This document shows positions 1-64,000 of a DNA stretch of 64,000 nucleotides, piece by piece. The translations under genes and the position numbers were made by a program. Location: NCBI RefSeq assembly GCF_004217565.1, contig NZ_SHLA01000001.1, positions 2,852,001-2,916,000 on the forward strand, given 5' to 3'. The stretch's first letter is position 1, and each line of letters opens with the position of its first letter. Below the pieces are notes generated by a model. The model was not told the origin of the DNA, ran no database searches, and saw only the letters and a program-made list of their open reading frames with translations. The stretch comes from Zhihengliuella halotolerans (GTDB taxonomy: Bacteria > Actinomycetota > Actinomycetes > Actinomycetales > Micrococcaceae).

Positions 1-570
1 GAGGTGCGGGCCATTGCCGACCACGTGCACACGCTCGGAATGCGGCTGCACATGGACGGCGCGCGGCTGTCCAACGCGGGCGCCCACCTGGGCGTGCCGC
101 TGCGCGAATTCACGACGGACGCAGGTGTCGACGTCCTCTCGCTCGGCGGGACGAAGAACGGCATGCTGCTCGGCGAGGCCGTGGTGTGGCTCGGCGACGA
201 TGACCCGGGCCTGACCTACCTCCGCAAGATGAACATGCAGCTGGGTTCGAAGATGCGCTTCCTCTCCGCCCAGCTCATCGCCCTGTACGAGGGCGACCTG
301 TGGCTGCGCTCGGCGGGCCACGCGAACGAGATGGCCCAGCGGCTCCGCGCGGGTCTGGACGGAATCGACGCGGTGACCGTGACGCAGCGGACGCAGTCCA
401 ACGGCGTATTCGCGGTGCTGCCCGGCGGCGCGGCGGATCGCGTGCGCGAGTCCTACCGTTTCTACGACTGGGATCCCGCCACGGGCGAGGTCCGCTGGAT
501 GTGCTCGTGGGACACCACCGAGGAGGACATCGACGGCCTGCTCGCTGCGGTGAAGGCCGCGGTGGCCTGA
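1..570 (+). CDS. Low-specificity L-threonine aldolase family protein (C-terminal part, 5' end outside window)
   Basis: The reading frame is open from the first base, so the start lies upstream of the window and about 189 codons are visible. The motif DGARL (family aspartate near the pyridoxal phosphate ring nitrogen) is followed by LSLGGTKNG, whose lysine is the expected Schiff-base residue. The order and spacing match the C-terminal two thirds of fold-type I threonine aldolases (beta-eliminating lyase family), which cleave L-threonine or allo-threonine to glycine and acetaldehyde in the cytosol. A strong hairpin follows the stop codon, so it probably ends its own transcript. The exact substrate cannot be read from the sequence. 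Confidence 0.88.
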   Translation, partial: EVRAIADHVHTLGMRLHMDGARLSNAGAHLGVPLREFTTDAGVDVLSLGGTKNGMLLGEAVVWLGDDDPGLTYLRKMNMQLGSKMRFLSAQLIALYEGDLWLRSAGHANEMAQRLRAGLDGIDAVTVTQRTQSNGVFAVLPGGAADRVRESYRFYDWDPATGEVRWMCSWDTTEEDIDGLLAAVKAAVA

Positions 571-591
571 CGCCACGCCGGCAACAACCTG

Positions 592-626
592 AGAGCGGTC
601 CGCGACATCGAGTCGCGGGCCGCTCT
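592..626 (+). terminator. Hairpin terminator after the aldolase gene
   Basis: A 15-base-pair GC-rich stem (592-606 pairing with 612-626, one T-G pair) closes a five-base loop. It starts 21 bases after the aldolase stop. Only a short T-rich tail follows, which is usual for high-GC actinobacteria. Confidence 0.75.
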
Positions 627-658
627 TGTCGTACCCGCGCCGCCGGGCACACCGAAAC

Positions 659-704
659 ATACCCCTAGGGGGTACTTGACGCCGATACCCTCCAGGGGTA
701 TTGT
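659..704 (+). promoter_or_regulatory. csoR promoter with two CsoR-type copper operators
   Basis: Two GC-centred inverted repeats are visible: TACCCCTAGGGGGTA (660-674) and ATACCCTCCAGGGGTAT (685-701). They resemble the pseudo-palindromes bound by CsoR repressors. Between and within them lie a -35-like TTGACG (676-681) and a -10-like TATTGT (699-704) with a 17-base spacer. Both sites overlap or abut the promoter, so apo-CsoR should block transcription and Cu(I) should release it. Transcription from this -10 would begin at or one base before the ATG at 712, which suggests a leaderless csoR mRNA. Confidence 0.8.
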
Positions 705-711
705 CGTGGTT

Positions 712-1032
712 ATGGAGACGCACACCGATACGACCCACGGGCACGGCTACTCGGCCGACAAGGACGCCCTGCTCAAGCGCCTGCGCCGGATCGAAGGCCA
801 AGTGCGGGGCATCGCCCGGATGGTCGAGGAGGACACGTACTGCATCGACGTCCTCACCCAGGTCTCCGCGGTCAACGCGGCGATGCACAAGGTCTCCCTC
901 AACCTCGTCGAGGACCACATCGGCCACTGCGTCGTCGGTGCCGCCGAGGAATCACAAGCCACCGGCGACCCGAGCATCGTCGAAGCCAAGGTCAAAGAAG
1001 CTTCAGCAGCCATCAGCCGCCTGTTGCGCTGA
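712..1032 (+). CDS. csoR: Copper-sensing transcriptional repressor CsoR
   Basis: This 106-residue protein matches the all-helical CsoR/RcnR family. The Cu(I) ligand triad is present with M. tuberculosis CsoR spacing: Cys44, His69, Cys73. The helix with RLRRIEGQVRGI carries the family DNA-contact arginines. The N-terminus is histidine-rich. I chose the ATG at 712, not an in-frame ATG at 676, because the earlier one lies inside the promoter and operators. It is the first gene of a copper operon with copZ and copA and is expected to repress itself and those genes until Cu(I) binds. Confidence 0.92.
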   Translation: METHTDTTHGHGYSADKDALLKRLRRIEGQVRGIARMVEEDTYCIDVLTQVSAVNAAMHKVSLNLVEDHIGHCVVGAAEESQATGDPSIVEAKVKEASAAISRLLR

Positions 1033-1058
1033 ACCAAAACCACCCAGGAGGAACCACC

Positions 1059-1286
1059 ATGAGCAAGACCCTCACCGTCAGTATCTCGGGCATGACCTGC
1101 GGCCACTGCGTCGCCTCCGTCACCGAGGAGATCGAGGCCATCGCCGGCGTCGACTCCGTGGACATCGATCTCAACGCCGGTGGCACGTCCACCGCGACCA
1201 TCACCTCCGTGGGCGACCTCGACGAAGCGGAGGTCAGCGAGGCCGTCGCCGAGGCCGGATACACCCTCATCAGCAACAACGCCTGA
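1059..1286 (+). CDS. copZ: Heavy-metal-associated domain protein, CopZ-like copper chaperone
   Basis: A 75-residue single ferredoxin-like HMA domain with the Cu(I)-binding motif MTCGHC at residues 12-17. It has no signal peptide and so is cytosolic. It starts 26 bases after csoR, behind a strong ribosome binding site (AGGAGG, 1047-1052). Such proteins carry Cu(I) to the P-type ATPase encoded just downstream and can hand copper to CsoR. Transfer to CopA here is inferred from family and position. Confidence 0.93.
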   Translation: MSKTLTVSISGMTCGHCVASVTEEIEAIAGVDSVDIDLNAGGTSTATITSVGDLDEAEVSEAVAEAGYTLISNNA

Positions 1287-1414
1287 TCACCCGGCGAATT
1301 CCGCCCGCTTTCACCGCCCCTCCCGCTCGGTAGCAACCACCACCGGTTGATTCCCTACCTTTCCGCGCCCTCGGGCCGGTTGAAAGTGGGCGGTTTTTCC
1401 CCTAGGAGCCCGCC

Positions 1415-3682
1415 ATGACCACGCACCACAGCCATTCCCACGCAGAAACCGAAACCCGCACGGTCGACCTGAACGTCGAGGGCATGACGTGCGCGTCGTG
1501 CGTCGGGCGGGTCGAGCGCAAACTCGGCAAGCTCGACGGCGTCGAAGCGAGCGTGAACCTGCCCCTCGAGTCGGCCAACGTGAAGGTCCCGTCCCACGTC
1601 AGCGACGAGGACCTGATCGCCGCCGTCGAATCGGCCGGATACCGCGCCAGCGTCAAGCAGCCCGAACACGGCGGGCACGCGGGGCACCAGCACGACGACG
1701 TCCCCGCCGACGTCATCCGACCCCGGCTCATCGTCGCGGCCGCGCTGACAATCCCGCTCTTCGTGATCTCGATGATCCCCGCGGCACAGTTCCCGCACTG
1801 GGGCTGGGTCGCCCTCGCCCTCTCCGCGCCGGTCACGCTGTACTCCGGCTGGCCCTTCCACCGGGCCGCCGCGATCAACGCCCGCCACGGCGCATCGACG
1901 ATGGACACGCTCGTCTCCATCGGCGTGCTCGCCGCCTTCCTGTTCTCCACCTGGCAGCTGATCGCCGACCCGATGCTCACCGCCCATGCGGGCGCGGGCA
2001 TGGCGTCCATGGCGGACCACCAGCTCTACTTCGAGGTCGCCGGCGTCGTCACGACGTTCCTGCTGCTCGGCCGCTGGTTGGAAGCGCGCGCCAAATCCCG
2101 GGCCGGCGACGCCCTGAAGTCCCTGCTCAGCCTGGGCGCGAAGGATGCCGTCGTCCTGCGCGACGGAGCGGAGCACCGCGTTCCGGCCGAGTCCCTCTCC
2201 CCCGGCGACGTCATCGTGGTTCGACCGGGCGAGAAGATCGCCACGGACGGCCGCGTCACCGAAGGTTCCTCCGCCGTCGACACCTCCGTGATCACCGGCG
2301 AGTCCGTGCCTGTTGAGGTCTCCCCCGGTGACAGCGTCACGGGCGCGACGATCAACACGTCCGGCCGGCTGCTCGTGGAGGCCACCCGCGTCGGCAGCGA
2401 CACCACGCTCGCCCAGATGGGCCGCCTCGTCTCGCAAGCGCAGACCGGCAAGGCTCCCATTGCGCGCCTCGCGGACCGCATCTCGTCGGTGTTCGTGCCG
2501 ATCGTCCTGGTCATCGCCGTCCTGACCTTCGTGTTGTGGATCGTGTTCTCGGGCGACACGCAATCGGCGTTCACGGCGGCCGTCACCGTCCTGGTCATCG
2601 CCTGCCCGTGCGCGCTCGGGCTCGCCACGCCGGTGGGCCTCCTCGCCGGCACCGGTCGCGGCGCGCAACTGGGCCTGCTGATCCGCGGCCCGCAGGTCCT
2701 CGAGGACACCCGCCGCATCGATACCGTGGTGCTCGACAAGACCGGCACGGTCACGGCCGGCGAGCTTCAGGTGACGGCCGTCGAGCCGTTCGGCAACCTC
2801 TCCGCAGATCGCCTGCACGCCCTGGCCGCCGCCGTCGAAGCCGGGTCCGAGCACCCCATCGCCGCCGCGATCGTGGCCGCGTCCCCGGCGGAAGCCTTCA
2901 CCGCGGCCAACTTCTCCTCGGCCGCCGGCGGCGGCGTCAGCGCCGACGTCGTGCTCGACGGCGCAGCGGAACCGGCGCGGGTGCACGTCGGCCAGGCCCG
3001 CTGGCTCGCCGAGGTGGGCGTCGACCTCACCGAGGCCGAGCGCGAGCGCCTCGCCGAAGCTCAGGCCCAGGGTGCGACGGCGGTGCTTGTCGGCATCGTC
3101 GACGCGGAGGGTTCGCGGGCGGCGGGCATCGTCTCGCTGCAGGACACAGTGAAGCCGGGCTCCGCGGCGGCGATCGGCCGGCTCAAGGAGATCGGGTTGC
3201 GCCCCGTCCTGCTGACGGGCGACAACGAGCAGGTCGCGGCCCAGGTGGCCGCCGAGGTGGGCATCGACCCCGCGGACGTGTTCGCCGGAGTCCTGCCCGA
3301 GGGCAAGGTCGAGGCGGTGAAGCGGCTGCAGGCCGACGGCGGACAGGTCGCGATGGTCGGCGATGGCGTGAACGACGCCCCCGCGCTGGCGACCGCCGAC
3401 CTCGGGATCGCCATGGGTTCGGGCACGGACGTCGCGATCGAGGCCGCGGACATCACGGTCATGGGCAGCGAGCTGGGGCAGGTCGTCACCTCGATCGAGC
3501 TCTCGCGCAAGACGCTGGCGGTCATCAAGACCAACCTGTTCTGGGCGTTCGCGTACAACACGCTCGGCATCCCGGTCGCGGCGCTCGGCCTGCTGAACCC
3601 GATGCTCGCGGGGCTCGCGATGGCGGCGAGCTCGGTGCTCGTGGTCGCGAACTCGCTGCGGTTGCTGCGTTTCGGACGATGA
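1415..3682 (+). CDS. copA: Copper-exporting P1B-type ATPase CopA
   Basis: A 755-residue membrane pump. An N-terminal HMA domain has MTCASC at residues 24-29, after a His-rich start (HHSHSH) and before a second His-rich stretch near residues 90-100. The ion-pathway motif CPC is at about 397-399, the phosphorylation motif DKTGT at 441-445, the P1B-specific SEHP motif follows, and GDGVNDAP forms the hinge. These mark a Cu(I) exporter using ATP hydrolysis at the cytoplasmic membrane. It lies 128 bases after copZ, with its own ribosome binding site (CTAGGAG), and ends at a perfect hairpin terminator. Confidence 0.95.
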
Positions 3683-3690
3683 GTCACCTC

Positions 3691-3720
3691 GTGCCCATGG
3701 GGAGTTCTCCCCATGGGCAC
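3691..3720 (+). terminator. Terminator of the copper operon
   Basis: A perfect 13-base-pair stem (3691-3703 with 3708-3720) closes a GTTC loop, starting eight bases after the copA stop codon. The region after it is AT-richer. This is the most regular hairpin in this part of the window and should end the csoR-copZ-copA transcript. Confidence 0.85.
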
Positions 3721-3777
3721 GATCATTCTGGTTGAGTTAGCATTTATCTAAATTCTTGACTGAAAGGACTTAGTTTG

Positions 3778-4188
3778 ATGCGCAAGACAACTCGACGTTC
3801 CAGAATCGCACTTATCGCCGCCGCCAGCCTGATCTTGGGTGGCTCCCTGAGTGTGACCGCACCACCCGCACCAGCCGAGGCCGCTGGCCAATGCGTGGAC
3901 TACAACTACAGCTCGGGCGGCTACTCCAGCTGCGTGGGCAATATCCAGGTGCTGCTCAACGCTTTCCGCCTCAGCCCCGGCTCGACCTACCAGACCCTCG
4001 CAGTCGACAACGCCTACGGCCCCGCAACCCGCTCGGCGGTGATTGACTTCCAGCGCTACTGGGGCCTTCAGGCCGACGGGATCGTGGGTCCCCAGACGTG
4101 GCGCGTGCTCTGCGCACCCCAGATGGGCCCGGGTCCGGTCAGCTGGTACCCCTACACAGCTGCCCGCGCTTCGGGCTGCAATATCTAG
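3778..4188 (+). CDS. Secreted protein with a peptidoglycan-binding domain
   Basis: The ATG at 3778 is preceded by GAAAGGA (3762-3768). The 136-residue product has an arginine-rich N-terminus, a hydrophobic core and a likely signal-peptidase site at AEA-AGQ near residue 37. The mature part is a single PG_binding_1-like domain with the typical ending DGIVGPQTW. Such domains bind cell-wall peptidoglycan. There is no catalytic domain, so it is either a stand-alone binding module or a small inhibitor or effector. Four cysteines in the mature part could form disulfides. The gene is monocistronic, between two hairpin terminators. Confidence 0.82.
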   Translation: MRKTTRRSRIALIAAASLILGGSLSVTAPPAPAEAAGQCVDYNYSSGGYSSCVGNIQVLLNAFRLSPGSTYQTLAVDNAYGPATRSAVIDFQRYWGLQADGIVGPQTWRVLCAPQMGPGPVSWYPYTAARASGCNI

Positions 4189-4210
4189 TGCCCCATCAGC
4201 AGCGCCCCGC

Positions 4211-4237
4211 CTGCCCTCCTCTGGCCCAGGAGGGCAG
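4211..4237 (+). terminator. Terminator after the peptidoglycan-binding protein gene
   Basis: CTGCCCTCCT (4211-4220) pairs perfectly with AGGAGGGCAG (4228-4237) around a seven-base loop. It lies 22 bases after the stop codon. Confidence 0.75.
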
Positions 4238-4287
4238 GAGGGGGCAGTGCGTCTCGGCGACGACCTCGCCGAAGCCCTGCACAACGC

Positions 4288-4964
4288 ATGAGCATTCAGC
4301 GGCCTCAGCAGCCTCCGTCGCCGTTTGTCATCGAGGCCTTCAAGGCATGCGGCGCACCTGCCCGCGTTCCCGGCGGGGAGGGCTCCTCGTGGCGGGTCGC
4401 CGACCTGGTGTTCAAGCCGGCAGACAACCAAGAACAACTTGCGTGGTGGGCCGAAGCCGTCGCGGACATCGGGGACCCCGATCTGCTCCGGCTGCCGGCT
4501 CCTGCCCGCACCTCCTCGGGCGCCCTCGTCGTCGATGGCTGGACCGCCACGCATTTCCTCGAGGGCGAACACGAGTCCGGCCGTTGGGTGGACGTCGCCC
4601 GGGCGGGCGAAGCCTTTTGCGATCTCCTCGAACCGATCCAGCGTCCGGGCTTTCTGGCTCGACGTCAGGACCCCTGGGCTCGAGCCGACCGAATCGCGTG
4701 GGGTGAGGAGCCGCTGACCGGGTTCAAGGCTGAACCCCTGGTCACCGGGATCATCGACCTCCTGACACCTCTCACGGGGCCGGAACACAGCTGATCGACC
4801 AGATCAGCCACGACCCGGATTTCCCCCAGTACCTGCTCCGGGCGCTGCTGTACCGTATGGCCGCGGACGCGTTCCTGACCGGAACCGAGCAGATGGGGCT
4901 CCAGGCCTCGAACGCCTACGTGGAGATCACCAACGCTGCCTGTCACCGAGCTGCGCGCGGCTGA
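4288..4964 (+). pseudogene. Broken phosphotransferase-like gene (internal deletion/frameshift)
   Basis: The 5' part (4288-4794, 168 codons) reads as the N-terminal lobe of a kinase-fold protein. It has a glycine-rich GGEGSSWRV strand and a VFKP lysine, and resembles actinobacterial aminoglycoside-phosphotransferase-like proteins of the TIGR02569 type. That frame stops at 4792. Another frame begins immediately (ctg at 4791) and runs to a stop at 4962-4964 with a plausible C-terminal helical segment (LIDQISHDPDFPQYLLRALL). The catalytic loop (HGD) and metal-binding segment expected between the halves are absent from both frames. The simplest reading is a deletion that also shifted the frame. 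The family name is from memory of sequence style. Confidence 0.55.
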
Positions 4965-4994
4965 ACCTCCGTCAGCGCACCGCTTCCCCGCGCC

Positions 4995-5450
4995 TCAAGC
5001 GCTACGGTGCCAGCCCCGCCACTGCGGGAACAGGACCCAGACGCACAGTATGACCGCCACCGCGCCGTGCCCGAGCACTGCCACGGGCGCCAGGACCGAC
5101 GGCGAGAGGAACGCGCCCACGACAACTGCCGCGCAGCCGGCCGCGACAATGCAGGCCGCGATGCGCCAGCGTGGAATGCTGCCCGCCCGGAGGAGCCCGA
5201 AGCCGGCGAAGTAAAGCAGGGCCAGCCCGATCGTGTAGAGGGCCCAGCCCCAGAGCTGAGCCGCGTAGGACCACCCAGGCTCCGAGGCCGGGGCCCCGGT
5301 GAGCACTGACAGGCTCGACACGGCGAAAACCACCGCCATGAGCGCCCGGGAGATTTTCACGCTGGATCCGGCTCGTGTTGCGGGAGACGTCGCATCGGCC
5401 GCCGGCAATCCAGCCGCGCGCGTCACCGAGTCGGTCGTTGGGCGGCTCAC
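4995..5450 (-). CDS. Hypothetical four-helix membrane protein
   Basis: The GTG at 5450 overlaps the stop codon of the upstream gene in the pattern GTGA, indicating translational coupling. The product is about 151 residues. A polar N-terminus of about 30 residues is followed by four hydrophobic segments, with conserved-looking tryptophans near the C-terminus. I do not recognise a family. The reading frame stays open upstream into the neighbouring gene, but that part reads as arginine-rich shadow sequence and is excluded. It is co-transcribed with the next small membrane protein. Confidence 0.6.
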   Translation of the reverse strand: MSRPTTDSVTRAAGLPAADATSPATRAGSSVKISRALMAVVFAVSSLSVLTGAPASEPGWSYAAQLWGWALYTIGLALLYFAGFGLLRAGSIPRWRIAACIVAAGCAAVVVGAFLSPSVLAPVAVLGHGAVAVILCVWVLFPQWRGWHRSA

Positions 5451-5869
5451 GTGTCGAGGGGCCAGCCGGGCGAGAACACGGTGGGCGCGATGAGCATGCC
5501 CAGAAAGACGAGCATGAGCGGGCCGAACGGCTGCCAGAACCCGGTCTCGGCGGCGGCGAGATTCGTGACCTCGGCCTCGGCGAGGACGAAGACGGCGGCG
5601 ATCGAGGCGACGGAGAGCGCCAGGCCCGAGGCGCCGATCCAGCGCATGTTCTCGGCTGCGGGCCGCCAATACCGGGCACTCAGCAGCGTCACGACGGCGG
5701 CCAACAGGATCCACATCGCGGCGATGGCGATCATGATCGGATCGTCCGCGCGCGCCAGCATCCAGCCGCCGAAACCCGCCGTGAAGAGCGTCAGCAGCAC
5801 TGCGGCGACCGGGCGCCGGTGATCGCGTTGTTCGACCTGGTGCGCCGTGCTCATGTCGACTACGTCCAT
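5447..5869 (-). CDS. Hypothetical small integral membrane protein
   Basis: A 140-residue protein with about four predicted membrane segments and short polar connections. An in-frame ATG at 5854 (protein starting MSTAHQ) is an alternative start. It shows no known catalytic motif. The stop overlaps the start of the downstream membrane protein gene, so the two form a bicistronic unit. Function is unknown; a paired membrane complex is possible. Confidence 0.6.
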   Translation of the reverse strand: MDVVDMSTAHQVEQRDHRRPVAAVLLTLFTAGFGGWMLARADDPIMIAIAAMWILLAAVVTLLSARYWRPAAENMRWIGASGLALSVASIAAVFVLAEAEVTNLAAAETGFWQPFGPLMLVFLGMLIAPTVFSPGWPLDT

Positions 5870-5946
5870 GAATGAATTATCCCCTCTGACACGCCCACCC
5901 TAACGAGTCGCTGGCGGAAGGAGAACCGTCTGTGCCACTCCGTTAC

Positions 5947-6999
5947 CTAAAGGTGATGGATCTCCGCGGTGGCGCTGTGAGGACGAGCCCGGCGCGTCAG
6001 TCGCCGGGCCTGGCGCAGCTCGTCGGCGCGGACGAGGATCACACCAGCGACGATGCACAATCCCCCGAGGAGCTGGATCGGCGCGGGCATCTCGCCGAGC
6101 AGCAGCCACGCCCAGCAGACCGCGAAGATGACCTCCGTCAGGCCGATGAAGGAGGCGAGCGTCGCGCCGAGGGCGCGGGCTGCGAGGATGCCGGAGACGT
6201 AGGCCAGGACGGCGGCCACGACAATCAGGCCGGCCAGAGCCGCCCACCACGGGGTCTCGAAGCCGCTGAAGTTGACCGTCCCGAAGGTCGCCCGCATCGG
6301 CAGCAGCCCGACGGCCCCGAGCGCGAACATCAGCAGGGCGCCGACGAGCAGACCGCCGGTCGTGAGCACGAGCGGGTTCAGCGAGTCGTTCTGCTGCGCG
6401 CCGACCACGAAGAACACCGCGAGCCCGACGGCTGCGATCAGCCCCCACATCACGCCGAGCGGATCCACCCCCTTGGCGCCCGTCACATCGAGGACCAGCA
6501 CCAGCCCGACGACGGAGGTCACCGCCCCGAGGATCGTCAGCAACCGCGGGCTCCGGCGGGTGACGACCCACGCGGCGAGCACGATCAGGATCGGTGCCAT
6601 GTACTCGAGCAGCAGGGCGACGGACACGTCGAGGTACTGCACGGCCTGGAAGTAGGAGAACTGACAAACGGCGACCCCGAAGACACCGAACAGCACGATC
6701 GGCTTCCAGTTGTCGCTGACGGTGTGCCAGCGGCCGCGCAAGACCCACAGCGTCGGCAGCAGCAGCACCAGCGCCGCACCGAGCATGCGAGCGCCCACCG
6801 CGGCACCGCTGGTCCAACCGGCCTCCAGCAGCGGCTTGGCGAACGACCCGCTCGTCGCGAAGACGATCGCGCTGAAGAGGGCGATGCCGAAGCCGGCCAG
6901 GTTACGCCTCGACTGCCCGGCATAGTCCGTCGCCTCGGATGCCGAGAGTGCCCCCGCTCCCACCTGCCCCACGCGCTCTGCCACGGCCGCCTCCTTCAC
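5947..6999 (-). CDS. EamA-family (DMT superfamily) transporter
   Basis: A 350-residue protein with ten hydrophobic segments arranged as two EamA repeats, starting at GTG 6999 behind AGGGAG. The first repeat begins near FGIALFSAIVFATSGSFAKPLLEAGW, and the second carries GLTEVIFAVCWAWLLLGE, typical of drug/metabolite exporters. It is divergent from a CGNR-type regulator across a 151-base AT-rich spacer. This arrangement suggests the regulator controls it in response to the exported compound. The substrate is unknown. Confidence 0.88.
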   Translation of the reverse strand: MKEAAVAERVGQVGAGALSASEATDYAGQSRRNLAGFGIALFSAIVFATSGSFAKPLLEAGWTSGAAVGARMLGAALVLLLPTLWVLRGRWHTVSDNWKPIVLFGVFGVAVCQFSYFQAVQYLDVSVALLLEYMAPILIVLAAWVVTRRSPRLLTILGAVTSVVGLVLVLDVTGAKGVDPLGVMWGLIAAVGLAVFFVVGAQQNDSLNPLVLTTGGLLVGALLMFALGAVGLLPMRATFGTVNFSGFETPWWAALAGLIVVAAVLAYVSGILAARALGATLASFIGLTEVIFAVCWAWLLLGEMPAPIQLLGGLCIVAGVILVRADELRQARRLTRRARPHSATAEIHHL

Positions 7000-7150
7000 T
7001 GGTTCTCCCTGTCAATACTCGCCGCGATTCGGCGCCCACTTGAGATGTCATGAGTGTATTTGATTTGACTACTTACATAAATGCTACGCCTTAAAGTACA
7101 CTGGGAAAACCCGAACCAACCAGTAGCTCATGAGGAGTGACACGACCCAT

Positions 7151-7702
7151 ATGCAGTTTGCCCCTGACACGTTGATCGCACTGCGTTCGGCAGTCAACCT
7201 CGTGAACTCGGCCGAGGCCGAGGTGGACCAGCTCAGGACCGTCGCCGATCTAGATCATTTCCTCGCCGAGGAGCAGTACTCGGGGTTTCGGGCTGGGACG
7301 CAGGGCGAGCTGCGCGAGGTCCGGCACCTGCGCACCGTTTTTCGCGCCCTCTGGGGCGCCGACGTCGACGAGGCGGTGGAGATCGTCAACAACATCCTGC
7401 GCAACGCCCGAGCCCTGCCCCAGCTGGTCAAACACGATGGATGGGACTACCACCTGCACGCGACCACCCACGATGCCCCGCTGGCCGACCGGATCTCCAC
7501 GGAGATCGCACTCGCGGTCATGGACGTCGTCCGCTCCGGCGAGCTCGACCGCCTCCGCACGTGCGCGGCCCACGACTGCCGGGCCGTGCTGCTGGACCTC
7601 TCGCGCAACCGGTCCAAGCGCTTCTGCGACACCGGCAACTGCGCCAACCGCGAGCACGTTCGCGCCTACCGGCAGCGCAAGGCCGGCGCCGGGACGAAGT
7701 AG
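7151..7702 (+). CDS. CGNR zinc-finger (ABATE domain) transcriptional regulator
   Basis: A 183-residue protein from the ATG at 7151. An in-frame ATG at 7130 would add seven residues but overlaps the AGGAG ribosome binding site at 7133-7137. The N-terminal ABATE-like region (ALRSAVNLVNSA) is thought to bind stress ligands in this family. The C-terminal zinc finger has two cysteine pairs, CAAHDC and CDTGNC, followed by ANREHVRAYRQRK. The canonical CGNR signature appears as CANR, a conservative variant. It is divergent from the EamA transporter and probably regulates it. Confidence 0.87.
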   Translation: MQFAPDTLIALRSAVNLVNSAEAEVDQLRTVADLDHFLAEEQYSGFRAGTQGELREVRHLRTVFRALWGADVDEAVEIVNNILRNARALPQLVKHDGWDYHLHATTHDAPLADRISTEIALAVMDVVRSGELDRLRTCAAHDCRAVLLDLSRNRSKRFCDTGNCANREHVRAYRQRKAGAGTK

Positions 7703-7722
7703 GGCAGATTTAAAGCACAAAA

Positions 7723-7742
7723 GGGAGGGCATCCGCCCTCCC
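7723..7742 (-). terminator. Terminator between convergent genes
   Basis: GGGAGGGC (7723-7730) pairs perfectly with GCCCTCCC (7735-7742) around ATCC. On the minus strand the hairpin is followed by TTTTGTGC, a good U-tract for the gene ending at 7770. On the plus strand it lies 20 bases after the CGNR gene but lacks a U-tract there. Confidence 0.75.
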
Positions 7743-7769
7743 TGCGCCCGCCTCAACGGCTGCCCCTGG

Positions 7770-8066
7770 CTAGTGTCCGTGGCCGCCCTTGCGGTCCGGG
7801 TTCTTCGAGGACCGGTTCACGCCCGAGCCCTCACCCAAACCCTTGGGATTGTCCTTCGAGGCCATGATGAGCAGCGACGTCAGCAACAGCGAGGCGATGA
7901 AGGCGATACCGAACGCGACCAGACCGATATCGAACCGGACGTCGTTGTCCCGGCCGCCGGTCGCGGTGATCGTCACGACGGTGCCCGCGATGAGTCCCAG
8001 CACTAGGGAAAAGATCAGTGGCGCCTTGATGCTCTGCTTCCACGACTTCTTGGGCTGATTCGCCAC
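7770..8066 (-). CDS. Small two-helix membrane protein, hypothetical
   Basis: A 98-residue protein starting at GTG 8066 behind a full AGGAGG ribosome binding site. A lysine-rich N-terminus precedes two membrane segments. These are joined by a polar loop (TATGGRDNDVRFD) and followed by a basic, glycine/serine-rich tail ending GGHGH. No family is recognised. The strong ribosome binding site and dedicated terminator support a real, well-translated gene. Confidence 0.65.
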   Translation of the reverse strand: MANQPKKSWKQSIKAPLIFSLVLGLIAGTVVTITATGGRDNDVRFDIGLVAFGIAFIASLLLTSLLIMASKDNPKGLGEGSGVNRSSKNPDRKGGHGH

Positions 8067-8105
8067 TTGGTTCGCCTCCTGCGATGTTTCGGGACCGCGG
8101 TCAGT

Positions 8106-8672
8106 CTACCGTCCGGTCACGTCGGAGGCGGCATCGTGCCGGTACCCCAGTGCCGCAATGGCGACGAAGACCGCCACGATGATCTGACCACCGCCGGCGA
8201 TGCCGAAGATCCCGTGCGCGTCGACGCCCCAGAACAGCACGAGCCCCACGCCGATTCCCATCTCGACCACGCCCGTCAGGGCCCAGTCCCGCGCTGGGAC
8301 GAACCGCTTGCGGGTCCGCGCCCACGCGGCGAGTTGGCCGACACCGCCGGCGATCCAGCCGGCTGCCGCCGCGACGGTCACGCCCGCGACTGTGGGCAAG
8401 AACACCAGTGCGACGCCGGCCGCAAACCAGGCGATGGCCGTCGCCACGAGCGCCGAGCGGGCCGCCGTCGGAGTGGCTGGATCGACGATCAGCCGGCGCA
8501 GCAGCGTCGCGTTGAGCACGAAGAATCCGGCCAGGATCAGCGACAGCGCCTGCAGCGGCGGGGCCGCCCAGAAGACGCTCGTCAGGCCGAGGACCGCGGC
8601 CAACGCCGCCCGCAGCAGCAGCGGTTTCCAGTAGGCGCGGGCAACGGCGGCGGGGGTCTGGACGGAAGGCAC
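8106..8672 (-). CDS. HdeD/DUF308-like multi-pass membrane protein
   Basis: A 188-residue protein starting at GTG 8672, with about six short membrane segments in paired hairpins. Segments such as WAAPPLQALSLILAGFFVLNA and GIAGGGQIIVAVFVAIAALG resemble the DUF308 (HdeD-like) repeat. DUF308 proteins are often linked to acid or envelope stress, but the function here is not shown. It has no operon partner in the same orientation apart from the small gene at 7770, 39 bases downstream. Confidence 0.6.
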   Translation of the reverse strand: MPSVQTPAAVARAYWKPLLLRAALAAVLGLTSVFWAAPPLQALSLILAGFFVLNATLLRRLIVDPATPTAARSALVATAIAWFAAGVALVFLPTVAGVTVAAAAGWIAGGVGQLAAWARTRKRFVPARDWALTGVVEMGIGVGLVLFWGVDAHGIFGIAGGGQIIVAVFVAIAALGYRHDAASDVTGR

Positions 8673-8832
8673 TCGTCGATTCTACGGGGCGGCTGCATGT
8701 CATCGTCGGACACGTCCGCGCGTCGGGACGGGCGCGAGGGGTAAAGTCCGTGCAGCATCCGCCGCGTCGGAGGGCCGGCACCTCGGGACCGGCAGCTGAC
8801 CTCGGACTACACCATCTCCGGAAGGCCCGCCC

Positions 8833-10272
8833 TTGGAATCCTCTTCGCCTGCTGTCCTCACGCCGGCCGACGCCGCCATCGCGACAACCGGGGCCGGCCT
8901 GCGCCGCTCCCTGGGGCCGCGCCACCTGATCATGATCGCCATGGGCGGGGTGATCGGCTCCGGACTCTTCGTCAGCTCCGGCTACACGATCTCGCAGGCC
9001 GGGCCGCTCGGCGCGGTCATCGCCTACCTCATCGGCGCCTTCGTGGTGTATCTCGTGATGTCGTGCTTGAGCGAACTGGCCATCGCCTACCCGGTGTCGG
9101 GAGCCTTCCACATCTACGCCTCCCGCTCCATCGGTCCCGGCACGGGCTTCGCCACGGCCTGGCTCTACTGGCTGACCTGGGCTGTGGCCATCGGGTCCGA
9201 GTTCACGGCCTCAGGCCTCCTCTTGCAGCGCTGGTTCCCCGAGGTCGACGTGTGGGTGTGGTGCCTGCTCTTCGCGGCCCTCCTGTTCGGACTCAACGCC
9301 GTCTCATCGAAGTTCTTCGGCGAGTCCGAGTTCTGGTTCTCCCTCGTCAAGGTCGCGGCGGTCATCGCCCTGATCGTCCTCGGCGGCGCGGCCCTGCTCG
9401 GCTTCCAGCCCCTGGGCGCAAGCGGCGACCACCCCGTCCTCTTCGAGAACTTCACCACCGAGGCGGGTCTCTTCCCGCACGGTTTCACGGGCGTCTTCAT
9501 CACCACCCTCGCGGTGTTCTACGCGTTCTCCGGATCCGAGCTCATCGGCGTCGCCGCCGGCGAGACGAAGGACCCGGCCGTCAACATCCCGAAGGCGATG
9601 CGCAGCACCGTCATCCGCCTGCTGATCTTCTTCGTCGGCGCGATCGCCGTCATCGCCGCGACCGTCCCGTTCAACGAGGTGGGCCTGGACGAGAGCCCCT
9701 TCGTGACGGTCTTCTCCGCCGTCGGCGTCCCGTGGGCGGCAGACATCATGAATTTCGTGATCATCACCGCGCTCCTCTCCGCCGGCAACAGCGGCCTCTT
9801 CTCCTGCGCACGCATGCTGCACTCGCTCGCGAGCGAGGGCCAGGCCCCCGCCGCCCTGAAGAAGCTCACCAAGCGCGGCATCCCGCTCGTTGCCCTCTCC
9901 GTGAGCATGGTCGGTGGGCTGGCCTCCCTCGTCAGCAGCGTCGTCGCGCCGCAGACGGTCTTCCTGGTGCTCGTCTCGATCTCCGGTTTCGCCGTGGTGG
10001 GCGTCTGGATGTCCATCACCGCCTCCCACTTCTTCCACCGCCGGGCGTTCGTGCGCGACGGCGGCGACATCGCCTCGCTGCCCTACCGCGCACCGCTGTT
10101 CCCGGTCGTGCCGATCCTCGCGTTCAGCCTCTGCCTCGTCTCGCTCGTCGGCATCGCGTTCGACCCCACGCAAGCGGCAGCCCTCTACTTCGGCGTCCCC
10201 TTCGTCGCGGCCTGCTACGCGTACCACCACTTCAAGATCAAGCCCGCCCTCCGCGCGCGGTCCGCCGCCTGA
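8833..10272 (+). CDS. mmuP: Amino-acid permease, probable S-methylmethionine permease
   Basis: A 479-residue APC-superfamily transporter with about twelve membrane segments. It starts at TTG 8833 behind GGAAGG (8819-8824). The first helix motif GVIGSGLFVSSG and the downstream FSGSELIGVAAGETKDP are hallmarks of the amino-acid/proton symporter subgroup that includes GabP, AnsP and MmuP. Its partner, encoded 31 bases downstream, is a homocysteine S-methyltransferase, the classical E. coli mmuP-mmuM pairing. That pairing points to uptake of S-methylmethionine as methyl donor for methionine synthesis. Another amino-acid substrate cannot be excluded. Confidence 0.82.
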   Translation: MESSSPAVLTPADAAIATTGAGLRRSLGPRHLIMIAMGGVIGSGLFVSSGYTISQAGPLGAVIAYLIGAFVVYLVMSCLSELAIAYPVSGAFHIYASRSIGPGTGFATAWLYWLTWAVAIGSEFTASGLLLQRWFPEVDVWVWCLLFAALLFGLNAVSSKFFGESEFWFSLVKVAAVIALIVLGGAALLGFQPLGASGDHPVLFENFTTEAGLFPHGFTGVFITTLAVFYAFSGSELIGVAAGETKDPAVNIPKAMRSTVIRLLIFFVGAIAVIAATVPFNEVGLDESPFVTVFSAVGVPWAADIMNFVIITALLSAGNSGLFSCARMLHSLASEGQAPAALKKLTKRGIPLVALSVSMVGGLASLVSSVVAPQTVFLVLVSISGFAVVGVWMSITASHFFHRRAFVRDGGDIASLPYRAPLFPVVPILAFSLCLVSLVGIAFDPTQAAALYFGVPFVAACYAYHHFKIKPALRARSAA

Positions 10273-10303
10273 GCCCCCACCCCACAACCCCACGGAGAAC
10301 CGC

Positions 10304-11251
10304 ATGCCCCGCACCACCCGCCTCTCCGGCCTCCTCGACGCTGGCGGCGACCTCGTCGTCGACGGCGCGCTCGCGACCGAGCTCGAGGCGCACGGCTGCG
10401 ACCTGGAGGACCCGCTGTGGTCGGCCAAGGTCCTGCTCGAGCGGCCCGAGCTGATCCAGCGGGTGCACCGCGACTACTTCGCGGCCGGCGCGCACGTCGC
10501 GATCACCGCGAGCTATCAGGCCACGCCGCAGGGCTTCGCGCCACGCGGGCTCGACGCCGAGCAGGCTCTCGCCCTCGTGGGTTCGAGCGCGCGCCTCGCC
10601 GACGCAGCCCGCCAGGATTACCTGCAGGAGCACGACGGCGGCGCGGCGCACCTGATCGTGGCCGGTTCCGTGGGCCCCTACGGGGCCTTCCTCGCGGACG
10701 GCTCCGAGTATCGCGGCGACTACCGGCTCACCCGCGCGGAGTTCGTCGCGTTCCACCGCCCGCGCATCGAGGCGCTGGTGGTGGCCGGCGTCGACGCCCT
10801 GGCCTGCGAGACACTGCCGTCCGCGGCGGAGGCCGACGCCCTGCTCTCGCTCGTCGCGGAGTACGACGTCGAGGCGTGGTTCTCGTTCAGCCTGCGCGAC
10901 GGCGGGCACATCAGCGACGGCACACCGCTCGCGGAGGTCGCCGCACTGTGCGCCGCCGAACCGCGCGTCGCGGCGATCGGCGTGAACTGCGTGCCGCTGG
11001 AGCTCGTGTCCCCGGCGCTCACCGCCCTGCGCGCGGCGACCGACCTGCCGCTGATCGCCTACCCGAACTCGGGTGAGGAGTACGACCCCGTCACCAAGAC
11101 GTGGGCGCCGGCCGCCGCGGGCTCCGCGCCCGGGCCACGCACGCTCGCCGACGGCGCCGCCGAGTGGCACTCCCTGGGCGCCCAGATGATCGGAGGCTGC
11201 TGCCGAACCACGCCGGGCGACATCGCCGCGTTGGCACAGATGGTGCGCTGA
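10304..11251 (+). CDS. mmuM: Homocysteine S-methyltransferase
   Basis: A 315-residue protein from ATG 10304, close to the length of E. coli MmuM. The N-terminal VVDGALATELEAHGCDL matches the family start. The zinc thiolates are visible as GVNC (about residue 230) and the C-terminal GGCCRT motif. The enzyme transfers the methyl group of S-methylmethionine (or the (S,S) isomer of S-adenosylmethionine) to homocysteine, giving methionine, in the cytosol. It is co-transcribed with the permease mmuP. Confidence 0.92.
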   Translation: MPRTTRLSGLLDAGGDLVVDGALATELEAHGCDLEDPLWSAKVLLERPELIQRVHRDYFAAGAHVAITASYQATPQGFAPRGLDAEQALALVGSSARLADAARQDYLQEHDGGAAHLIVAGSVGPYGAFLADGSEYRGDYRLTRAEFVAFHRPRIEALVVAGVDALACETLPSAAEADALLSLVAEYDVEAWFSFSLRDGGHISDGTPLAEVAALCAAEPRVAAIGVNCVPLELVSPALTALRAATDLPLIAYPNSGEEYDPVTKTWAPAAAGSAPGPRTLADGAAEWHSLGAQMIGGCCRTTPGDIAALAQMVR

Positions 11252-11321
11252 CTCGAAACCGCGGCGCCACGAAGTTCGGCTTCGGGTTACGCGCCGCCGG
11301 TGTCGATAGAGTCGTTCCGAT

Positions 11322-11924
11322 ATGACGAACCTGCTCCGGTCCTTCGGCCACCTCCTTCCGATCTTCCTGATCCTCGCGGCTGTTCTCGCCGTCGGAGTGT
11401 TCCTCGCCTACGTCCCCACACTCCGGGCGCGCCGACGAGTGGGCCATCGGATGCTGTGGCTCTGGGCGACGCTCTGCTGGGTCTCGGGAGTGCTCCTCGT
11501 GACGCTCTTTCCGCAGGCATGGGGCATGGAAACGTCCCGCACGGTCTCGCTGACCCCGTTCGCCTCGTTCGCCGGTGGTGCCGGCGTCGACGGATCGGTG
11601 CTGATGGAAGCAGCCGCGAACTGCCTGATGTTCAGCGTGGGCGGTTTCCTCCTGGGTCTCGCGACGGACAGGATCGGCGTCATCGCCGCGGCATGCGTGG
11701 GGCTGGCCGTGATCGTCGAGTTCTGCCAATACGTGTTGGCGCTCGGGCGCGTGGCCAGCATCGACGACGTGCTGTGGGCGGGTGCCGGGTGCCTCCTCGG
11801 CGTCGCCATCGCACGACTAAGCTCACGGTATGGGCAAAATTTTCGATTCAATCGACGACAACCTGAAGGCCTGGATCGACGAACAACCCATGTGGTTCGT
11901 CGCGACCGCCCCGCTCGACGCTGA
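11322..11924 (+). CDS. VanZ-like family membrane protein
   Basis: A 200-residue protein with four or five membrane segments. It carries the VanZ-domain pattern: SLTPF near the first loop, AANCLMFSVGGFLLG, VIVEFCQYV and a C-terminal SIDDVLWAGAGCLLGV. VanZ-like proteins are associated with low-level teicoplanin resistance or envelope functions, but most have no known role. The last 30 or so residues (after ARLSSR) are arginine-rich and overlap the next gene by 95 bases. The functional domain probably ends before this extension. Confidence 0.82.
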   Translation: MTNLLRSFGHLLPIFLILAAVLAVGVFLAYVPTLRARRRVGHRMLWLWATLCWVSGVLLVTLFPQAWGMETSRTVSLTPFASFAGGAGVDGSVLMEAAANCLMFSVGGFLLGLATDRIGVIAAACVGLAVIVEFCQYVLALGRVASIDDVLWAGAGCLLGVAIARLSSRYGQNFRFNRRQPEGLDRRTTHVVRRDRPARR

Positions 11925-12381
11925 CGGCCACGTCAACGTCTCACCACGCGGTCACGATTCGTTGTCGGTGCTGGGACCGCATCGGGTGGCATGGGTCGAC
12001 TACACCGGCAGCGGCATTGAGACGATCGCGCACCTTCGGGAGAACGGCCGGGTGTGCCTCATGTTCAACTCGTTCGGGCCCCGGCCCCGGATCGTCCGCC
12101 TGCACGGCCGCGGGTCGGTGTTCCTGCCCGGCACCGCGGAGTTCGACGAGGTCACGGGGAAACACCCGCACCACCCGAGCACACGAGCCGTCATCGTCGT
12201 CGATGTGACGCGCATCAGCGACTCGTGCGGCTGGGGCGTCCCCGTGATGGAGCAGACCGGGGAGCGGGACCTCCTCCGCCTGCACGCAGAGAAGAAGGGC
12301 CCGGACGGGATGTCCGCCTACCGCGTCGAACGCAACGCGCACAGCATCGACGGACTGCCCGGGTTCCCGGCGGAGTCGTAG
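11830..12381 (+). CDS. Pyridoxamine 5'-phosphate oxidase-like flavin-binding protein
   Basis: A 183-residue split-barrel protein beginning MGKIFDSIDDNLKAWIDEQPMWFVATAPL. The motifs HVNVSPRG and NGRVCLMFNSF are typical of the PPOX-like family found widely in actinobacteria. Members bind FMN, F420 or haem, and the cofactor cannot be assigned here. The start lies inside the VanZ gene (95-base overlap in a different frame). It is probably translated from the same message. Confidence 0.85.
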   Translation: MGKIFDSIDDNLKAWIDEQPMWFVATAPLDADGHVNVSPRGHDSLSVLGPHRVAWVDYTGSGIETIAHLRENGRVCLMFNSFGPRPRIVRLHGRGSVFLPGTAEFDEVTGKHPHHPSTRAVIVVDVTRISDSCGWGVPVMEQTGERDLLRLHAEKKGPDGMSAYRVERNAHSIDGLPGFPAES

Positions 12382-12384
12382 CGG

Positions 12385-13722
12385 CTACCCGAGCCGCATC
12401 CACGCGTCGTTGCGGATCCGCCACGTCAGCGTGAGCGCCCGGGCGACCAGGTAGCCGACGCCGAACGCGAGCCAGAGCTTCAGGATCGGCTCCCCCGGGA
12501 CCTCGGACCACGCGGCAACCGCGAGCAGCGGAGCGTAGAGCACAAACGCGACGAGGCCGGCGAGCGCGAGGTACTTCGCGTCGCCCGCGCCGATGAGGAC
12601 GCCGTCGAGCACGAAGACGAGCCCGCACACCGGCTGCGACGCCGCCAGCACCCAGAGGCCGATCGTCGCGGCGGCGCGGACGTCGTCGTCCTGGGTGAAG
12701 AGGTACGGCAGCCAGGGCGCGGCGGCGGCCAGCACCGCCCCGGTGAACACTCCGAAGAGGATCCCCCAGCGCGTCATCGTGCGGGTGAGCGCGTGCGCGC
12801 GGGCCGGGTTGGCGGCGCCGAGCTCCTTGCCGATGAGGGCCTGGGCGGCGATTGCGAGGGCGTCGAGCGCGAACGCGAGGAACGTGAAGAGCGTGAACAC
12901 CAGCTGGTGGCCGGCGAGCGTGACGGCCCCCTGGCTCGTGGCGACCCAGACGGTCGCGAGGATCGCGATGCGCAGGCTCAACGTGCGCAGCATGAGCCAC
13001 GAGCCGACGTGCGCCATGGCGACGACGCCGCGCCCGCTCGGCCGCAGCGGGACGGCTGCGGCGCGGGCGCGCGGGACGAGGATGCGCAGGTAGACGAGAG
13101 CCATCGCCCACTGCACGATCGACGTGCCGATCGCGCTGCCGGCGACCGAGAGCCCGGCCCCGTAGACGAGCGCGAAGTTGAGCAGGATGTTCACGCCGAA
13201 CCCGGCCGCGGCGACGTAGAGCGGGGTCTTGGTGTCCTGCATGCCGCGCAGCACGCCGGTCGCGGCGAGCACGAGCAGCATCGCCGGCAGCCCGGGCATT
13301 GAGAAGCGCACGTAGTCGACGCCGAAGCGAGCGACGTCGCCCGTCCCGCCCATCGCGGACACGATCGCGGGCGCGGCGAGCCAGCCGGCCAGGGCCAGGA
13401 CGATGCCGAGCCCGAGGGCCAGGGCGACGCCGTCGCGCCCAGCCGCGAGAGCCTGTGGCAGGCGGCCGGCGCCGATGTGGCGGGCGACAGCCGGGGTCGT
13501 CGAATAGGCGAGGAAGATCAGCAGACCGACGGCGGTCGTCACGATCGTCGCACCGAGGCCGATGCCGGCGAGTTCGGCGACGCCGAGGTGCCCGATGATG
13601 GCGGTGTCGGCGGCGAGGAACAGGGGCTCAGCGATCAGCGCGCCGAGGGCCGGGACGGCGAGCGCGAGGATCGACCGGCCGAGGCCGCGGTGCGTCTGCG
13701 CGCGGGGTTCTGAGGCGGTCAC
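12385..13722 (-). CDS. MATE-family multidrug/sodium antiporter (DinF-like)
   Basis: A 445-residue protein with twelve predicted membrane segments in two six-helix halves, starting at GTG 13722. The N-terminal half has ALGALIAEPLFLAADTAIIGHLG, the DinF-subgroup MATE signature. Mid-protein PLYVAAAGFGVNILLNFALVYGAGLSVAGSAIGT is also diagnostic. Such proteins export cationic drugs or metabolites in exchange for Na+ or H+. It ends four bases from the convergent PPOX gene and lies next to an ABC operon on the same strand, though a terminal hairpin between them is not obvious. Confidence 0.93.
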   Translation of the reverse strand: MTASEPRAQTHRGLGRSILALAVPALGALIAEPLFLAADTAIIGHLGVAELAGIGLGATIVTTAVGLLIFLAYSTTPAVARHIGAGRLPQALAAGRDGVALALGLGIVLALAGWLAAPAIVSAMGGTGDVARFGVDYVRFSMPGLPAMLLVLAATGVLRGMQDTKTPLYVAAAGFGVNILLNFALVYGAGLSVAGSAIGTSIVQWAMALVYLRILVPRARAAAVPLRPSGRGVVAMAHVGSWLMLRTLSLRIAILATVWVATSQGAVTLAGHQLVFTLFTFLAFALDALAIAAQALIGKELGAANPARAHALTRTMTRWGILFGVFTGAVLAAAAPWLPYLFTQDDDVRAAATIGLWVLAASQPVCGLVFVLDGVLIGAGDAKYLALAGLVAFVLYAPLLAVAAWSEVPGEPILKLWLAFGVGYLVARALTLTWRIRNDAWMRLG

Positions 13723-13731
13723 CGCCCCAGC

Positions 13732-14313
13732 CTATCGCCGGGTCGCGGGCCGCAGCGCCAGCAGTGCGACGCCCAGAAAGCAGAGCGAAGCGGCGATGAC
13801 GCCGGCCAAGAGATCTTCAGTCGCCCGCATCGGCCAGAACATCGGATGCGCACCGTAACCTGGCGCGAACGCGGCGGCGATCACCGCGTACGCGATAGGC
13901 GCCAGAGCCCCTGCCCGCCAGCCGACCAACGAGCCCACCAGCAGACCCGCCCCGACGTAGCCAGCGGTGTTTCGTGCAGAGGCCCACATCAACGCCTCCC
14001 CCGTAGCCGCGAACGCCAGACCCAGGAGTGCTACCGCCAACACGAGGTAGGCGCAGACCAAGGCCGAATCCCAGCGAGCGAGGCGCCGACGGGCTTGCGC
14101 CTCGCTGCCGGCACCACGCTCCGCCAGGCTGATCATGATCAGGGTCGCCGAGACGGCCGGAAGCATGAAGGCCGCTGGCACGATCTTTGCGCCCGTTCCC
14201 GTGAAATCCGGCAGCGGCGTCGGTAGCGGGGCCAGCCAGAACGTCGCGACTCCAACGATGACGATGAGTCCCGCCGTCGCCGCTGCGCGGCGGGTCAGCA
14301 GGTACCAGTTCAC
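13732..14313 (-). CDS. Membrane protein, third gene of an ABC operon
   Basis: The GTG at 14313 overlaps the preceding gene's stop as GTGA, so translation is coupled. The 193-residue product has about six hydrophobic segments and ends in a short basic tail (RPATRR). No known family is recognised. Its position after an ABC ATPase and a second membrane protein suggests it is part of the same transporter complex. The frame stays open further upstream, but that part is the arginine-rich shadow of the neighbouring gene. Confidence 0.6.
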   Translation of the reverse strand: MNWYLLTRRAAATAGLIVIVGVATFWLAPLPTPLPDFTGTGAKIVPAAFMLPAVSATLIMISLAERGAGSEAQARRRLARWDSALVCAYLVLAVALLGLAFAATGEALMWASARNTAGYVGAGLLVGSLVGWRAGALAPIAYAVIAAAFAPGYGAHPMFWPMRATEDLLAGVIAASLCFLGVALLALRPATRR

Positions 14314-15629
14314 GACGACGCCCGCGGGAGTCGGACCAGGAGATCTGCCGCGTCTTCCGCGGAACATGCGGAGACCGCCCGAGCCGCACGGTCTGCCCAC
14401 ATACCCTGCGCTGTCGCGTCGAGCTCCTTCAGCGACGCAAGCGCCGCGTCAGGTTCATCGGCTGTCGTCTCGACGGCGCCGCCAGCCTGGTCCACCCACC
14501 ACGCTACAAGGAGGTCATGCGCCTCGAAGAGGGCGGCGTTCCGCTCCAGCATCTCCTCCACGTCGCTCATCGCGGCGTCGACCTCGAATTCGTCGACCTC
14601 GTCCAGGCGTTCGAGGCAGTCGTCGTCGAGCCTCGCGCTGGCGGCTGCACCGACGCTGGCGTTGTCGGTGCCTTGGATCAGGGTGCCGAAGGCCCGTTCG
14701 CCCGCAACCTGATCTGGGTCGGAGCTCTGCGTGAGCACGACCGGCACGTGGGCACCGGTGCGCCTGCTGATATCGGCGAGGACCGGTGCGGCCTTCCGCC
14801 ACTCGGCCGTTGCGCTGGCTGCGTTTTCGGGCCAGACGCAGACCTTCGGATCCTCCCCGACGCACACCAGGTCACCCGTCCGAGCAGCAGTCGAACGCCA
14901 ATCAAGGTGTTGGACCAGACCCACCGCGGTGACTGGCAACAGCAAGGCGACGCCGGCAGCAGTCCAACGCACCCACGTCCGCCGCATACCGGCCGCACCG
15001 AGCCACGAGACGACCACACAGAAGAGTGCCATTAGCACGATAGCCGCAACAACGCGGGGGTTGGGGACCTGATCCGCACTGCAGCAGTCCTCGAGCAGAG
15101 CCAAGTGCCGGAGCCAGAGGGGCTCTACTGCCGGCGCAAAAGCCAAGACGAAGAACCACCCGGCCGCGAGAACCGGGAGCGCAATGACCGCGCGCAAGCG
15201 CCAGCCCACCGCGAACCCGGTCGTGGCCGCAGCCGCCACCGTCGCCAGGTACGTCACCAGAACCAGCGGCGACGGAAGGAACCATAGATTGAAGCTCGAT
15301 GCGACAACTATGTATTGAACTGCCCAAGCCGCAGCAGCGGCCACGAGCAAGCGCCACAGCCGTCCCCAGGCGATCCGGAACCATCCTCGCTGCCAGACAC
15401 GGTGCGTCCAGCCAGCATCGAATAGTGCCGCTGCCTGCCATGCAGCGGCGACGGAGACCACCGGCGCGACAAGGACCAGACCACGAATGCTGAGCCCCGT
15501 GACGGCGTCAGCACTCGAGGCAGCAGGCTCTCCGTACTGGCTCAGCGCGAAGATCCCGAGCGCCGCCGCAACAGCAAAGGTGATGAAGGCAGGACGCCAG
15601 CGCAGTACGCCTGAAGAGACGGGCGTCAT
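14310..15629 (-). CDS. Large membrane protein of an ABC operon, possible permease with extracytoplasmic domain
   Basis: This 439-residue protein has about six membrane segments in its first 245 residues. A soluble domain of about 190 residues follows, with cysteine-containing VCVGEDPKVCVWPE, a hydrophilic acidic middle and a helical C-terminus. Its start overlaps the stop of the ABC ATPase gene (15626-15629), and its end overlaps the next gene. I see no sequence match to a described permease family. Context makes it the likely membrane partner of the ATPase. Substrate unknown. Confidence 0.6.
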   Translation of the reverse strand: MTPVSSGVLRWRPAFITFAVAAALGIFALSQYGEPAASSADAVTGLSIRGLVLVAPVVSVAAAWQAAALFDAGWTHRVWQRGWFRIAWGRLWRLLVAAAAAWAVQYIVVASSFNLWFLPSPLVLVTYLATVAAAATTGFAVGWRLRAVIALPVLAAGWFFVLAFAPAVEPLWLRHLALLEDCCSADQVPNPRVVAAIVLMALFCVVVSWLGAAGMRRTWVRWTAAGVALLLPVTAVGLVQHLDWRSTAARTGDLVCVGEDPKVCVWPENAASATAEWRKAAPVLADISRRTGAHVPVVLTQSSDPDQVAGERAFGTLIQGTDNASVGAAASARLDDDCLERLDEVDEFEVDAAMSDVEEMLERNAALFEAHDLLVAWWVDQAGGAVETTADEPDAALASLKELDATAQGMWADRAARAVSACSAEDAADLLVRLPRASS

Positions 15630-16360
15630 GCCGTCCGCTCCGGCAGCAGGCTCAGGTAGGCCGCCTCAGCCCGGCGCCTGTCTTCGTTTTCCGGCGCAAG
15701 GTGCATGAAATCCTCGAGCGGTCCTTGAAATCTCACGCTTCCACGCTGCAAGACGAGAACCTCGTCGAAGAGGCCATCGAGATCATCAACAAGGTGGGTC
15801 GATACGACGATCGAGTGATCGCTCCGCAGATCGCTCATGATGGTCCGGAACCGGGAACGTTCGGCCGGATCAAGACCAACCGTCGGCTCGTCCAGCAGGA
15901 TCAGATTGGCACCCGTGACGAGCACTTCGGCTAGACCCACCCGTCGCAGTTGTCCTCCGGACAACGCTTTGGTCTGTTGACCGGCATCGCTGCTGAGGTT
16001 GACGCGCTCGAGTGCCTCGTCAGCACGGCGTTCTGCCTCCGAATTCCGCAGGCCCTGCAACCATCCCGCGTACGCGACCTGCTGACGTGCGGTCAGGCCG
16101 CGCAGGGCCGCCACGTTCTGTGGCATGAAACCCACCGGCTGTCGAGTGCTCGAGCCTTCGATTGAGACCGATCCGCTTGTCGGGCGCAGCCCACCGCCCA
16201 GCAGCATTAAGAGCGTCGACTTCCCTGCCCCGTTCGGGCCCAGAAGAACGGTCGATCCGGGATGCACATCCCAATCGAGGTTCTCGATTGACGGACGCCG
16301 GGCGCGACCGTAGCGAAGCGTGAGTCCGCGGCAGCGGACATTGAAACTGCTGGCCGCCAC
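15626..16360 (-). CDS. ABC transporter ATP-binding protein
   Basis: A 244-residue single nucleotide-binding domain with Walker A GPNGAGKST (41-49), ABC signature LSGGQ (134-138), Walker B LILLDEP (154-160) and a switch histidine in STHLVDDLD. It most resembles ATPases of ABC-2-type exporters for drugs, peptides or lipids. It starts at GTG 16360, two bases after the stop of a 32-codon ORF, and heads an overlapping operon with two unassigned membrane proteins. Confidence 0.9.
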   Translation of the reverse strand: MAASSFNVRCRGLTLRYGRARRPSIENLDWDVHPGSTVLLGPNGAGKSTLLMLLGGGLRPTSGSVSIEGSSTRQPVGFMPQNVAALRGLTARQQVAYAGWLQGLRNSEAERRADEALERVNLSSDAGQQTKALSGGQLRRVGLAEVLVTGANLILLDEPTVGLDPAERSRFRTIMSDLRSDHSIVVSTHLVDDLDGLFDEVLVLQRGSVRFQGPLEDFMHLAPENEDRRRAEAAYLSLLPERTA

Positions 16361-16362
16361 GT

Positions 16363-16461
16363 TCAGTACTTCACCGCAACGTAGGAGGCGTTGACTTTGT
16401 CCCGGGACCAGCCACTCCCGTCGACAGACGACGCCGCACCGATTCGCTCCACCGTTCTCAT
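16363..16461 (-). CDS. Possible 32-residue peptide upstream of the ABC operon
   Basis: An ATG at 16461, directly behind a run of six G residues, opens a 32-codon frame that ends (TGA) two bases before the ABC ATPase start. The peptide has a charged N-terminus (MRTVERIG), a Ser/Gly middle (SSVDGSGWS) and a tyrosine-rich end (VNASYVAVKY). A GTG in the same frame seven codons earlier could extend it. Tight spacing to the ATPase suggests coupling, either as a leader peptide or as a small ribosomal product handled by the transporter. It could also be chance, since short ORFs are common in GC-rich DNA. Confidence 0.35.
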   Translation of the reverse strand: MRTVERIGAASSVDGSGWSRDKVNASYVAVKY

Positions 16462-16548
16462 CCCCCCAGTTAATTCACCCACATTTAGAAAGCTCGCTCT
16501 CTACGGAGCACTCAGGAGTCTAACTTCAGACCGCCAGGAGTCGGTGAG

Positions 16549-17784
16549 TCATCCCTGCGGGCGAAGCGAGATCCACGCCCACCCGGCCGCGATCAGCGAC
16601 AACGCCGCAACGCAGACGACGACGCCCGTCCATCCGAAGGGCGCGAACGCGAGCCCCACGGCCCAGCCGAAGAGGCTCGATCCGCCGTAGTATCCGAGGT
16701 TGTAAAGGCCCGTGGCCTGCGCCCGCCCCGTCGGCGCGAAGGTCGAGATCCAGCCGCTGGCCACGGCGTGCGCGACGAAGAAGCCGGCCGTCAGCACCAC
16801 CAGGCCGGTGATGATCGTCGGCAACCACGTGATCAGGGTCAGGGCGAGCCCGGCGAGCATGAGCGCGATCCCCCCGAGGAGCGTGCGCAGCCGCCCGAAC
16901 CGCAGCGCGAGCCGGCCGGCCCGCGGCGCAGCGAACGTTCCGGCCAGGTAGGCGATGAACACGAGCGCGGTCAGCGCGGGCGCAACGAGCAGCGGCGGCG
17001 CCTCGAGCCGGAAGCCCAGATAGTTGTAGACCGCGACGAACCCGCCCATGAGCAGCAGCGCCTGCCCGTACAGCGCCAGCAGCTGCCGGCTGCGCAGCAC
17101 GGCGCCGAGCTTGGCGCGGAAGGTCAGCGGGGCGCCGGCCGCCGTCATGCCCCGCACCGCGCGCTCGGGTACAAATCCACGCGCGGGCGGCGAGGCGAGG
17201 ATGAAGACGACGGCGGCGATCGCGGCGATCACGGTCACCGCGCCGAAGCCGAACCGCCACGAGGCGAGCTCGCCGAGCGGCCCCGCGACGAGCCGGCCGG
17301 AGAGCCCTCCGACCGTGTTCCCGGAGACGAAGAGGCCCGCGGCCGTTGCGACGCCGGCCGGCGTCAGCTCCTCGGAGAGGTACGCCATGGCCGTGGCGGG
17401 GATCCCCGCGATCGCGGCGCCCTGGGCCGCGCGCAGCGCGAGCAGCCACGCGAAGTCGGGGGCCAGGCTCACGGCGACGCCGAGCACAACGGCGGCGATC
17501 ATCGCGATCGTCAGCGCCCGCTGCCGGCCCAGTCGGTCGGCGACGATGCTCCACGGGAGCACGGCGAGCGCCAGTCCGCCGGTCGCTGCGGACACCGAGA
17601 GAGCTGATTGGGGCTCGGTGACGGCGAGATCGCGGGCGAGCGACGGAAGCATGCCCTGGGCGGAATACAACTGGCAGAAGGCCGCGATCCCGGCGGCGAA
17701 GAGGGCGACGATGATCCGACGGTACTCCGGCGATCCGGGCGCGTGGCCGCGCCACCCGGGGTCGCCAGCGCTCGCATTCGTCAC
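16549..17784 (-). CDS. MFS transporter (YnfM/AraJ-like)
   Basis: A 411-residue major-facilitator protein with twelve membrane segments, starting at GTG 17784. It has the loop 2-3 motif [11 protein letters not shown] and the helix-5 region [18 protein letters not shown], typical of YnfM-type exporters or importers. It is divergent from pxpA across about 100 bases that hold a 13-base GntR-type operator 38 bases from its start. It may therefore be regulated with the 5-oxoproline genes. The substrate is unproven. Confidence 0.88.
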
Positions 17785-17821
17785 GCTCGAACTCTACGCC
17801 CGCCGCACACCCGTCGAGAAA

Positions 17822-17834
17822 ATTGTTGAACAAT
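17822..17834. promoter_or_regulatory. GntR-type operator between MFS gene and pxpA
   Basis: ATTGTTGAACAAT is a perfect palindrome around a central G, 54 bases before the pxpA start. The same core, TTGTT-N-AACAA, occurs twice upstream of the NRAMP-like gene at 27.15 kb. The GntR/FCD regulator at 22.1 kb is the natural candidate to bind it. Binding is inferred. Confidence 0.7.
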
Positions 17835-17887
17835 CTATGCGAATGCGGCATGCTGGAGGAACGAGCAACGAGACGGAGGTCACTTCC

Positions 17888-18646
17888 ATGGCACACATCG
17901 ATCTGAATTCGGACGTCGGCGAGTCCTTCGGCAACTGGTCGATGGGCGACGACGCCGCGATCTTCGAATCCGTCTCGAGCGCCAACGTCGCCTGCGGTTT
18001 CCATGCCGGGGACCCGACGACGATCGCGCAGACCTGCCGCGATGCGGCCGCCACGAACGTGACGATCGGGGCGCACGTCGGCTACCGGGATCTGGCCGGG
18101 TTCGGTCGCCGCTTCCTCGACTGCTCCCGCACCGAGCTCGCCGACGACGTGCTCTACCAGCTCGGCGCCCTGCAGGCCATGGCGGCTGCGGCCGGAAAAC
18201 GCATCCACTACGTCAAGCCCCACGGCGCCCTCTACAACGCGATCGTCACCCACGAGACGCACGCGGCCGCAGTCGTCGACGCCGTCCTCGCCTTCGGCGG
18301 CGACCTGCCGATCCTCGGCCTCCCGGGCTCCGTGGTGCACGCCAAGGCCGAGGCGGGGGGCCTGCGCACGGCCATCGAGGCCTTCGCCGACCGCAACTAC
18401 ACGCCGGAGGGGACCCTCGTCTCCCGGCGGGAACCGAACGCCGTCATCCACGACCCCGAGGCCGTCGCGGCGAACATGGTGCGCCTGGCGACCGCGGGCG
18501 AGATCGTCGCCGTCGACGGCACCGTGCTCAAGGTCGACGCCGAGAGCATCTGCGTGCACTCCGACACCCCCGGCGCGGTCGCAATGGCCGCCGCCGTGCG
18601 CCGCGGCCTCGAGGACGCCGGCGTGCACATCCGGAGTTTCGCGTGA
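17888..18646 (+). CDS. pxpA: 5-oxoprolinase subunit A (LamB/YcsF family)
   Basis: A 252-residue protein from ATG 17888 with the family opening [19 protein letters not shown] and the segments [14 protein letters not shown] and [15 protein letters not shown]. PxpA works with PxpB and PxpC in ATP-dependent opening of 5-oxoproline to glutamate. It overlaps the next gene by four bases (GTGA type). An operator palindrome lies upstream, and GAGG precedes the start. The function is well established for the family; the biotin-linked partner downstream raises the question of a modified reaction here. Confidence 0.94.
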
Positions 18647-21600
18647 AACGCTTCGAGGTCCGCCCCTTCGGCGACCGGGCGCTGCTCATCGAGCTGGAGG
18701 GCCTCGACGACGTCCTGGCCCTGCAGGCCGAGCTCGCCGAGCACCCGCTCCCCGGGCAGAGCGAGGTGGTCGCGGCCGCCACGACCGTGCTCCTCCGCGC
18801 CGACTCGCCCGCCGCGGCGCGGCGCCTGACCGAGCGCCTGCGCGCGGGCCTGCCGGAAACCTCCGGCACCACCGGCACCGGCCGCCTGGTCGAGATCGAC
18901 GTCATGTACGACGGCGACGACCTCGCCGAAGTCTCCCGCCTCACCGGACTCAGCCCCGAGGGTGTCGTCGCCGCGCACACCGGCACGGAGTGGACGGGCG
19001 CATTCGGCGGATTCGCACCGGGTTTCACCTACCTCGGCGGTGGCGATCCGCGCCTGAGCGTGCCGCGCCGGGACAGCCCCCGCACCGCCGTGCCCGCCGG
19101 GTCGGTCGCCTTGGCCGGCGAGTACTCGGCGGTCTACCCCCGCGAGAGCCCGGGCGGCTGGCAGCTCATCGGCCGCACCGACGCCGTCCTCTGGGACCTC
19201 GGGCGCGAGCAGCCGGCGCTCATCGCCCCGCTGGACCGCGTACGCTTCCGCGCCGCCACCGAGCGGCTCACCCTGGCCAGCTCCACGAGCGACGCCGCGT
19301 ACGCCGCACCCGAGGCTCCCGACGCCACCGCCGAGGCCGGCCTCCAGGTCCTCGACCCCGGCCTGCAGAGCCTCGTCCAGGACCTCGGCCGCCCCGGTCA
19401 GGCGGCACTCGGCGTGCCCGCCTCGGGTGCCGCCGATCGCCCGGCCGCCGCCCAGGCCAACCGCCTGCTCGGCAATCCGGCCGCGGACGCCGTCGTCGAA
19501 ATCCTCCTCGCCCGCTCGCGTTTCCGCGCGGTCGGCGACCAGGTGCTGGCCCTGACGGGCGCCACCGCGGAGGCGGTCATCACCCAGGCGGCGTCCGACG
19601 AACGCCGGATCGAGCGCGCAGCGCCGTTCGACGCCCCGTTCGCGCTGCTGGACGGCGAGACCCTCATCCTCTCCCCCGCGACGGCCGGGCTGCGCACCTA
19701 CCTCGGGCTCCGCGGCGGCATCGCGGCCGAGTCCACCCTCGGCAGCCGCGCAACCGACTCCCTCTCCGGGCTCGGCCCGGCGCCGCTGACCGCGGGGGCG
19801 CTCCTGCCCCGCCTCGCCTCGCCCGGTCTGCGCCCGGTCGGGTCGCCGGAGCCCGGCACCCTCCGCCTCCCGGACCCGCACGACGACGCCGCGACCCTGC
19901 GCTTCGTGCCCGGCCCGCGTGCGGACTGGTTCGGCGACGAGGAGCTGGCCCGGTTCTCCGATCAGACGTGGACCGTCGGATCCGATTCGAACCGGGTGGG
20001 CGTGCGCCTGCAGGTCACGGACCGCGGCCGTGGCGCTCCCGGGCCGCTGGTGCGCCAGCACGAGGGAGAGCTCGCGAGCGAGCCGATGGTCGCCGGCGCG
20101 CTCCAGGTCCCACCATCGGGCCTGCCCGTGCTGTTCATGGCCGATCACCCGGTCACGGGCGGCTACCCGGTGATCGGCACAGTGATCGCCGAGGACCTGC
20201 CGGTCGCGGCCCAGCTGCCGCCCGGGTCGCGGATCCGCTTCCGCGCTGTCGCCGCCGGCGCCGATCCCGCGGAGGACAGCGAGCCGCCGTCGTCCGCCTC
20301 CCCCGCCACACCGAAGACGCCGAAGACACCTGCCGAGAGGAACACCGTGCTGAAGAAGGTCCTGATCGCCAACCGCGGCGAGATCGCCGTCCGCATCGCC
20401 CGCGCCTGCGCGGACGCGGGCCTGAAGTCGGTGGCCGTCTACTCGGATCCCGACGCCGACGCGCTGCACGTGCGCCGCGCCGACGAGGCGTATCCGCTCA
20501 GCGGCACGTCGGGCGCCGACACCTACCTGAACATCGAGAAGGTCCTCGACGCGGCCCGCCGCTCCGGGGCCGACGCCGTGCACCCCGGGTACGGCTTCCT
20601 CTCGGAGAACGCGGACTTCGCCCAGGCCGTGATCGACGCGAATCTGGCGTGGATCGGGCCGGACCCGGAGACGATCCGCGCGCTCGGCAACAAGGTGACC
20701 GCGCGCGACATCGCCGTGGCCGCCGGCGCGCCGCTCGTGCCCGGCAGCGACGGCCCCGTCGAGACCGCCGACGCGGCCCGTGCGTTCGCCGAGGAGCACG
20801 GGTTGCCGATCATCATCAAGGCCGCCCACGGCGGCGGCGGGCGCGGCATGCGCATCGCCCGCGAGCTGGGCGAGGTGGAGGAGGCCTTCGCCTCTGCGGT
20901 GCGCGAGGCCGAGGTCGCGTTCGGGCGCGGCGAGTGCTTCGTCGAGCGGTTCCTGGACAAGCCGCGCCATGTGGAGGCGCAGGTGCTCGCGGACCGCCAC
21001 GGGAACGTCGTCGTGGTGGGCACGCGCGACTGCTCGCTGCAGCGCCGGAATCAGAAGCTCGTGGAGGAGGCTCCGGCGCCGTTCCTGACCGACGACCAGC
21101 GCTCGCGCATCCACGAGGCCGCCCGCGAAATCTGCCGGACCGCCGGCTACACGGGCGCCGGAACGGTCGAGTTCCTCGTCGCTCCGGACGGGCTGATCTC
21201 GTTCCTCGAGGTCAACACGCGCCTGCAGGTCGAGCACCCGATCACCGAGGAAACCACCGGCGTCGATCTCGTCGCTGAGCAGTTCCGGATCGCGGCCGGT
21301 GAGCCGCTGTCCTTGACGGAGGATCCAGCGCCCCGCGGACACGCGTTCGAGTTCCGCATCAACGCCGAGGACCCCCCGCGCGGCTTCCTGCCCGCCCCCG
21401 GTGACGTGACCCGGTTCGACGTACCCACCGGCGCCGGCGTCCGCGTCGACACCGGCGTGCGGACGGGCTCATCCGTCCCGGCCGCGTACGACTCGCTCAT
21501 GGCCAAGCTCATCGTCGTCGGCGCCACCCGCGAGCAGGCCCTGGTCCGCGCCCGGGCCGCGCTCGACGAGTTCGAGATCGAGGGCGTGCCGAGCGTCCTG

Positions 21601-22098
21601 CCCTTCCACCGCGCGGTCGTCGCCGATGCGGCGTTCACGGGCAGCGAGGCGTTCGGCGTGTACACGACGTGGATCGAGGACGCGTTCCAGCCCGGCGACT
21701 CCGCCGTCGAAGGCTCCGAGGACATCGCGCTGCCCGCTCGCGACGGCCGCCGCGAGCGGATCACCGTCGACATCGACGGGAAGGGAGTCCAGGTCGGCGT
21801 CCCCGCGGATCTGCTGTCCGCGTTGCGCGCCGGCGGCGGGGCCCCGTCCGGTACTGCGGCGGAGGAGCACGACGACGGCGCTGCCGAGGCGCTCGCGTCG
21901 CCGGTGGAAGGCAACCTGGTCAAGTGGGTGGCTGAGGACGGCGCCCGCATCGAGGCCGGGGACCCTGTGGCCATCGTGGAGGCGATGAAGATGGAGTCGC
22001 CCGTGCCCGCGCACCGCAACGGAGTCTTCGCCCGCGGCGACCAGGAGCCGGGGCAGGCCGTGAAGCGCGGCGAGGCGCTCGGGAGGATCGACGGCTAG
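18643..22098 (+). CDS. Fused PxpB-PxpC (5-oxoprolinase B/C) with biotin carboxylase and biotin carrier domain
   Basis: One uninterrupted 1151-codon frame contains four modules. Residues 1-205 are PxpB/KipI-like ([30 protein letters not shown]). Residues 222-550 are PxpC/KipA-like ([39 protein letters not shown]). After a Pro/Thr-rich linker (551-568) comes biotin carboxylase ([40 protein letters not shown]). The C-terminal carrier has EAMKMES with Lys1116 as biotinylation site. PxpB and PxpC are relatives of the carboxyltransferase modules of urea carboxylase. The module order is a permutation of that enzyme. A GTG at 20347 after GAGAGGA could also allow separate translation of the BC-carrier half. 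Confidence 0.88.
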
Positions 22099-22107
22099 AT
22101 TGGTCTC

Positions 22108-22791
22108 ATGCCACTGCCCCGCCCGATCAGCTACGCGTTCCCCGACGAGTCCGCCCCGCACGCGCACACCGGGGCGTGGGTCGCGTCCGTGCTCCGCACG
22201 TCGATCGCGGACGGGCAGCTCGCGCCGGGCACGAAGCTCTCGGAGCAGCGGCTCGCCGAGGAGCTGAAGGTCTCCCGGAACACGCTGCGCGAGGCCTTCA
22301 CGGTGCTGGCGGGCGAGCTGATCGTGACCCGGCTTCCGAACCGGGGCGTGTTCGTGACGTCCCCGGACGCTGAGCAGATCCGGGAGATCTACCGGGTCCG
22401 GCGCCTCCTGGAGCCCGCCGCCATCCTCTGGGGAACCCGCCTCGATGTGCCGGCCCTGGAGGGTGTGGTCGAGACCGCTCATCGTGCCCGCAACGAGGGC
22501 GACATCGCCGCGATGGCCTCCGCGAACCAGCGGTTCCACGAACAGCTGATCCGGGCCACGGAGAGCAGCCAGGTCGAGCGGCTGATGACGCAAGTGCTGG
22601 CGCAGATGCGCCTGGTGTTCCACGCGATGCACCGCGCCCCGGACTTCCATTCCCACTATGTGGACGCGAATATCGCCCTGGTCCAGCTGCTGCGGGAAGG
22701 CCAGCGCTCGGCGGCGGCCGACGAGTTGCGCACGTACCTCGATCGGGCCGAAGCCGAGCTGCTCGCGCACCTCGAAGCCGACGGGGACTGA
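22108..22791 (+). CDS. GntR-family transcriptional regulator with FCD domain
   Basis: A 227-residue protein starting nine bases after the fusion gene. The winged-helix region reads GTKLSEQRLAEELKVSRNTLREAFTVL. The C-terminal all-helical FCD effector domain starts at QIREIYRVRRLLEPAA and contains the expected histidines (NQRFHEQLI). It ends the pxpA operon, so it is likely self-regulated through the operator before pxpA. It is the best candidate for the TTGTT-N-AACAA sites near 17.8 and 27.15 kb. Its ligand is probably a pathway intermediate, not determined here. Confidence 0.9.
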   Translation: MPLPRPISYAFPDESAPHAHTGAWVASVLRTSIADGQLAPGTKLSEQRLAEELKVSRNTLREAFTVLAGELIVTRLPNRGVFVTSPDAEQIREIYRVRRLLEPAAILWGTRLDVPALEGVVETAHRARNEGDIAAMASANQRFHEQLIRATESSQVERLMTQVLAQMRLVFHAMHRAPDFHSHYVDANIALVQLLREGQRSAAADELRTYLDRAEAELLAHLEADGD

Positions 22792-22795
22792 AGAC

Positions 22796-24874
22796 CTATC
22801 CGGTCGATTCGTCGGTCCAGCCGAGCCAGTCCGGATAGCTGCTGGCGCTGCTCGCGCCCCGACGGAAATCGGCCTGTTCGTCACGCGTGTAGCCGAGGTG
22901 GCTCATGGTGCGGGCCGTGCTGGCACCGCGCTGGTCGGCTGCGATCAGCCGAGCCGACGTGATCGTCTCGCGGTTGTCGGGGGCGTTCCCGTGCAGGTCG
23001 CGGATCTTGCGGACCCGGCGCTTGTGGCGTTCCTTGATGGTCGGCGGCAGGTTCGTGATGCTGTAGCCGATGGCGCGTCGGTTGACCCACTCCAGGTGCC
23101 GGCTCAACCCGCGCAGCAGGACCGTTTCCGCGGGGCTCATCGCGTGTCGGGACGTGAAGGGGCCGGTGTCGCCGACGGGTTCGGCCGGGGTGTCCCACGG
23201 CGCGTCCGGAGTTCCGGCGCGCTGCTGATCCCACCACGTGGTCGCCTGAACCGTTCCGTCCGAAGTGAGGGTAAGCCTGAGCAGACCCCAGGATTTGAGC
23301 CGGTGGCAACGCTTGCAGACACTGACGAGATTGTCGAGGCTCGTGGTGCCGCCGTCCTGCCATTCGATGACGTGGTCGGGTTCGCAGGCGGTAGCCCGTC
23401 GCCCGCATCCGGGAACCCGGCAGGTCCTGTCGCGCAGGGCCAGGGCGCGCTTCATGGCGGCAGTGGGGCGGTACTGGTCGGTGTCGAGGGCGACCATCGC
23501 GCCGGTCCAGGGGTCGGTGATGAGGCGCGTCCAGGTGGTGGAGTTCGGCAGGACGGCGGCGAGGTCGGCCGGATCGAAGGCGCCGAGCATCTCGGCCTCC
23601 GGCGCCACGGCGCCGACCGGCAGCTGCGGCCCGTCGTCGAACCGCTCGCCCGGAACCGGCTCTGGCGCGGGCTGCGCAGCGGCGGAGCGCTGGATTCCGG
23701 GCTGCGGAGCCAGTCCCGCCAGCCCCGGGAAGACGGTCGCGGGGATGGTGATGGCGACCTCGGGTGCGATGTTCTCCAGTCCGGAGCCGCGGGGGCCGGC
23801 GAGGAGCAGCTCGACGAAGGCGTCCGCGCGAACCTGGGATCGGGTCCGTTCGTCCACCGGAGCCTCGGGCTCATCGTCGGGGTAGCGGTCGGCGATGGCG
23901 CGGTCGATGGCCGGGTCGGTGTGCAGGGTTGCCAGTTCGGCCAGCCGGCGTTCGATGGCTTCGCCGGCGAGGGAGGGAATATAGGCGTGCAGGTGGCACA
24001 TGCCGTTCTCGCCAGGGGTGATGCGGATGTTGCGGTTCCGGCGTTCGACGGCGTAGCGCTGCGAGGCGCTGGTGTCGAGGAGGCGGTTGAGCAGGCGGGT
24101 ACCGGTGCGCCTGATCGAGGACGGGGTGCGCCCGGGGGCCTTCTCGAGCAGCGAATCGCAGAGGTCACGACGCCGGTCGCGGCATTCGAGTTCAGCCTCG
24201 ATGACCTGCTGGTCGAAGGTTTCGACGGCTTCGAGATCACCGCTGCACGGAGGTTCGGGGCGTTCTGGTTCGATCTTCCGGGAGAGGTCGACCATGGTCC
24301 GCGCGTGCGCAGAGCCGACGCGGCCCTGGGCCAGCGCCTCGAGGACCGCGGGGACGTTCTGACGGAGAATCCGTGCGCGCTCGACGTCGCGGGCCGCGCC
24401 CTGGAGGGTGCAGTCCCGGGCGACGGCGACCTGCTGCGCGACGACTTGGACGGTCGCCCGCTCGCGGAGCTGTCCGGTCATCACGGAGATCTCCATGCCG
24501 TCGGAGAGGGCCTTGACCTCGTCCAGATGAGCGGGGATCTCCTTCTGCGCCTGCTCCTCGAGGCGGGCGATCGCCTCATGTCCGCAGGCGGCGGCGAACC
24601 GGTGCAGATCCTCGGAGAAGTCCAGTAGCACCGCCGGATCCAGTTGGTCGGCCAGGACGGCCAAGGCCTCGATCCCGGGACGGGCAGAAGCACTGTCCGC
24701 GGGCCCGGGGCCGCACCCGTCCGCCGTCTGCGCGTCGGCGTAGTCGGCACCTGCCGAGGCCAGCGCCTGCTGCCAGGGCCGACGGCGGTGCACCAGCAGC
24801 AGCGGGGAACCGGAGGCGGTCCGCTCGATGGCGGTCCCTCCCGTTTCCTCTCTCCGCTTCCGTGGTGAGTCCAT
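22796..24874 (-). CDS. DUF222 / HNH endonuclease-domain protein (13E12 repeat type)
   Basis: A 692-residue protein. The long helical DUF222 region (about residues 60-420) precedes a C-terminal HNH zinc-nuclease-like domain, CRVPGCGRRATACEPDHVIEWQDGGTTSLDNLVSVCKRCH, shown here in outline as C-x4-C, D-H, N and C-x2-C residues. This is the multi-copy actinobacterial family first seen as the 13E12 repeat in Mycobacterium. Its role is unsettled; mobile or selfish behaviour and DNA processing have been suggested. It sits between the two halves of the 5-oxoproline locus on the opposite strand to pxpA and may have been inserted there. Confidence 0.88.
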   Translation of the reverse strand: MDSPRKRREETGGTAIERTASGSPLLLVHRRRPWQQALASAGADYADAQTADGCGPGPADSASARPGIEALAVLADQLDPAVLLDFSEDLHRFAAACGHEAIARLEEQAQKEIPAHLDEVKALSDGMEISVMTGQLRERATVQVVAQQVAVARDCTLQGAARDVERARILRQNVPAVLEALAQGRVGSAHARTMVDLSRKIEPERPEPPCSGDLEAVETFDQQVIEAELECRDRRRDLCDSLLEKAPGRTPSSIRRTGTRLLNRLLDTSASQRYAVERRNRNIRITPGENGMCHLHAYIPSLAGEAIERRLAELATLHTDPAIDRAIADRYPDDEPEAPVDERTRSQVRADAFVELLLAGPRGSGLENIAPEVAITIPATVFPGLAGLAPQPGIQRSAAAQPAPEPVPGERFDDGPQLPVGAVAPEAEMLGAFDPADLAAVLPNSTTWTRLITDPWTGAMVALDTDQYRPTAAMKRALALRDRTCRVPGCGRRATACEPDHVIEWQDGGTTSLDNLVSVCKRCHRLKSWGLLRLTLTSDGTVQATTWWDQQRAGTPDAPWDTPAEPVGDTGPFTSRHAMSPAETVLLRGLSRHLEWVNRRAIGYSITNLPPTIKERHKRRVRKIRDLHGNAPDNRETITSARLIAADQRGASTARTMSHLGYTRDEQADFRRGASSASSYPDWLGWTDESTG

Positions 24875-24915
24875 GCTGCAATTCTAGGAAGTGCCACCCA
24901 CATTTTGGCTCGTCC

Positions 24916-24927
24916 GGAGGTACCTCC
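24916..24927. promoter_or_regulatory. Perfect 12-bp palindrome upstream of the DUF222-HNH gene
   Basis: GGAGGTACCTCC is a perfect palindrome 42 bases upstream of the HNH gene and 65 bases past the end of the DUF1445 gene, both on the minus strand. It could be an operator. It is too short and loop-free to be a convincing terminator. Confidence 0.35.
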
Positions 24928-24991
24928 TCGAGTACTCTTTTCGTCGGCCGTCAGTGCTGACATTGCGGCGACGACGCCCGGAATGGGACGC

Positions 24992-25801
24992 CTACGGAAC
25001 CTGGTAGTCGACGTCGCGGGCGTCCGCGATGAGCATGTAGCCCGGGGCGTGGCCGATGGCCAGCGCCGGCCGCGACTCCATGACCGCCGCCTGCGGGGTC
25101 ACGCCGCAGGCCCAGAACACCGGCAGGTGGCCCTCCGGAATCTCGACGGCGTCCCCGAAGTCGGGGCGGCCGAGATCCTCGATGCCGATGTCCGCCGGAT
25201 TGCCCACGTGCACGGGCGCCCCATGGACCGCCGGATAGCGGGAGGTGATGCGCACGGCGTCGGAGACCTGTGAGGCCGGGATCGGGCGCATCGAGACCAC
25301 CGTGGGTCCCGACAGCCGTCCCGCGCTCGTGCTGCGGATCGAGGTCTTGTACATGGGTACGTTGACGCCCTGGTCGATGTGCGCGATCCGGATCCCGGCG
25401 TCCATCAGCGCGGACTCGAAGGTGAAGGAGCACCCGATGATGAACGTGACGAGGTCGTCCCGCCACCAGCCCGTGATGTCGGTCGTCTCAGCGGTCGGAA
25501 CGCCGTCCTCGTAGACCACGTACTTCGGCACGTCCGTGCGGATGTCACCACCCGCGAGCAGCTCGCTCGCCGTCTGGCCAGCCTCGAGCACGCCGAGCAG
25601 CGGGCAGGATTTCGGGTTCCGCTGGGCGAAGAGCAGCACGTCGAAGGCCTGCGACTGCGGGACGATCAGAACGTTGGCCTGGGCGAATCCTCGAGACCAT
25701 CCGGCGGTGGCGGTACTTAGCCCGGCTCGGAAAAGGGCGCGCGCCGCAGCGGGCGTCAGGCGGGCCGCCTCGGCAGCACCGGGAGTCACTGGCGTCGTCA
25801 T
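24992..25801 (-). CDS. DUF1445 putative hydro-lyase (YcsI / D-glutamate cyclase-like family)
   Basis: A 269-residue protein from ATG 25801; the frame continues upstream but that part is shadow. It carries the family patterns SRGFAQANVLIVPQSQAFDVLLFAQRNPKSCPLLGV, TFIIGCSFTFESALMDAG and VFWACGVTPQAAV. YcsI-type proteins are encoded with 5-oxoprolinase subunits in B. subtilis. A mammalian relative, D-glutamate cyclase, converts D-glutamate to 5-oxo-D-proline. A role in 5-oxoproline or D-glutamate metabolism is a reasonable inference. It is the second gene after the NRAMP-like transporter, 44 bases downstream. Confidence 0.87.
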   Translation of the reverse strand: MTTPVTPGAAEAARLTPAAARALFRAGLSTATAGWSRGFAQANVLIVPQSQAFDVLLFAQRNPKSCPLLGVLEAGQTASELLAGGDIRTDVPKYVVYEDGVPTAETTDITGWWRDDLVTFIIGCSFTFESALMDAGIRIAHIDQGVNVPMYKTSIRSTSAGRLSGPTVVSMRPIPASQVSDAVRITSRYPAVHGAPVHVGNPADIGIEDLGRPDFGDAVEIPEGHLPVFWACGVTPQAAVMESRPALAIGHAPGYMLIADARDVDYQVP

Positions 25802-25845
25802 GGTTCTTCCTGTCCGGTTGACGGGTAGCTGGCGAGGGCGCCGGG

Positions 25846-27066
25846 TCACGACCAGAGGGCGGCCAGGCTGGCGAGCGAGTTCCACCCGAGGAACAGGGTG
25901 AGCAGCCAGGCAGCGGCCCCGACGACGATGAGCCATTTGGGGTAGACGTAGCCCTGCAGCAGGTCCCGGCGACGCCACGCGACCCACAGGAGGACGCCGA
26001 AGCCGACAGGCAGGATCAGCCCGTTGAAGGCGCCCGCGAAGATCAGCAGCGTCTGCGGCGCCTGACCCAGCAGCAGGAACGCCGTCAGGCAGACCAGGAT
26101 GAACGCGATGGTGACGCGGTTACGGACGGCGGGCGACGTCGTCGTGCGCGTGACGAACGAGACCGACGTGTAGGCCGCGCCGATCACGGAGGTCAGTGCA
26201 GCGGACCAGAGGATGACGCCGAAGAGGCGCATGCCGATCTCGCCGGCGGCGGCGCCGAACGCCTCGGCCGCCATGTTGTCGCTCGTCAGCGCGACGCCGC
26301 CGGCGACGACGCCAAGGATCGCCAGGAACAGCAGGATGCGCATTATGCCCGTGACGATGATGCTCAAAACCGAGCTGCGGCTGACCTCCTTGACGTGTTC
26401 GGGGCCGGAGGTGCCCGAGTCGATCATGCGGTGGGCGCCGGCGTAGGTGATGTAGCCGCCGACCGTGCCGCCGATGAGCGTGGTGATCGTCAGGAAGTCG
26501 ACCTCGGCGGGCATGACGGTGTTCTTCAGCGCCTCCCCGACCGGCGGCGCGGCGACGATCGCGACGTAGAGCATCAGCAGGATCATGATGGCGCCGAGGA
26601 GGACGACGATCCGATCGAGCGCCATTCCCGCGCGTTTGGAGACGAAGATGAGGATCGCGATGACGGCGGAGATCGCGCCGCCGATCTTGGGATCGAGGCC
26701 GAGCATGGCGTTCATGCCCAGACCCGCGCCGGCGATGTTGCCGATGTTGAAGACCATGCCGCCGAGGAAGACGAGTCCGGCGAGGAACCAGCCGATGCCC
26801 GGAAGGACCTTGTTGCCGAGTTCCTGCGCGCGCAGGCCGGAGACGCCGATGACCCGCCACACGTTCAACTGGACCGCGATGTCGACGACGATCGAGACCA
26901 TGATGGCGAAGGCGAACGCCGCGCCGAGCTGGACGGTGAAGACGGTGGTCTGGGTGATGAACCCCGGCCCGATCGCGCTGGTGGCCATGAGGAACATGGC
27001 ACCCATGAGCGCGGTGCGCCGGGCGGCGGGACTCATCGTGGGCTTCGACGCGGGTGCAGTCGACAT
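25846..27066 (-). CDS. NRAMP-family transporter (YcsG-like)
   Basis: A 406-residue protein with eleven membrane segments, from ATG 27066 behind GGAAGG six bases away. ATSAIGPGFITQTTVFT replaces the canonical metal-binding DPGN of true Mn/Fe transporters in helix 1. This fits the YcsG subgroup encoded beside pxpA-type genes. An organic substrate (5-oxoproline or a related acid) is therefore plausible, but the family name is kept neutral. Two GntR-type palindromes lie 80-120 bases upstream. Confidence 0.82.
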   Translation of the reverse strand: MSTAPASKPTMSPAARRTALMGAMFLMATSAIGPGFITQTTVFTVQLGAAFAFAIMVSIVVDIAVQLNVWRVIGVSGLRAQELGNKVLPGIGWFLAGLVFLGGMVFNIGNIAGAGLGMNAMLGLDPKIGGAISAVIAILIFVSKRAGMALDRIVVLLGAIMILLMLYVAIVAAPPVGEALKNTVMPAEVDFLTITTLIGGTVGGYITYAGAHRMIDSGTSGPEHVKEVSRSSVLSIIVTGIMRILLFLAILGVVAGGVALTSDNMAAEAFGAAAGEIGMRLFGVILWSAALTSVIGAAYTSVSFVTRTTTSPAVRNRVTIAFILVCLTAFLLLGQAPQTLLIFAGAFNGLILPVGFGVLLWVAWRRRDLLQGYVYPKWLIVVGAAAWLLTLFLGWNSLASLAALWS

Positions 27067-27146
27067 GGTTGGCCTTCCGTGGTGGTTCGGATGCGGGCGG
27101 CGAAAAGTGAGCGCCGCCACACCTCAATACGAGAAGGACTCTACTT

Positions 27147-27159
27147 GTTGTTCAACAAT
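27147..27159. promoter_or_regulatory. GntR-type operator 1 upstream of the NRAMP-like gene
   Basis: GTTGTTCAACAAT contains the palindromic core TTGTT-C-AACAA (27148-27158), matching the site before pxpA. Its centre is 24 bases from the second copy, close to two helical turns, which would suit cooperative binding or looping. Confidence 0.68.
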
Positions 27160-27170
27160 CCGCGCAAGGG

Positions 27171-27183
27171 GTTGTTGAACAAT
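27171..27183. promoter_or_regulatory. GntR-type operator 2 upstream of the NRAMP-like gene
   Basis: GTTGTTGAACAAT differs from the pxpA-proximal site by one outer base only. It lies 105-117 bases before the NRAMP start and 30 bases past the end of the DapA-family gene. Confidence 0.68.
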
Positions 27184-27212
27184 CTTCGTCGTCGATACGA
27201 GCCGCTGGCAGC

Positions 27213-28139
27213 CTATCCGTCGAGGCCGAGGTCGCGGACGACGTCGGCCACGCGGGACCGCTGCGCCTCGCTCAGGCCTTGGATGGGGAGCGGAAGACAA
27301 CGCTCCGGCGCCAGCCCGAGGTGCTCGGCGATCGCCGCGACCACCCGCAGGCTGCCCCCGAACTCGGCGAACAGGCCCCACAGCGGCGCCAGCCGCGCGG
27401 ACTCCGCGACCGCGTCGGCCCCGCGTCCCTCGCGCGCCGCGCGGCTGATCTTCAGCGCGACGTCGGGGAGCGTTCCGCCGATCACGGAGTACCAGGTGTC
27501 GCATCCGGCGTTCAAGCCCGCCGCGGCGGAGGCGTCGCCTGAGACGCCGATCGTGACGTGCCCGGGGACAACCGCCCGGATCTCGTCCACTCTCGTCCGT
27601 GCTTCGCCGGGGTCCGCGGGGACTCCGGGGATTTTGATCGACGCGATCCCGGGCAGCTCGGCGATCCGGCCGTAGAGTTCGGTCGTGAACTCGAAGCGGG
27701 TCGTCCCCGGGTTGTCGTAGACGATCACCGGAAGCTCCGTGGCCTCGGCCACCGTGCCGAACAGTCCGTAGACGTCGTCCGCGGTGAGCGGCTGGTACGT
27801 CATCGGGGCGAGCAGGATCCCCCGCGCGCCGGCGTCCTCGGCGCTGCGCACGTTCGCCAGCACCTGCGAGGTGCGCAGGGCCCCGACACCAACGAAGACG
27901 GGAGTCGTTCCGGCGTTGGCGACCGCAAGGGCCGCGGCCCGGGCGCGCTCCTCGGACGTGAGGTACGCGTAGGACCCGGTGGATCCGAGGACAGTGATCG
28001 AGTCGACGCCCGCGCCGGCGAGACGCTCGATCTGGCGAGCGAAGGAGCGCTCGTCGAGCCGGTCGTCGGCGAGCGGGGTGAGCGGAAAGGCGCTGAGTCC
28101 GGTGAACAGGGAGGCTGTGGTCGGAGGGTCGACGGTCAT
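27213..28139 (-). CDS. DapA / N-acetylneuraminate lyase family aldolase
   Basis: A 308-residue (beta/alpha)8-barrel protein. It shows the substrate-loop sequence GSTGSYAYLTSEER, the catalytic tyrosine in PVIVYDNPG and the Schiff-base lysine in IASIKIPG. Members add or remove pyruvate-like units: dihydrodipicolinate synthase, sialate lyase, or keto-deoxy-sugar and hydroxyproline-pathway enzymes. The loop differs from the GTTGE of true DapA, so lysine synthesis is not the obvious role. Its start overlaps the EamA gene stop (ATGA), so it is the last gene of a four-gene operon with an exporter, a B3/B4 protein and a cupin regulator. Confidence 0.88.
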   Translation of the reverse strand: MTVDPPTTASLFTGLSAFPLTPLADDRLDERSFARQIERLAGAGVDSITVLGSTGSYAYLTSEERARAAALAVANAGTTPVFVGVGALRTSQVLANVRSAEDAGARGILLAPMTYQPLTADDVYGLFGTVAEATELPVIVYDNPGTTRFEFTTELYGRIAELPGIASIKIPGVPADPGEARTRVDEIRAVVPGHVTIGVSGDASAAAGLNAGCDTWYSVIGGTLPDVALKISRAAREGRGADAVAESARLAPLWGLFAEFGGSLRVVAAIAEHLGLAPERCLPLPIQGLSEAQRSRVADVVRDLGLDG

Positions 28140-29056
28140 GGGGTCTCCTCCAGCAGGGGGCGCTTGTCTTCGGGACGGGTCCGGGCATCAGCCGGCTCGG
28201 GATCGAGGGGGCGCGCGCCGTGGCGTTGTGCTCCGGCCCCGGCCAGGACGACCAGCACGATCCCGGCGATCTGGTACGGCGACGGCGTCTGAAGCAGCAC
28301 GAGCAGGCCGATGAGCACCCCGAGGGCGGGTTCGACGGCCATGAGCGTGCCGAATGCGGAGTGCGACATCCTGCGCAGGGCGAGCATCTCGAGACCGAAG
28401 GGCAGGACGGGCGCGAGGAGCGCCAGCCCGAGGGCGATCAGCAGGATCCGGCCGTCGATACTTCCGGACGCCTCGGGCACACCGATGAACGCCGTCATGA
28501 CCGCGGCGATCGGAATTGTGATGGACAGGCCGCTGATCCCCGAGAAGCGGTCGCCCACGCGCTGCGTCAGCAGGATGTAGACACCCCACCCGAGGCCCGC
28601 GAGGGCCGCGAAGCCGATCCCGGCAAGGTCGATCGCGCCTTGCCACGGCTCGGTGAGCAGAACGACTCCGGCCAGGGCGAGGCCGGGCCACGCAAGCATG
28701 CGGCGGCTGCCGCTGCGGATCGCCGCGACCGCCAGCGGGCCGAGGAACTCGATCGCGACCGCCGTGCCCAGCGGGATGCGATCGATTGCCGCCAGGAACG
28801 CCGTAGTCATCAGCCCCGTCGCCGCCCCCAGACCCAGCAGCGCGGGGACGTCCGCGCGGCGGATCAGGTGCAGCGGCGGGCGGGCGATCAGCATGAAGAC
28901 GAGCGCCCCCATGCTCAAGCGCAGCCACGAGGTCCCGGCGGCACCGACCTCGGAGACGAGCCCGACCGACAGCGCGTTGCACAGCTGGATCAGCAGCATC
29001 GCGGCCACCGCCATCGACCACGGCGGCACCCCGGCACCCGTGCCCCGCCGCATCAC
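28136..29056 (-). CDS. EamA-family exporter (RhtA-like)
   Basis: A 306-residue protein with ten membrane segments in two EamA repeats. The opening AAMLLIQLCNALSVGLVSEVGAAGTSWLRL and ALGLALLAPVLPFGLEMLALRRMSHSAFGTLMAVEPALGVLIG match the RhtA/YdcZ-type threonine-homoserine exporter group. The GTG start overlaps the B3/B4 gene stop and the end overlaps the DapA-family start. Both sides are thus translationally coupled. An amino-acid-like export substrate is likely by family. Confidence 0.88.
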   Translation of the reverse strand: MMRRGTGAGVPPWSMAVAAMLLIQLCNALSVGLVSEVGAAGTSWLRLSMGALVFMLIARPPLHLIRRADVPALLGLGAATGLMTTAFLAAIDRIPLGTAVAIEFLGPLAVAAIRSGSRRMLAWPGLALAGVVLLTEPWQGAIDLAGIGFAALAGLGWGVYILLTQRVGDRFSGISGLSITIPIAAVMTAFIGVPEASGSIDGRILLIALGLALLAPVLPFGLEMLALRRMSHSAFGTLMAVEPALGVLIGLLVLLQTPSPYQIAGIVLVVLAGAGAQRHGARPLDPEPADARTRPEDKRPLLEETP

Positions 29057-29793
29057 GGCGCACCGATCCAGCGGGTGGCGACCGTGACATCCGGGCCGAG
29101 CCTGCGCAGCGCCGCGGCGAGCTCATCGGCGGCACTCTGCAGGGCGTCGTCGTCCAGCGGCTCGAGGGCGTCGAGGATGAACACCGCCGACGTCGTCTGG
29201 TCGGTGAGGGCGGTGCGGCGGCACTGGCGCCAGTTCCAGCGCCGGCACGTGACACCCGACGCGTCGCGCCACACCACTTCGCCGGGGTCCGGATGCTCGA
29301 GCACCGTTTCACCGCCGGCGGCGGTGTCGAACGACTCCTCGCCGGTGGCGCGGACCAGGCGCGGCGCCCCGTCGTAGCGGGCCAGGTCCTCGCCGCCGAG
29401 GGGGATCCGGTGCAGCACCGAGATCGCGTTGTAAACGTCGGTGAGCCGGTTGACCCTGGGCAGCCCGGCGGCGGCGCGCCGCATGAGCGCCTCCAGACTG
29501 TTCCGGGTCCGCTGCGGCTTGGCCCCGAAGGACCGGTACGCCTCCCGCCATGCGGCGACGTGCGGCACCTCGGTGACGGGCCCTTGGGCGAGGTCCTGCG
29601 CCGCCGAGGCCTCCGCGGCGGCGAGCAGTTCTTCGCTCATCTGGTCGCCCGGGCCGGGCTCGATCCCGTCGACGGCGACCAGCACCACCCGGTAGTCCGG
29701 GCGCAACTCGAACACGTCGGAGGCGACGTGCGCCGCTTCGAGCACGGCGTGCAGGTCGCTGGGGCTGCCGGGGGTTGTGGTCTGCTCAGGCAT
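29053..29793 (-). CDS. B3/B4 (tRNA-editing-like) domain protein
   Basis: From ATG 29793 (overlapping the cupin-regulator stop by eight bases) the product has 246 residues. The central part, AAWREAYRSFGAKPQRTRNSLEALMRRAAAGLPRVNRLTDVYNAISVLHRIPLGGED, is the B3/B4 domain of phenylalanyl-tRNA synthetase beta subunit as a free-standing protein. Stand-alone versions may hydrolyse misacylated tRNA or act on other aminoacyl compounds. No experiment-based role is known to me. The operon with an amino-acid-type exporter supports a role connected with a non-standard amino acid. Confidence 0.84.
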   Translation of the reverse strand: MPEQTTTPGSPSDLHAVLEAAHVASDVFELRPDYRVVLVAVDGIEPGPGDQMSEELLAAAEASAAQDLAQGPVTEVPHVAAWREAYRSFGAKPQRTRNSLEALMRRAAAGLPRVNRLTDVYNAISVLHRIPLGGEDLARYDGAPRLVRATGEESFDTAAGGETVLEHPDPGEVVWRDASGVTCRRWNWRQCRRTALTDQTTSAVFILDALEPLDDDALQSAADELAAALRRLGPDVTVATRWIGAP

Positions 29794-30391
29794 GGGGGGT
29801 CTCCGTTCGAGGACCGGGGCCGACGCCCGGTTCAAAGACTGTCAGGGTGAATCGGGTGAGGTCATCACCCGGGTTGGCGTAGGAGTGCTCCTCGTCGCCG
29901 GCGAACGCGAGCGCGTCCCCGGGGGCGAGCGTGAACGACTCGTCTGCCACCGCGACGACGAGCGCCCCCTCCCGCACCTGCAGGAGCTCGCGCGTCCCCT
30001 CCGAATGCGCCTCGCTCACGTGCGCCTCGCCCGGCGCGAGGGACCAGTCCCACAGCTCCACGACGTCGGGCGGCTCGGTGCCGGCGACGAGCACGCCCCG
30101 CCCGCCGGCCTCGCCCTGCCACAGCGCCGCGCCCTCGCCGGCTCGAGTGAGCTTCGTGCGCTCGCGGCGCGGCGGCTCGACGAGCGCGGGCAGGCCGACG
30201 CCCAGCGCGTCGCTGAGGCGCAGGAGGGTCCCGATGCTCGGGTTCACGGCCCCCTGCTCGACGTTCACGACCATCCGGCGGCTCACGCCGGCGTGCTCGG
30301 CGAGCTGGTCCAACGTCCAGCCGTGCTCGGTCCGCTCGTGTCGCACGCGCGACCCGATCACGGAGGCGAGTGATTCTGCATCCAAGTCCAT
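29786..30391 (-). CDS. XRE-family regulator with C-terminal cupin domain
   Basis: A 201-residue protein from ATG 30391. Residues 8-65 form a helix-turn-helix (LDQLAEHAGVSRRMVVNVEQGAVNPSIGTLLRLSDALGV). Residues 120-190 form a cupin (HSEGTRELLQVREGALVVAV...LAPGDALAFAGDEEHSYANPG) that should bind a small ligand. The start codon lies three bases from an inverted repeat whose near copy lies about 90 bases upstream, which implies self-regulation. It heads the operon with the B3/B4, EamA and DapA-family genes. Confidence 0.9.
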   Translation of the reverse strand: MDLDAESLASVIGSRVRHERTEHGWTLDQLAEHAGVSRRMVVNVEQGAVNPSIGTLLRLSDALGVGLPALVEPPRRERTKLTRAGEGAALWQGEAGGRGVLVAGTEPPDVVELWDWSLAPGEAHVSEAHSEGTRELLQVREGALVVAVADESFTLAPGDALAFAGDEEHSYANPGDDLTRFTLTVFEPGVGPGPRTETPHA

Positions 30392-30393
30392 AA

Positions 30394-30409
30394 GTGCACG
30401 ATAATGCAC
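30394..30409. promoter_or_regulatory. Inverted repeat at the XRE-cupin start, probable operator
   Basis: GTGCACGATAATGCAC has arms GTGCA/TGCAC separated by six bases. On the minus strand it contains a -10-like TATCGT six bases before the ATG, with a weak -35-like TTGCGA about 18 bases further. Transcription would then be leaderless and blocked when the site is occupied. Confidence 0.6.
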
Positions 30410-30484
30410 CTGCCTTCTCGGTCGCAACCCAGTCGCTCCAGCCGCCCTGCCATTCGGTGGGTTCCGGGACGAGTCCTGCCTGAA

Positions 30485-30500
30485 GTGCACTATCACGCAC
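30485..30500. promoter_or_regulatory. Second copy of the XRE-cupin operator
   Basis: GTGCACTATCACGCAC read on the other strand is GTGCGTGATAGTGCAC. This matches 13 of 16 positions of the site at 30394-30409. One arm base is changed. The copies are 91 bases apart. Confidence 0.5.
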
Positions 30501-30691
30501 GATTTATCGACAACCCCGAAACCGCCCCCGGCGCAGGAGGGCTGCTGGTCACCGCGGCCACTCGAGCGGGACAGATCGACCCGTAGGCGCACAGCCCGAG
30601 ACGAATCAGCCCTGGGCCACCCCGCGCGGACACGACTAAGCTGGCGATGAAGGGGCCACCCCGCCCACGCATCCGAACCCTAGGAGCACCC

Positions 30692-31543
30692 ATGCGGATC
30701 GCCGTCATGCAGGCCTCGGCCTCGATCCTGCACGCCGAGGGGGGCGGCCACGAAGCGGTCGCCACGAACCTGGCGCTCATCACGGACGCCGCCGAACGCG
30801 CCTCCGCCGCCGGCGCGGACCTGCTCGTCACGCCCGAGCTCTTCACGTGCGGCTACGCTCCCGCGGCGGTGGCACCGCACCTGAGCGACGACGTCGTGCG
30901 CCGGATCGACGACGGCGCCGCGGCCTCGGCACGCACCCACGGCCTCCACCTCGTCTACAGCGCGCCGCGGCGCGCGGGCGCGGACTGGACGATCACCGCG
31001 ACACTCGTGTCCCCGGCCGGCGAGCGCCTCGCGACGCACACCAAGGTGCACCTCTTCGGCGGGGAAGAGCAGGAGACCTTCGCCGCCGGGACGTCGGCCC
31101 CGCCCGTGGTCGACGTGGCCGGGGTGGGCGTGGGACTCATGGTCTGTTACGACGTCGAGTTCCCCGAGATGGTGCGCGCGGCCGCTGCCGCAGGGGCCGA
31201 CGTCGTCGCCGTCCCCACCGCCCTGACCGCCGAGTTCGCGGAGGTGCAGGACGTGCTGCTGCCCGCCCGCGCCCTCGAGTCGCAGGTCGCGATCGCGTAC
31301 GCCAACCACGCCGGCCCCGCCCCGAGCGCCGACGGCGAGATCCAGCTCGGCGGCGGCAGCCTGATCCTCGGGCCCACGGGAAAGCTCCTCGCGAGCGCGC
31401 CGCGAACCGACGCCGGCACGGCCGGGCCGGCCCTGATCACCGCGGACGTGACCGCGGCCGACGTCGCCGCGGCGCGGACACGCGTGCCCTACCTCCGCGA
31501 GCGCCGACCGGACCTGTACCGGGACTGGTCCGACCGCACCTGA
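30692..31543 (+). CDS. Carbon-nitrogen hydrolase (nitrilase superfamily amidase)
   Basis: A 283-residue protein from ATG 30692 behind TAGGAG. The catalytic triad is visible: Glu49 (TPELFTCGY), Lys118 (HTKVHLFG) and Cys152 (GLMVCYDVEFPE). The pattern and length fit the aliphatic amidase or omega-amidase branch that hydrolyses amides such as deaminated glutamine or N-carbamoyl compounds. The substrate is not evident. A hairpin shared with the convergent SDR gene follows the stop. Confidence 0.9.
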   Translation: MRIAVMQASASILHAEGGGHEAVATNLALITDAAERASAAGADLLVTPELFTCGYAPAAVAPHLSDDVVRRIDDGAAASARTHGLHLVYSAPRRAGADWTITATLVSPAGERLATHTKVHLFGGEEQETFAAGTSAPPVVDVAGVGVGLMVCYDVEFPEMVRAAAAAGADVVAVPTALTAEFAEVQDVLLPARALESQVAIAYANHAGPAPSADGEIQLGGGSLILGPTGKLLASAPRTDAGTAGPALITADVTAADVAAARTRVPYLRERRPDLYRDWSDRT

Positions 31544-31544
31544 G

Positions 31545-31580
31545 CGCCGACGCCCTACTCCTGGGGGTCCCGCGTCGGCG
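31545..31580. terminator. Hairpin between convergent amidase and SDR genes
   Basis: CGCCGACGC (31545-31553) pairs perfectly with GCGTCGGCG (31572-31580). It begins two bases after the amidase stop and ends at the base before the SDR stop codon, so it could serve both convergent genes. Confidence 0.65.
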
Positions 31581-31586
31581 TCAGCC
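31549..31586. repeat. Left copy of a 38-bp direct repeat flanking the SDR/HxlR pair
   Basis: Over 38 positions this sequence differs from 32979-33016 at about five. Both begin GACGCCCTACTCCT and share GTCGGCGTC near the right end. The left copy covers the amidase-side hairpin and the last codons of the SDR gene. Confidence 0.7.
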
Positions 31587-32276
31587 CAGTTGCGGGTACA
31601 GCGCCGACAAAGGCGCGGCGAGCCCCGCCTTGACCTGACGGCTCGCCTCATCCGCCAGGACTTCGTGCTCACCGGCTTCCAGTCCGTCGTACGCGGCCGA
31701 CACGACGTCAGCTGGGTCGTTCTTCTCCACCTCGACACCCTCGGTCATACCTGTATCCGTGTATCCCAGGTGCAGACCGACAACCTGAACACCATCCTCC
31801 ACGAGACCAACGCGCTGGACGTTCGTCGCGGACCAGAGCGCGGCTTTGGTGGTGCTGTAGGTGTCGGCGAGGGCGAGCCAGCTCAGCGCGGACAGCACGT
31901 TCACCATCCCGCCTCGATGCTTCTTGAGCGCGGAGAGGAAGGCGTTGCTGACTTCGAGCTGCCCCCAGAAGTTGGTCTCGAACTGCGCCCTAGCGGCAGT
32001 GAGGTCGTCGTCGAGCAGGGAGGCGTCCGTCCATGCGCCGGCGTTGTTGATCAGCACCGTCACATCCTGCGCCTCTGCCGCTGCCGCCCGGGTCGAGTCC
32101 CGGCTCGTGACATCTAGGACAAGCGGCACAATCCGCTCGTCCTCCCAGTGACCGGGCGTGCGCGCGGTCGCATAGACCTTCGCCGCACCGCGGGCGAGCG
32201 CCTGCGCGACGAATTCCCGCCCGAGCCCTCCGTTTGCCCCGGTAACCAGCACTACCGCGCCGTCAAGTGTTGTCAT
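31581..32276 (-). CDS. Short-chain dehydrogenase/reductase
   Basis: A 231-residue classical SDR with the nucleotide-binding TGANGGLG near residue 13, the NNAG motif, a catalytic serine in NVLSALS and YSTTK providing Tyr and Lys. It uses NAD(P)H to reduce or oxidise an unknown carbonyl or alcohol in the cytosol. It is divergent from an HxlR regulator with a palindrome between them, a common redox- or aldehyde-responsive pairing. The GC content looks lower than in neighbouring genes. Confidence 0.9.
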   Translation of the reverse strand: MTTLDGAVVLVTGANGGLGREFVAQALARGAAKVYATARTPGHWEDERIVPLVLDVTSRDSTRAAAAEAQDVTVLINNAGAWTDASLLDDDLTAARAQFETNFWGQLEVSNAFLSALKKHRGGMVNVLSALSWLALADTYSTTKAALWSATNVQRVGLVEDGVQVVGLHLGYTDTGMTEGVEVEKNDPADVVSAAYDGLEAGEHEVLADEASRQVKAGLAAPLSALYPQLG

Positions 32277-32363
32277 CCTCTTGCCTTTCCTCGTTCCTGT
32301 GGCAACTGGAGCAGTGCTCCATGCCGCCCGTGATGGGGTCCATCCGTATCGAGGCTAGCCCAG

Positions 32364-32388
32364 TTAGTTGGATTTTCCAACCAACTAA
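32364..32388. promoter_or_regulatory. Probable HxlR operator between SDR and regulator genes
   Basis: TTAGTTGG (32364-32371) and CCAACTAA (32381-32388) form perfect eight-base arms around a nine-base AT-rich centre. It lies between the divergent starts, where an HxlR dimer would control both. Confidence 0.65.
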
Positions 32389-32452
32389 GTTCGGTTTCGC
32401 TCACACCGAACTCGGAGGCTCGTTGGAAAGTCAAACTTGGTACTATCGGGAG

Positions 32453-32887
32453 ATGAGGACGACACAGGATCGTGAGGGCGTGCGCCAGTGTTCTGTTGCC
32501 CGGACCCTCGATGTGGTCGGTGAGAAGTGGTCGCTCCTGGCCGTGCGCGAGATGATGCTGGGCACGCACCGCTTCGCAGAGATGGTCAAGCACACCGGTG
32601 CGCCACGGGACATCCTCACGACGCGGTTGCGCACTCTGGAAGAAAAAGGCCTGGTCGAGCGCCGTCAGTACAGCAGCCGCCCGGAACGATTCGAGTACCA
32701 CCTGACAGAGCTGGGCAAGTCCCTGGGGCCCGTGATCACAGTGCTGCGACAGTGGGGCGATGATCATCTCGCGGGGCCGACGGGCCCGCCGCTGACGTTC
32801 ACCCATTCCTGTGGTGAAGAGCTCGACGCCGACGTCGTTTGCGCGCACTGCGGCAAGCCTGCCATCGGCTCTACCGTGCGGCGATAG
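32453..32887 (+). CDS. HxlR-family winged-helix regulator
   Basis: A 144-residue protein from ATG 32453. The family signature CSVARTLDVVGEKWSLLAVREMMLGTHRFAEMV includes the conserved N-terminal cysteine used for redox or electrophile sensing in some members. The C-terminus has an added CGEELDADVVCAHCGKP segment with C-x2-C, as in a subset of HxlR proteins. A -10-like TACTAT ends six bases before the ATG, which suggests leaderless transcription. It probably controls the divergent SDR gene. Confidence 0.9.
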   Translation: MRTTQDREGVRQCSVARTLDVVGEKWSLLAVREMMLGTHRFAEMVKHTGAPRDILTTRLRTLEEKGLVERRQYSSRPERFEYHLTELGKSLGPVITVLRQWGDDHLAGPTGPPLTFTHSCGEELDADVVCAHCGKPAIGSTVRR

Positions 32888-32978
32888 CAGGCCAGAACAG
32901 CGTGACGGTCATCGGCCGGTGGAATCCCACGTAGTCGTGCAGCCGGCGAGGCACGTCTCGTGGGTGCCGAGCCCAGCG

Positions 32979-33016
32979 GACGCCCTACTCCTTGAGGTCC
33001 AGGGTCGGCGTCGGCC
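32979..33016. repeat. Right copy of the 38-bp direct repeat flanking the SDR/HxlR pair
   Basis: Near-identical to 31549-31586 in the same orientation. It covers the last codons and stop of the convergent APC permease gene. The right copy still contains complementary ends (GACGCC and GGCGTC). Confidence 0.7.
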
Positions 33017-34349
33017 GGCGGAACCCGCGAGTTACCCACGCGAGGTAGAGCGCGCCGAGCGCCATCCAGATCAGGCCGACCACGAGCGTCCGCGGCGAGA
33101 GGCTCGTCCACAGCCAGAGGGTCATCGCGAAACCAACGCCGGGCAGGACCAGATAGGCGATCAGGTCCCGGACCGAGCGCCGGCTTTTGTCGATGACGTA
33201 GTGCTTGATGACCGAGAGGTTGACCGCAGAGAACGCGATGAGCGCCCCGAAGCTGATCATCTCCGCCAAGAGACCGAGACTCACAACCACCGCGGCGCAC
33301 GAGACGACCGAAACGCAGAGGATCGCCGGCACGGGCGTGCTGAACCGGACGGAGAGCCGCCCGAAGAAGGAGGTGGGCAGGACGCCGTCGCGCCCCATCG
33401 CGTAGAGGATGCGCGCCACGGAGGCCTGCGACGTCAGCGCGGAGCCGAGCGCGCCGGAGACGTAGGCCGCCGTGAAGAACACGGCCAGGAACTGCCCGCC
33501 CGCGGCCGCCATCACGTCGAGCGCGGCCGAATCGACGTCCGCGAAGTCGTTCGACGGGTAGACCAGCTGGGCTAGGTAGGACAGCCCGACGAAGACGAGG
33601 CCCGCGGTCGCCGTCGTGATCAGGATGGCCCGCGGCACCGAACGGCGGGCGTCTTTGGCCTCCTCCGCCATCGTGGAGATGGAGTCGAAGCCGAGGAAGG
33701 ACAGGCACAGCACCGCGGCGCCGGCGAAGAGCGGCCCGACGCCGGAGAGCGATCCGTCCCCGTTGAACGGGGCCAGCGGGTCGACCGCGCCCGAGCCGGC
33801 GATCGCCGCCCAGCCGAGCATCACGAACGTGGCGATGAAGAGGGCCTGCACCGCGATGATCACGGAGTTCGCGCGGGCGATCGAGACGACGCCGACGACA
33901 TTGAGCACCGTCACGAGCGCGATCGCGGCGACGACGAAGACCCACGCGGGCACACCCGGCAGCGCGGCGTTCAGGTAGAGGCCGATCACCAGGTAGTTGA
34001 TCATCGGCAGGAAGAGGTAGTCGAGCAGCAGCGACCAGCCGGCGAGGAACCCCGTCCCCGCCCCGAAGCTCTGCTGCGTGTAGGTGTAGGCGGAGCCGGC
34101 CACGGGGTACGCCCGCACCATGCGGGCGTAGGAGTTGGCCGTGAAGACCATGGCGGCAAGCGTGACGAGGTAGGCCGCGGGTACGCGCCCGCCGCTCATC
34201 TCGGTGACGATCCCGTACGTCGTGAAGACCGTGAGCGGGACCATGTAGACGAGCCCGAAGAGCACCAGCGAGGGTACGCCGAGAACCCGCCTGAGTTGGC
34301 CCGCGGCCGGTCCGGGAGCACCGCGGGTGAGGATGGTTTCTCGTGACAT
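32985..34349 (-). CDS. APC-family amino-acid permease
   Basis: A 454-residue protein with twelve membrane segments. It has the helix-1 region VLFGLVYMVPLTVFTTYGIVTEMSGGRVPAAYLVT and the helix-6 region LSFLGFDSISTMAEEAKDARRSVPRAI, which are core amino acid-polyamine-organocation motifs. It resembles putrescine/amino-acid importers of the PuuP/YhdG type. It lies 75 bases after the amidohydrolase gene on the same strand, so it may import that enzyme's substrate or its amine product. Regulation by the divergent TetR protein is likely through the upstream gene. Confidence 0.9.
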   Translation of the reverse strand: MSRETILTRGAPGPAAGQLRRVLGVPSLVLFGLVYMVPLTVFTTYGIVTEMSGGRVPAAYLVTLAAMVFTANSYARMVRAYPVAGSAYTYTQQSFGAGTGFLAGWSLLLDYLFLPMINYLVIGLYLNAALPGVPAWVFVVAAIALVTVLNVVGVVSIARANSVIIAVQALFIATFVMLGWAAIAGSGAVDPLAPFNGDGSLSGVGPLFAGAAVLCLSFLGFDSISTMAEEAKDARRSVPRAILITTATAGLVFVGLSYLAQLVYPSNDFADVDSAALDVMAAAGGQFLAVFFTAAYVSGALGSALTSQASVARILYAMGRDGVLPTSFFGRLSVRFSTPVPAILCVSVVSCAAVVVSLGLLAEMISFGALIAFSAVNLSVIKHYVIDKSRRSVRDLIAYLVLPGVGFAMTLWLWTSLSPRTLVVGLIWMALGALYLAWVTRGFRRPTPTLDLKE

Positions 34350-34424
34350 GGATATCGCCTCTCGTGAGGGGGTGCGAGGTGGTGACGTGCCAGGTTGGGC
34401 CGGCCTGATGGGCGCTGAGGGAAC

Positions 34425-36050
34425 TCAGACGACGACGGCGTTCCGTCGCCCGGCGAGGTACGTCTCGCGGACGCGGAGCCGGGCGAGCGCGGACGGCGGG
34501 ACGGCCCGCGGGTCGGACTCGAGCCAGACCAGGTCGGCACTCACTCCGGGGGCGAGACGCCCCCACGCGGCGGAGCCGGCGTCGGCGAACGCCTGGTGTG
34601 CGACGGCCCGGGTGTAGGCCGTGAGCGCGGTGTCGACCCCGAGGATCTCGTGCGGGGTCCACCCGCCGGCCGGGTCGCCGTCCTCGGTCTGCCGCGATGC
34701 GGCGACCGCGATCCCCTCGAGCGGGGCACCCGAGGAGACCGGCCAGTCGGAGCCGAAGGACAGGGTCGCCCCGGTGGAAGCGAGGGTCCGCAGCGGGTAC
34801 TGGCGCTCGGAGCGCTCCGGGCCGAGTCGCGGCTCCGTCAGCACCGTCATGAGGGCGTCGAGCTGCGCCCACAGCGGCTGCATGCAGGCGATCACGCCGA
34901 GTTCCGCGAAGCGGTCCATGTCCGCGGCGTCGACCAGTTGGGCGTGGGCGATGACCGGGCGCCGGTCCCGCGGGCCGCTGGCCGCAACCGCGGACTCGAT
35001 CGCGTCGAGCCCTTGGCGCACGGCAGCATCGCCAATCGCGTGGATGTGGACCTGGAAACCCGCGGCGTCGACGGCGCGGACGGCGTCGTTGAGGGCCTGC
35101 GGCTCCCAGACGCGCATGCCGTGGTCGTGCAGGCCGGAGCAGTAGGGCTCGAGCAGCGCGCCGGTCTGGTTCTCGACGACGCCGTCGGCGAAGAACTTGA
35201 CGGTGCGGGCGGTCAAGCGCGGATGGCCGACGTCGTCGACCGCCTGCCGGGCCCGCAGCATCGCGGGCAGCTGCTGCTCGAACCGCCGCGGGTCGGCGTA
35301 GAGCGCCAGGTTCATGCGCAGGCGCAGGCTACCGCGGCGGGCGATCTCGAGGTACGCCTCGACGTCGTCGGGCTCCACCCACGCGTCCTGCACCCACGTG
35401 ACGCCGCGGGCCAGGTAATAGTCGGCCGCGCGGTCGATCGCCTCGACGCGCTCCTCGATCTCGCGCGGAGGCATGACCGCCGTGACGAGGTCGACGGCGC
35501 CCCACTCCCGGAGGGTCCCGAGCGGGCTGCCGTCGTCCCGGCGGGGGATCTCCCCCAGCTCGGGTTCGGGCGTCGCCGACGTGATGCCGGCGAGTTCGAG
35601 GGCCCGGGAGTTGCACCACACGGTGTGATAGTCCCAGGCACGCAGCACGACGGGCCGGTCCGGGACCGCCTCGTCCAGCCACCGGGCGTCGAAGAGGCCG
35701 TCGGGCGCGAGGCTGCCGTCGTAGGACGCGCCTGTGATCCATGCCCGCTCCGGGTGCTCGGCGGCGTAGCGCCTCACCTCAGCGACGATCTCCTCGATCG
35801 AGGCGCAGCCGCGCACGGCCGGCCCGGCGGATTCGAGTCCGCCGAACTGCGGGTGGGCGTGCCCGTCGCCGAAGGACGGCATCAGGAATCCGCCGCCCAG
35901 GTCCACGTGCTCCACGGCCTCGCCGGCCCGGGCGCGGGCCTCAGCTCCGACGGCGGCAATGCGGCCGTCGAGGACCAGCAGCGCGTCCGCGTCTGCCGGC
36001 TCCGCCCCCGTCCAGACTGTGCCGCCGTCGAAATAGATGCCCTCACCCAT
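34425..36050 (-). CDS. Amidohydrolase family protein (YtcJ-like)
   Basis: A 541-residue metal-dependent hydrolase from ATG 36050 behind AAGGAG. The N-terminal beta-strand domain leads to the metal motif HAH in FGDGHAHPQFGG. Later metal ligands appear in VHIHAIGDAAV and VIAHAQLVDAAD, and the C-terminal FGSDWPVSSGAPLEGIAVA carries the catalytic aspartate. YtcJ-like proteins hydrolyse N-formyl or N-acyl amino compounds. The adjacent permease and divergent TetR suggest a catabolic unit for an imported amide. Confidence 0.9.
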   Translation of the reverse strand: MGEGIYFDGGTVWTGAEPADADALLVLDGRIAAVGAEARARAGEAVEHVDLGGGFLMPSFGDGHAHPQFGGLESAGPAVRGCASIEEIVAEVRRYAAEHPERAWITGASYDGSLAPDGLFDARWLDEAVPDRPVVLRAWDYHTVWCNSRALELAGITSATPEPELGEIPRRDDGSPLGTLREWGAVDLVTAVMPPREIEERVEAIDRAADYYLARGVTWVQDAWVEPDDVEAYLEIARRGSLRLRMNLALYADPRRFEQQLPAMLRARQAVDDVGHPRLTARTVKFFADGVVENQTGALLEPYCSGLHDHGMRVWEPQALNDAVRAVDAAGFQVHIHAIGDAAVRQGLDAIESAVAASGPRDRRPVIAHAQLVDAADMDRFAELGVIACMQPLWAQLDALMTVLTEPRLGPERSERQYPLRTLASTGATLSFGSDWPVSSGAPLEGIAVAASRQTEDGDPAGGWTPHEILGVDTALTAYTRAVAHQAFADAGSAAWGRLAPGVSADLVWLESDPRAVPPSALARLRVRETYLAGRRNAVVV

Positions 36051-36086
36051 GCGTTCTCCTTGCTCGTCGTACTCGCCGTCGCCCGA

Positions 36087-36105
36087 ATACGAACAGTGTT
36101 CGTAT
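36087..36105. promoter_or_regulatory. TetR operator between amidohydrolase and tetR genes
   Basis: ATACGAACAGTGTTCGTAT is a perfect palindrome of two nine-base arms around one G. It lies 37 bases before the amidohydrolase start and 85 bases before tetR. Length and symmetry fit a TetR-dimer site controlling both divergent units. Confidence 0.8.
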
Positions 36106-36190
36106 CGGCTTGGTTGGTAGAGTACGCCGCGACGGGCCCACCCACAAGAGTTTTTAGTGAAGTGGCCCACATTCACGAGATCGGAGCCCC

Positions 36191-36826
36191 ATGCCCCTGA
36201 ACCGGCGCGCACTCGTCGCCGCTGCTATGGACCTGCTCGACGAGAAGGGCGCGGAGGCCCTGACGATGCGGAACCTCGCGAGCCGCGTCGACCGCAAGGT
36301 CGCCTCGCTCTACAACCACGTCAGCGGCCGCCCGGAGCTCGTGGAGCTGATCCGTGCCGAGATCGTGGCGAGCATCGACACCGAACCGTTCGCGAAGGAC
36401 CCGTGGAACGTCGCCCTCGAGCGCTGGGCGCGCTCCTACGGCGCCGCCTTCGGCGCGCACCCGGCCAGCATCCGGCTGCTCGCCACGACGCCCATCCGCG
36501 ACGCGTCCACCTACGTCATGTACGAGCGGGTCGTCGACGGCCTGGCCCGGGGCGGCTGGCCGGCCGGGGAGGCCGTCGCCGTGATGCGCACCGTCGAGGC
36601 GTTCGTCCTCGGCGCCGCCCTCGACATGATCGCCCCGGCCGACCTCCTGACGCCGGACGCGCCGGCAACCGACCTGCCCGCGATCCGTCGAGCGCTGGCC
36701 CCCGAGCATGCGACGACGTCGAGCGCGGCCGCCGCGTTCGAGCTGGGGCTGACGGCCCTGCTCGACGGCCTCACCGAGCGCCTCGCCCGCCTTTGCGAGG
36801 ATCGGGCGTGCTCCGCTGGAGGGTGA
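36191..36826 (+). CDS. TetR-family transcriptional regulator
   Basis: A 211-residue protein from ATG 36191. The N-terminal helix-turn-helix reads ALTMRNLASRVDRKVASLYNHVSGRPELVELI. The C-terminal domain matches the TetR_C group with ligand pockets (LLATTPIRDASTYVMYERVVDGL). It is divergent from the amidohydrolase-permease pair with a perfect 19-base palindrome between, and is likely to repress that pair. The last residues run into the start of the DUF1990 fragment. Confidence 0.9.
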   Translation: MPLNRRALVAAAMDLLDEKGAEALTMRNLASRVDRKVASLYNHVSGRPELVELIRAEIVASIDTEPFAKDPWNVALERWARSYGAAFGAHPASIRLLATTPIRDASTYVMYERVVDGLARGGWPAGEAVAVMRTVEAFVLGAALDMIAPADLLTPDAPATDLPAIRRALAPEHATTSSAAAAFELGLTALLDGLTERLARLCEDRACSAGG

Positions 36827-37167
36827 AGTCAGCCAGCGGATTCACCGTGGACTCCGCCGGCCCCGTGTCGCCGGGCGACCGGGTGCTCGTCACGGCGCGC
36901 CTGCTCGGCGCGCGGATCGTCGAGCCGGTCGAGGTCGTCTCGGTCGTCGATGAACCGGAACGCGTCGGCTTCGCCTACCGCACCCTGCCGGGCCATCCCA
37001 TCTCCGGCGAGGAGGCGTTCATCGTGGTGCGCGACGGCGACGAGACGCGCCTCGTGATCCGCTCGCTCACGCGGGCCGCGAGCGAGCAGCCGTGGCGGGC
37101 TCTCTACCCGCTCCTGCGCGTCGTCCAGCTCGTCGTGCGCCGGCGCTACCTGCGCGCGCTCCGCTGA
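36808..37167 (+). pseudogene. DUF1990-family protein, N-terminally truncated
   Basis: From a GTG at 36808, inside the end of tetR, 119 codons encode a segment like the C-terminal two thirds of DUF1990 proteins (LRWRVKSASGFTVDS; RVGFAYRTLPGHPISGEEAFIV). Full members are about 165-180 residues, so the first 50 or so are missing. No start with a ribosome binding site is obvious. It is probably a remnant left by a deletion joining it to tetR, although a short functional form cannot be excluded. Confidence 0.5.
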
Positions 37168-37219
37168 CCACCACGCGGAGCACGGTCACCGCACGATCAT
37201 GCGCCCGCGACACCCGAAA

Positions 37220-37258
37220 GCGCTTCGTGCCTGTCCCCCTGGATCAGACACGAAGCGC
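37220..37258. terminator. Terminator between convergent DUF1990 fragment and dehydrogenase gene
   Basis: GCGCTTCGTG (37220-37229) and CACGAAGCGC (37249-37258) are perfect ten-base arms around a 19-base loop. It lies between convergent genes and could end transcripts from both sides. Confidence 0.75.
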
Positions 37259-37272
37259 AGCTCGGGTACCCG

Positions 37273-38565
37273 TTACAACACTGCGGGCTTCAGTGGGTCG
37301 CTCGGGATGTCACGGACAACCGTGCCCTCCGTGCGCCTCGATTCCTCAGCCAGCCACACCACGCGGTGCGTCTCCAGGCTCTGCTGCGGCCCGGAGAGCA
37401 GGTGGGATTCGTCGCCCGTGGTAACGGCGCGAAGAAAGGCATCCACCAAGCCGTCATCCGCGCCTCCATGGCCGTCCGCCGCGCTGGCGCCACCTACCGC
37501 AGCTGAATCGATCGAGTACTTGCGGCCGGTTGCGAACTCTTGGACATGCAACATCCGTCCGTCACCCTCGATCCAGCCGCCGGAGCCGAAGATGCGGGTC
37601 TTGCGAAACGCAAGATCGGTGAACGCCGTGACGGTGAACGAGGCAGTGACGCCACCTGCGTATTGGAGATTGACCACCTGATGGTCGGCGACGTCGTTCT
37701 GACCGTTGTAGACGCATTCGCCGTACGGCCCGACCTCCAGCGCACGGTTGATGGACTCCGCGGAAACATCCGAGTCGAGTACCGCCAGCGGCCACTGTTC
37801 CCACCCGCCGCTCTCCAAGAATCCGCGATAGATCTTCGTTGCCGAGTAGGCGCACGTTTGCTGCAGCGGACAGTCCACGCACCGATCACCGGCGTCCGCC
37901 GGCTTGTTCTCGGGACGGAAATGCATCAGCCCGCCGAAAGAAGACACCTTCTCTACCGGGCGGTCGACGACATAGCTGAGCCAATCGATATCGTGGCAGG
38001 ACTTTGCCATGAGCATCGATGAGGATTCGGACTCGCGGCGCCAATTGCCGCGCACGTAGGAATGCGCGAAATGCCACCACCCGATCGGCTCTAGGTGCTC
38101 AACGGACGCGATCTGGCCGATCGCGCCGCTATCGATGACCTCTTTCAGCCGCGCCGTGTAGTCGCTGTAGCGCATCACATGGCAGACCGCCAGCATCACG
38201 CCAGCGGCTTCGACCGCGTCGACGATGCGCAGCGCCTCCGCCTCAGTCGGCGCAAGCGGCTTCTCGACGAGCAGGTGGTACCCGGCGCCCGCCAACGCGA
38301 CGGCTGGATCGACGTGGAGCCGGTCGGGCGTCGCGATGATGGCAGCGTCGGCTACCTTCTCGGCAGCCAGATCGTCCCACGTCGCGAACTCGCGGATCGG
38401 GTGCCCTGGCAGAGCGGCGAGCAGCGCATCGAGCCGCTCGCGATCCGGTTCAACGACGGCGGTGATGACCGCACCGTTCTTGACCGCGCGGCGGGCGTAC
38501 CCGAGACCGCGGGATCCGGCTCCGACAATGGCAAGACGCACAGCGCCCTCCTTTCGATCGTTCAT
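37273..38565 (-). CDS. Gfo/Idh/MocA-family oxidoreductase
   Basis: A 430-residue NAD(P)-dependent sugar or inositol dehydrogenase. The Rossmann motif GAGSRGLGYARR is near the N-terminus and EKPLAPTEAEALRI, with the catalytic lysine, lies at about residues 95-110. A C-x2-C-x5-C cluster (CVDCPLQQTC) near residue 225 is typical of one subgroup. The start overlaps the permease stop (ATGA), so it is the last gene of the sugar ABC operon and probably acts on the imported sugar. The sugar is unknown. Confidence 0.92.
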   Translation of the reverse strand: MNDRKEGAVRLAIVGAGSRGLGYARRAVKNGAVITAVVEPDRERLDALLAALPGHPIREFATWDDLAAEKVADAAIIATPDRLHVDPAVALAGAGYHLLVEKPLAPTEAEALRIVDAVEAAGVMLAVCHVMRYSDYTARLKEVIDSGAIGQIASVEHLEPIGWWHFAHSYVRGNWRRESESSSMLMAKSCHDIDWLSYVVDRPVEKVSSFGGLMHFRPENKPADAGDRCVDCPLQQTCAYSATKIYRGFLESGGWEQWPLAVLDSDVSAESINRALEVGPYGECVYNGQNDVADHQVVNLQYAGGVTASFTVTAFTDLAFRKTRIFGSGGWIEGDGRMLHVQEFATGRKYSIDSAAVGGASAADGHGGADDGLVDAFLRAVTTGDESHLLSGPQQSLETHRVVWLAEESRRTEGTVVRDIPSDPLKPAVL

Positions 38566-39380
38566 TTCAGCGCCCCCTGAACCAGTCCGGCGACGAATTT
38601 GCGTTGAAAGACCAGATACAGCGCGACCACCGGTGCGATCACGATGATCGTTCCCGCCGCCAGCAACGGGATGTTCTCCCCGTACTGCTGCACGAAGGTA
38701 CCCAGCCCTGATGGCGCCGTCCGCTTGCTCGGATCGCGAATGAGGATCAACGCCAGCAGGAACTGATTCCACGCCCACATGAAGGTCAAGAGCCCGTACG
38801 TTGTCACGGCGGGCGTTGCCCCGGGGAGGAGGATCTGGATCAGCGTCCGAAACCGGCCGGCCCCGTCAAGCTGTGAGGCCTCGATGATCTCCTGCGGAAC
38901 GGACTCGAAGTGCGTTCGCATCCAGAAGATCCCGAACGGCATGAACGCACCCATCAGCGGGAGAATGACGGCCCATTGAGTGTCGATCAGCCCGATGTCC
39001 CGCATCGAGAAGTACAGCGGTATGACGATCGCCTCGAATGGCAACGTCAAGCCAGCGATGAAAAGGACGAACAAACCCGTCTTCCCCTTCATGCGCATGG
39101 TGCCCATCGCATAGCCGGCGAGCGTCGCCAGAACGATCGAGATCGGCACGACAACAACAGCGATGAACGCACTCGATGCGATCAGCGTCCCGAATCCGGC
39201 CGACGTCCAAGCTTCGGCGAAGTTGCCCCACTGCGGGTCACTCGGCCATTCGAGCCGCGGTGAGAGCGTTGTGGCGGGCTGCAGCGCCGCGGAAACGAGC
39301 GCCAGAAAGGGCACGATCACACTTGCTGCGGCCAGCAGGAGGAACGCAGCTGACATCAGCTGAGAAACCTTCTGATTCAT
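38562..39380 (-). CDS. Carbohydrate ABC transporter permease (MalG type)
   Basis: A 272-residue inner-membrane protein with six membrane segments. It contains the EAA-loop region IEASQLDGAGRFRTLIQILLPGATPAVTT, which contacts the ATPase. It is the second permease of a binding-protein-dependent sugar importer. Its start overlaps the preceding permease's stop. No ATPase gene is encoded in this operon, so a shared MsiK-like ATPase elsewhere is probably used, as is common in actinobacteria. Confidence 0.94.
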   Translation of the reverse strand: MNQKVSQLMSAAFLLLAAASVIVPFLALVSAALQPATTLSPRLEWPSDPQWGNFAEAWTSAGFGTLIASSAFIAVVVVPISIVLATLAGYAMGTMRMKGKTGLFVLFIAGLTLPFEAIVIPLYFSMRDIGLIDTQWAVILPLMGAFMPFGIFWMRTHFESVPQEIIEASQLDGAGRFRTLIQILLPGATPAVTTYGLLTFMWAWNQFLLALILIRDPSKRTAPSGLGTFVQQYGENIPLLAAGTIIVIAPVVALYLVFQRKFVAGLVQGALK

Positions 39381-40327
39381 GTCTGCTCCCTTCCGAGCCG
39401 GCCGATAAGGGCCACGAAGACGAGGATGATCGCGCTCAAGACCGTGGCGAGGGCGCAGGCGAGGCCGACTTCGTTCGAGGTGAAGACCAGGCGATAGATC
39501 AGGACTCCGGGCACGATGGTCTGCAGCCCGGGGCCACCGCCGGTGGTGACGTAGACGATGTCGAAGCTGGCTAGGGCCGCAATGAGCGTGACCGTCAGGG
39601 CAACGACGACTTCCTTGCGTATGCCGGGAAGCGTGACGTGCATGAACAAGCCGACCGGGCCGCAGCGATCGAGCTTCGCCGCTTCATACAGCGAGGGGTC
39701 GATCTTTTGGATCCCGGAGAGAAGCAGCAGCACGCACAGACCGGTTGACACCCAGGTCCCGACGGCTCCGACAGCCGGGTAGGCCCAGACGAAATCCCCG
39801 AGCCACGCGCGGGCCGCTCCCCCTAGCCCGATCGCCGAGAGGGTCTGATTGATCGGCCCGTCCGCACTGTAGAGGTAGCGCCAGATGACGCCGACAGCGA
39901 CGAGGGGCAGGATCTGCGGCAGGAAGAGCACGGTCCGGACTAACCCGGTTCCGCGCCGGGGCCGGGCGGCGATCACTGCCGCGAGCAACGCGCCGAGCAC
40001 CACGGGAATCACCGAATAGAAAATGATAAACCCCAGACCGTTCCGCAGCGCGATGGACAAGTCATCATTCGAGAAGACCGCCACATAGTTCTCCAGCCCG
40101 GCCCACGTGGCGGCACCGATGCCGTCCCAGTGCCAGAACGACGTCCAAATGCTCTGCGCCCAGGGAACGAGGATGAAGAGGGAGTAGGCGACGAGGGCCG
40201 GGAGGACGTACAGGTAGGGAACGAAGTCCCGCTTTTTCTGCTCCCGGCTCCCCGACGTGCCCCGGGGTGCGCGGGCGAACAAGGACCTCCCCGAGCTCGT
40301 CTCCTGGGTTTCGATGGTCATGGTCAC
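39377..40327 (-). CDS. Carbohydrate ABC transporter permease (MalF type)
   Basis: A 316-residue protein starting at GTG 40327, overlapping the binding-protein stop (GTGA). After a cytoplasmic lead of about 30 residues there are six membrane segments and the EAA loop YEAAKLDRCGPVGLFMHVTLPGIRKEV. It pairs with the MalG-type permease encoded downstream to form the import channel. Confidence 0.94.
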   Translation of the reverse strand: MTMTIETQETSSGRSLFARAPRGTSGSREQKKRDFVPYLYVLPALVAYSLFILVPWAQSIWTSFWHWDGIGAATWAGLENYVAVFSNDDLSIALRNGLGFIIFYSVIPVVLGALLAAVIAARPRRGTGLVRTVLFLPQILPLVAVGVIWRYLYSADGPINQTLSAIGLGGAARAWLGDFVWAYPAVGAVGTWVSTGLCVLLLLSGIQKIDPSLYEAAKLDRCGPVGLFMHVTLPGIRKEVVVALTVTLIAALASFDIVYVTTGGGPGLQTIVPGVLIYRLVFTSNEVGLACALATVLSAIILVFVALIGRLGREQT

Positions 40328-41643
40328 TGACCGTGCGTCTTGGCCCAGTCCGCCTGAACCGAGTCCAAGAAGTCGTCCACGGTGCTCTGCCCGGCGATGA
40401 GCTGCTGGGTGCCGGACTTCAGCGTGTCATTCATGGTCGCCGTCGCGTTGTTGTTGAAAGCGACCAGTCCGTTCTCCGCCGCGATCTGCGCCCACGCGTC
40501 GACAATGTCACCCTGAAGCGTTCCGGCATCAGCGACCGCAACCGACGGGTCATTGGGCATGAAGCCCTGTTCGAACTGCTGCTCACTGGCCTCCGCAGAG
40601 CGCAGGAAGTCCAGGAATGCGGCAGCCTCGTTGGGGTGGTCGCTGCGGGAGGAGATGGCGTAGGCCACCGAGGTGCCGATACCCGTCGTATTCTCCCCCG
40701 GGAAGGCGATGAATCCGGCGTCCTCACCTAGCCCCTCGGCGACCTTTCCCGCGTCCCAGATTCCGTCCACGAGGAAGAGCCCCTCGCCGGACACGAAGTT
40801 CTCCACAGCTCCTTGCAGATCTGTTCCGTTGACCGTTGTCGCGTCGGGAATGTAGCCCGCGTCGGCCCAATCGACGAGCAGCTGCGCAGCAGCCGCGTTC
40901 TCGGGGGTGTCGAAGCTCTGGCCCTCGTGGCCGAAGGCCCACGCACTCGCGGCATCTGCACCGCTTGCGCTCTGACCTGCCAATTGCACGATGAAGGCGG
41001 CGTGCCCTTCACCGTTGCCGAGCTGAACCGGCAGGACACCACCAGCCTTGGCCTCGGCCAAGGCGGACTCGAAATCCTCAACCGTCTCGGGAGTGTCGAT
41101 CCCGAGTTCTTCAGCATGCTTCTTGTTGTAGTAGACGCCGACCAACGAGAATCCGGCAGGGGCGGCAAAGAGCGTTCCGCCATCGCCGAGGGTGGAGCCG
41201 TTCTCAGCCACACGCCACTGATTGAGCTGGTTGCTGGGGAAGAAGTCGTTCCAGCCGTACAGGTCTGCATAATCGTCAAGCGGAATCACCAGATCGTTCT
41301 TGACGGTGTTGCCCACGGCATTCAGCAGGACGACGTCCGGCGACTCATCGGACGAGAGGTTGAGGTTGACGCTCTGGTTGTAGTCCTCGTAGTTCGTCTG
41401 CGAGTAGGCGATGTTGATGTTCGGGTGTTCCGCCTCGAACGCGGCGATGGTCGCCTCGGTGGCCGCACCCGACTCCGGAGTGGACATCAGCGTGAGCGTC
41501 ACCTCTTCAGTGCTCAGTTCGTCACTCGCGGCGACCTGGTCACCGGTGGTGGCAGCGGTGGTCCCGCCAGGGGCGCAGGCGGTCAGGAACAGGCCGGCGG
41601 CTGACAGCGCGGCAACGGAGTGCAGGAAGGTGCGGTGATGCAT
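40324..41643 (-). CDS. Sugar-binding lipoprotein of an ABC transporter
   Basis: A 439-residue extracellular solute-binding protein from ATG 41643. The lipobox LTAC places the lipid-modified cysteine at about residue 23. The mature region resembles family 1 sugar-binding proteins (MSTPESGAATEATIAAFEAEHPNINIAYSQTN near its start). It delivers the sugar to the two permeases encoded downstream. It is divergent from the ROK regulator. The 135-base spacer contains ATAAGAGTCTT (41680-41690), which may be part of a control site. Confidence 0.93.
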   Translation of the reverse strand: MHHRTFLHSVAALSAAGLFLTACAPGGTTAATTGDQVAASDELSTEEVTLTLMSTPESGAATEATIAAFEAEHPNINIAYSQTNYEDYNQSVNLNLSSDESPDVVLLNAVGNTVKNDLVIPLDDYADLYGWNDFFPSNQLNQWRVAENGSTLGDGGTLFAAPAGFSLVGVYYNKKHAEELGIDTPETVEDFESALAEAKAGGVLPVQLGNGEGHAAFIVQLAGQSASGADAASAWAFGHEGQSFDTPENAAAAQLLVDWADAGYIPDATTVNGTDLQGAVENFVSGEGLFLVDGIWDAGKVAEGLGEDAGFIAFPGENTTGIGTSVAYAISSRSDHPNEAAAFLDFLRSAEASEQQFEQGFMPNDPSVAVADAGTLQGDIVDAWAQIAAENGLVAFNNNATATMNDTLKSGTQQLIAGQSTVDDFLDSVQADWAKTHGQ

Positions 41644-41778
41644 GATTAACTCATCTCTCAAGTAAGGGAGTGCTATTAGATAAGAGTCTTGCGTAAGTGA
41701 GAATCTACAAGTGGCTCACGTCACTGTCAATACCATGGAAGCACTTCATGAGAGATCTTCCCGATCAAGGAGAACCCG

Positions 41779-42885
41779 TTGACCGCATTGCAAGGCCACG
41801 ACCTCTCGTCGCTGCGACGCCAGAACGGCCGAGCGGTTCTCGCTGCGCTCTGGAGCCAAGACGACGCCCAGACGGTGCGGCAGCTGGCGAGCGTCACCAA
41901 ACTGTCCCGCCCAACCATCGAAGCGGCCTTGTCCGACCTTTCCACTCAGGGCCTCGTCAGCACCGAGTCGCCCAAGAGCCGCGGCAGCGGACGCCCATCG
42001 CGCGCCTACAGCCTCAAGGCCAGCGGGGGCGTCGTGATCGGGATCGACGCCGGCCCCCATGGAATCAGCGGAACCATCGGCGACCTCCGTGGCGATCCGC
42101 TGGCGAGTCACAGCAGCCCTGCCGCGGATCTGAGCGGCTGCGAAGACGCCCTGTCGGCCATCCATCACGAAATCGACTACTTGCTGGCAAGCACTCCGCA
42201 CGCCCGTCACGAGGTGCGCGCCCTTACTATCGCACTCCCGGGCATCGTCGACCCCACGGGCAACCTGGCCGTGAGCACCGTCGTCCCGGACTGGGTGACC
42301 GGAGGATTGCTGGAGCGGATTAGTGCGGCCTACCCGGGTGCGCACGTGAGCATCGACAACGATGCCAAACTGGCGGCCCTCGCCGAACTGGACCAAGGAT
42401 CGATCGCACTCGGTGAAACGGCGATCGTCCTTCAGGCGGGTCACCGCATCTCGGCCGCCATAGTCGTGGAGGGGCGGGTAGCCCGCGGCGCCCACGGTGC
42501 AGCCGGCGAAATCGGCGCCCTGTCCAGCCTCGGCTGGTCTACCGCCTACGAACGCCTGAAGTCCGACGGGGACCCGGCCACCAGCCTCCTCTTCGCCGCC
42601 AGTGAGGGAAACCCGCGCGCACTCGACATCGTCGACCAGTTCGCCGACAATATCGCCGAAGGTCTGAGCGCCCTGTCCCTGTCGATCGACCCGCATCGCA
42701 CCATCATCGGCGGTGGAATCTCCAACGTCGGAGAGCCTCTAGCCGAGGCACTGCGCACGCGCATCGCAGCCCGGGCCATCTTCCCGCCCGAACTCGTGCT
42801 CTCCTCTCTCGGCGCGCACGCCCCGCAGCGCGGCGCACTGACGCGCGCCGCCGAGCACGTCCGGGAGAGCCTGCTCAGCCGCTGA
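41779..42885 (+). CDS. ROK-family transcriptional regulator
   Basis: A 368-residue protein starting at TTG 41779 behind AAGGAGA. The N-terminal winged helix (RQLASVTKLSRPTIEAALSDLSTQGLVS) is followed by a ROK sugar-kinase-like domain. Its GIDAGPHGISGTIGD phosphate region, SIDNDAKLAALAEL and GAHGAAGEIGAL are recognisable. The usual zinc-binding C-x-C-x4-C is not apparent, so sugar sensing without catalysis is likely. It is divergent from the sugar ABC operon and upstream of the GH16 gene, and probably controls both. Confidence 0.9.
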   Translation: MTALQGHDLSSLRRQNGRAVLAALWSQDDAQTVRQLASVTKLSRPTIEAALSDLSTQGLVSTESPKSRGSGRPSRAYSLKASGGVVIGIDAGPHGISGTIGDLRGDPLASHSSPAADLSGCEDALSAIHHEIDYLLASTPHARHEVRALTIALPGIVDPTGNLAVSTVVPDWVTGGLLERISAAYPGAHVSIDNDAKLAALAELDQGSIALGETAIVLQAGHRISAAIVVEGRVARGAHGAAGEIGALSSLGWSTAYERLKSDGDPATSLLFAASEGNPRALDIVDQFADNIAEGLSALSLSIDPHRTIIGGGISNVGEPLAEALRTRIAARAIFPPELVLSSLGAHAPQRGALTRAAEHVRESLLSR

Positions 42886-42931
42886 AACGCCGCCCGGTGA
42901 ACTGACCTCGAACATTTCATTGCACTCTTTC

Positions 42932-42945
42932 ATAAGTCGACTTAT
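42932..42945. promoter_or_regulatory. Perfect 14-bp palindrome upstream of the GH16 gene
   Basis: ATAAGTCGACTTAT lies 47 bases after the ROK stop and 79 bases before the GH16 start. Its position and symmetry make it a candidate ROK operator. A related ATAAGAGTCTT lies in the sugar-operon spacer. Confidence 0.6.
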
Positions 42946-43024
42946 CCTGTGTAGACGCCCGACGCACCCGGCGTCTCCCCCTGGTTGGCGAAGACCGACG
43001 ACGATCACGCTCAGGAAGTTCACT

Positions 43025-44305
43025 ATGAAACGCACTCAGCTCACATGGGTTGCCGCAGCCATGGCCGTTGCCCTTCTCAGCAGTACGGCAGCCTCTGCTC
43101 AGGCAACGGAGACCCCGCCCGATGTTCCCAGCAAACCGGGCTACACACTCGACTTCGCCGAAGAGTTCAACGGCACGTCCCTCGACACCGAGCGGTGGTA
43201 CCCGTACTACCTGCCGCACTGGGTCGAACCGGAGAACATGTCCGACACCGCCGCTCGCTACACGGTGTCCGACGGCACCATCAAACTGCGCGTCGAGGAA
43301 GACCAGCCACCGTGGAATCCGGACCAGGATGGCACGGTTGTCTCATCCGCCATCCAAACGTTCAACGCCCCCGACTGGCACAAGTTCAATGGTTCGGCGG
43401 TGAATCGAAACGACCAGACGAACTTCAACGGCTACACCACCAAGTACGGCTACGTCGAGACGCGGGCGAAGCTCTCCAACGCTGGCGGCGGCGGGCACCA
43501 GGCCGTGTGGCTGGTTGGAACGGACACCTCGACGACGGCCCAACCGGAAATCGACTTCATCGAAACGTTCTTCAGCACCCCGGACAAGTGGCGCATCGCG
43601 GCCTACGGCTGGGGAGATCCCGATTTCCTGTCATCGTGGGCGATGGAGGAAGTGCCCGTCAGCGGAACGCCCACCGAAGAGTTTCACGTCTACGGCATGG
43701 ACTGGACGCCTTGGGGGCTCAAGTTCTACTACGACGGCGAGCTAGTGAAGACCATTAACGATGCCCCGAACCAGCCCATGGGATTCGTGGTGAACATCTA
43801 CACCGGCGCCGGCTCCGGCGCTCCCAACGATGTCTGGCCGAAACAGTGGGAAGTCGACTACCTGCGCGTGTTCAAGGACCAGGGCGGCTACTCCGAAGAT
43901 CTCTCTTCCACGTGGAAGGTGCTGGCGAATCGCCACCTTCCCGGATACCTGAACATCGAGCCGAATGACGGCGTCGTGCGCTTCGGCGACGTGCCGATGA
44001 GCTACTGGAGCGCCCACTGGGTGCCCGAAACCATCGCTTCAGGGGACATCCGCCTCCGCAATCGGTGGACCAACGAGTTCTTGTACCTCGACGACGACAC
44101 CGCCAAGCACGGCACCGTGAGCTCCACTCAGACGTCAGCTGATTGGCAGCGAACCGAAATCAATTCGACGTGGTTCCGCTTGAACAACCGCGCTGCCGAC
44201 GGAGCCATCCATGTCGAGAACAACACCGGCTACCCGGAATTCGGCTTGGTTCCATCCAACTGGTGGTCCTCACACTGGACTCTGAAACCGGCCCCAGCAG
44301 CGTAA
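43025..44305 (+). CDS. Secreted glycoside hydrolase family 16 protein
   Basis: A 426-residue exported protein with a typical signal peptide (about residues 1-27, ending ASAQA). The GH16 domain (30-285) has the catalytic EIDFIE signature (general pattern E-x-D-x-x-E) and ends VDYLRVFKD, as in laminarinases, lichenases and related enzymes. The last 130 residues form two similar blocks (FGDVPMSYWSAHW and FGLVPSNWWSSHW), probably a beta-trefoil-like carbohydrate-binding domain. The neighbouring sugar importer and ROK regulator point to extracellular beta-glucan or galactan use. Confidence 0.9.
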   Translation: MKRTQLTWVAAAMAVALLSSTAASAQATETPPDVPSKPGYTLDFAEEFNGTSLDTERWYPYYLPHWVEPENMSDTAARYTVSDGTIKLRVEEDQPPWNPDQDGTVVSSAIQTFNAPDWHKFNGSAVNRNDQTNFNGYTTKYGYVETRAKLSNAGGGGHQAVWLVGTDTSTTAQPEIDFIETFFSTPDKWRIAAYGWGDPDFLSSWAMEEVPVSGTPTEEFHVYGMDWTPWGLKFYYDGELVKTINDAPNQPMGFVVNIYTGAGSGAPNDVWPKQWEVDYLRVFKDQGGYSEDLSSTWKVLANRHLPGYLNIEPNDGVVRFGDVPMSYWSAHWVPETIASGDIRLRNRWTNEFLYLDDDTAKHGTVSSTQTSADWQRTEINSTWFRLNNRAADGAIHVENNTGYPEFGLVPSNWWSSHWTLKPAPAA

Positions 44306-44312
44306 TTCGCCG

Positions 44313-44340
44313 CCGTGGGTCGGGTTCGCCCGGCCCACGG
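44313..44340 (+). terminator. Stable hairpin with TTCG loop after the GH16 gene
   Basis: A 12-base-pair stem (one T-G pair) is capped by TTCG (44325-44328), an exceptionally stable tetraloop. It lies between GH16 and the lipoprotein gene and ends just before that gene's ribosome binding site. It may reduce or protect read-through instead of ending all transcription. Confidence 0.65.
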
Positions 44341-44357
44341 CCCGACAGGAGGCCACA

Positions 44358-44981
44358 ATGCCCCGAAAGTACACTTTGACCGGGTGCGCAATCGCTTTGG
44401 CGCTTCTCTCCGGTTGCGCCAACGCTCCGGATAGCGGCACCGATCCCGCACCGGCTACCGCCTCCGCACACCAGCCGCAACGCGACGGGGACTCCTCGTT
44501 GTGGCACGTGGAAGGGTCGGCGACGACGTTGCCTGAAGACGACCCTGATGTCATCGCCCTGCAAAGGGCCGTGGCTCTCCATTCGGCCGCAGTGGACAAC
44601 CGGAGCGCGGACAATGTGGAGGACACGCTGGAGGCTGAATACCAGCACTACTCCGACGGATTCAACCGAATGCTCGAGGACCAGAATCACCGCGCGTCGA
44701 CCGAGGCCCTGTATCAGGATCACGAGCTCCAGACGCGGCAGCTCGGCGTCGCCTGGACGACGTCGAGCCTCTCGGCGGATCGCAACCGGGCCGTTGTCGG
44801 CTTCGAGTCGATCTTCGAGTTCACCGCGGGCGACGAGACCTACCTGGATGAACGTGAGCTCGAGCTCGACGAACGCTACGCACAACCACGTGAGATCACG
44901 CTGGTACGCGCCGGTGAAGAATGGGTCATCGACAACATCGAAAAGGGGCCGCTGAGAGCAGCTGCGACGCTGGGCCCCTGA
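44358..44981 (+). CDS. Hypothetical lipoprotein
   Basis: A 207-residue protein behind a strong AGGAGG. The lipobox LLSGC puts the modified cysteine at about residue 20, followed by a Pro/Ala/Ser spacer. The mature domain is acidic and contains helical pairs and a terminal strand (EWVIDNIEKGPL) reminiscent of NTF2-like/SnoaL-type lipoproteins. I do not recognise a family with certainty. Its position after GH16 suggests a surface role in the same locus. Confidence 0.7.
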   Translation: MPRKYTLTGCAIALALLSGCANAPDSGTDPAPATASAHQPQRDGDSSLWHVEGSATTLPEDDPDVIALQRAVALHSAAVDNRSADNVEDTLEAEYQHYSDGFNRMLEDQNHRASTEALYQDHELQTRQLGVAWTTSSLSADRNRAVVGFESIFEFTAGDETYLDERELELDERYAQPREITLVRAGEEWVIDNIEKGPLRAAATLGP

Positions 44982-45005
44982 CAACGGCCCACCACCCCGA
45001 AGCGC

Positions 45006-46676
45006 TCAGCCTCTCGTCTCGATCACCAACGACGACGGCCGGTACCGCAGGGCGATCAGCAGTTCCGCCCGGGCGCCGGCGTCGTTCAGGTCCCGGCCAG
45101 TCAGGTCGGCGACCTGGGCGATCTGGCGGCGCACGCTGTTGCGGTGCAGCCCGGTCGCCTTCGCCGTCGCGTCCCATCCCCCGTGCGCCTCGAGCCATGC
45201 CTCGAGCACGTCGAGCAGCGCGGCGGCGCGATCGGGCTCGAGCTCGCGCAGCGGGCCGAACGCGTGCTCGAACAGCAGCCCGCCGGCCTGCCTCCCGAGC
45301 AGCGCTGGCACGGAGACCGGGTCCCCGGAGGCCCGCAGCGTGCGGCCGGCCTCCATCGCCCGGGCGCGCAGCACGGCCAGCCGCCGGTGCGTCTCGGGCA
45401 GCTCTCCGACCTCGACGGGGTCCGAGACCGCGAGCCGCCAGCCGAGCGCCTCGACCTCGTTCACGACGGGCGTCTCGACGCCCAGGCGCGTGATCGCGGT
45501 GAAGCCGAAGTCGGTGAGCTCGACGAGCTTCGTATCGAAGATCCGCCGCCACTGCAGGATCGCGCCGGCCCGGTCGTGCCGGGCAGTCGGGCGCGAGCTG
45601 CGGCCGCGATCGACCGGGGCGGGTTCGGCCCGGCCATCGGCCCGGAAGCCCTGCACCACCCGCAATCGGGACCCGCTCGGCGCCGACGCGCTCTGCGCGG
45701 CCAGCTCCACGACCTCGCGCCGCTCGATCGCCCGCTCCTCGGCGGACCGCAGCAGCAGCCCGGTCGCCAGCTGGCTCGGCGCGAGCGCACCCTCCGTGCG
45801 CTGGCGCAAGAGCGCCTCCAACAGCGAGATCGCGGTCCCGACGACGGACTGCTCCGCCGCATCGAGGGGCCGTTCCGCGCCCAGGACGAGGGCGCCCAGG
45901 GTTTCGTCGCGGGCACCGCGCAACGGGTGCGCGGCGATCCACCCGGAGCCCGCGGGCTCCGGGGGGCGCGTCTCCACGCGCGGGCCCCGGCCGGCGAAGA
46001 GCCCCTGCAGGACGTCGTCCAGCACGGCCTGCTCCGGCACGCCGACCCGCGACTTGGCAGCGACGGCCCGGGCGCGCGTGCGCCGGTTCGCACCGACGAC
46101 CAGAGCCCATCCGGGCACGGTGCGCATGAGGGCCTCGAGCAGGTCGGCCTCCGGCCGTGGGGCCAGCACCGCCCGCATCAGGTGGCGATTGCCCTCGGCC
46201 ATCCGGCGCATGACCCGCACGTTCTCGGCCTCGAGCAGCCGGGCGAACTCGAGCCCGAGTGCCGCGAACGGCACGTCCGCCGGCGCCTCGACGAGCGTCA
46301 GCCGGTGGCGGCGGCACGCCTCGACGAGCGCCTCCGGCACTTCGTCGAAATAGGGGTGCAGCCCGAAAACGAGCGCTGAGACGTTGACCCGCGTCAACCG
46401 CTGCACGTACCGGTCGACGGCGTCGGGCGCGCCCCCGTCGCCGACGAACGGCAGGCCCGCCGTCAGCACGACCTCGTGCTCGAGCAGGTACGGGGTCGGA
46501 TCCTCCAGCTCGCTCGGTTCGACCCAGCGCACGGGGAGAGGGGCAGCCGCGTCGGCGCCGGCGTCGTACACCCGGCGGACTCCGGCGGGCAGGCCCGAGA
46601 GGAACTGTTCGAGCGGGACGCTCGCGAGGCCGGCACCCGCCTCAGCGACACCTTCAAGTGGTGCAGATCGACTCAT
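45006..46676 (-). CDS. PucR-family transcriptional regulator
   Basis: A 556-residue protein from ATG 46676. It has an N-terminal PucR domain (YDAGADAAAPLPVRWVEPSELEDPTPYLLEHEVVLTAG), a GAF-like middle and a C-terminal HTH_30 helix-turn-helix (ATAKATGLHRNSVRRQIAQVADLTGRDL). PucR proteins control purine, amino-acid or amine catabolism. It is divergent from the permease and oxidase genes and is likely to activate them. A 20-base inverted repeat straddles its start codon. Confidence 0.9.
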   Translation of the reverse strand: MSRSAPLEGVAEAGAGLASVPLEQFLSGLPAGVRRVYDAGADAAAPLPVRWVEPSELEDPTPYLLEHEVVLTAGLPFVGDGGAPDAVDRYVQRLTRVNVSALVFGLHPYFDEVPEALVEACRRHRLTLVEAPADVPFAALGLEFARLLEAENVRVMRRMAEGNRHLMRAVLAPRPEADLLEALMRTVPGWALVVGANRRTRARAVAAKSRVGVPEQAVLDDVLQGLFAGRGPRVETRPPEPAGSGWIAAHPLRGARDETLGALVLGAERPLDAAEQSVVGTAISLLEALLRQRTEGALAPSQLATGLLLRSAEERAIERREVVELAAQSASAPSGSRLRVVQGFRADGRAEPAPVDRGRSSRPTARHDRAGAILQWRRIFDTKLVELTDFGFTAITRLGVETPVVNEVEALGWRLAVSDPVEVGELPETHRRLAVLRARAMEAGRTLRASGDPVSVPALLGRQAGGLLFEHAFGPLRELEPDRAAALLDVLEAWLEAHGGWDATAKATGLHRNSVRRQIAQVADLTGRDLNDAGARAELLIALRYRPSSLVIETRG

Positions 46677-46690
46677 GAGAGTCGATTCTA
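46667..46690. promoter_or_regulatory. Inverted repeat across the PucR start codon, with -10 motif
   Basis: ATCGACTC (46667-46674) and GAGTCGAT (46679-46686) are perfect arms around ATGA, so the start codon lies at the left arm and loop. On the minus strand TAGAAT (46690-46685) is a good -10 eight bases before the ATG, suggesting a leaderless mRNA. The repeat could be an autoregulatory operator or a hairpin that hides the start. Confidence 0.55.
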
Positions 46691-46780
46691 GGATAAAATT
46701 GCCCATTCTGTAAGGCAGCTCACATGCGACGCTGGGTGGGAACAGGCGAGGCCCCCACTCCGCTGGAAAAGGATTCACCC

Positions 46781-48277
46781 ATGATCGACACTCACGCGAC
46801 AGCGCCGCCGCGCGAGCCGTTGGCTCGACAGCTGGCCCGGCGCAAGCCCATCGAGCAGATGGTCGCCGGCGCTGGAACCGACGGCACCGCGAACAGCGGG
46901 AAGCTCAAGCGCTCACTCGGCGTCTGGCAGCTGACCATGATCAGCGTCGGCGCCACGCTCGGCACCGGCATCTTCGTCGTCCTCGGCTCCTCCGTCCCGA
47001 TGGCCGGCCCCGCGGTCTGGATCTCCTTCTTGATCGCCGGCGTCGCCGCCCTGCTCTCCGCCGTGTCCTACGCGGAGATGGCCGGCGCCGTCCCGGTCTC
47101 CGGGTCGAGCTACTCCTACACCTACGCGACGATGGGCGAAGGCCTCGCCTGGGTCTGCGGCTGGTGCCTCGTCCTCGAGTACGGTGTCTCCGTCGCCGCG
47201 GTGGCCGTCGGCTCCGCCGAGTACGTCAACGAGACCCTCAACATCTTCGGCCTCAGCCTGCCGGCCGCGCTCTCAGCCCCGCCGGGAGGCGCGGACGGAT
47301 CGATGATCAACCTGCCGGCGGTCGTCCTCGTCCTGCTCGCGATGGTCCTGCTGATCCGCGGCGTCTCCGAGGCCGCGTGGGTCAACACGATCATGGTCGT
47401 GATCAAGATCGGCGTGCTGCTGCTCTTCATCGGCATCGCTTTCTCGGCCTTCCAGGCCTCGCACTACGAGACCCTGCTGCCGATGGGCGCCGCCGGCATG
47501 TCAGCAGCCGCCTCCCGCCTGTTCTTCTCCTATATCGGCTTCGATGCCGCCTCCACGGCCGGCGAAGAGGCGAAGAACCCGCAGCGCGACCTGCCGCGGG
47601 CGATCATCGCCTCGATGGCGATCGTCACGGGCATCTACATCCTCGTCGCGATCGCGGCGGTCGGCGCCCGGCAGTGGGACTGGTTCGACGGAACCGAGGC
47701 CGCCCTGCTGATCATCCTGCAGGAACTGACCGGCGCCAAGTGGATCTCGCTGATCTTCGCGATCGGCGCCGTCGTCGCGATCGCCTCCGTGGTCCTCACC
47801 GTGCTCTACGGCCAGACTCGCATCCTGATGACCATGGCTCGCGACGGCATGGTCCCGCGCGTTCTCGGCCGCGTCTCCCAGCGGACGGGCACCCCGGCCG
47901 CCGGCACGCTCATCTGCGGCAGCGTCATCGCCGTCATCGCCGGCCTCATCCCGCTGGGCCAGCTCGCCGACGCCACGAGCATCGGCACCCTGTTCGCCTT
48001 CATGCTGGTCAACCTCTCGGTGATCTACCTGCGCCGGGCCCGGCCCGACATGGAACGGACCTTCCGGGTGCCGCTGTTCCCGTACGTCCCGCTGCTCGGC
48101 GCCGGCATGTGCGTCTACCTCATGGTCAACCTGGGCCTGTCCACGTGGTGGGTCTTCCTCGCCTGGATGGCCGTCGGCGCCCTCGTGTACCTGGGCTACG
48201 GCCGCCGCCACTCCGTGGCCAGTCTCGCCGCCCGCCGCGAAACGGTCGACAGCGACGACGCCCGCCCCGCAAACTGA
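46781..48277 (+). CDS. APC-family amino-acid permease
   Basis: A 498-residue transporter from ATG 46781 behind AAAAGGA. It has twelve to fourteen membrane segments. The long polar N-terminus (about 55 residues) is followed by the CAT-type signature SVGATLGTGIFVVLGSSVPMAGPAVWISF and FFSYIGFDAASTAGEEAKNPQRDLPRAI, typical of cationic amino-acid transporters. The next gene, 29 bases away, encodes an amino-acid oxidase or monooxygenase. A cationic or aromatic amino-acid substrate is therefore likely. Confidence 0.9.
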   Translation: MIDTHATAPPREPLARQLARRKPIEQMVAGAGTDGTANSGKLKRSLGVWQLTMISVGATLGTGIFVVLGSSVPMAGPAVWISFLIAGVAALLSAVSYAEMAGAVPVSGSSYSYTYATMGEGLAWVCGWCLVLEYGVSVAAVAVGSAEYVNETLNIFGLSLPAALSAPPGGADGSMINLPAVVLVLLAMVLLIRGVSEAAWVNTIMVVIKIGVLLLFIGIAFSAFQASHYETLLPMGAAGMSAAASRLFFSYIGFDAASTAGEEAKNPQRDLPRAIIASMAIVTGIYILVAIAAVGARQWDWFDGTEAALLIILQELTGAKWISLIFAIGAVVAIASVVLTVLYGQTRILMTMARDGMVPRVLGRVSQRTGTPAAGTLICGSVIAVIAGLIPLGQLADATSIGTLFAFMLVNLSVIYLRRARPDMERTFRVPLFPYVPLLGAGMCVYLMVNLGLSTWWVFLAWMAVGALVYLGYGRRHSVASLAARRETVDSDDARPAN

Positions 48278-48306
48278 TCACTCCCGCCCCGAAGGAACCG
48301 AGCATC

Positions 48307-50007
48307 ATGACTGAGAACATCTCGACCGCCACCGCCACGGATCTGCCGCCCGTGACCATGCTGAATCCGGACTTCCCGTTCAGCTACGACCACTACCTGC
48401 AGAACCCGGCCGGGCTCGGATCGGTCCCCGCCGAACAGCACGGCACCGAGGTCGCCGTCGTCGGCGCGGGTCTCTCCGGCCTGGTGGCCGCCCACGAGCT
48501 CATGAAGCTCGGCCTCAAGCCCGTCATCTACGAGGCCGGCCACATCGGCGGCCGCCTCAAGACCGCGGCGTTCGACGGCGCGCCAGGAGTCACGGTCGAC
48601 CTGGGCGGCATGCGTTTCCCGGTCTCGGGCAAGTCGTTCTACCACTACGTCGAGATGCTGGGTCTTGAGACCGAGGAGTTCCCGAACCCGCTCTCGCCGG
48701 CGGCTCCCAGCACCGTGATCGAGCTCGCGGGCGTCAAGCACTACGCCGAAACCGAGGCTGACCTTCCGGCCTTCTTCCACGAGGTCTCCGACGCGTGGAG
48801 CGCGGCACTGAAGGAGCACGCCATGTTCTCCGAGATGCAGGAGGCGCTGCGCTCGCGCGACGTGCCGCGCATCAAGGAGATCTGGAACGCCGTGATCCCG
48901 GCGTTCGACGAGCAGACGTTCTACGGCTTCATCGCGGCGAGCCGCTCTTTCAAGGAGGCCGGATTCGAGCACCGCGAGGCGTTCGGCCAGGTCGGCTTCG
49001 GCTCGGGCGGCTGGGACACCGACTTCCCGAACTCGATCCTCGAGATCCTGCGCGTCGTCTACACCAACGCGGACGACGAGCACCGCGGCATCGTCGGCGG
49101 CGCCCAGCGGCTGCCCGAAGCCCTGTGGAACCACGCCCCGGACGATCTGGAGTTCTGGCCCGCCGGCACCTCTCTAGCCAGCCTGCACCACGGCAGCACC
49201 CGCGGCGCCGTCGCCAGCATCTCCCGCGGCCCGGCGACCGACGACCGGCCCGAGGGCGACCTGCTGATCACGGACAAGTGGGGTCACACGGCCGCCTACC
49301 CGACCGCCGTCGTCACGTGCCAGACCTGGCTGCTCTCCACGCGCATCCACACGGAGGAGACGCTGTTCGCCCCCGGGCTGTGGACCGCGATCGAGCGCAA
49401 CCACTACATGCAGTCGTCGAAGACCTTCGTCATGGTGGACCGCCCGTTCTGGAAGGAACGCGACCCCCAGACCGGCCGCGACACGCTCTCCATGACGCTC
49501 ACGGACCGGCTGCCACGCGCCACCTACCTGCTCGACAACGGGCCGGACGCGCCGGCCGTCATCCTGCTGTCCTACACGTGGAACGACGACGCCCTCAAGT
49601 GGCTCTCGCTCGACGCCGACGAGCGCGTGCGCCTCATGCTGCACTCCCTGGCCCAGATCTACCCGGACGTCGACATCGCCTCGCACATTGTGGGCGAACC
49701 GATCACCGTCTCGTGGGAAGCCGACCCGAACTTCATGGGCGCCTTCAAGGCGAACCTCCCGGGGCACTACCGCTACCAGCAGCGGCTCTTCACGCACTTC
49801 AAGCAGGACGAGCTGCCGGCCCACCAGCGGGGGATCTTCCTCGCCGGCGACGACGTCTCCTTCACGGCCGGTTGGGCCGAGGGCGCCGTGACCACCGGGC
49901 TCAACGCGGTGTGGGGCGTCGTGAACCACCTCGGAGGGGCGAGCGACCCGGAGAACCCGGGACCCGGCGAGATGATCGACGAGATCGGTCCTCTGGCACT
50001 TGACTAG
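48307..50007 (+). CDS. Flavin-dependent amino-acid oxidase/monooxygenase (monoamine oxidase family)
   Basis: A 566-residue FAD enzyme. The dinucleotide-binding VVGAGLSGLVAAHELMKLG and VIYEAGHIGGR are near residues 50-80, and the C-terminal FAD-contact region is FLAGDDVSFTAGWAEGAVTTGLNAV. Overall length and the VDLGGMRFP motif resemble bacterial tryptophan 2-monooxygenase, lysine 2-monooxygenase and phenylalanine oxidase. It would convert an amino acid to the amide or keto acid in the cytosol. It is co-transcribed with the permease and divergent from PucR. The actual amino acid is unknown. Confidence 0.88.
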   Translation: MTENISTATATDLPPVTMLNPDFPFSYDHYLQNPAGLGSVPAEQHGTEVAVVGAGLSGLVAAHELMKLGLKPVIYEAGHIGGRLKTAAFDGAPGVTVDLGGMRFPVSGKSFYHYVEMLGLETEEFPNPLSPAAPSTVIELAGVKHYAETEADLPAFFHEVSDAWSAALKEHAMFSEMQEALRSRDVPRIKEIWNAVIPAFDEQTFYGFIAASRSFKEAGFEHREAFGQVGFGSGGWDTDFPNSILEILRVVYTNADDEHRGIVGGAQRLPEALWNHAPDDLEFWPAGTSLASLHHGSTRGAVASISRGPATDDRPEGDLLITDKWGHTAAYPTAVVTCQTWLLSTRIHTEETLFAPGLWTAIERNHYMQSSKTFVMVDRPFWKERDPQTGRDTLSMTLTDRLPRATYLLDNGPDAPAVILLSYTWNDDALKWLSLDADERVRLMLHSLAQIYPDVDIASHIVGEPITVSWEADPNFMGAFKANLPGHYRYQQRLFTHFKQDELPAHQRGIFLAGDDVSFTAGWAEGAVTTGLNAVWGVVNHLGGASDPENPGPGEMIDEIGPLALD

Positions 50008-50133
50008 GCGGTACACCCCACGGAGCGTCATCTGCGACGCGAAGTGGACCCGGACAGCTGCGTCTACTAGCTTCGACATTTAGACCCACTGTCCGGGCGC
50101 CAGCGTCGGCGCCCACGCCCGGGAGGAATCCTG

Positions 50134-50889
50134 ATGACCGCGTCATTCGACGTCACGACCGTCGGTCCGAGCCGGCGGAGCCTGCTGGCGGGAGCCGGCG
50201 CCCTGGCGGCGCTCTCCGCCCTGTCCGCCTGCGCACCCGCGCCCGCGGCGGAGCACGAGGACGCTCCGGCGCCGACCACACCGGAGGAGGCCCTGAGCCT
50301 GCTCAGGGCCGGCAACGAGCGCTTCGCCGCCGGCGAGGCGCACCATCCGAACCAGGGCGTCGACGCTCGCACCGACGTGGCCGGGCACCAAACCCCCTGG
50401 GCGCTCGTCCACGGTTGTGTCGATTCGCGCGTCGCCCCCGAGCTTGTCTTCGACCAAGGCATCGGTGACATCTTCACCACGCGAACCGCGGGCGCCGTGC
50501 TCGACGACACCCTCGTCGGAAGCATGGAGTTCGCCGTCGGCAGCCCCTACGAGGTCCCAGCGCTCATCATTCTGGGTCACACGGGATGCGGGGCCGTCAC
50601 GGCAACGGTCGACGCGGTGGCCGCCGACCCCGAGAACCCTCAGGCACCCGGCGAAGTCGCCGACATCGTCGACGAGATCGCACCCGTCGTCCGCAACGCC
50701 GCCTCGCTTGCGGACCAGTCGGAGTTCGTTGATTCCGTCGTCCGCGCGAACACGGTCGCCGTCGCGGAGGCGCTCGTCGAGCGGTCGGCGATCATCCGTG
50801 CCGCCGTCGACGCGGGCCGCACGCGCGTCGTCCCCGCGGTCTACGACCTCGAGACCGGGCTCGTGGACTGGTCGCCGGCCGGTTCCTGA
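50134..50889 (+). CDS. Exported beta-class carbonic anhydrase (Tat lipoprotein)
   Basis: A 251-residue protein behind GGGAGGA. The N-terminus has a twin-arginine motif (PSRRSLLAG) and a lipobox (LSAC), implying export in folded form and membrane anchoring. The beta-carbonic-anhydrase zinc ligands are present as VHGCVDSRV (Cys, Asp) and ILGHTGCGAVTA (His, Cys). The enzyme interconverts CO2 and bicarbonate. An extracytoplasmic beta-class enzyme with both signals is uncommon but known in actinobacteria. No partner gene is obvious. Confidence 0.9.
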   Translation: MTASFDVTTVGPSRRSLLAGAGALAALSALSACAPAPAAEHEDAPAPTTPEEALSLLRAGNERFAAGEAHHPNQGVDARTDVAGHQTPWALVHGCVDSRVAPELVFDQGIGDIFTTRTAGAVLDDTLVGSMEFAVGSPYEVPALIILGHTGCGAVTATVDAVAADPENPQAPGEVADIVDEIAPVVRNAASLADQSEFVDSVVRANTVAVAEALVERSAIIRAAVDAGRTRVVPAVYDLETGLVDWSPAGS

Positions 50890-50899
50890 GACCGGTCTG

Positions 50900-52273
50900 C
50901 TATTCGATCAGTCCTCCCGAGTCCCGCTCGGTCAGGTCGTCGACGTCCTCGCCCTGCCACTCGTCGGGCTGCCCATTGAGGTGCTCGCGGCCCTCGGGGA
51001 GGCCGGGTCGCTGAGCGTTGAGATCCCGCGGCTGCAGGGTGAACCCCTGCCAGTGCATCTCCATGGGTGATTGGTCCTCGTCGCGGGGGACGTGGTGGAA
51101 ACCGACGGCGACCCACGAGACGACGTCGTGCAGTTCCTCATCCTCGCCGTCCTCCACGAAGTCCAGAACGCCGCGGCCGCATCCGTCGCTTGTGGGGTTG
51201 TACGTGGCGAAGCGCTGGCAGTCGTCCGCGTTGGTGAAGGCGACGTCGTAGCCGGCGTCGTCCCCGTGGTGGTGCTCGTCGCGCAGCGTGGTGAACGAGT
51301 CCGTCTTCTCGAGCCCGATCTCGTAGGAGACCGGGTGGCCGTCGGCGTTGAGGGTCTCCGGGGCGAGAACGCGCCACCAGCGCCGATCGGCCTTGTGCGC
51401 GACCGCAGGGCTCTCGATGCGGCTCAGTGAGCCTTCGACGATTCTCGACTTGCGCCCCTCGTCCCCGGTCTCGACGGCGTCGTACTGTTCGACGGCCTGG
51501 GCCTGACCGTCGCCGAGGCCCCAGTCGACGCGCCAGATGGCGTTGTGCGAGTGGCTGGCCGCGTAGTCCGCCTCGCCCTCGCCGATGGGCCACCCATGGT
51601 CTTCGTCGGCGAAGTCGACGGGCGAGAGGTCGCCGGTGGCGCCGAGCTGCGGCCGGATGGTTCCGTCCGCGGTGAAGACGTACTGGCTGATGTACTCGTA
51701 CCAGCCGACCTTGGAGACGGTGTAGACGTTCCACTCGCTGGCCTGGGTCGTGGTCAGCGTCCCGTTCTCCTGCGACCGGTAGCCGAGGCCCGCATCGACA
51801 GTCGTCGAGCAGAGCACTTCGCGATCGGGCGTGAGGCCGTGGGTTCCGTCGCCGATGTTGGGGATCTCGGTGGAGTGCAGATCTCCCGTGCACTCCTGTT
51901 CCGTGAGCGTCTTCATCCAGGTGCCACCGAAGCCGGCGTCCGTGATATCGCTCGTGAGCCGTTCTCCACTGTCGTAGGGGACCTCCAGCTGGGCGATCGC
52001 GATCGTGTCGATGACGCGCTGCGATCGGCCCTCCGGGGCCTCGAAGTAGATGTCCGAGAGCACCATCCCGTGATCGGGCTCCACGCTCCAACAGAGGCTC
52101 CACCGCGCCCCGGACTCGAATTCGTGGGCCAACGGCTCGCCATCTGCGCACTCCGGCGCTGGTGACACGGGCTTCGGGCGATCGTCCGGAGTCTGACCTT
52201 CTGGTTCGGCCCCGCAAGCGGAAAGCAGCAGGAGACCTGCCACAGCGAGAGATCCCCAGCGCGTCTTGTTCAT
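50900..52273 (-). CDS. Copper amine oxidase-like lipoprotein
   Basis: A 457-residue lipoprotein from ATG 52273 (in-frame ATG at 52282 is an alternative) with lipobox LSAC at about residue 19. The body matches the copper amine oxidase catalytic domain: copper ligands HSH in ASHSHNAIWRVDWGLGDG and a distal histidine in SPMEMHWQGFTLQPRDL. The cofactor tyrosine position reads VGWYEYI instead of the usual N-Y-D/E-Y. The N2/N3 domains are absent, so it is a minimal form as seen in some Streptomyces. Whether topaquinone forms is open. Confidence 0.8.
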   Translation of the reverse strand: MNKTRWGSLAVAGLLLLSACGAEPEGQTPDDRPKPVSPAPECADGEPLAHEFESGARWSLCWSVEPDHGMVLSDIYFEAPEGRSQRVIDTIAIAQLEVPYDSGERLTSDITDAGFGGTWMKTLTEQECTGDLHSTEIPNIGDGTHGLTPDREVLCSTTVDAGLGYRSQENGTLTTTQASEWNVYTVSKVGWYEYISQYVFTADGTIRPQLGATGDLSPVDFADEDHGWPIGEGEADYAASHSHNAIWRVDWGLGDGQAQAVEQYDAVETGDEGRKSRIVEGSLSRIESPAVAHKADRRWWRVLAPETLNADGHPVSYEIGLEKTDSFTTLRDEHHHGDDAGYDVAFTNADDCQRFATYNPTSDGCGRGVLDFVEDGEDEELHDVVSWVAVGFHHVPRDEDQSPMEMHWQGFTLQPRDLNAQRPGLPEGREHLNGQPDEWQGEDVDDLTERDSGGLIE

Positions 52274-52365
52274 AGGCTTCATGCTATCGGCGTCATGCTT
52301 CGTTGCGCACACCAAGCTGTGGCGATTTACCTAGTGAGAACGAGATTTCTGGCCCTGGCCGAGGG

Positions 52366-52410
52366 CACGAAAGGGCCGCCCCTCCCGTGATGGGAGGAGC
52401 GGCCCTTCGT
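52366..52410. terminator. Strong hairpin after the giant surface-protein gene
   Basis: A long GC-rich stem (52366-52386 with 52391-52410, with two unpaired bases) closes a short loop. It lies 40 bases beyond the stop of the surface-protein gene on the minus strand and before the copper amine oxidase-like gene. No T-tract follows. Confidence 0.75.
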
Positions 52411-52449
52411 GATGCCGCGGTCAGCGGCGAGTGGCATTACCCGAAGGTA

Positions 52450-55400
52450 TTACACCTCGCGACGACCCGACTTGGAGGATGCGAAGCGGACCAGAACGGC
52501 ACCGCCCGCGATCAACAGCAGGGCCAGCAGTGCGAACATGGCCGTGGTAGCACCGGTGCTGGGGAGCTTGCCCCCACCGTTGCCGCCGTCGCCGCCGTTA
52601 GCGCCGTTACCGCCGTTACCGCCGTCGCCGCCGTTTCCACCGTTGCCGCCATCATCGTCGCCGGTGATGGTGAGCGGGGTGTCATCGGAGTTGCCGTCGT
52701 CGTCAGACGCGGTCACGACGTAGTCGCCGGGACCGGCGCCGGCCGGGAGATCGAACGTCACCGTGAAGGTGCAGTCCTCTCCGACCTCTGCCGACACGGT
52801 GTGCACCTGAGCGCCATCGGCGGTGGCGACCTCGACCGTGACGGTGCCCGGCGCGAAGCCGACGCCCGAGACGGTCACCGTGCCACCAACCCCGACGGTC
52901 GAAGGATCGACCGTAACCTCGGGATCGGCCGCGCAGGTGTCGATGGCGCCGTCGTCGAGGACGGTGTACTCGGCCGAAGCCGACTCGCCCGTCGCGACGT
53001 CGGTACCGACGACCGTGTAGTCGCCTGCCTCCGCGTCCTCGGGAACGACGACGTCGGCCGTCAGGCCACCGTCCTCGTCCGCCACGGCGTCCACGGTCGC
53101 AACCGTGTTGCCGTCAGCGTCGACCAGCTCGACCGTCACGTCGCCGTCCGGGGTGTAGCCCGCGCCCGTCGCCGTGGCGGTGTCGCCCGGAAGACCCTCG
53201 GTCGGGTCGACCGTCAGGGCGAGCTCGCCGGCCGCCAGGGCCAGAACCTCGAACGGCGTCTCCGCCGTGCCCTCGGTGTCGACATCGGTGCCGCGGATCG
53301 TGTAATCCGCACCCTCGACTGCGTCGGCGGGAACGACCAGATCCGTGAGGATCTCGCCGTTCTCGTCAGCGACGGTCTCGACCGTGGCGATCGTGTCGCC
53401 CTCGGCGTTGACCAGCTCGACCGTCACGTCGCCGTCCGAGGTGTAACCCTCGCCGGAAACGCTTGTCGATTCACCCGGCAGAGCAGCAGCCGGGTCGGCA
53501 GCGATCGTCATGACGCCTGCCGCCGGATCCAGGACCTCGAGGTCTGCGGAGCCCTCGTTGCCCTCGGAATCGACAGCCTCGACCGTGTAGTCGCCCGGCT
53601 CCGTACCTTCCGGAACCGGCAGCTCACCAACGAAGTCGCCGTTCTCATCCGTCGGAACCGTCACCGGCTCACCCACCGGGTTGCCCTCAGGGTCAACCAG
53701 CTGGATCTCGACCTCGTCGTTCGGAGCGAAGTTCTCACCCGAGACCTCAGTCGACTCGCCCGGCTCAACAGCCGTCGGATCAACAGTCACCATCGGCTCA
53801 CCGGCGGCGTCATCGTCGATCAGACCAGCATCAACCGTGTCGAGAACCGACATCTCCTCGGTCAACGTCACCACATCGGTGCGCCCGTCCTCCGGGTTCG
53901 CATCCGAATCAGTAGCGTCGTTACCCGAAGCAGCCTGCGGCGAGAAGGTCTTGCCCTCCGGCGCCACGAACTCGACGACGTAATCGCCCAGCTCCAGACC
54001 GTTCAGACCGTAGAGGCCGTTCTCATCCGTAGTATCGGAAACCGGGTCACCCGCGGCGTCCTCAACCACGTTGCCATCAGCATCGAGCAGGTTCACGACC
54101 ACGCCCTGAACACCGGACTCACCGGCATCCTGAACGCCATCAGCGTTGGTGTCGTCCCAGACGAAGTCACCAATCGAACCATCGCCCGAGCCCGGAACCA
54201 GGACCTCGAGCGGCGCGGAGCCCTCGTTGCCCTCGGAGTCCACAGCCTCGACCGTGTAGTCGCCCGGCTCCGTACCTTCCGGAACCGGCAGCTCACCAAC
54301 GAAGTCACCGTTCTCATCCGTCGGAACCGTCACCGGCTCACCCACCGGGTTGCCCTCAGGGTCAACCAGCTGGATCTCGACCTCGTCGTTCGGAGCGAAG
54401 TTCTCACCCGAGACCTCAGTCGACTCGCCCGGCTCAACAGCCGTCGGATCAACAGTCACCATCGGCTCACCGGCGGCGTCATCGTCGATCAGACCAGCAT
54501 CAACCGTGTCGAGAACCGACATCTCCTCGGTCAACGTCACCACATCGGTGCGCCCGTCCTCCGGGTTCGCATCCGAATCAGTAGCGTCGTTACCCGAAGC
54601 AGCCTGCGGCGAGAAGGTCTTGCCCTCCGGCGCCACGAACTCGACGACGTAATCGCCCAGCTCCAGACCGTTCAGACCGTAGAGGCCGTTCTCATCCGTA
54701 GTATCGGAAACCGGGTCACCCGCGGCGTCCTCAACCACGTTGCCATCAGCATCGAGCAGGTTCACGACCACGCCCTGAACACCGGACTCACCGGCATCCT
54801 GAACGCCATCAGCGTTGGTGTCGTCCCAGACGAAGTCACCAATCGAACCATCGCCCGAGCCCGGAACCAGGACCTCGAGCGGCGCGGAGCCCTCGTTGCC
54901 CTCGGAGTCCACAGCCTCGACCGTGTAGTCGCCCGGCTCCGTACCTTCCGGAACCGGCAGCTCACCAACGAAGTCGCCGTTCTCATCCGTCGGAACCGTC
55001 ACCGGCTCACCCACCGGGTTGCCCTCAGGGTCAACCAGCTGGATCTCGACCTGATCGTTCGGAGCGAAGTTCTCGCCCGACACCTCAGTCGACTCGCCCG
55101 GCTCAACAGCCGTCGGATCAACAGTCACCATCGGCTCGGCCGTACCCGGCTCGAGAACCTCGAACGGAGCATCGATCGACTGCTCAGTGGCAGGATCCGT
55201 GGCCTCGACCACGTAGTCCGGCCCCGGAACAGCATCCTCGGGAACAACCAGATCCGTCAGGATCTCGCCGTTCTCGTCAGCAGGAGTGACAACCTCGGTC
55301 ACCGGGTTGCCCTCAGCGTCGAGCAGCTCGACAGTGATGTCCTCACCCGGCGTGAAACCGGTACCGGAGATCTCCGTCGTCTCGCCCGGCTCAACAGCAG

Positions 55401-58400
55401 CCGGGTTCGGCGTGAGCGTCATGACGCCAGCCGCCGGATCCAGGACCTCGAGGTCTGCGGAGCCCTCGTTGCCCTCGGAATCGACAGCCTCGACCGTGTA
55501 ATCGCCCGGCTCAGCATCCTCAGGAACGGTCAGCGGCGTCGTGAAGTTGCCCTCCTCGTCCGTCGGAACCGTCACCGGATCGCCTACCGGGTTGCCCTCA
55601 GGGTCAACCAGCTGAACATCAACCGAATCGTTCGGAGCGAAGTTCTCACCCGTCACGTCGGTCGACTCGCCCGGCTCAACAGCCGTCGGATCAACAGTCA
55701 CCATCGGCTCACCGGCGGCGTCAGCGTCGATCAGACCAGCATCAACCGTGTCGAGAACCGACATCTCCTCGGTCAACGTCACCACATCGGTGCGCCCGTC
55801 CTCCGGGTTCGCATCCGAATCAGTAGCGTCGTTACCCGAAGCAGCCTGCGGCGAGAAGGTCTTGCCCTCCGGCGCCACGAACTCGACGACGTAGTCGCCA
55901 ACCTCGAGACCAGCCAGAGCGTAGTTGCCGTTCTCATCCGTGGTGTCGGAGACCGGGTTGCCCTCGGCATCCTCAACCACGTTGCCATCAGCATCGAGCA
56001 GGTTGACGACCACGTCCGGAACACCGGGCTCGCCGGCATCCTGAACGCCATCAGCGTTGGTGTCGTCCCAGACGAAGTCACCGATCGAACCGATACCGGC
56101 GGCGTCATCGTCGATCAGACCAGCATCAACCGTGTCGAGAACCGACATCTCCTCGGTCAGCATCACCACATCGGTGCGCCCGTCCTCCGGGTTCGCATCC
56201 GAATCAGTAGCGTCGTTACCCGAAGCAGCCTGCGGCGAGAAGGTCTTGCCCTCCGGCGCCACGAACTCGACGACGTAATCGCCCAGCTCCAGGCCGTCTA
56301 GGGCGTAGTTGCCGTTCTCATCCGTCAGCGTGGCCACCGGGTTGCCCTCAGCGTCCTCAACCGGGTTGCCCTCAGCATCGAGCAGGTTGACAGCGACATC
56401 CGGAACACCGGCCTCGCCCTCGTCCTGGACACCGTCAGCGTTGGAGTCATCCCAGACGAAGTCGCCGATCGAACCCTCACCGGCACCCGTGCCCGGCTCG
56501 AGAACCTCGAACGGAGCATCGATCGACTGCTCAGTGACAGGATCCGTGGCCTCGACCACGTAGTCCGGCCCCGGAACAGCATCCTCGGGAACAACCAGAT
56601 CCGTCAGGATCTCGCCGTTCTCGTCAGCAGGAGTGACAACCTCGGTCACCGGGTTGCCCTCAGCGTCGAGCAGCTCGACAGTGATGTCCTCACCCGGCGT
56701 GAAACCGGTACCGGAGATCTCCGTCGTCTCGCCCGGCTCAACAGCAGCCGGGTTCGGCGTGAGCGTCATGACGCCAGCCGCCGGATCCAGGACCTCGAGG
56801 TCTGCGGAGCCCTCGTTGCCCTCGGAATCGACAGCCTCGACCGTGTAATCGCCCGGCTCAGCATCCTCAGGAACGGTCAGCGGCGTCGTGAAGTTGCCCT
56901 CCTCGTCCGTCGGAACCGTCACCGGATCGCCTACCGGGTTGCCCTCAGGGTCAACCAGCTGAACATCAACCGAATCGTTCGGAGCGAAGTTCTCACCCGT
57001 CACGTCGGTCGACTCGCCCGGCTCAACAGCCGTCGGATCAACCGACACCGTCGGCTCAATGCCCGTCGGCTCAGTCACGGTCAACACTGCCTCAGCAGTC
57101 TCGCCCGTCGTGTCATCCGTGCCGACAACCGTGTAGTCGCCCGGCTCGGCATCCTCAGGAACCGGAACCTCGACGGTGAAAGCACCATCCGCGTCCGTGT
57201 CCGCCGGGATCGGATCCCCGACATCAGTACCAGCCGGATCAACCAGCTGAACCGTCGCGGTCGAATCCGGGGTGTAGCCGGTGCCGTCCGCAGTCGTCGG
57301 ATCACCAGCAGGAACCTCGGTCGGATCCAGCACGATCGCCGGATCAATGCCCGTCGGCTCAGTCACGGTCAACACTGCCTCAGCAGTCTCGCCCGTCGTG
57401 TCATCCGTGCCGACAACCGTGTAGTCGCCCGGCTCGGCATCCTCAGGAACCGGAACCTCGACGGTGAAAGCACCATCTGGATCCGTGTCCGCCGGGATCG
57501 GATCCCCGACATCAGTACCAGCCGGATCAACCAGCTGAACCGTCGCGGTCGAATCCGGGGTGTAGCCGGTGCCGTCCGCAGTCGTCGGATCACCAGCAGG
57601 AACCTCGGTCGGATCCAGCACGATCGCCGGAGCACCGGGCTCGGTGACCGTCAGTGCTGCATCCGTGAACTCACCGGTGGTGTCATCCGTACCGACCACC
57701 GTGTAGTCGCCCGGCTCGGAACCCTCGGGAACCGGAACCACGGCGGTGAAAGTCCCCTCCGCGTCCGTGTCCGCCGGGATCGGATCCCCGACATCAGTAC
57801 CAGCCGGATCAACCAGCTGCACGGTTGCGGTCGAATCCGGGGTGTAGCCCGTACCCGTTGCTTCAGTAGATTCGCCAGCCGGAACGGTCGGCGGATCAAG
57901 GCCGATGTTCAGTTCCAGGACGTCTGGCTCGGTGACCGTGATGTTCTCCGAAACCATGGTGTCCGTGGCGACGTCCGTCGCCTGGACGATGTAGTCGCCA
58001 GGCTCGGTGCCGGCCGGAACCGGGAGCTCGGTCGACGGGAAGTCGCCGTTCTCATCCGTCGTCACCGGGACCACGTCGCCGACGGGGGTGCCCTCGGCGT
58101 CCGTCAACTGGAGCTCCACGTCGCTGTCCGGGGTGAAACCCGTGCCGTCGACGTTTGTGGAGTCACCCGCGGGAACCTCGGTCGGGTCGACCGTGATCGC
58201 CGGATCGATCTCCGCGAACAGGTTGCAGGCGTCCATGCGGACACCCGAGTTGCCGAAGCTCAAACGAGCGCCGTCGACAACTCCCAGAACGCCGAAGCTC
58301 AGCGCAGAGACTTCGTGGGTGCCCTTGAACTCCGTACCGTCCGGTGCCGTGCACATCGTCGGCTCCGGCTGGTGGTTGATCTGGACCGAGAACACGTTGT

Positions 58401-59847
58401 CCGCGAACAGCTCCAGGAATGGATCCACCAGAGCGCGAGCCGGGATGGTGATCGAGTCCGTCTTGATGAGCTCGAAGATGTCGTAAAGGATCTGCCCGTC
58501 GTCGGCCAGCAGCGTGTCGGCGACCGTCGTTGCGAGAGTCTCCATCAGCGGCTGAACAACGGTCTCGAAGCCGTCGAGCGTAGCGCAAAGCACTCCACCG
58601 CCGAGCCCCTCAGACGCACAAGCAGTCGACGTGTACGTTCCATCGAGGCTCACCGAGAACGTCTTCGATGCGGAGCTTCCAACGGCGCTCGCTTCAGCGT
58701 CCACGTTGATCGTGATGGCATCGAGCGACGCAGCAACTGCGCCGACGGCGATGTGAATGGCATTCTCAATCACGTCGTGGATCGAGTCCGCGATCATCGG
58801 GTAGATGTCCGAGTCGATGATCTCGGTGTTCGGCCACTGGTTGTTCAGGCCCTCGGGGGCCGGGTTTCCGTCGGGGCCCGTCCGAGCGCCCTCGTCATTG
58901 CCCATGAACTCGGCGATGTCGATGTAGATCGTTCCCGAACCCAGGTCGATGTCGAGAATGCTCGTCTCTGCCGTTAGGTCTTCAGACAGCAGAGCCTCTT
59001 CGACGGCGCCGGCGACGTTCGACTCGATACTCACGTCCGCAGTGACACCTGCAGGCAGGACCGACAAGATCGGATCCAGCAGGTTGGCGGCCTCCATGAT
59101 GGTGTTGACGGAATCTTCGATCGCGCCGTCGACCGCGGAGATCGCGTCGAGCATCTGCGCCATCGCGGCCGCGAAGGCGTCAGAGCGAAGGCCGACGAGC
59201 AAGTCGCCGACCTTGTACTGACCGTCGCCGGTGTGTTCGGCGTCCGGGTTCACGAAGGCGCCGTCGACAGCCTGCACCTCGGAGCCCAGTGCCCCGAATT
59301 CGATCCAGGCTTCGTCGACGCCGGGAATGGCGCCGAAACCGATGGAGTCGGCGAGCTGGACCATATCGATCCGGGCGTTGTCCATGTCGGCGGTGTCGAG
59401 ATTGTCGAGCGTCAACGAACCGTCGGCTCCGACGGTGGTGCTGATCGCCCGCGCGTCCTGCGGTGACGTCGCCTCCGACAGCGACTGCAGGACGCCGAGT
59501 TCGCCGAAGTCCAGAATGCTGGTGACGGGAATGTCGATACCGCCCAGCGTGACGACCTCGCTGCCCAGCAACGTGGCGTCGAGCGCCTGGTTGTCGGGAC
59601 CCGGGTTCGACGGGAACGTCGCGCGCGACAGACCGCCTCCGGCCAGTTCCTGGCCGAGCAATTGCGAATCGACAATGCTCGCTGACGATTCCGCCGGCTC
59701 CTCCGGAGCCGTATTCACGTCAGCGAACGCAGGAAGTCCGTATCCCGCAACAGCCAGCGTCGAAGCGACGCCGATGGCGAGAGACCTCCTCAGTCCTCTT
59801 TTGAGCTCTGCACCTTTCAGATGCGAGCGCGGCTTTTTAGTACTCAC
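52450..59847 (-). CDS. Giant sortase-anchored surface protein with tandem Ig-like and SdrD B-like repeats
   Basis: A 2465-residue protein starting at GTG 59847 behind GGGAGGG. It has a signal peptide (about 1-43), a choice-of-anchor-G-like N-terminal domain to about residue 545, four Ig-like units (DPTEVPAGDPTTADGTGYTPD) and a long alternation of Ig-like (DPTAVEPGES...GDYTVEAVDSEGNEG) and SdrD B-like (GSIGDFVWDDTNADGVQDAGE) modules. A Gly/Asn linker leads to the sortase motif LPSTG, a membrane segment and RREV. The protein is very acidic. Asp/Asn-rich loops suggest Ca2+ binding. It probably acts in adhesion or as a cell-surface layer; no sortase gene is nearby. Confidence 0.9.
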   Translation of the reverse strand: MSTKKPRSHLKGAELKRGLRRSLAIGVASTLAVAGYGLPAFADVNTAPEEPAESSASIVDSQLLGQELAGGGLSRATFPSNPGPDNQALDATLLGSEVVTLGGIDIPVTSILDFGELGVLQSLSEATSPQDARAISTTVGADGSLTLDNLDTADMDNARIDMVQLADSIGFGAIPGVDEAWIEFGALGSEVQAVDGAFVNPDAEHTGDGQYKVGDLLVGLRSDAFAAAMAQMLDAISAVDGAIEDSVNTIMEAANLLDPILSVLPAGVTADVSIESNVAGAVEEALLSEDLTAETSILDIDLGSGTIYIDIAEFMGNDEGARTGPDGNPAPEGLNNQWPNTEIIDSDIYPMIADSIHDVIENAIHIAVGAVAASLDAITINVDAEASAVGSSASKTFSVSLDGTYTSTACASEGLGGGVLCATLDGFETVVQPLMETLATTVADTLLADDGQILYDIFELIKTDSITIPARALVDPFLELFADNVFSVQINHQPEPTMCTAPDGTEFKGTHEVSALSFGVLGVVDGARLSFGNSGVRMDACNLFAEIDPAITVDPTEVPAGDSTNVDGTGFTPDSDVELQLTDAEGTPVGDVVPVTTDENGDFPSTELPVPAGTEPGDYIVQATDVATDTMVSENITVTEPDVLELNIGLDPPTVPAGESTEATGTGYTPDSTATVQLVDPAGTDVGDPIPADTDAEGTFTAVVPVPEGSEPGDYTVVGTDDTTGEFTDAALTVTEPGAPAIVLDPTEVPAGDPTTADGTGYTPDSTATVQLVDPAGTDVGDPIPADTDPDGAFTVEVPVPEDAEPGDYTVVGTDDTTGETAEAVLTVTEPTGIDPAIVLDPTEVPAGDPTTADGTGYTPDSTATVQLVDPAGTDVGDPIPADTDADGAFTVEVPVPEDAEPGDYTVVGTDDTTGETAEAVLTVTEPTGIEPTVSVDPTAVEPGESTDVTGENFAPNDSVDVQLVDPEGNPVGDPVTVPTDEEGNFTTPLTVPEDAEPGDYTVEAVDSEGNEGSADLEVLDPAAGVMTLTPNPAAVEPGETTEISGTGFTPGEDITVELLDAEGNPVTEVVTPADENGEILTDLVVPEDAVPGPDYVVEATDPVTEQSIDAPFEVLEPGTGAGEGSIGDFVWDDSNADGVQDEGEAGVPDVAVNLLDAEGNPVEDAEGNPVATLTDENGNYALDGLELGDYVVEFVAPEGKTFSPQAASGNDATDSDANPEDGRTDVVMLTEEMSVLDTVDAGLIDDDAAGIGSIGDFVWDDTNADGVQDAGEPGVPDVVVNLLDADGNVVEDAEGNPVSDTTDENGNYALAGLEVGDYVVEFVAPEGKTFSPQAASGNDATDSDANPEDGRTDVVTLTEEMSVLDTVDAGLIDADAAGEPMVTVDPTAVEPGESTDVTGENFAPNDSVDVQLVDPEGNPVGDPVTVPTDEEGNFTTPLTVPEDAEPGDYTVEAVDSEGNEGSADLEVLDPAAGVMTLTPNPAAVEPGETTEISGTGFTPGEDITVELLDAEGNPVTEVVTPADENGEILTDLVVPEDAVPGPDYVVEATDPATEQSIDAPFEVLEPGTAEPMVTVDPTAVEPGESTEVSGENFAPNDQVEIQLVDPEGNPVGEPVTVPTDENGDFVGELPVPEGTEPGDYTVEAVDSEGNEGSAPLEVLVPGSGDGSIGDFVWDDTNADGVQDAGESGVQGVVVNLLDADGNVVEDAAGDPVSDTTDENGLYGLNGLELGDYVVEFVAPEGKTFSPQAASGNDATDSDANPEDGRTDVVTLTEEMSVLDTVDAGLIDDDAAGEPMVTVDPTAVEPGESTEVSGENFAPNDEVEIQLVDPEGNPVGEPVTVPTDENGDFVGELPVPEGTEPGDYTVEAVDSEGNEGSAPLEVLVPGSGDGSIGDFVWDDTNADGVQDAGESGVQGVVVNLLDADGNVVEDAAGDPVSDTTDENGLYGLNGLELGDYVVEFVAPEGKTFSPQAASGNDATDSDANPEDGRTDVVTLTEEMSVLDTVDAGLIDDDAAGEPMVTVDPTAVEPGESTEVSGENFAPNDEVEIQLVDPEGNPVGEPVTVPTDENGDFVGELPVPEGTEPGDYTVEAVDSEGNEGSADLEVLDPAAGVMTIAADPAAALPGESTSVSGEGYTSDGDVTVELVNAEGDTIATVETVADENGEILTDLVVPADAVEGADYTIRGTDVDTEGTAETPFEVLALAAGELALTVDPTEGLPGDTATATGAGYTPDGDVTVELVDADGNTVATVDAVADEDGGLTADVVVPEDAEAGDYTVVGTDVATGESASAEYTVLDDGAIDTCAADPEVTVDPSTVGVGGTVTVSGVGFAPGTVTVEVATADGAQVHTVSAEVGEDCTFTVTFDLPAGAGPGDYVVTASDDDGNSDDTPLTITGDDDGGNGGNGGDGGNGGNGANGGDGGNGGGKLPSTGATTAMFALLALLLIAGGAVLVRFASSKSGRREV
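53574..55135 (-). repeat. Tandem 669-bp repeat inside the surface-protein gene
   Basis: The segments 53574-54242 and 54243-54911 are almost identical at the DNA level (offset 669 bases, 223 codons). A third partial copy runs to about 55135. Each unit encodes one Ig-like plus one SdrD B-like domain. Conservation includes silent positions, which points to recent duplication. Confidence 0.88.
55144..57041 (-). repeat. Two near-identical copies of a ~550-bp block inside the surface-protein gene
   Basis: 55144-55694 and 56491-57041 match with an offset of 1347 bases and only scattered differences. The block covers two Ig-like domains. The intervening region carries two SdrD B-like domains related to the 669-base units. 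Confidence 0.82.
57041..57900 (-). repeat. 288-bp Ig-like tandem repeat inside the surface-protein gene
   Basis: Two copies offset by 288 bases (96 codons), about 57041-57328 and 57329-57616, are nearly identical. A third unit to about 57900 is more diverged. Each encodes one DPTEVPAGDPTTADGTGYTPD-type domain. Confidence 0.82.
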
Positions 59848-60175
59848 TAGCCCTCCCAGTTGAGTTCCTGAAGTGTGGTGCCGCCCCCCTCAAAAAGGTG
59901 GCACCGATTCAAAACTCAACACGAAGTGGCAGTGGAACACAAGACTTTTCATAGACATTTCACAGAAATGTCTGATTTGGACTTGACTAGGCGAATCTTG
60001 TGACGCGCCCATTCGTAGACTGGCCTCCGACACTCGGGGCAGCACGTCTAGACTTGTCCGCTAAGGTTTTAGGTACGCCTAAAAGGAAAGCGTGCGATAT
60101 TCTCTCGCGGCAAGCTGGGGTCGTAATCGATTGAAGGTTCAAATGAAATAGTTGGCCCTCAGTGCCATACGATCA
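59848..60175. other. Intergenic region upstream of the surface-protein gene
   Basis: This 328-base stretch is AT-richer than its surroundings and should hold the promoter of the surface-protein gene on the minus strand. It contains the palindrome at 60067-60084 and a 19-codon ORF (GTG 60092 to TAG 60151) behind AAGG, which is too short to call a gene. Nothing else is evident. Confidence 0.5.
60067..60084. promoter_or_regulatory. Palindrome resembling a DtxR/IdeR iron box
   Basis: TTTTAGGTACGCCTAAAA is a perfect palindrome with TTAGG/CCTAA half-sites around TACG. Iron boxes of DtxR-type regulators use TTAGG half-sites, but the usual spacing is longer, so the match is partial. It lies about 220 bases upstream of the surface-protein start. 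Confidence 0.45.
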
Positions 60176-60895
60176 TCATTGCCGCTCAGCGTCAATGGCC
60201 CCGACCTTGCCGGCAGGTGAATTCGCCGCCTCCTGCAGTGCCTCGCGGAGTCCGGCCCGCGCGTCTGCTTTCCGCGAGACGAGCCCGGCGACGGCACCAG
60301 CAGCGCGGGCCGCGCCGACGTCGTGCTGCGGGTGGTCTCCGATGAAGGCGAGCTCGCGGAGTTCGACACCGAGGCGTGCAGCCAGGATCTCGAAAGCCCG
60401 GACCGCGGGCTTCGCGACACCGATGCCCTCGGCCGTGCAGACGACGTCCACGAGCGGCAGGAGTCCGGTGACCTCGAGCTTGGCGAGCTGCTGGGTTTCG
60501 GTGCCATTGGTGAGGACGCCCACTGGCACGCCCACCGCGCGCAACTCGGTCAGGACCGGGACGGCGTCGTCGAACGCCCGCCACGTGGCGCGGTACGCGG
60601 CGAGGAAGACGGCGAAATATTCGTCAGCCGCCGCGTCGGCGGGGCGGGGCAGACCGACCGCCGGCAGGAAGTCGCGCATGCGCTCGCGGCGCTGCTCGAC
60701 GTGGGAGATCTCGCCCGCGCGCCACCGCTCGAAATGCAGGTCCTCGAGTCGGAACCACAACGCGGTCAGGTCCGACGACGGCGCGAGACCGAGATGCGTG
60801 ACGAAGGCCTCCGCGCCCGCCACGGCGGATGCGTGATGGTCGAACAGGGTCGCATCGAGATCGAATCCGACGGCGCGGATGCCGGGTGCCAGCAC
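60176..60895 (-). CDS. HAD-superfamily hydrolase
   Basis: A 239-residue phosphatase-like protein starting at GTG 60895. HAD motifs are in order: DLDATLFDH (motif I, D-x-D-x-T), LTNGTE (II), the lysine in GVAKPAVRAF (III) and FIGDHPQHDVGAARAAG (IV). The all-helical cap after motif I fits the C1 subclass, such as phosphoglycolate phosphatase or YjjG-type nucleotidases. The substrate is unknown. It starts four bases after the CPBP protease gene, so the two are probably co-transcribed. Confidence 0.92.
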   Translation of the reverse strand: MLAPGIRAVGFDLDATLFDHHASAVAGAEAFVTHLGLAPSSDLTALWFRLEDLHFERWRAGEISHVEQRRERMRDFLPAVGLPRPADAAADEYFAVFLAAYRATWRAFDDAVPVLTELRAVGVPVGVLTNGTETQQLAKLEVTGLLPLVDVVCTAEGIGVAKPAVRAFEILAARLGVELRELAFIGDHPQHDVGAARAAGAVAGLVSRKADARAGLREALQEAANSPAGKVGAIDAERQ

Positions 60896-60899
60896 GGAC

Positions 60900-61670
60900 C
60901 TAGATCCCCATCAGGGGGCCGAACGAGTACGCGAGCACGAGCGAGACGGCGTTGTTGAAGAAGTGCAGCACATAGACGTACGCCAACGACATCCCCGTGA
61001 ACACGTAGGCGAGGCTGAAGGCCGTGCCGAGGACGAGGTACGGTACCGCTGAAATCCAGTCGAAAGTGCCTGCACCGACGAAGTGCAGTGCCGCGAAGGC
61101 GATCACCGAGACCACGACGCAGATCCAGACCGGGACCTTGCGGCTCATCTTGCCGATCAGCAGGTGCCGGAACACGTACTCCTCGACCAGCGGCCCCATC
61201 ACGGCGGCGGTGACGAACATCGTCACGAAGGGCACATCGCGCGTCATGGCCTCGATCGTGAGCTGATTCTCGCTCTTCGTCGGGTCCAGCCCCGAGGCCG
61301 CCAGGATGCCCGCCGTGGTCAGGAACGACGCCAGCCAGAGCCCCGGGATGAGACCGAACTTCGCCCAAGGGTTGCGGACGAAGGTGCCGAAGGTGCGGAA
61401 CAGGTGCGGCCCGGCTACGACCATGACAGCGCAGAAGAGGACCACATAGGAGATGAGATTCACCGAGAACATCGCGTGATTTTCACTCGCGAAGTAATCC
61501 GCGTAGGCCGGAACGAGCAGCAGCAGCCCCGCCAATCCCAGGCCCATGAGCAGCCCGTAGATCACCAGCACGACCGCGTCACCGCGCCGGAACCGCCCGG
61601 CGTCGTAAGCGGGCCGCTTTTCCTTCGGCGGCGACGCGTAGGGCTTCGGCGACCGGGCGGTGTTCTTCAT
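60900..61670 (-). CDS. CPBP-family intramembrane metalloprotease
   Basis: A 256-residue protein with about eight membrane segments. The family active-site motifs are visible: LVEEYVFRHLLIG (E-E-x3-R type), FAALHFVGA and a terminal YVLHFFNNAVSL. CPBP/Abi proteases include bacteriocin-immunity proteins and relatives of CAAX prenyl endopeptidases. The role here is not known. It lies between an ABC exporter and an HAD hydrolase on the same strand, 24 bases after the exporter gene in transcription order. Confidence 0.9.
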   Translation of the reverse strand: MKNTARSPKPYASPPKEKRPAYDAGRFRRGDAVVLVIYGLLMGLGLAGLLLLVPAYADYFASENHAMFSVNLISYVVLFCAVMVVAGPHLFRTFGTFVRNPWAKFGLIPGLWLASFLTTAGILAASGLDPTKSENQLTIEAMTRDVPFVTMFVTAAVMGPLVEEYVFRHLLIGKMSRKVPVWICVVVSVIAFAALHFVGAGTFDWISAVPYLVLGTAFSLAYVFTGMSLAYVYVLHFFNNAVSLVLAYSFGPLMGI

Positions 61671-61694
61671 GCTGGCAACGATAGACCGCGTGCC

Positions 61695-63704
61695 CTAGAC
61701 GACGGGAATCGAGTCGGTCACGGCGTCCGGGTCCTCGGCAGGACCGGCGAACTGACTCCGGTAGAGCCGGTAGTAGGCGCCCCGGGCCGCGATGAGTTCT
61801 TCGTGATCGCCCTGCTCCACGATGCGACCGGCCTCCATGACGAGGATGGTGTCGGCGTCGCGAATCGTGGAGAGCCTGTGGGCGATCACGAACGACGTCC
61901 GGTCCGAGCGCAGCGCGTTCATCGCCTTCTGGACGAGGACCTCGGTGCGGGTATCGACCGATGAAGTCGCCTCGTCGAGGATCAGCAGCGAGGGGTTCGC
62001 GAGGAAAGCCCGGGCGATCGTGACGAGCTGGCGCTCTCCCGCGGAGACATTGGTGCCGCCGTCGTCGATCACCGTGTCGTAGCCCGCCGGCAGGGCGCGG
62101 ACGAAGCGGTCGACGTAGGTCGCCTCGGCGGCCTTCTGCACCTCCTCGTCCGTCGCGTCGAGGCGCCCGTAGCGGATGTTCTCCCGGATGGAGCCGTTGA
62201 ACAGCCACGCGTCCTGCAGCACCATGCCGACTTTCGATCGCAGTTCGGAACGCGACAGCGCGGTGACGTCGACCCCGTCGAGGGTGATCCGGCCGGCGTC
62301 GAGCTCGTAGAACCGCATGACCAGATTGACCAGCGTGGTCTTGCCGGCACCTGTCGGGCCCACGATGGCGACCGTGTGGCCCGGATCCGCGTCGAAGGAG
62401 AGGTCCTCGATGAGCGACGTCTCCTCCGAGTACGAGAAGGACACGTTGTGGAACTCGACGTGGCCGTCGGTCCGCTCGGGCAGGTGCTCGTCGGCCGTCT
62501 CGGTCTCCTGCTCGTCGGCGTCGAGCAGCTCGAACGTGCGCTCGGCCGAGGCCACGCCGGACTGCAGCATGTTGGCCATACCCGCGATCTGGCCCAAAGG
62601 CTGGGTGAACTCGCGCGAGTACTGAATGAACGCCGTCGCATCGCCGAGGCTCATCTGGCCGGACGCGACGCGCAGGCCCCCGACGACGGCGATGCCCACG
62701 TAGGCCAGGTAGGAGATGAAGTTCATGACCGGGAAGATCATTCCCGAGACGAACTGGGCACCGAAGGAGGCCTTGAAGAGGTCCTCGTTCTTCTCGTCAT
62801 ACTGCTTCAGGGCGTCGTCCTCGCGCCCGAAGACCTTCATCAGGTCGTGGCCGGAGAACGCCTCCTCGATCTGGCCGTTGAGTGATCCGGTGGCTTTCCA
62901 CTGGCGCGTGAACAGCTTCTGCGAGCGCACGCCGATGAAGCCGGCGGCGACGGCGGACAGCGGCAGCGCGACGAGTGCAATGAGGGCCAGCTGCCACGAG
63001 ACGACGAACATCATGATGACAATGCCGATCACGGTCAGCGCCGACTGCACGAGCTGGGCGAAGGCCTGCTGCAGTGCGTTCTGGATGTTGTCGACGTCGT
63101 TGGTCACGCGCGAGAGCACGTCGCCGCGCTGGCGAGTATCGAAGTAGTTCAACGGTAGACGGTTGAGTTTGTTCTCGACGTCCCTGCGCAGGTTGTAGAC
63201 CACACGCATCACGAGCTTGTTCAGTAGGTAGCCCTGCGCCCACATGAAGACGTTGGAGACGAAGTACATCGCCAGCACGATCGCGATGATCAGCCCGAGC
63301 CGCTGGAAGTCGATGCCGGTGCCCGGCACCAGCTCCATGCCCGCGATCATTTCGGCCAGGTCGTTCTGGCCTTCGGCGCGGAGGCCTTCGACCATCTGCT
63401 CCTGGCTGACGCCCTCGGGCATCCTGGCCCCGACGAACCCGCCGAAGATGACGTCCATCGCCATGCCCAGGACCTTGGGGGCGATCACGTTGAGCACGAC
63501 GGCGACCGCGACGAAACCGAAGACGAGCGACAGCATCACCTTCTCCGGCGCCAGCAGGGCGAGCAAGCGCTTGGCCGAGGGCCAGAAGTGCTTGGGTTTG
63601 CGCGGGGCCGAGACTTCGCCGAAGCCGTCGTCGATCTTGAGGTTGAGCTCCTCCTCGGTCAACTCGACCTCGGGCTCCTTCTCCTTCTTGGTCTTGAAAG
63701 CCAT
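61695..63704 (-). CDS. ABC exporter half-transporter with canonical ATPase site
   Basis: A 669-residue protein with an N-terminal cytoplasmic lead, six membrane segments (about 45-340) and a C-terminal nucleotide-binding domain. Walker A is GPTGAGKTT, the signature is NVSAGERQLV (variant of LSGGQ) and Walker B plus catalytic Glu is LLILDEATSSVD. It is of the multidrug/lipid exporter type. Its ATG shares one base with the stop of the preceding gene, which encodes a partner with a degenerate site. Together they form a heterodimeric exporter. Confidence 0.93.
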   Translation of the reverse strand: MAFKTKKEKEPEVELTEEELNLKIDDGFGEVSAPRKPKHFWPSAKRLLALLAPEKVMLSLVFGFVAVAVVLNVIAPKVLGMAMDVIFGGFVGARMPEGVSQEQMVEGLRAEGQNDLAEMIAGMELVPGTGIDFQRLGLIIAIVLAMYFVSNVFMWAQGYLLNKLVMRVVYNLRRDVENKLNRLPLNYFDTRQRGDVLSRVTNDVDNIQNALQQAFAQLVQSALTVIGIVIMMFVVSWQLALIALVALPLSAVAAGFIGVRSQKLFTRQWKATGSLNGQIEEAFSGHDLMKVFGREDDALKQYDEKNEDLFKASFGAQFVSGMIFPVMNFISYLAYVGIAVVGGLRVASGQMSLGDATAFIQYSREFTQPLGQIAGMANMLQSGVASAERTFELLDADEQETETADEHLPERTDGHVEFHNVSFSYSEETSLIEDLSFDADPGHTVAIVGPTGAGKTTLVNLVMRFYELDAGRITLDGVDVTALSRSELRSKVGMVLQDAWLFNGSIRENIRYGRLDATDEEVQKAAEATYVDRFVRALPAGYDTVIDDGGTNVSAGERQLVTIARAFLANPSLLILDEATSSVDTRTEVLVQKAMNALRSDRTSFVIAHRLSTIRDADTILVMEAGRIVEQGDHEELIAARGAYYRLYRSQFAGPAEDPDAVTDSIPVV

Positions 63705-64000
63705 CAGGCCACCTCCTCCGCCGTCATCTGCGACTCGACGATCTGCTGGTAGGTCTCGCAGCTCTCAAGTAGTTGCTCGTGTGTACCGCGCCCGACGACG
63801 AATCCGTCATCGAGCACGATGATCTGGTCGGCCTCCGTAATGGTGGCGACGCGCTGGGCGACGACGATGATCGTTGCCTCCGCGATGTTCTCGGCCAGCG
63901 CCGCGCGCACGTTGGCGTCGGTCGTGACGTCGAGGGCCGAGAACGAATCGTCGAACAGGTACACCCAGGGACGCGCCACGAGTGCCCGGGCGATGCAGAG
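63704..64000 (-). CDS. ABC exporter half-transporter with degenerate ATPase site (partial, 5' end outside window)
   Basis: Only the last 98 codons are visible. The text runs from IARALVARPWVYLFDDSFSALD to the C-terminus. Walker B ends F-D-D where a catalytic glutamate is usual, which marks the non-hydrolysing half of a heterodimeric ABC exporter. The H-loop also differs (VVAQRVATI, with Gln in place of His). It ends at TGATG, overlapping the start of the partner gene. Transcription comes from beyond the right edge. Confidence 0.9.
   Translation of the reverse strand, partial: LCIARALVARPWVYLFDDSFSALDVTTDANVRAALAENIAEATIIVVAQRVATITEADQIIVLDDGFVVGRGTHEQLLESCETYQQIVESQMTAEEVA

Follow-up and report, generated by a model that had tools for sequence, protein, structure and literature searches.

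The locus described here lies in a window of 64,000 nucleotides (G000:C1:2852001-2916000), by which we mean the whole stretch of DNA that was analysed, from a single-contig genome of 3.58 Mb. A divergent pair of genes, encoding an SDR oxidoreductase and an HxlR-family regulator, stands between an amidase gene and an amino acid permease gene that face each other, and each end of the intervening block is marked by one copy of a direct repeat. The features, in order along the window, are as follows.

30692-31543, plus strand: carbon-nitrogen hydrolase (amidase), the left neighbour (PF00795, E 2.6e-35)
31546-31586, no strand assigned: left repeat copy, a likely relic of the permease 3' end, reading LTPTRDPQE* on the minus strand
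31581-32276, minus strand: classical SDR oxidoreductase, PRK08264-like (PF00106, E 3.1e-25)
32364-32388: intergenic palindrome TTAGTTGG-N9-CCAACTAA, with the core GTTGGATTTTCCAAC at 32367-32381; putative HxlR operator
32453-32887, plus strand: HxlR-family regulator with an N-terminal Cys13 and a C-terminal CxxC (PF01638, E 1.2e-24)
32888-32975, no strand assigned: tail of the insert, 88 bp, no gene recognised
32976-33016, no strand assigned: right repeat copy, made up of 32 nt from the end of the permease coding sequence and 9 nt of adjoining spacer
32985-34349, minus strand: APC amino acid permease, intact, the right neighbour (PF13520, E 1.9e-38)

Both genes of the block score above the cut-offs for their families (SDR, 89.2 vs 26.6 bits for PF00106 and 294.9 vs 249 bits for NF006119; HxlR, 86.4 vs 20.8 bits for PF01638). 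The repeat copies are 41 nt long, are identical at 35/41 positions and are spaced 1430 apart. A first-pass annotation of this DNA had described 38-bp near-identical direct repeats; their existence is borne out, with a slightly greater length and the identities just given. The ungapped diagonal score of the pair is 26, compared with at most 13.5 when the left region was dinucleotide-shuffled 200 times (0/200 reached 26). When the whole window was scanned for pairs with at least 35/41 identity at spacings of 100-5000 bp, 50 were found; 49 lay inside a single repetitive reading frame (52450-59847), and the sole pair outside it was the one that flanks the SDR and HxlR genes. A 22-base core of the repeat, searched through the whole genome (3.58 Mb) with up to three mismatches, was present without mismatch at the two repeat sites and at two further sites with 2 and 3 mismatches, while a reversed-pattern control gave three sites. 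Because the core occurs without mismatch at two sites only and the control is similar, the repeat is not a genome-wide dispersed motif. The annotation had allowed that the repeats might reflect a terminator motif common across the genome; the absence of a third close copy speaks against this. A candidate third piece of the repeat on the 3' side of HxlR (32912-32927 vs 33011-33026, 14/16) scored 11, less than the maximum of 13.5 among 300 shuffles, and was rejected.

The right copy holds the permease 3' end intact (PTPTLDLKE* on the minus strand). The left copy shares both phase and stop codon with it, and is most readily understood as a relic of that same end of the gene. The far edge of the left copy overlaps the SDR stop codon (31581-31583), and the final SDR codon and stop (31581-31586) sit within the repeat. 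The SDR TGA stands opposite a CGA of the permease copy, and this stop may have arisen after the insertion.

Relatives provide an unoccupied version of the site. Among the five genomes of the genus that were compared, G000 included, the amidase gene is present in four (again counting G000), and both neighbours are present in G002 and G004, in which the permease orthologue is 96% and 85% identical, respectively, to that of the window. In these two genomes the stop codons of amidase and permease are 45 bp (G002) and 75 bp (G004) apart, with one gene end and no SDR/HxlR. In G001 the amidase is present but no permease passes E<=1e-60, and G003 lacks both genes at the limits used. At E<=1e-20, a search outside which weaker paralogues fall, SDR was found in one of the five genomes, G000. 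It had been suggested from the first reading that the repeats lie where amidase and permease would otherwise have met convergently, and that an empty site might be sought in close relatives. A direct meeting at a single gene end is what we find in both (2/2) of the other genus genomes that carry the two genes, and with G002 and G004 lacking the insert, the pair is not carried by all relatives.

The composition of the block differs from that of its surroundings, as the annotation had remarked. The GC content of the block (31587-32975) is 0.644 vs 0.684 for the window, and the difference is larger at third codon positions: GC3 is 0.793 for SDR (GC 0.661) and 0.779 for HxlR (GC 0.648), compared with 0.944 for the amidase (GC 0.756), 0.936 for the permease (GC 0.689) and 0.90-0.94 for eight other nearby genes; that is, 0.78-0.79 against about 0.94 in the flanks. 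In a codon-likelihood ranking of 43 mechanically chosen ORFs of the window, the HxlR ORF, taken here from 32267, which is upstream of its likely start (32453), was 4th lowest and SDR was 10th lowest. The codon use of both genes, which the annotation had proposed to measure, is atypical, but not uniquely so within the window, where other ORFs are equally odd. On the sequences compared, the SDR/HxlR cassette is lineage-specific, and it was probably acquired horizontally, given the empty site, the low GC and GC3 and the occurrence of like pairs in other genera.

The closest SDRs found were 63% identical, in a Microbacteriaceae MAG, and 62% identical, in Frondihabitans and Curtobacterium. SDR relatives at E<=1e-70 were present in 26/395 family genomes, G000 included; among 396 genomes of the order, G000 was the only one with SDR at E<=1e-76, and HxlR at E<=1e-36 was found in five, G000 included. 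In the SDR tree the window sequence is weakly placed (88/27) on a long branch, beside mostly Microbacteriaceae rows and two same-family rows, and for this reason we name no donor. No close match to a donor was found in viral, phage or plasmid collections: the repeat core had no exact match, and no SDR relative was confirmed, in viral contigs; phage matches were weak (10 records, with listed identities of 26-33%); the 96 plasmid matches at E<=1e-20 were all below 60% identity; and the first-listed distant DNA match on a plasmid covered 39% of the query at 64% identity. Our literature searches, which were not aimed at the species, found no paper on the SDR/HxlR insert locus.

We examined 51 SDR loci (L042-L066 and L122-L147, the last 26 with only 1.5 kb of flank). 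An adjacent, divergent HxlR relative was present in five of these (L044, L046, L135, L142 and L144); L043 and L123 have an HxlR relative that is not both adjacent and divergent, and in 44/51 loci there was none at E<=1e-5. Most of the SDR relatives examined are unpaired with such a regulator. The pair had been described as a transferred redox-response pair. Transfer is supported by the GC content and by like pairs elsewhere; a redox function is putative, from the family assignment and the N-terminal cysteine. As for the 88-bp tail of the insert, a search for a remnant gene (query 32840-32990, 59 genomes) returned a full-length match only to itself, the best other matches being 27-34 nt at 85-93%, with best E values of 1.5e-4 and 4.4e-4 per genome. 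Several short matches elsewhere (about 30-34 nt, 82-90%) converge on window positions 32939-32974 of the tail, which may represent a widespread GC-rich motif of coding sequence or of hairpins.

Comparison with G002 indicates which copy of the repeat has changed. There are five differences in the coding part, four of which are changes in the left copy and one in the right. All four left-copy changes alter the amino acid (P>L, L>R, L>P and K>Q), whereas the single right-copy change is silent (ACG>ACC). This is the pattern to be expected if the right copy stayed under selection in the permease and the left copy did not. Of 33 related permeases, 18 show LDL or LDM among their last 11 residues, a motif that is disrupted in the left copy. 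At 31583, the P>L site, the repeat coincides with base one of the SDR stop codon. If this base is part of the insert, as it may be, the true repeat would be about 37-38 bp. The left copy has kept an ancestral C (31573) that was lost from the right copy, and hence looks like host sequence and not like the tail of a distant donor gene. A sixth difference (31548/32978) lies in poorly aligning spacer and was not polarised. Divergence between G000 and G002 at 4-fold sites is 34/309 (0.11) for the permease and 36/178 (0.20) for the amidase; by our arithmetic a free 41-bp copy would be expected to show about 2-4 changes, compared with the 4-5 seen. An insertion soon after the split of G000 and G002 would roughly fit these values. 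The copies are only 85% identical, which implies either an old event or copies that were already different when they arose.

The intergenic palindrome provides a candidate link between the two genes of the block. An identical 15-mer is present between both genes in three of the five loci with adjacent divergent pairs (L135, L142 and L144), while L044 and L046 have such pairs without the palindrome; the chance expectation for the palindrome in the window is 0.01 at <=1 mismatch. All three loci belong to a single genus of the family (g10), and their SDRs group together in a well-supported clade; as close kin, they amount to about one independent case. They share 54-55% (SDR) and 49-51% (HxlR) identity with the window proteins. 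Since the 15-mer is unchanged despite protein identities of 49-55%, the GTTGGATTTTCCAAC palindrome is a probable HxlR operator. A looser form, GTTGGAWWWTCCAAC, occurs once each in 5/275 family genomes, and a reversed control occurs in two. In G000 and G144 the site is between SDR and HxlR; the other three sites (L192, L193 and L194) have no HxlR or SDR within 1.5 kb and are probably due to chance.

From what is known of the two families, HxlR probably acts as a repressor of the divergent SDR gene by way of this palindrome. SDR would be derepressed when the N-terminal cysteine of HxlR is modified by an electrophile or oxidant, and the enzyme would then reduce a reactive carbonyl or quinone-like compound. 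A comparable arrangement is provided by RrpA and RrpB, for which the available text of PMC8765430 describes a regulator divergent from an oxidoreductase gene, an inverted repeat between them and a cysteine near the N terminus (Cys13 in RrpA and Cys8 in RrpB). By analogy, we infer that Cys13 of the window HxlR is equivalent to these residues. That text assigns RrpA and RrpB to the MarR family and, in the part available, does not use the name HxlR; the best NCBIfam profile for the window HxlR is RrpB (NF047364), at 75.8 bits, well below the cut-off of 175. The systems differ in that the partner in the window is an SDR and not a quinone or flavin reductase, with a function that is predicted. The shared palindrome makes the regulatory link between HxlR and SDR directly testable.

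How, then, did the block arrive? We propose that a foreign block of approximately 1.39 kb, consisting of the divergent SDR/HxlR pair and its own operator, entered the short amidase-permease spacer after the split from the nearest sampled relative, by gain rather than by loss of an older block. The insertion would have left two copies of its target, about 38-41 bp each, composed of the last coding bases of the permease and nine spacer bases. The permease-side copy would have stayed functional, while the amidase-side copy lost constraint and decayed, a step supported by the substitution pattern. The permease 3' end would most likely have served as the target of site-specific recombination, in the manner of tyrosine-recombinase elements, and the integrase would have been either supplied in trans or since deleted, leaving a minimal CIME-like remnant. 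We put the probability of this whole account (acquired block, target duplication, site-specific integration and repression of SDR by HxlR) at about 0.5. The original suggestion of an insertion that duplicated its target is supported by the empty site and the duplicated permease end.

The site-specific route fits because of the position, the length of the repeat and the gene left intact on one side, and we slightly favour it over other routes to a duplication. According to PMC5704250, the direct repeats that tyrosine-recombinase elements use for recombination are 8-60 bp long and often lie at gene 3' ends, where one repeat keeps the end of the target gene intact. CIMEs, cis-mobilizable elements that are decayed ICEs or IMEs, are described in the same text as being without integration and transfer genes while keeping attL and attR, with cargo between imperfect direct repeats. 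The window block resembles them in that one of its repeats includes the intact 3' end of the target gene and in that no integrase or transfer gene was recognised between the repeats, where SDR and HxlR are the only genes recognised. It differs in being very small (about 1.4 kb), in the att role of its repeats being putative and in that a limited look found no parental ICE or IME at the site. No recombinase gene of any kind was recognised in the block. A search for a comparable repeat of the gene end in the roughly 1.5 kb that follow each of 33 related permease genes, a distance that would miss larger elements, found none (best score 13.5 vs 26). A crude scan with a tyrosine-recombinase motif gave one hit in the window, which looks like the wrong frame of an ordinary gene, and one hit with nearly the same letters in a G002 stretch, likewise apparently in the wrong frame; both were discarded.

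It is also possible, with a probability clearly below that of site-specific integration, that end joining captured the foreign DNA without a recombinase, when a break with staggered ends in the 3' end of the permease gene was filled in. A perfect duplicate followed by drift would fit the decayed left copy (about 2-4 changes expected vs 4-5 seen), and the block has neither a recognised integrase nor clear terminal inverted repeats (best score 6.0, without a shuffle control). However, Ku (PF02735) was not found in G000, and 41 bp is a long stagger. Within the genus, Ku (PF02735) was found in one of five genomes, G004 (L165), indicating that non-homologous end joining is patchy. A DDE-transposon insertion would likewise leave target-derived direct repeats on either side of the insert, but no transposase and no clear terminal inverted repeat (the same best score of 6.0) were recognised in the block, and 41 bp is far longer than the usual target duplications of these transposons. 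An example given in the available text of PMC5704250 is 8 bp.

Less likely is a Campbell-like single crossover with a donor circle that carried a related permease 3' end beside SDR/HxlR, so that one of the two copies would be the donor's. Since permease tails resemble one another throughout the family, some 41 bp of homology could have come from a donor, and the two copies differ by 15%. Against this, the left copy has a broken LDL and has kept the ancestral host C at 31573, so it resembles host sequence in decay rather than a working donor gene, and tblastn (E<=1e-5, within the available flanks) found no permease relative in the 51 SDR loci and neither SDR nor HxlR in the 33 permease loci.

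Ancestral presence of the block, followed by repeated loss in relatives through recombination between the repeats, appears very improbable. Deletion between direct repeats is easy and leaves one copy, yet G002 (96%) and G004 (85%) would require separate precise losses, their spacers of 45 and 75 bp are longer than the 11 bp on the left side in the window, and the composition of the block is atypical. We hold it just as improbable that the block is a stand-alone, integrase-less cassette that uses the permease 3' end as an attachment site and was moved in trans. If that were true, small regulator/enzyme pairs could hop between the ends of protein genes, as integron cassettes do between attC sites.

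The first-pass annotation had each repeat holding a piece of a shared terminator region. Their content is mainly the permease gene end, and a terminator role is less well supported. A T-run terminator scan found none, and since shuffles average only 0.5, the scan neither shows nor excludes a terminator. A hairpin can be drawn in each copy, with z-scores of only -1.1 to -1.9. That the repeats are a chance likeness between two convergent-gene terminators is scarcely credible, for although both copies can fold into a hairpin, these z-scores are modest, no shuffle out of 200 reached the score of the pair, the match is in frame with the stop codon of the permease and the genome has no third close copy.

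The locus adds one more case to a type of event that is already known, and the gene acquisition, though clear, is fairly ordinary. It stands out in three respects: the block is minimal in size, its target is a protein gene and the decay of the displaced gene end can still be read. Should the repeats be att sites, the locus would show how small, integrase-less cargo can persist at the 3' ends of protein genes. It is a clean example of a minimal regulator/enzyme pair entering a chromosome without harm to the neighbouring genes, in which the unoccupied site, the duplication of the gene end and the decay of the duplicate are all legible.

Several other features of the window were observed. A second block (27184-30571), on the other side of the amidase, contains DHDPS-like, EamA, B3/4-domain and HTH-cupin genes. 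It has no counterpart at this position in G002 and G001, where its upstream gene adjoins the amidase, and no flanking repeat comparable to that of the SDR/HxlR block was found around it. At 27140-27185, two TTGTTG/CAACAA-type inverted motifs lie upstream of a leftward-reading gene; similar pairs are present in G002 and G001, and the motifs look like a conserved operator pair. Upstream of the gene for the HTH-cupin regulator, at 30390-30510, are two inverted motifs of the TGCAC type, AAGTGCACGATAATGCAC and GAAGTGCACTATCACGCAC, perhaps the operator of that regulator. Finally, the reading frame at 52450-59847, 7.4 kb on the minus strand and rich in repeats with spacings such as 288 nt, perhaps encodes a repetitive surface protein.
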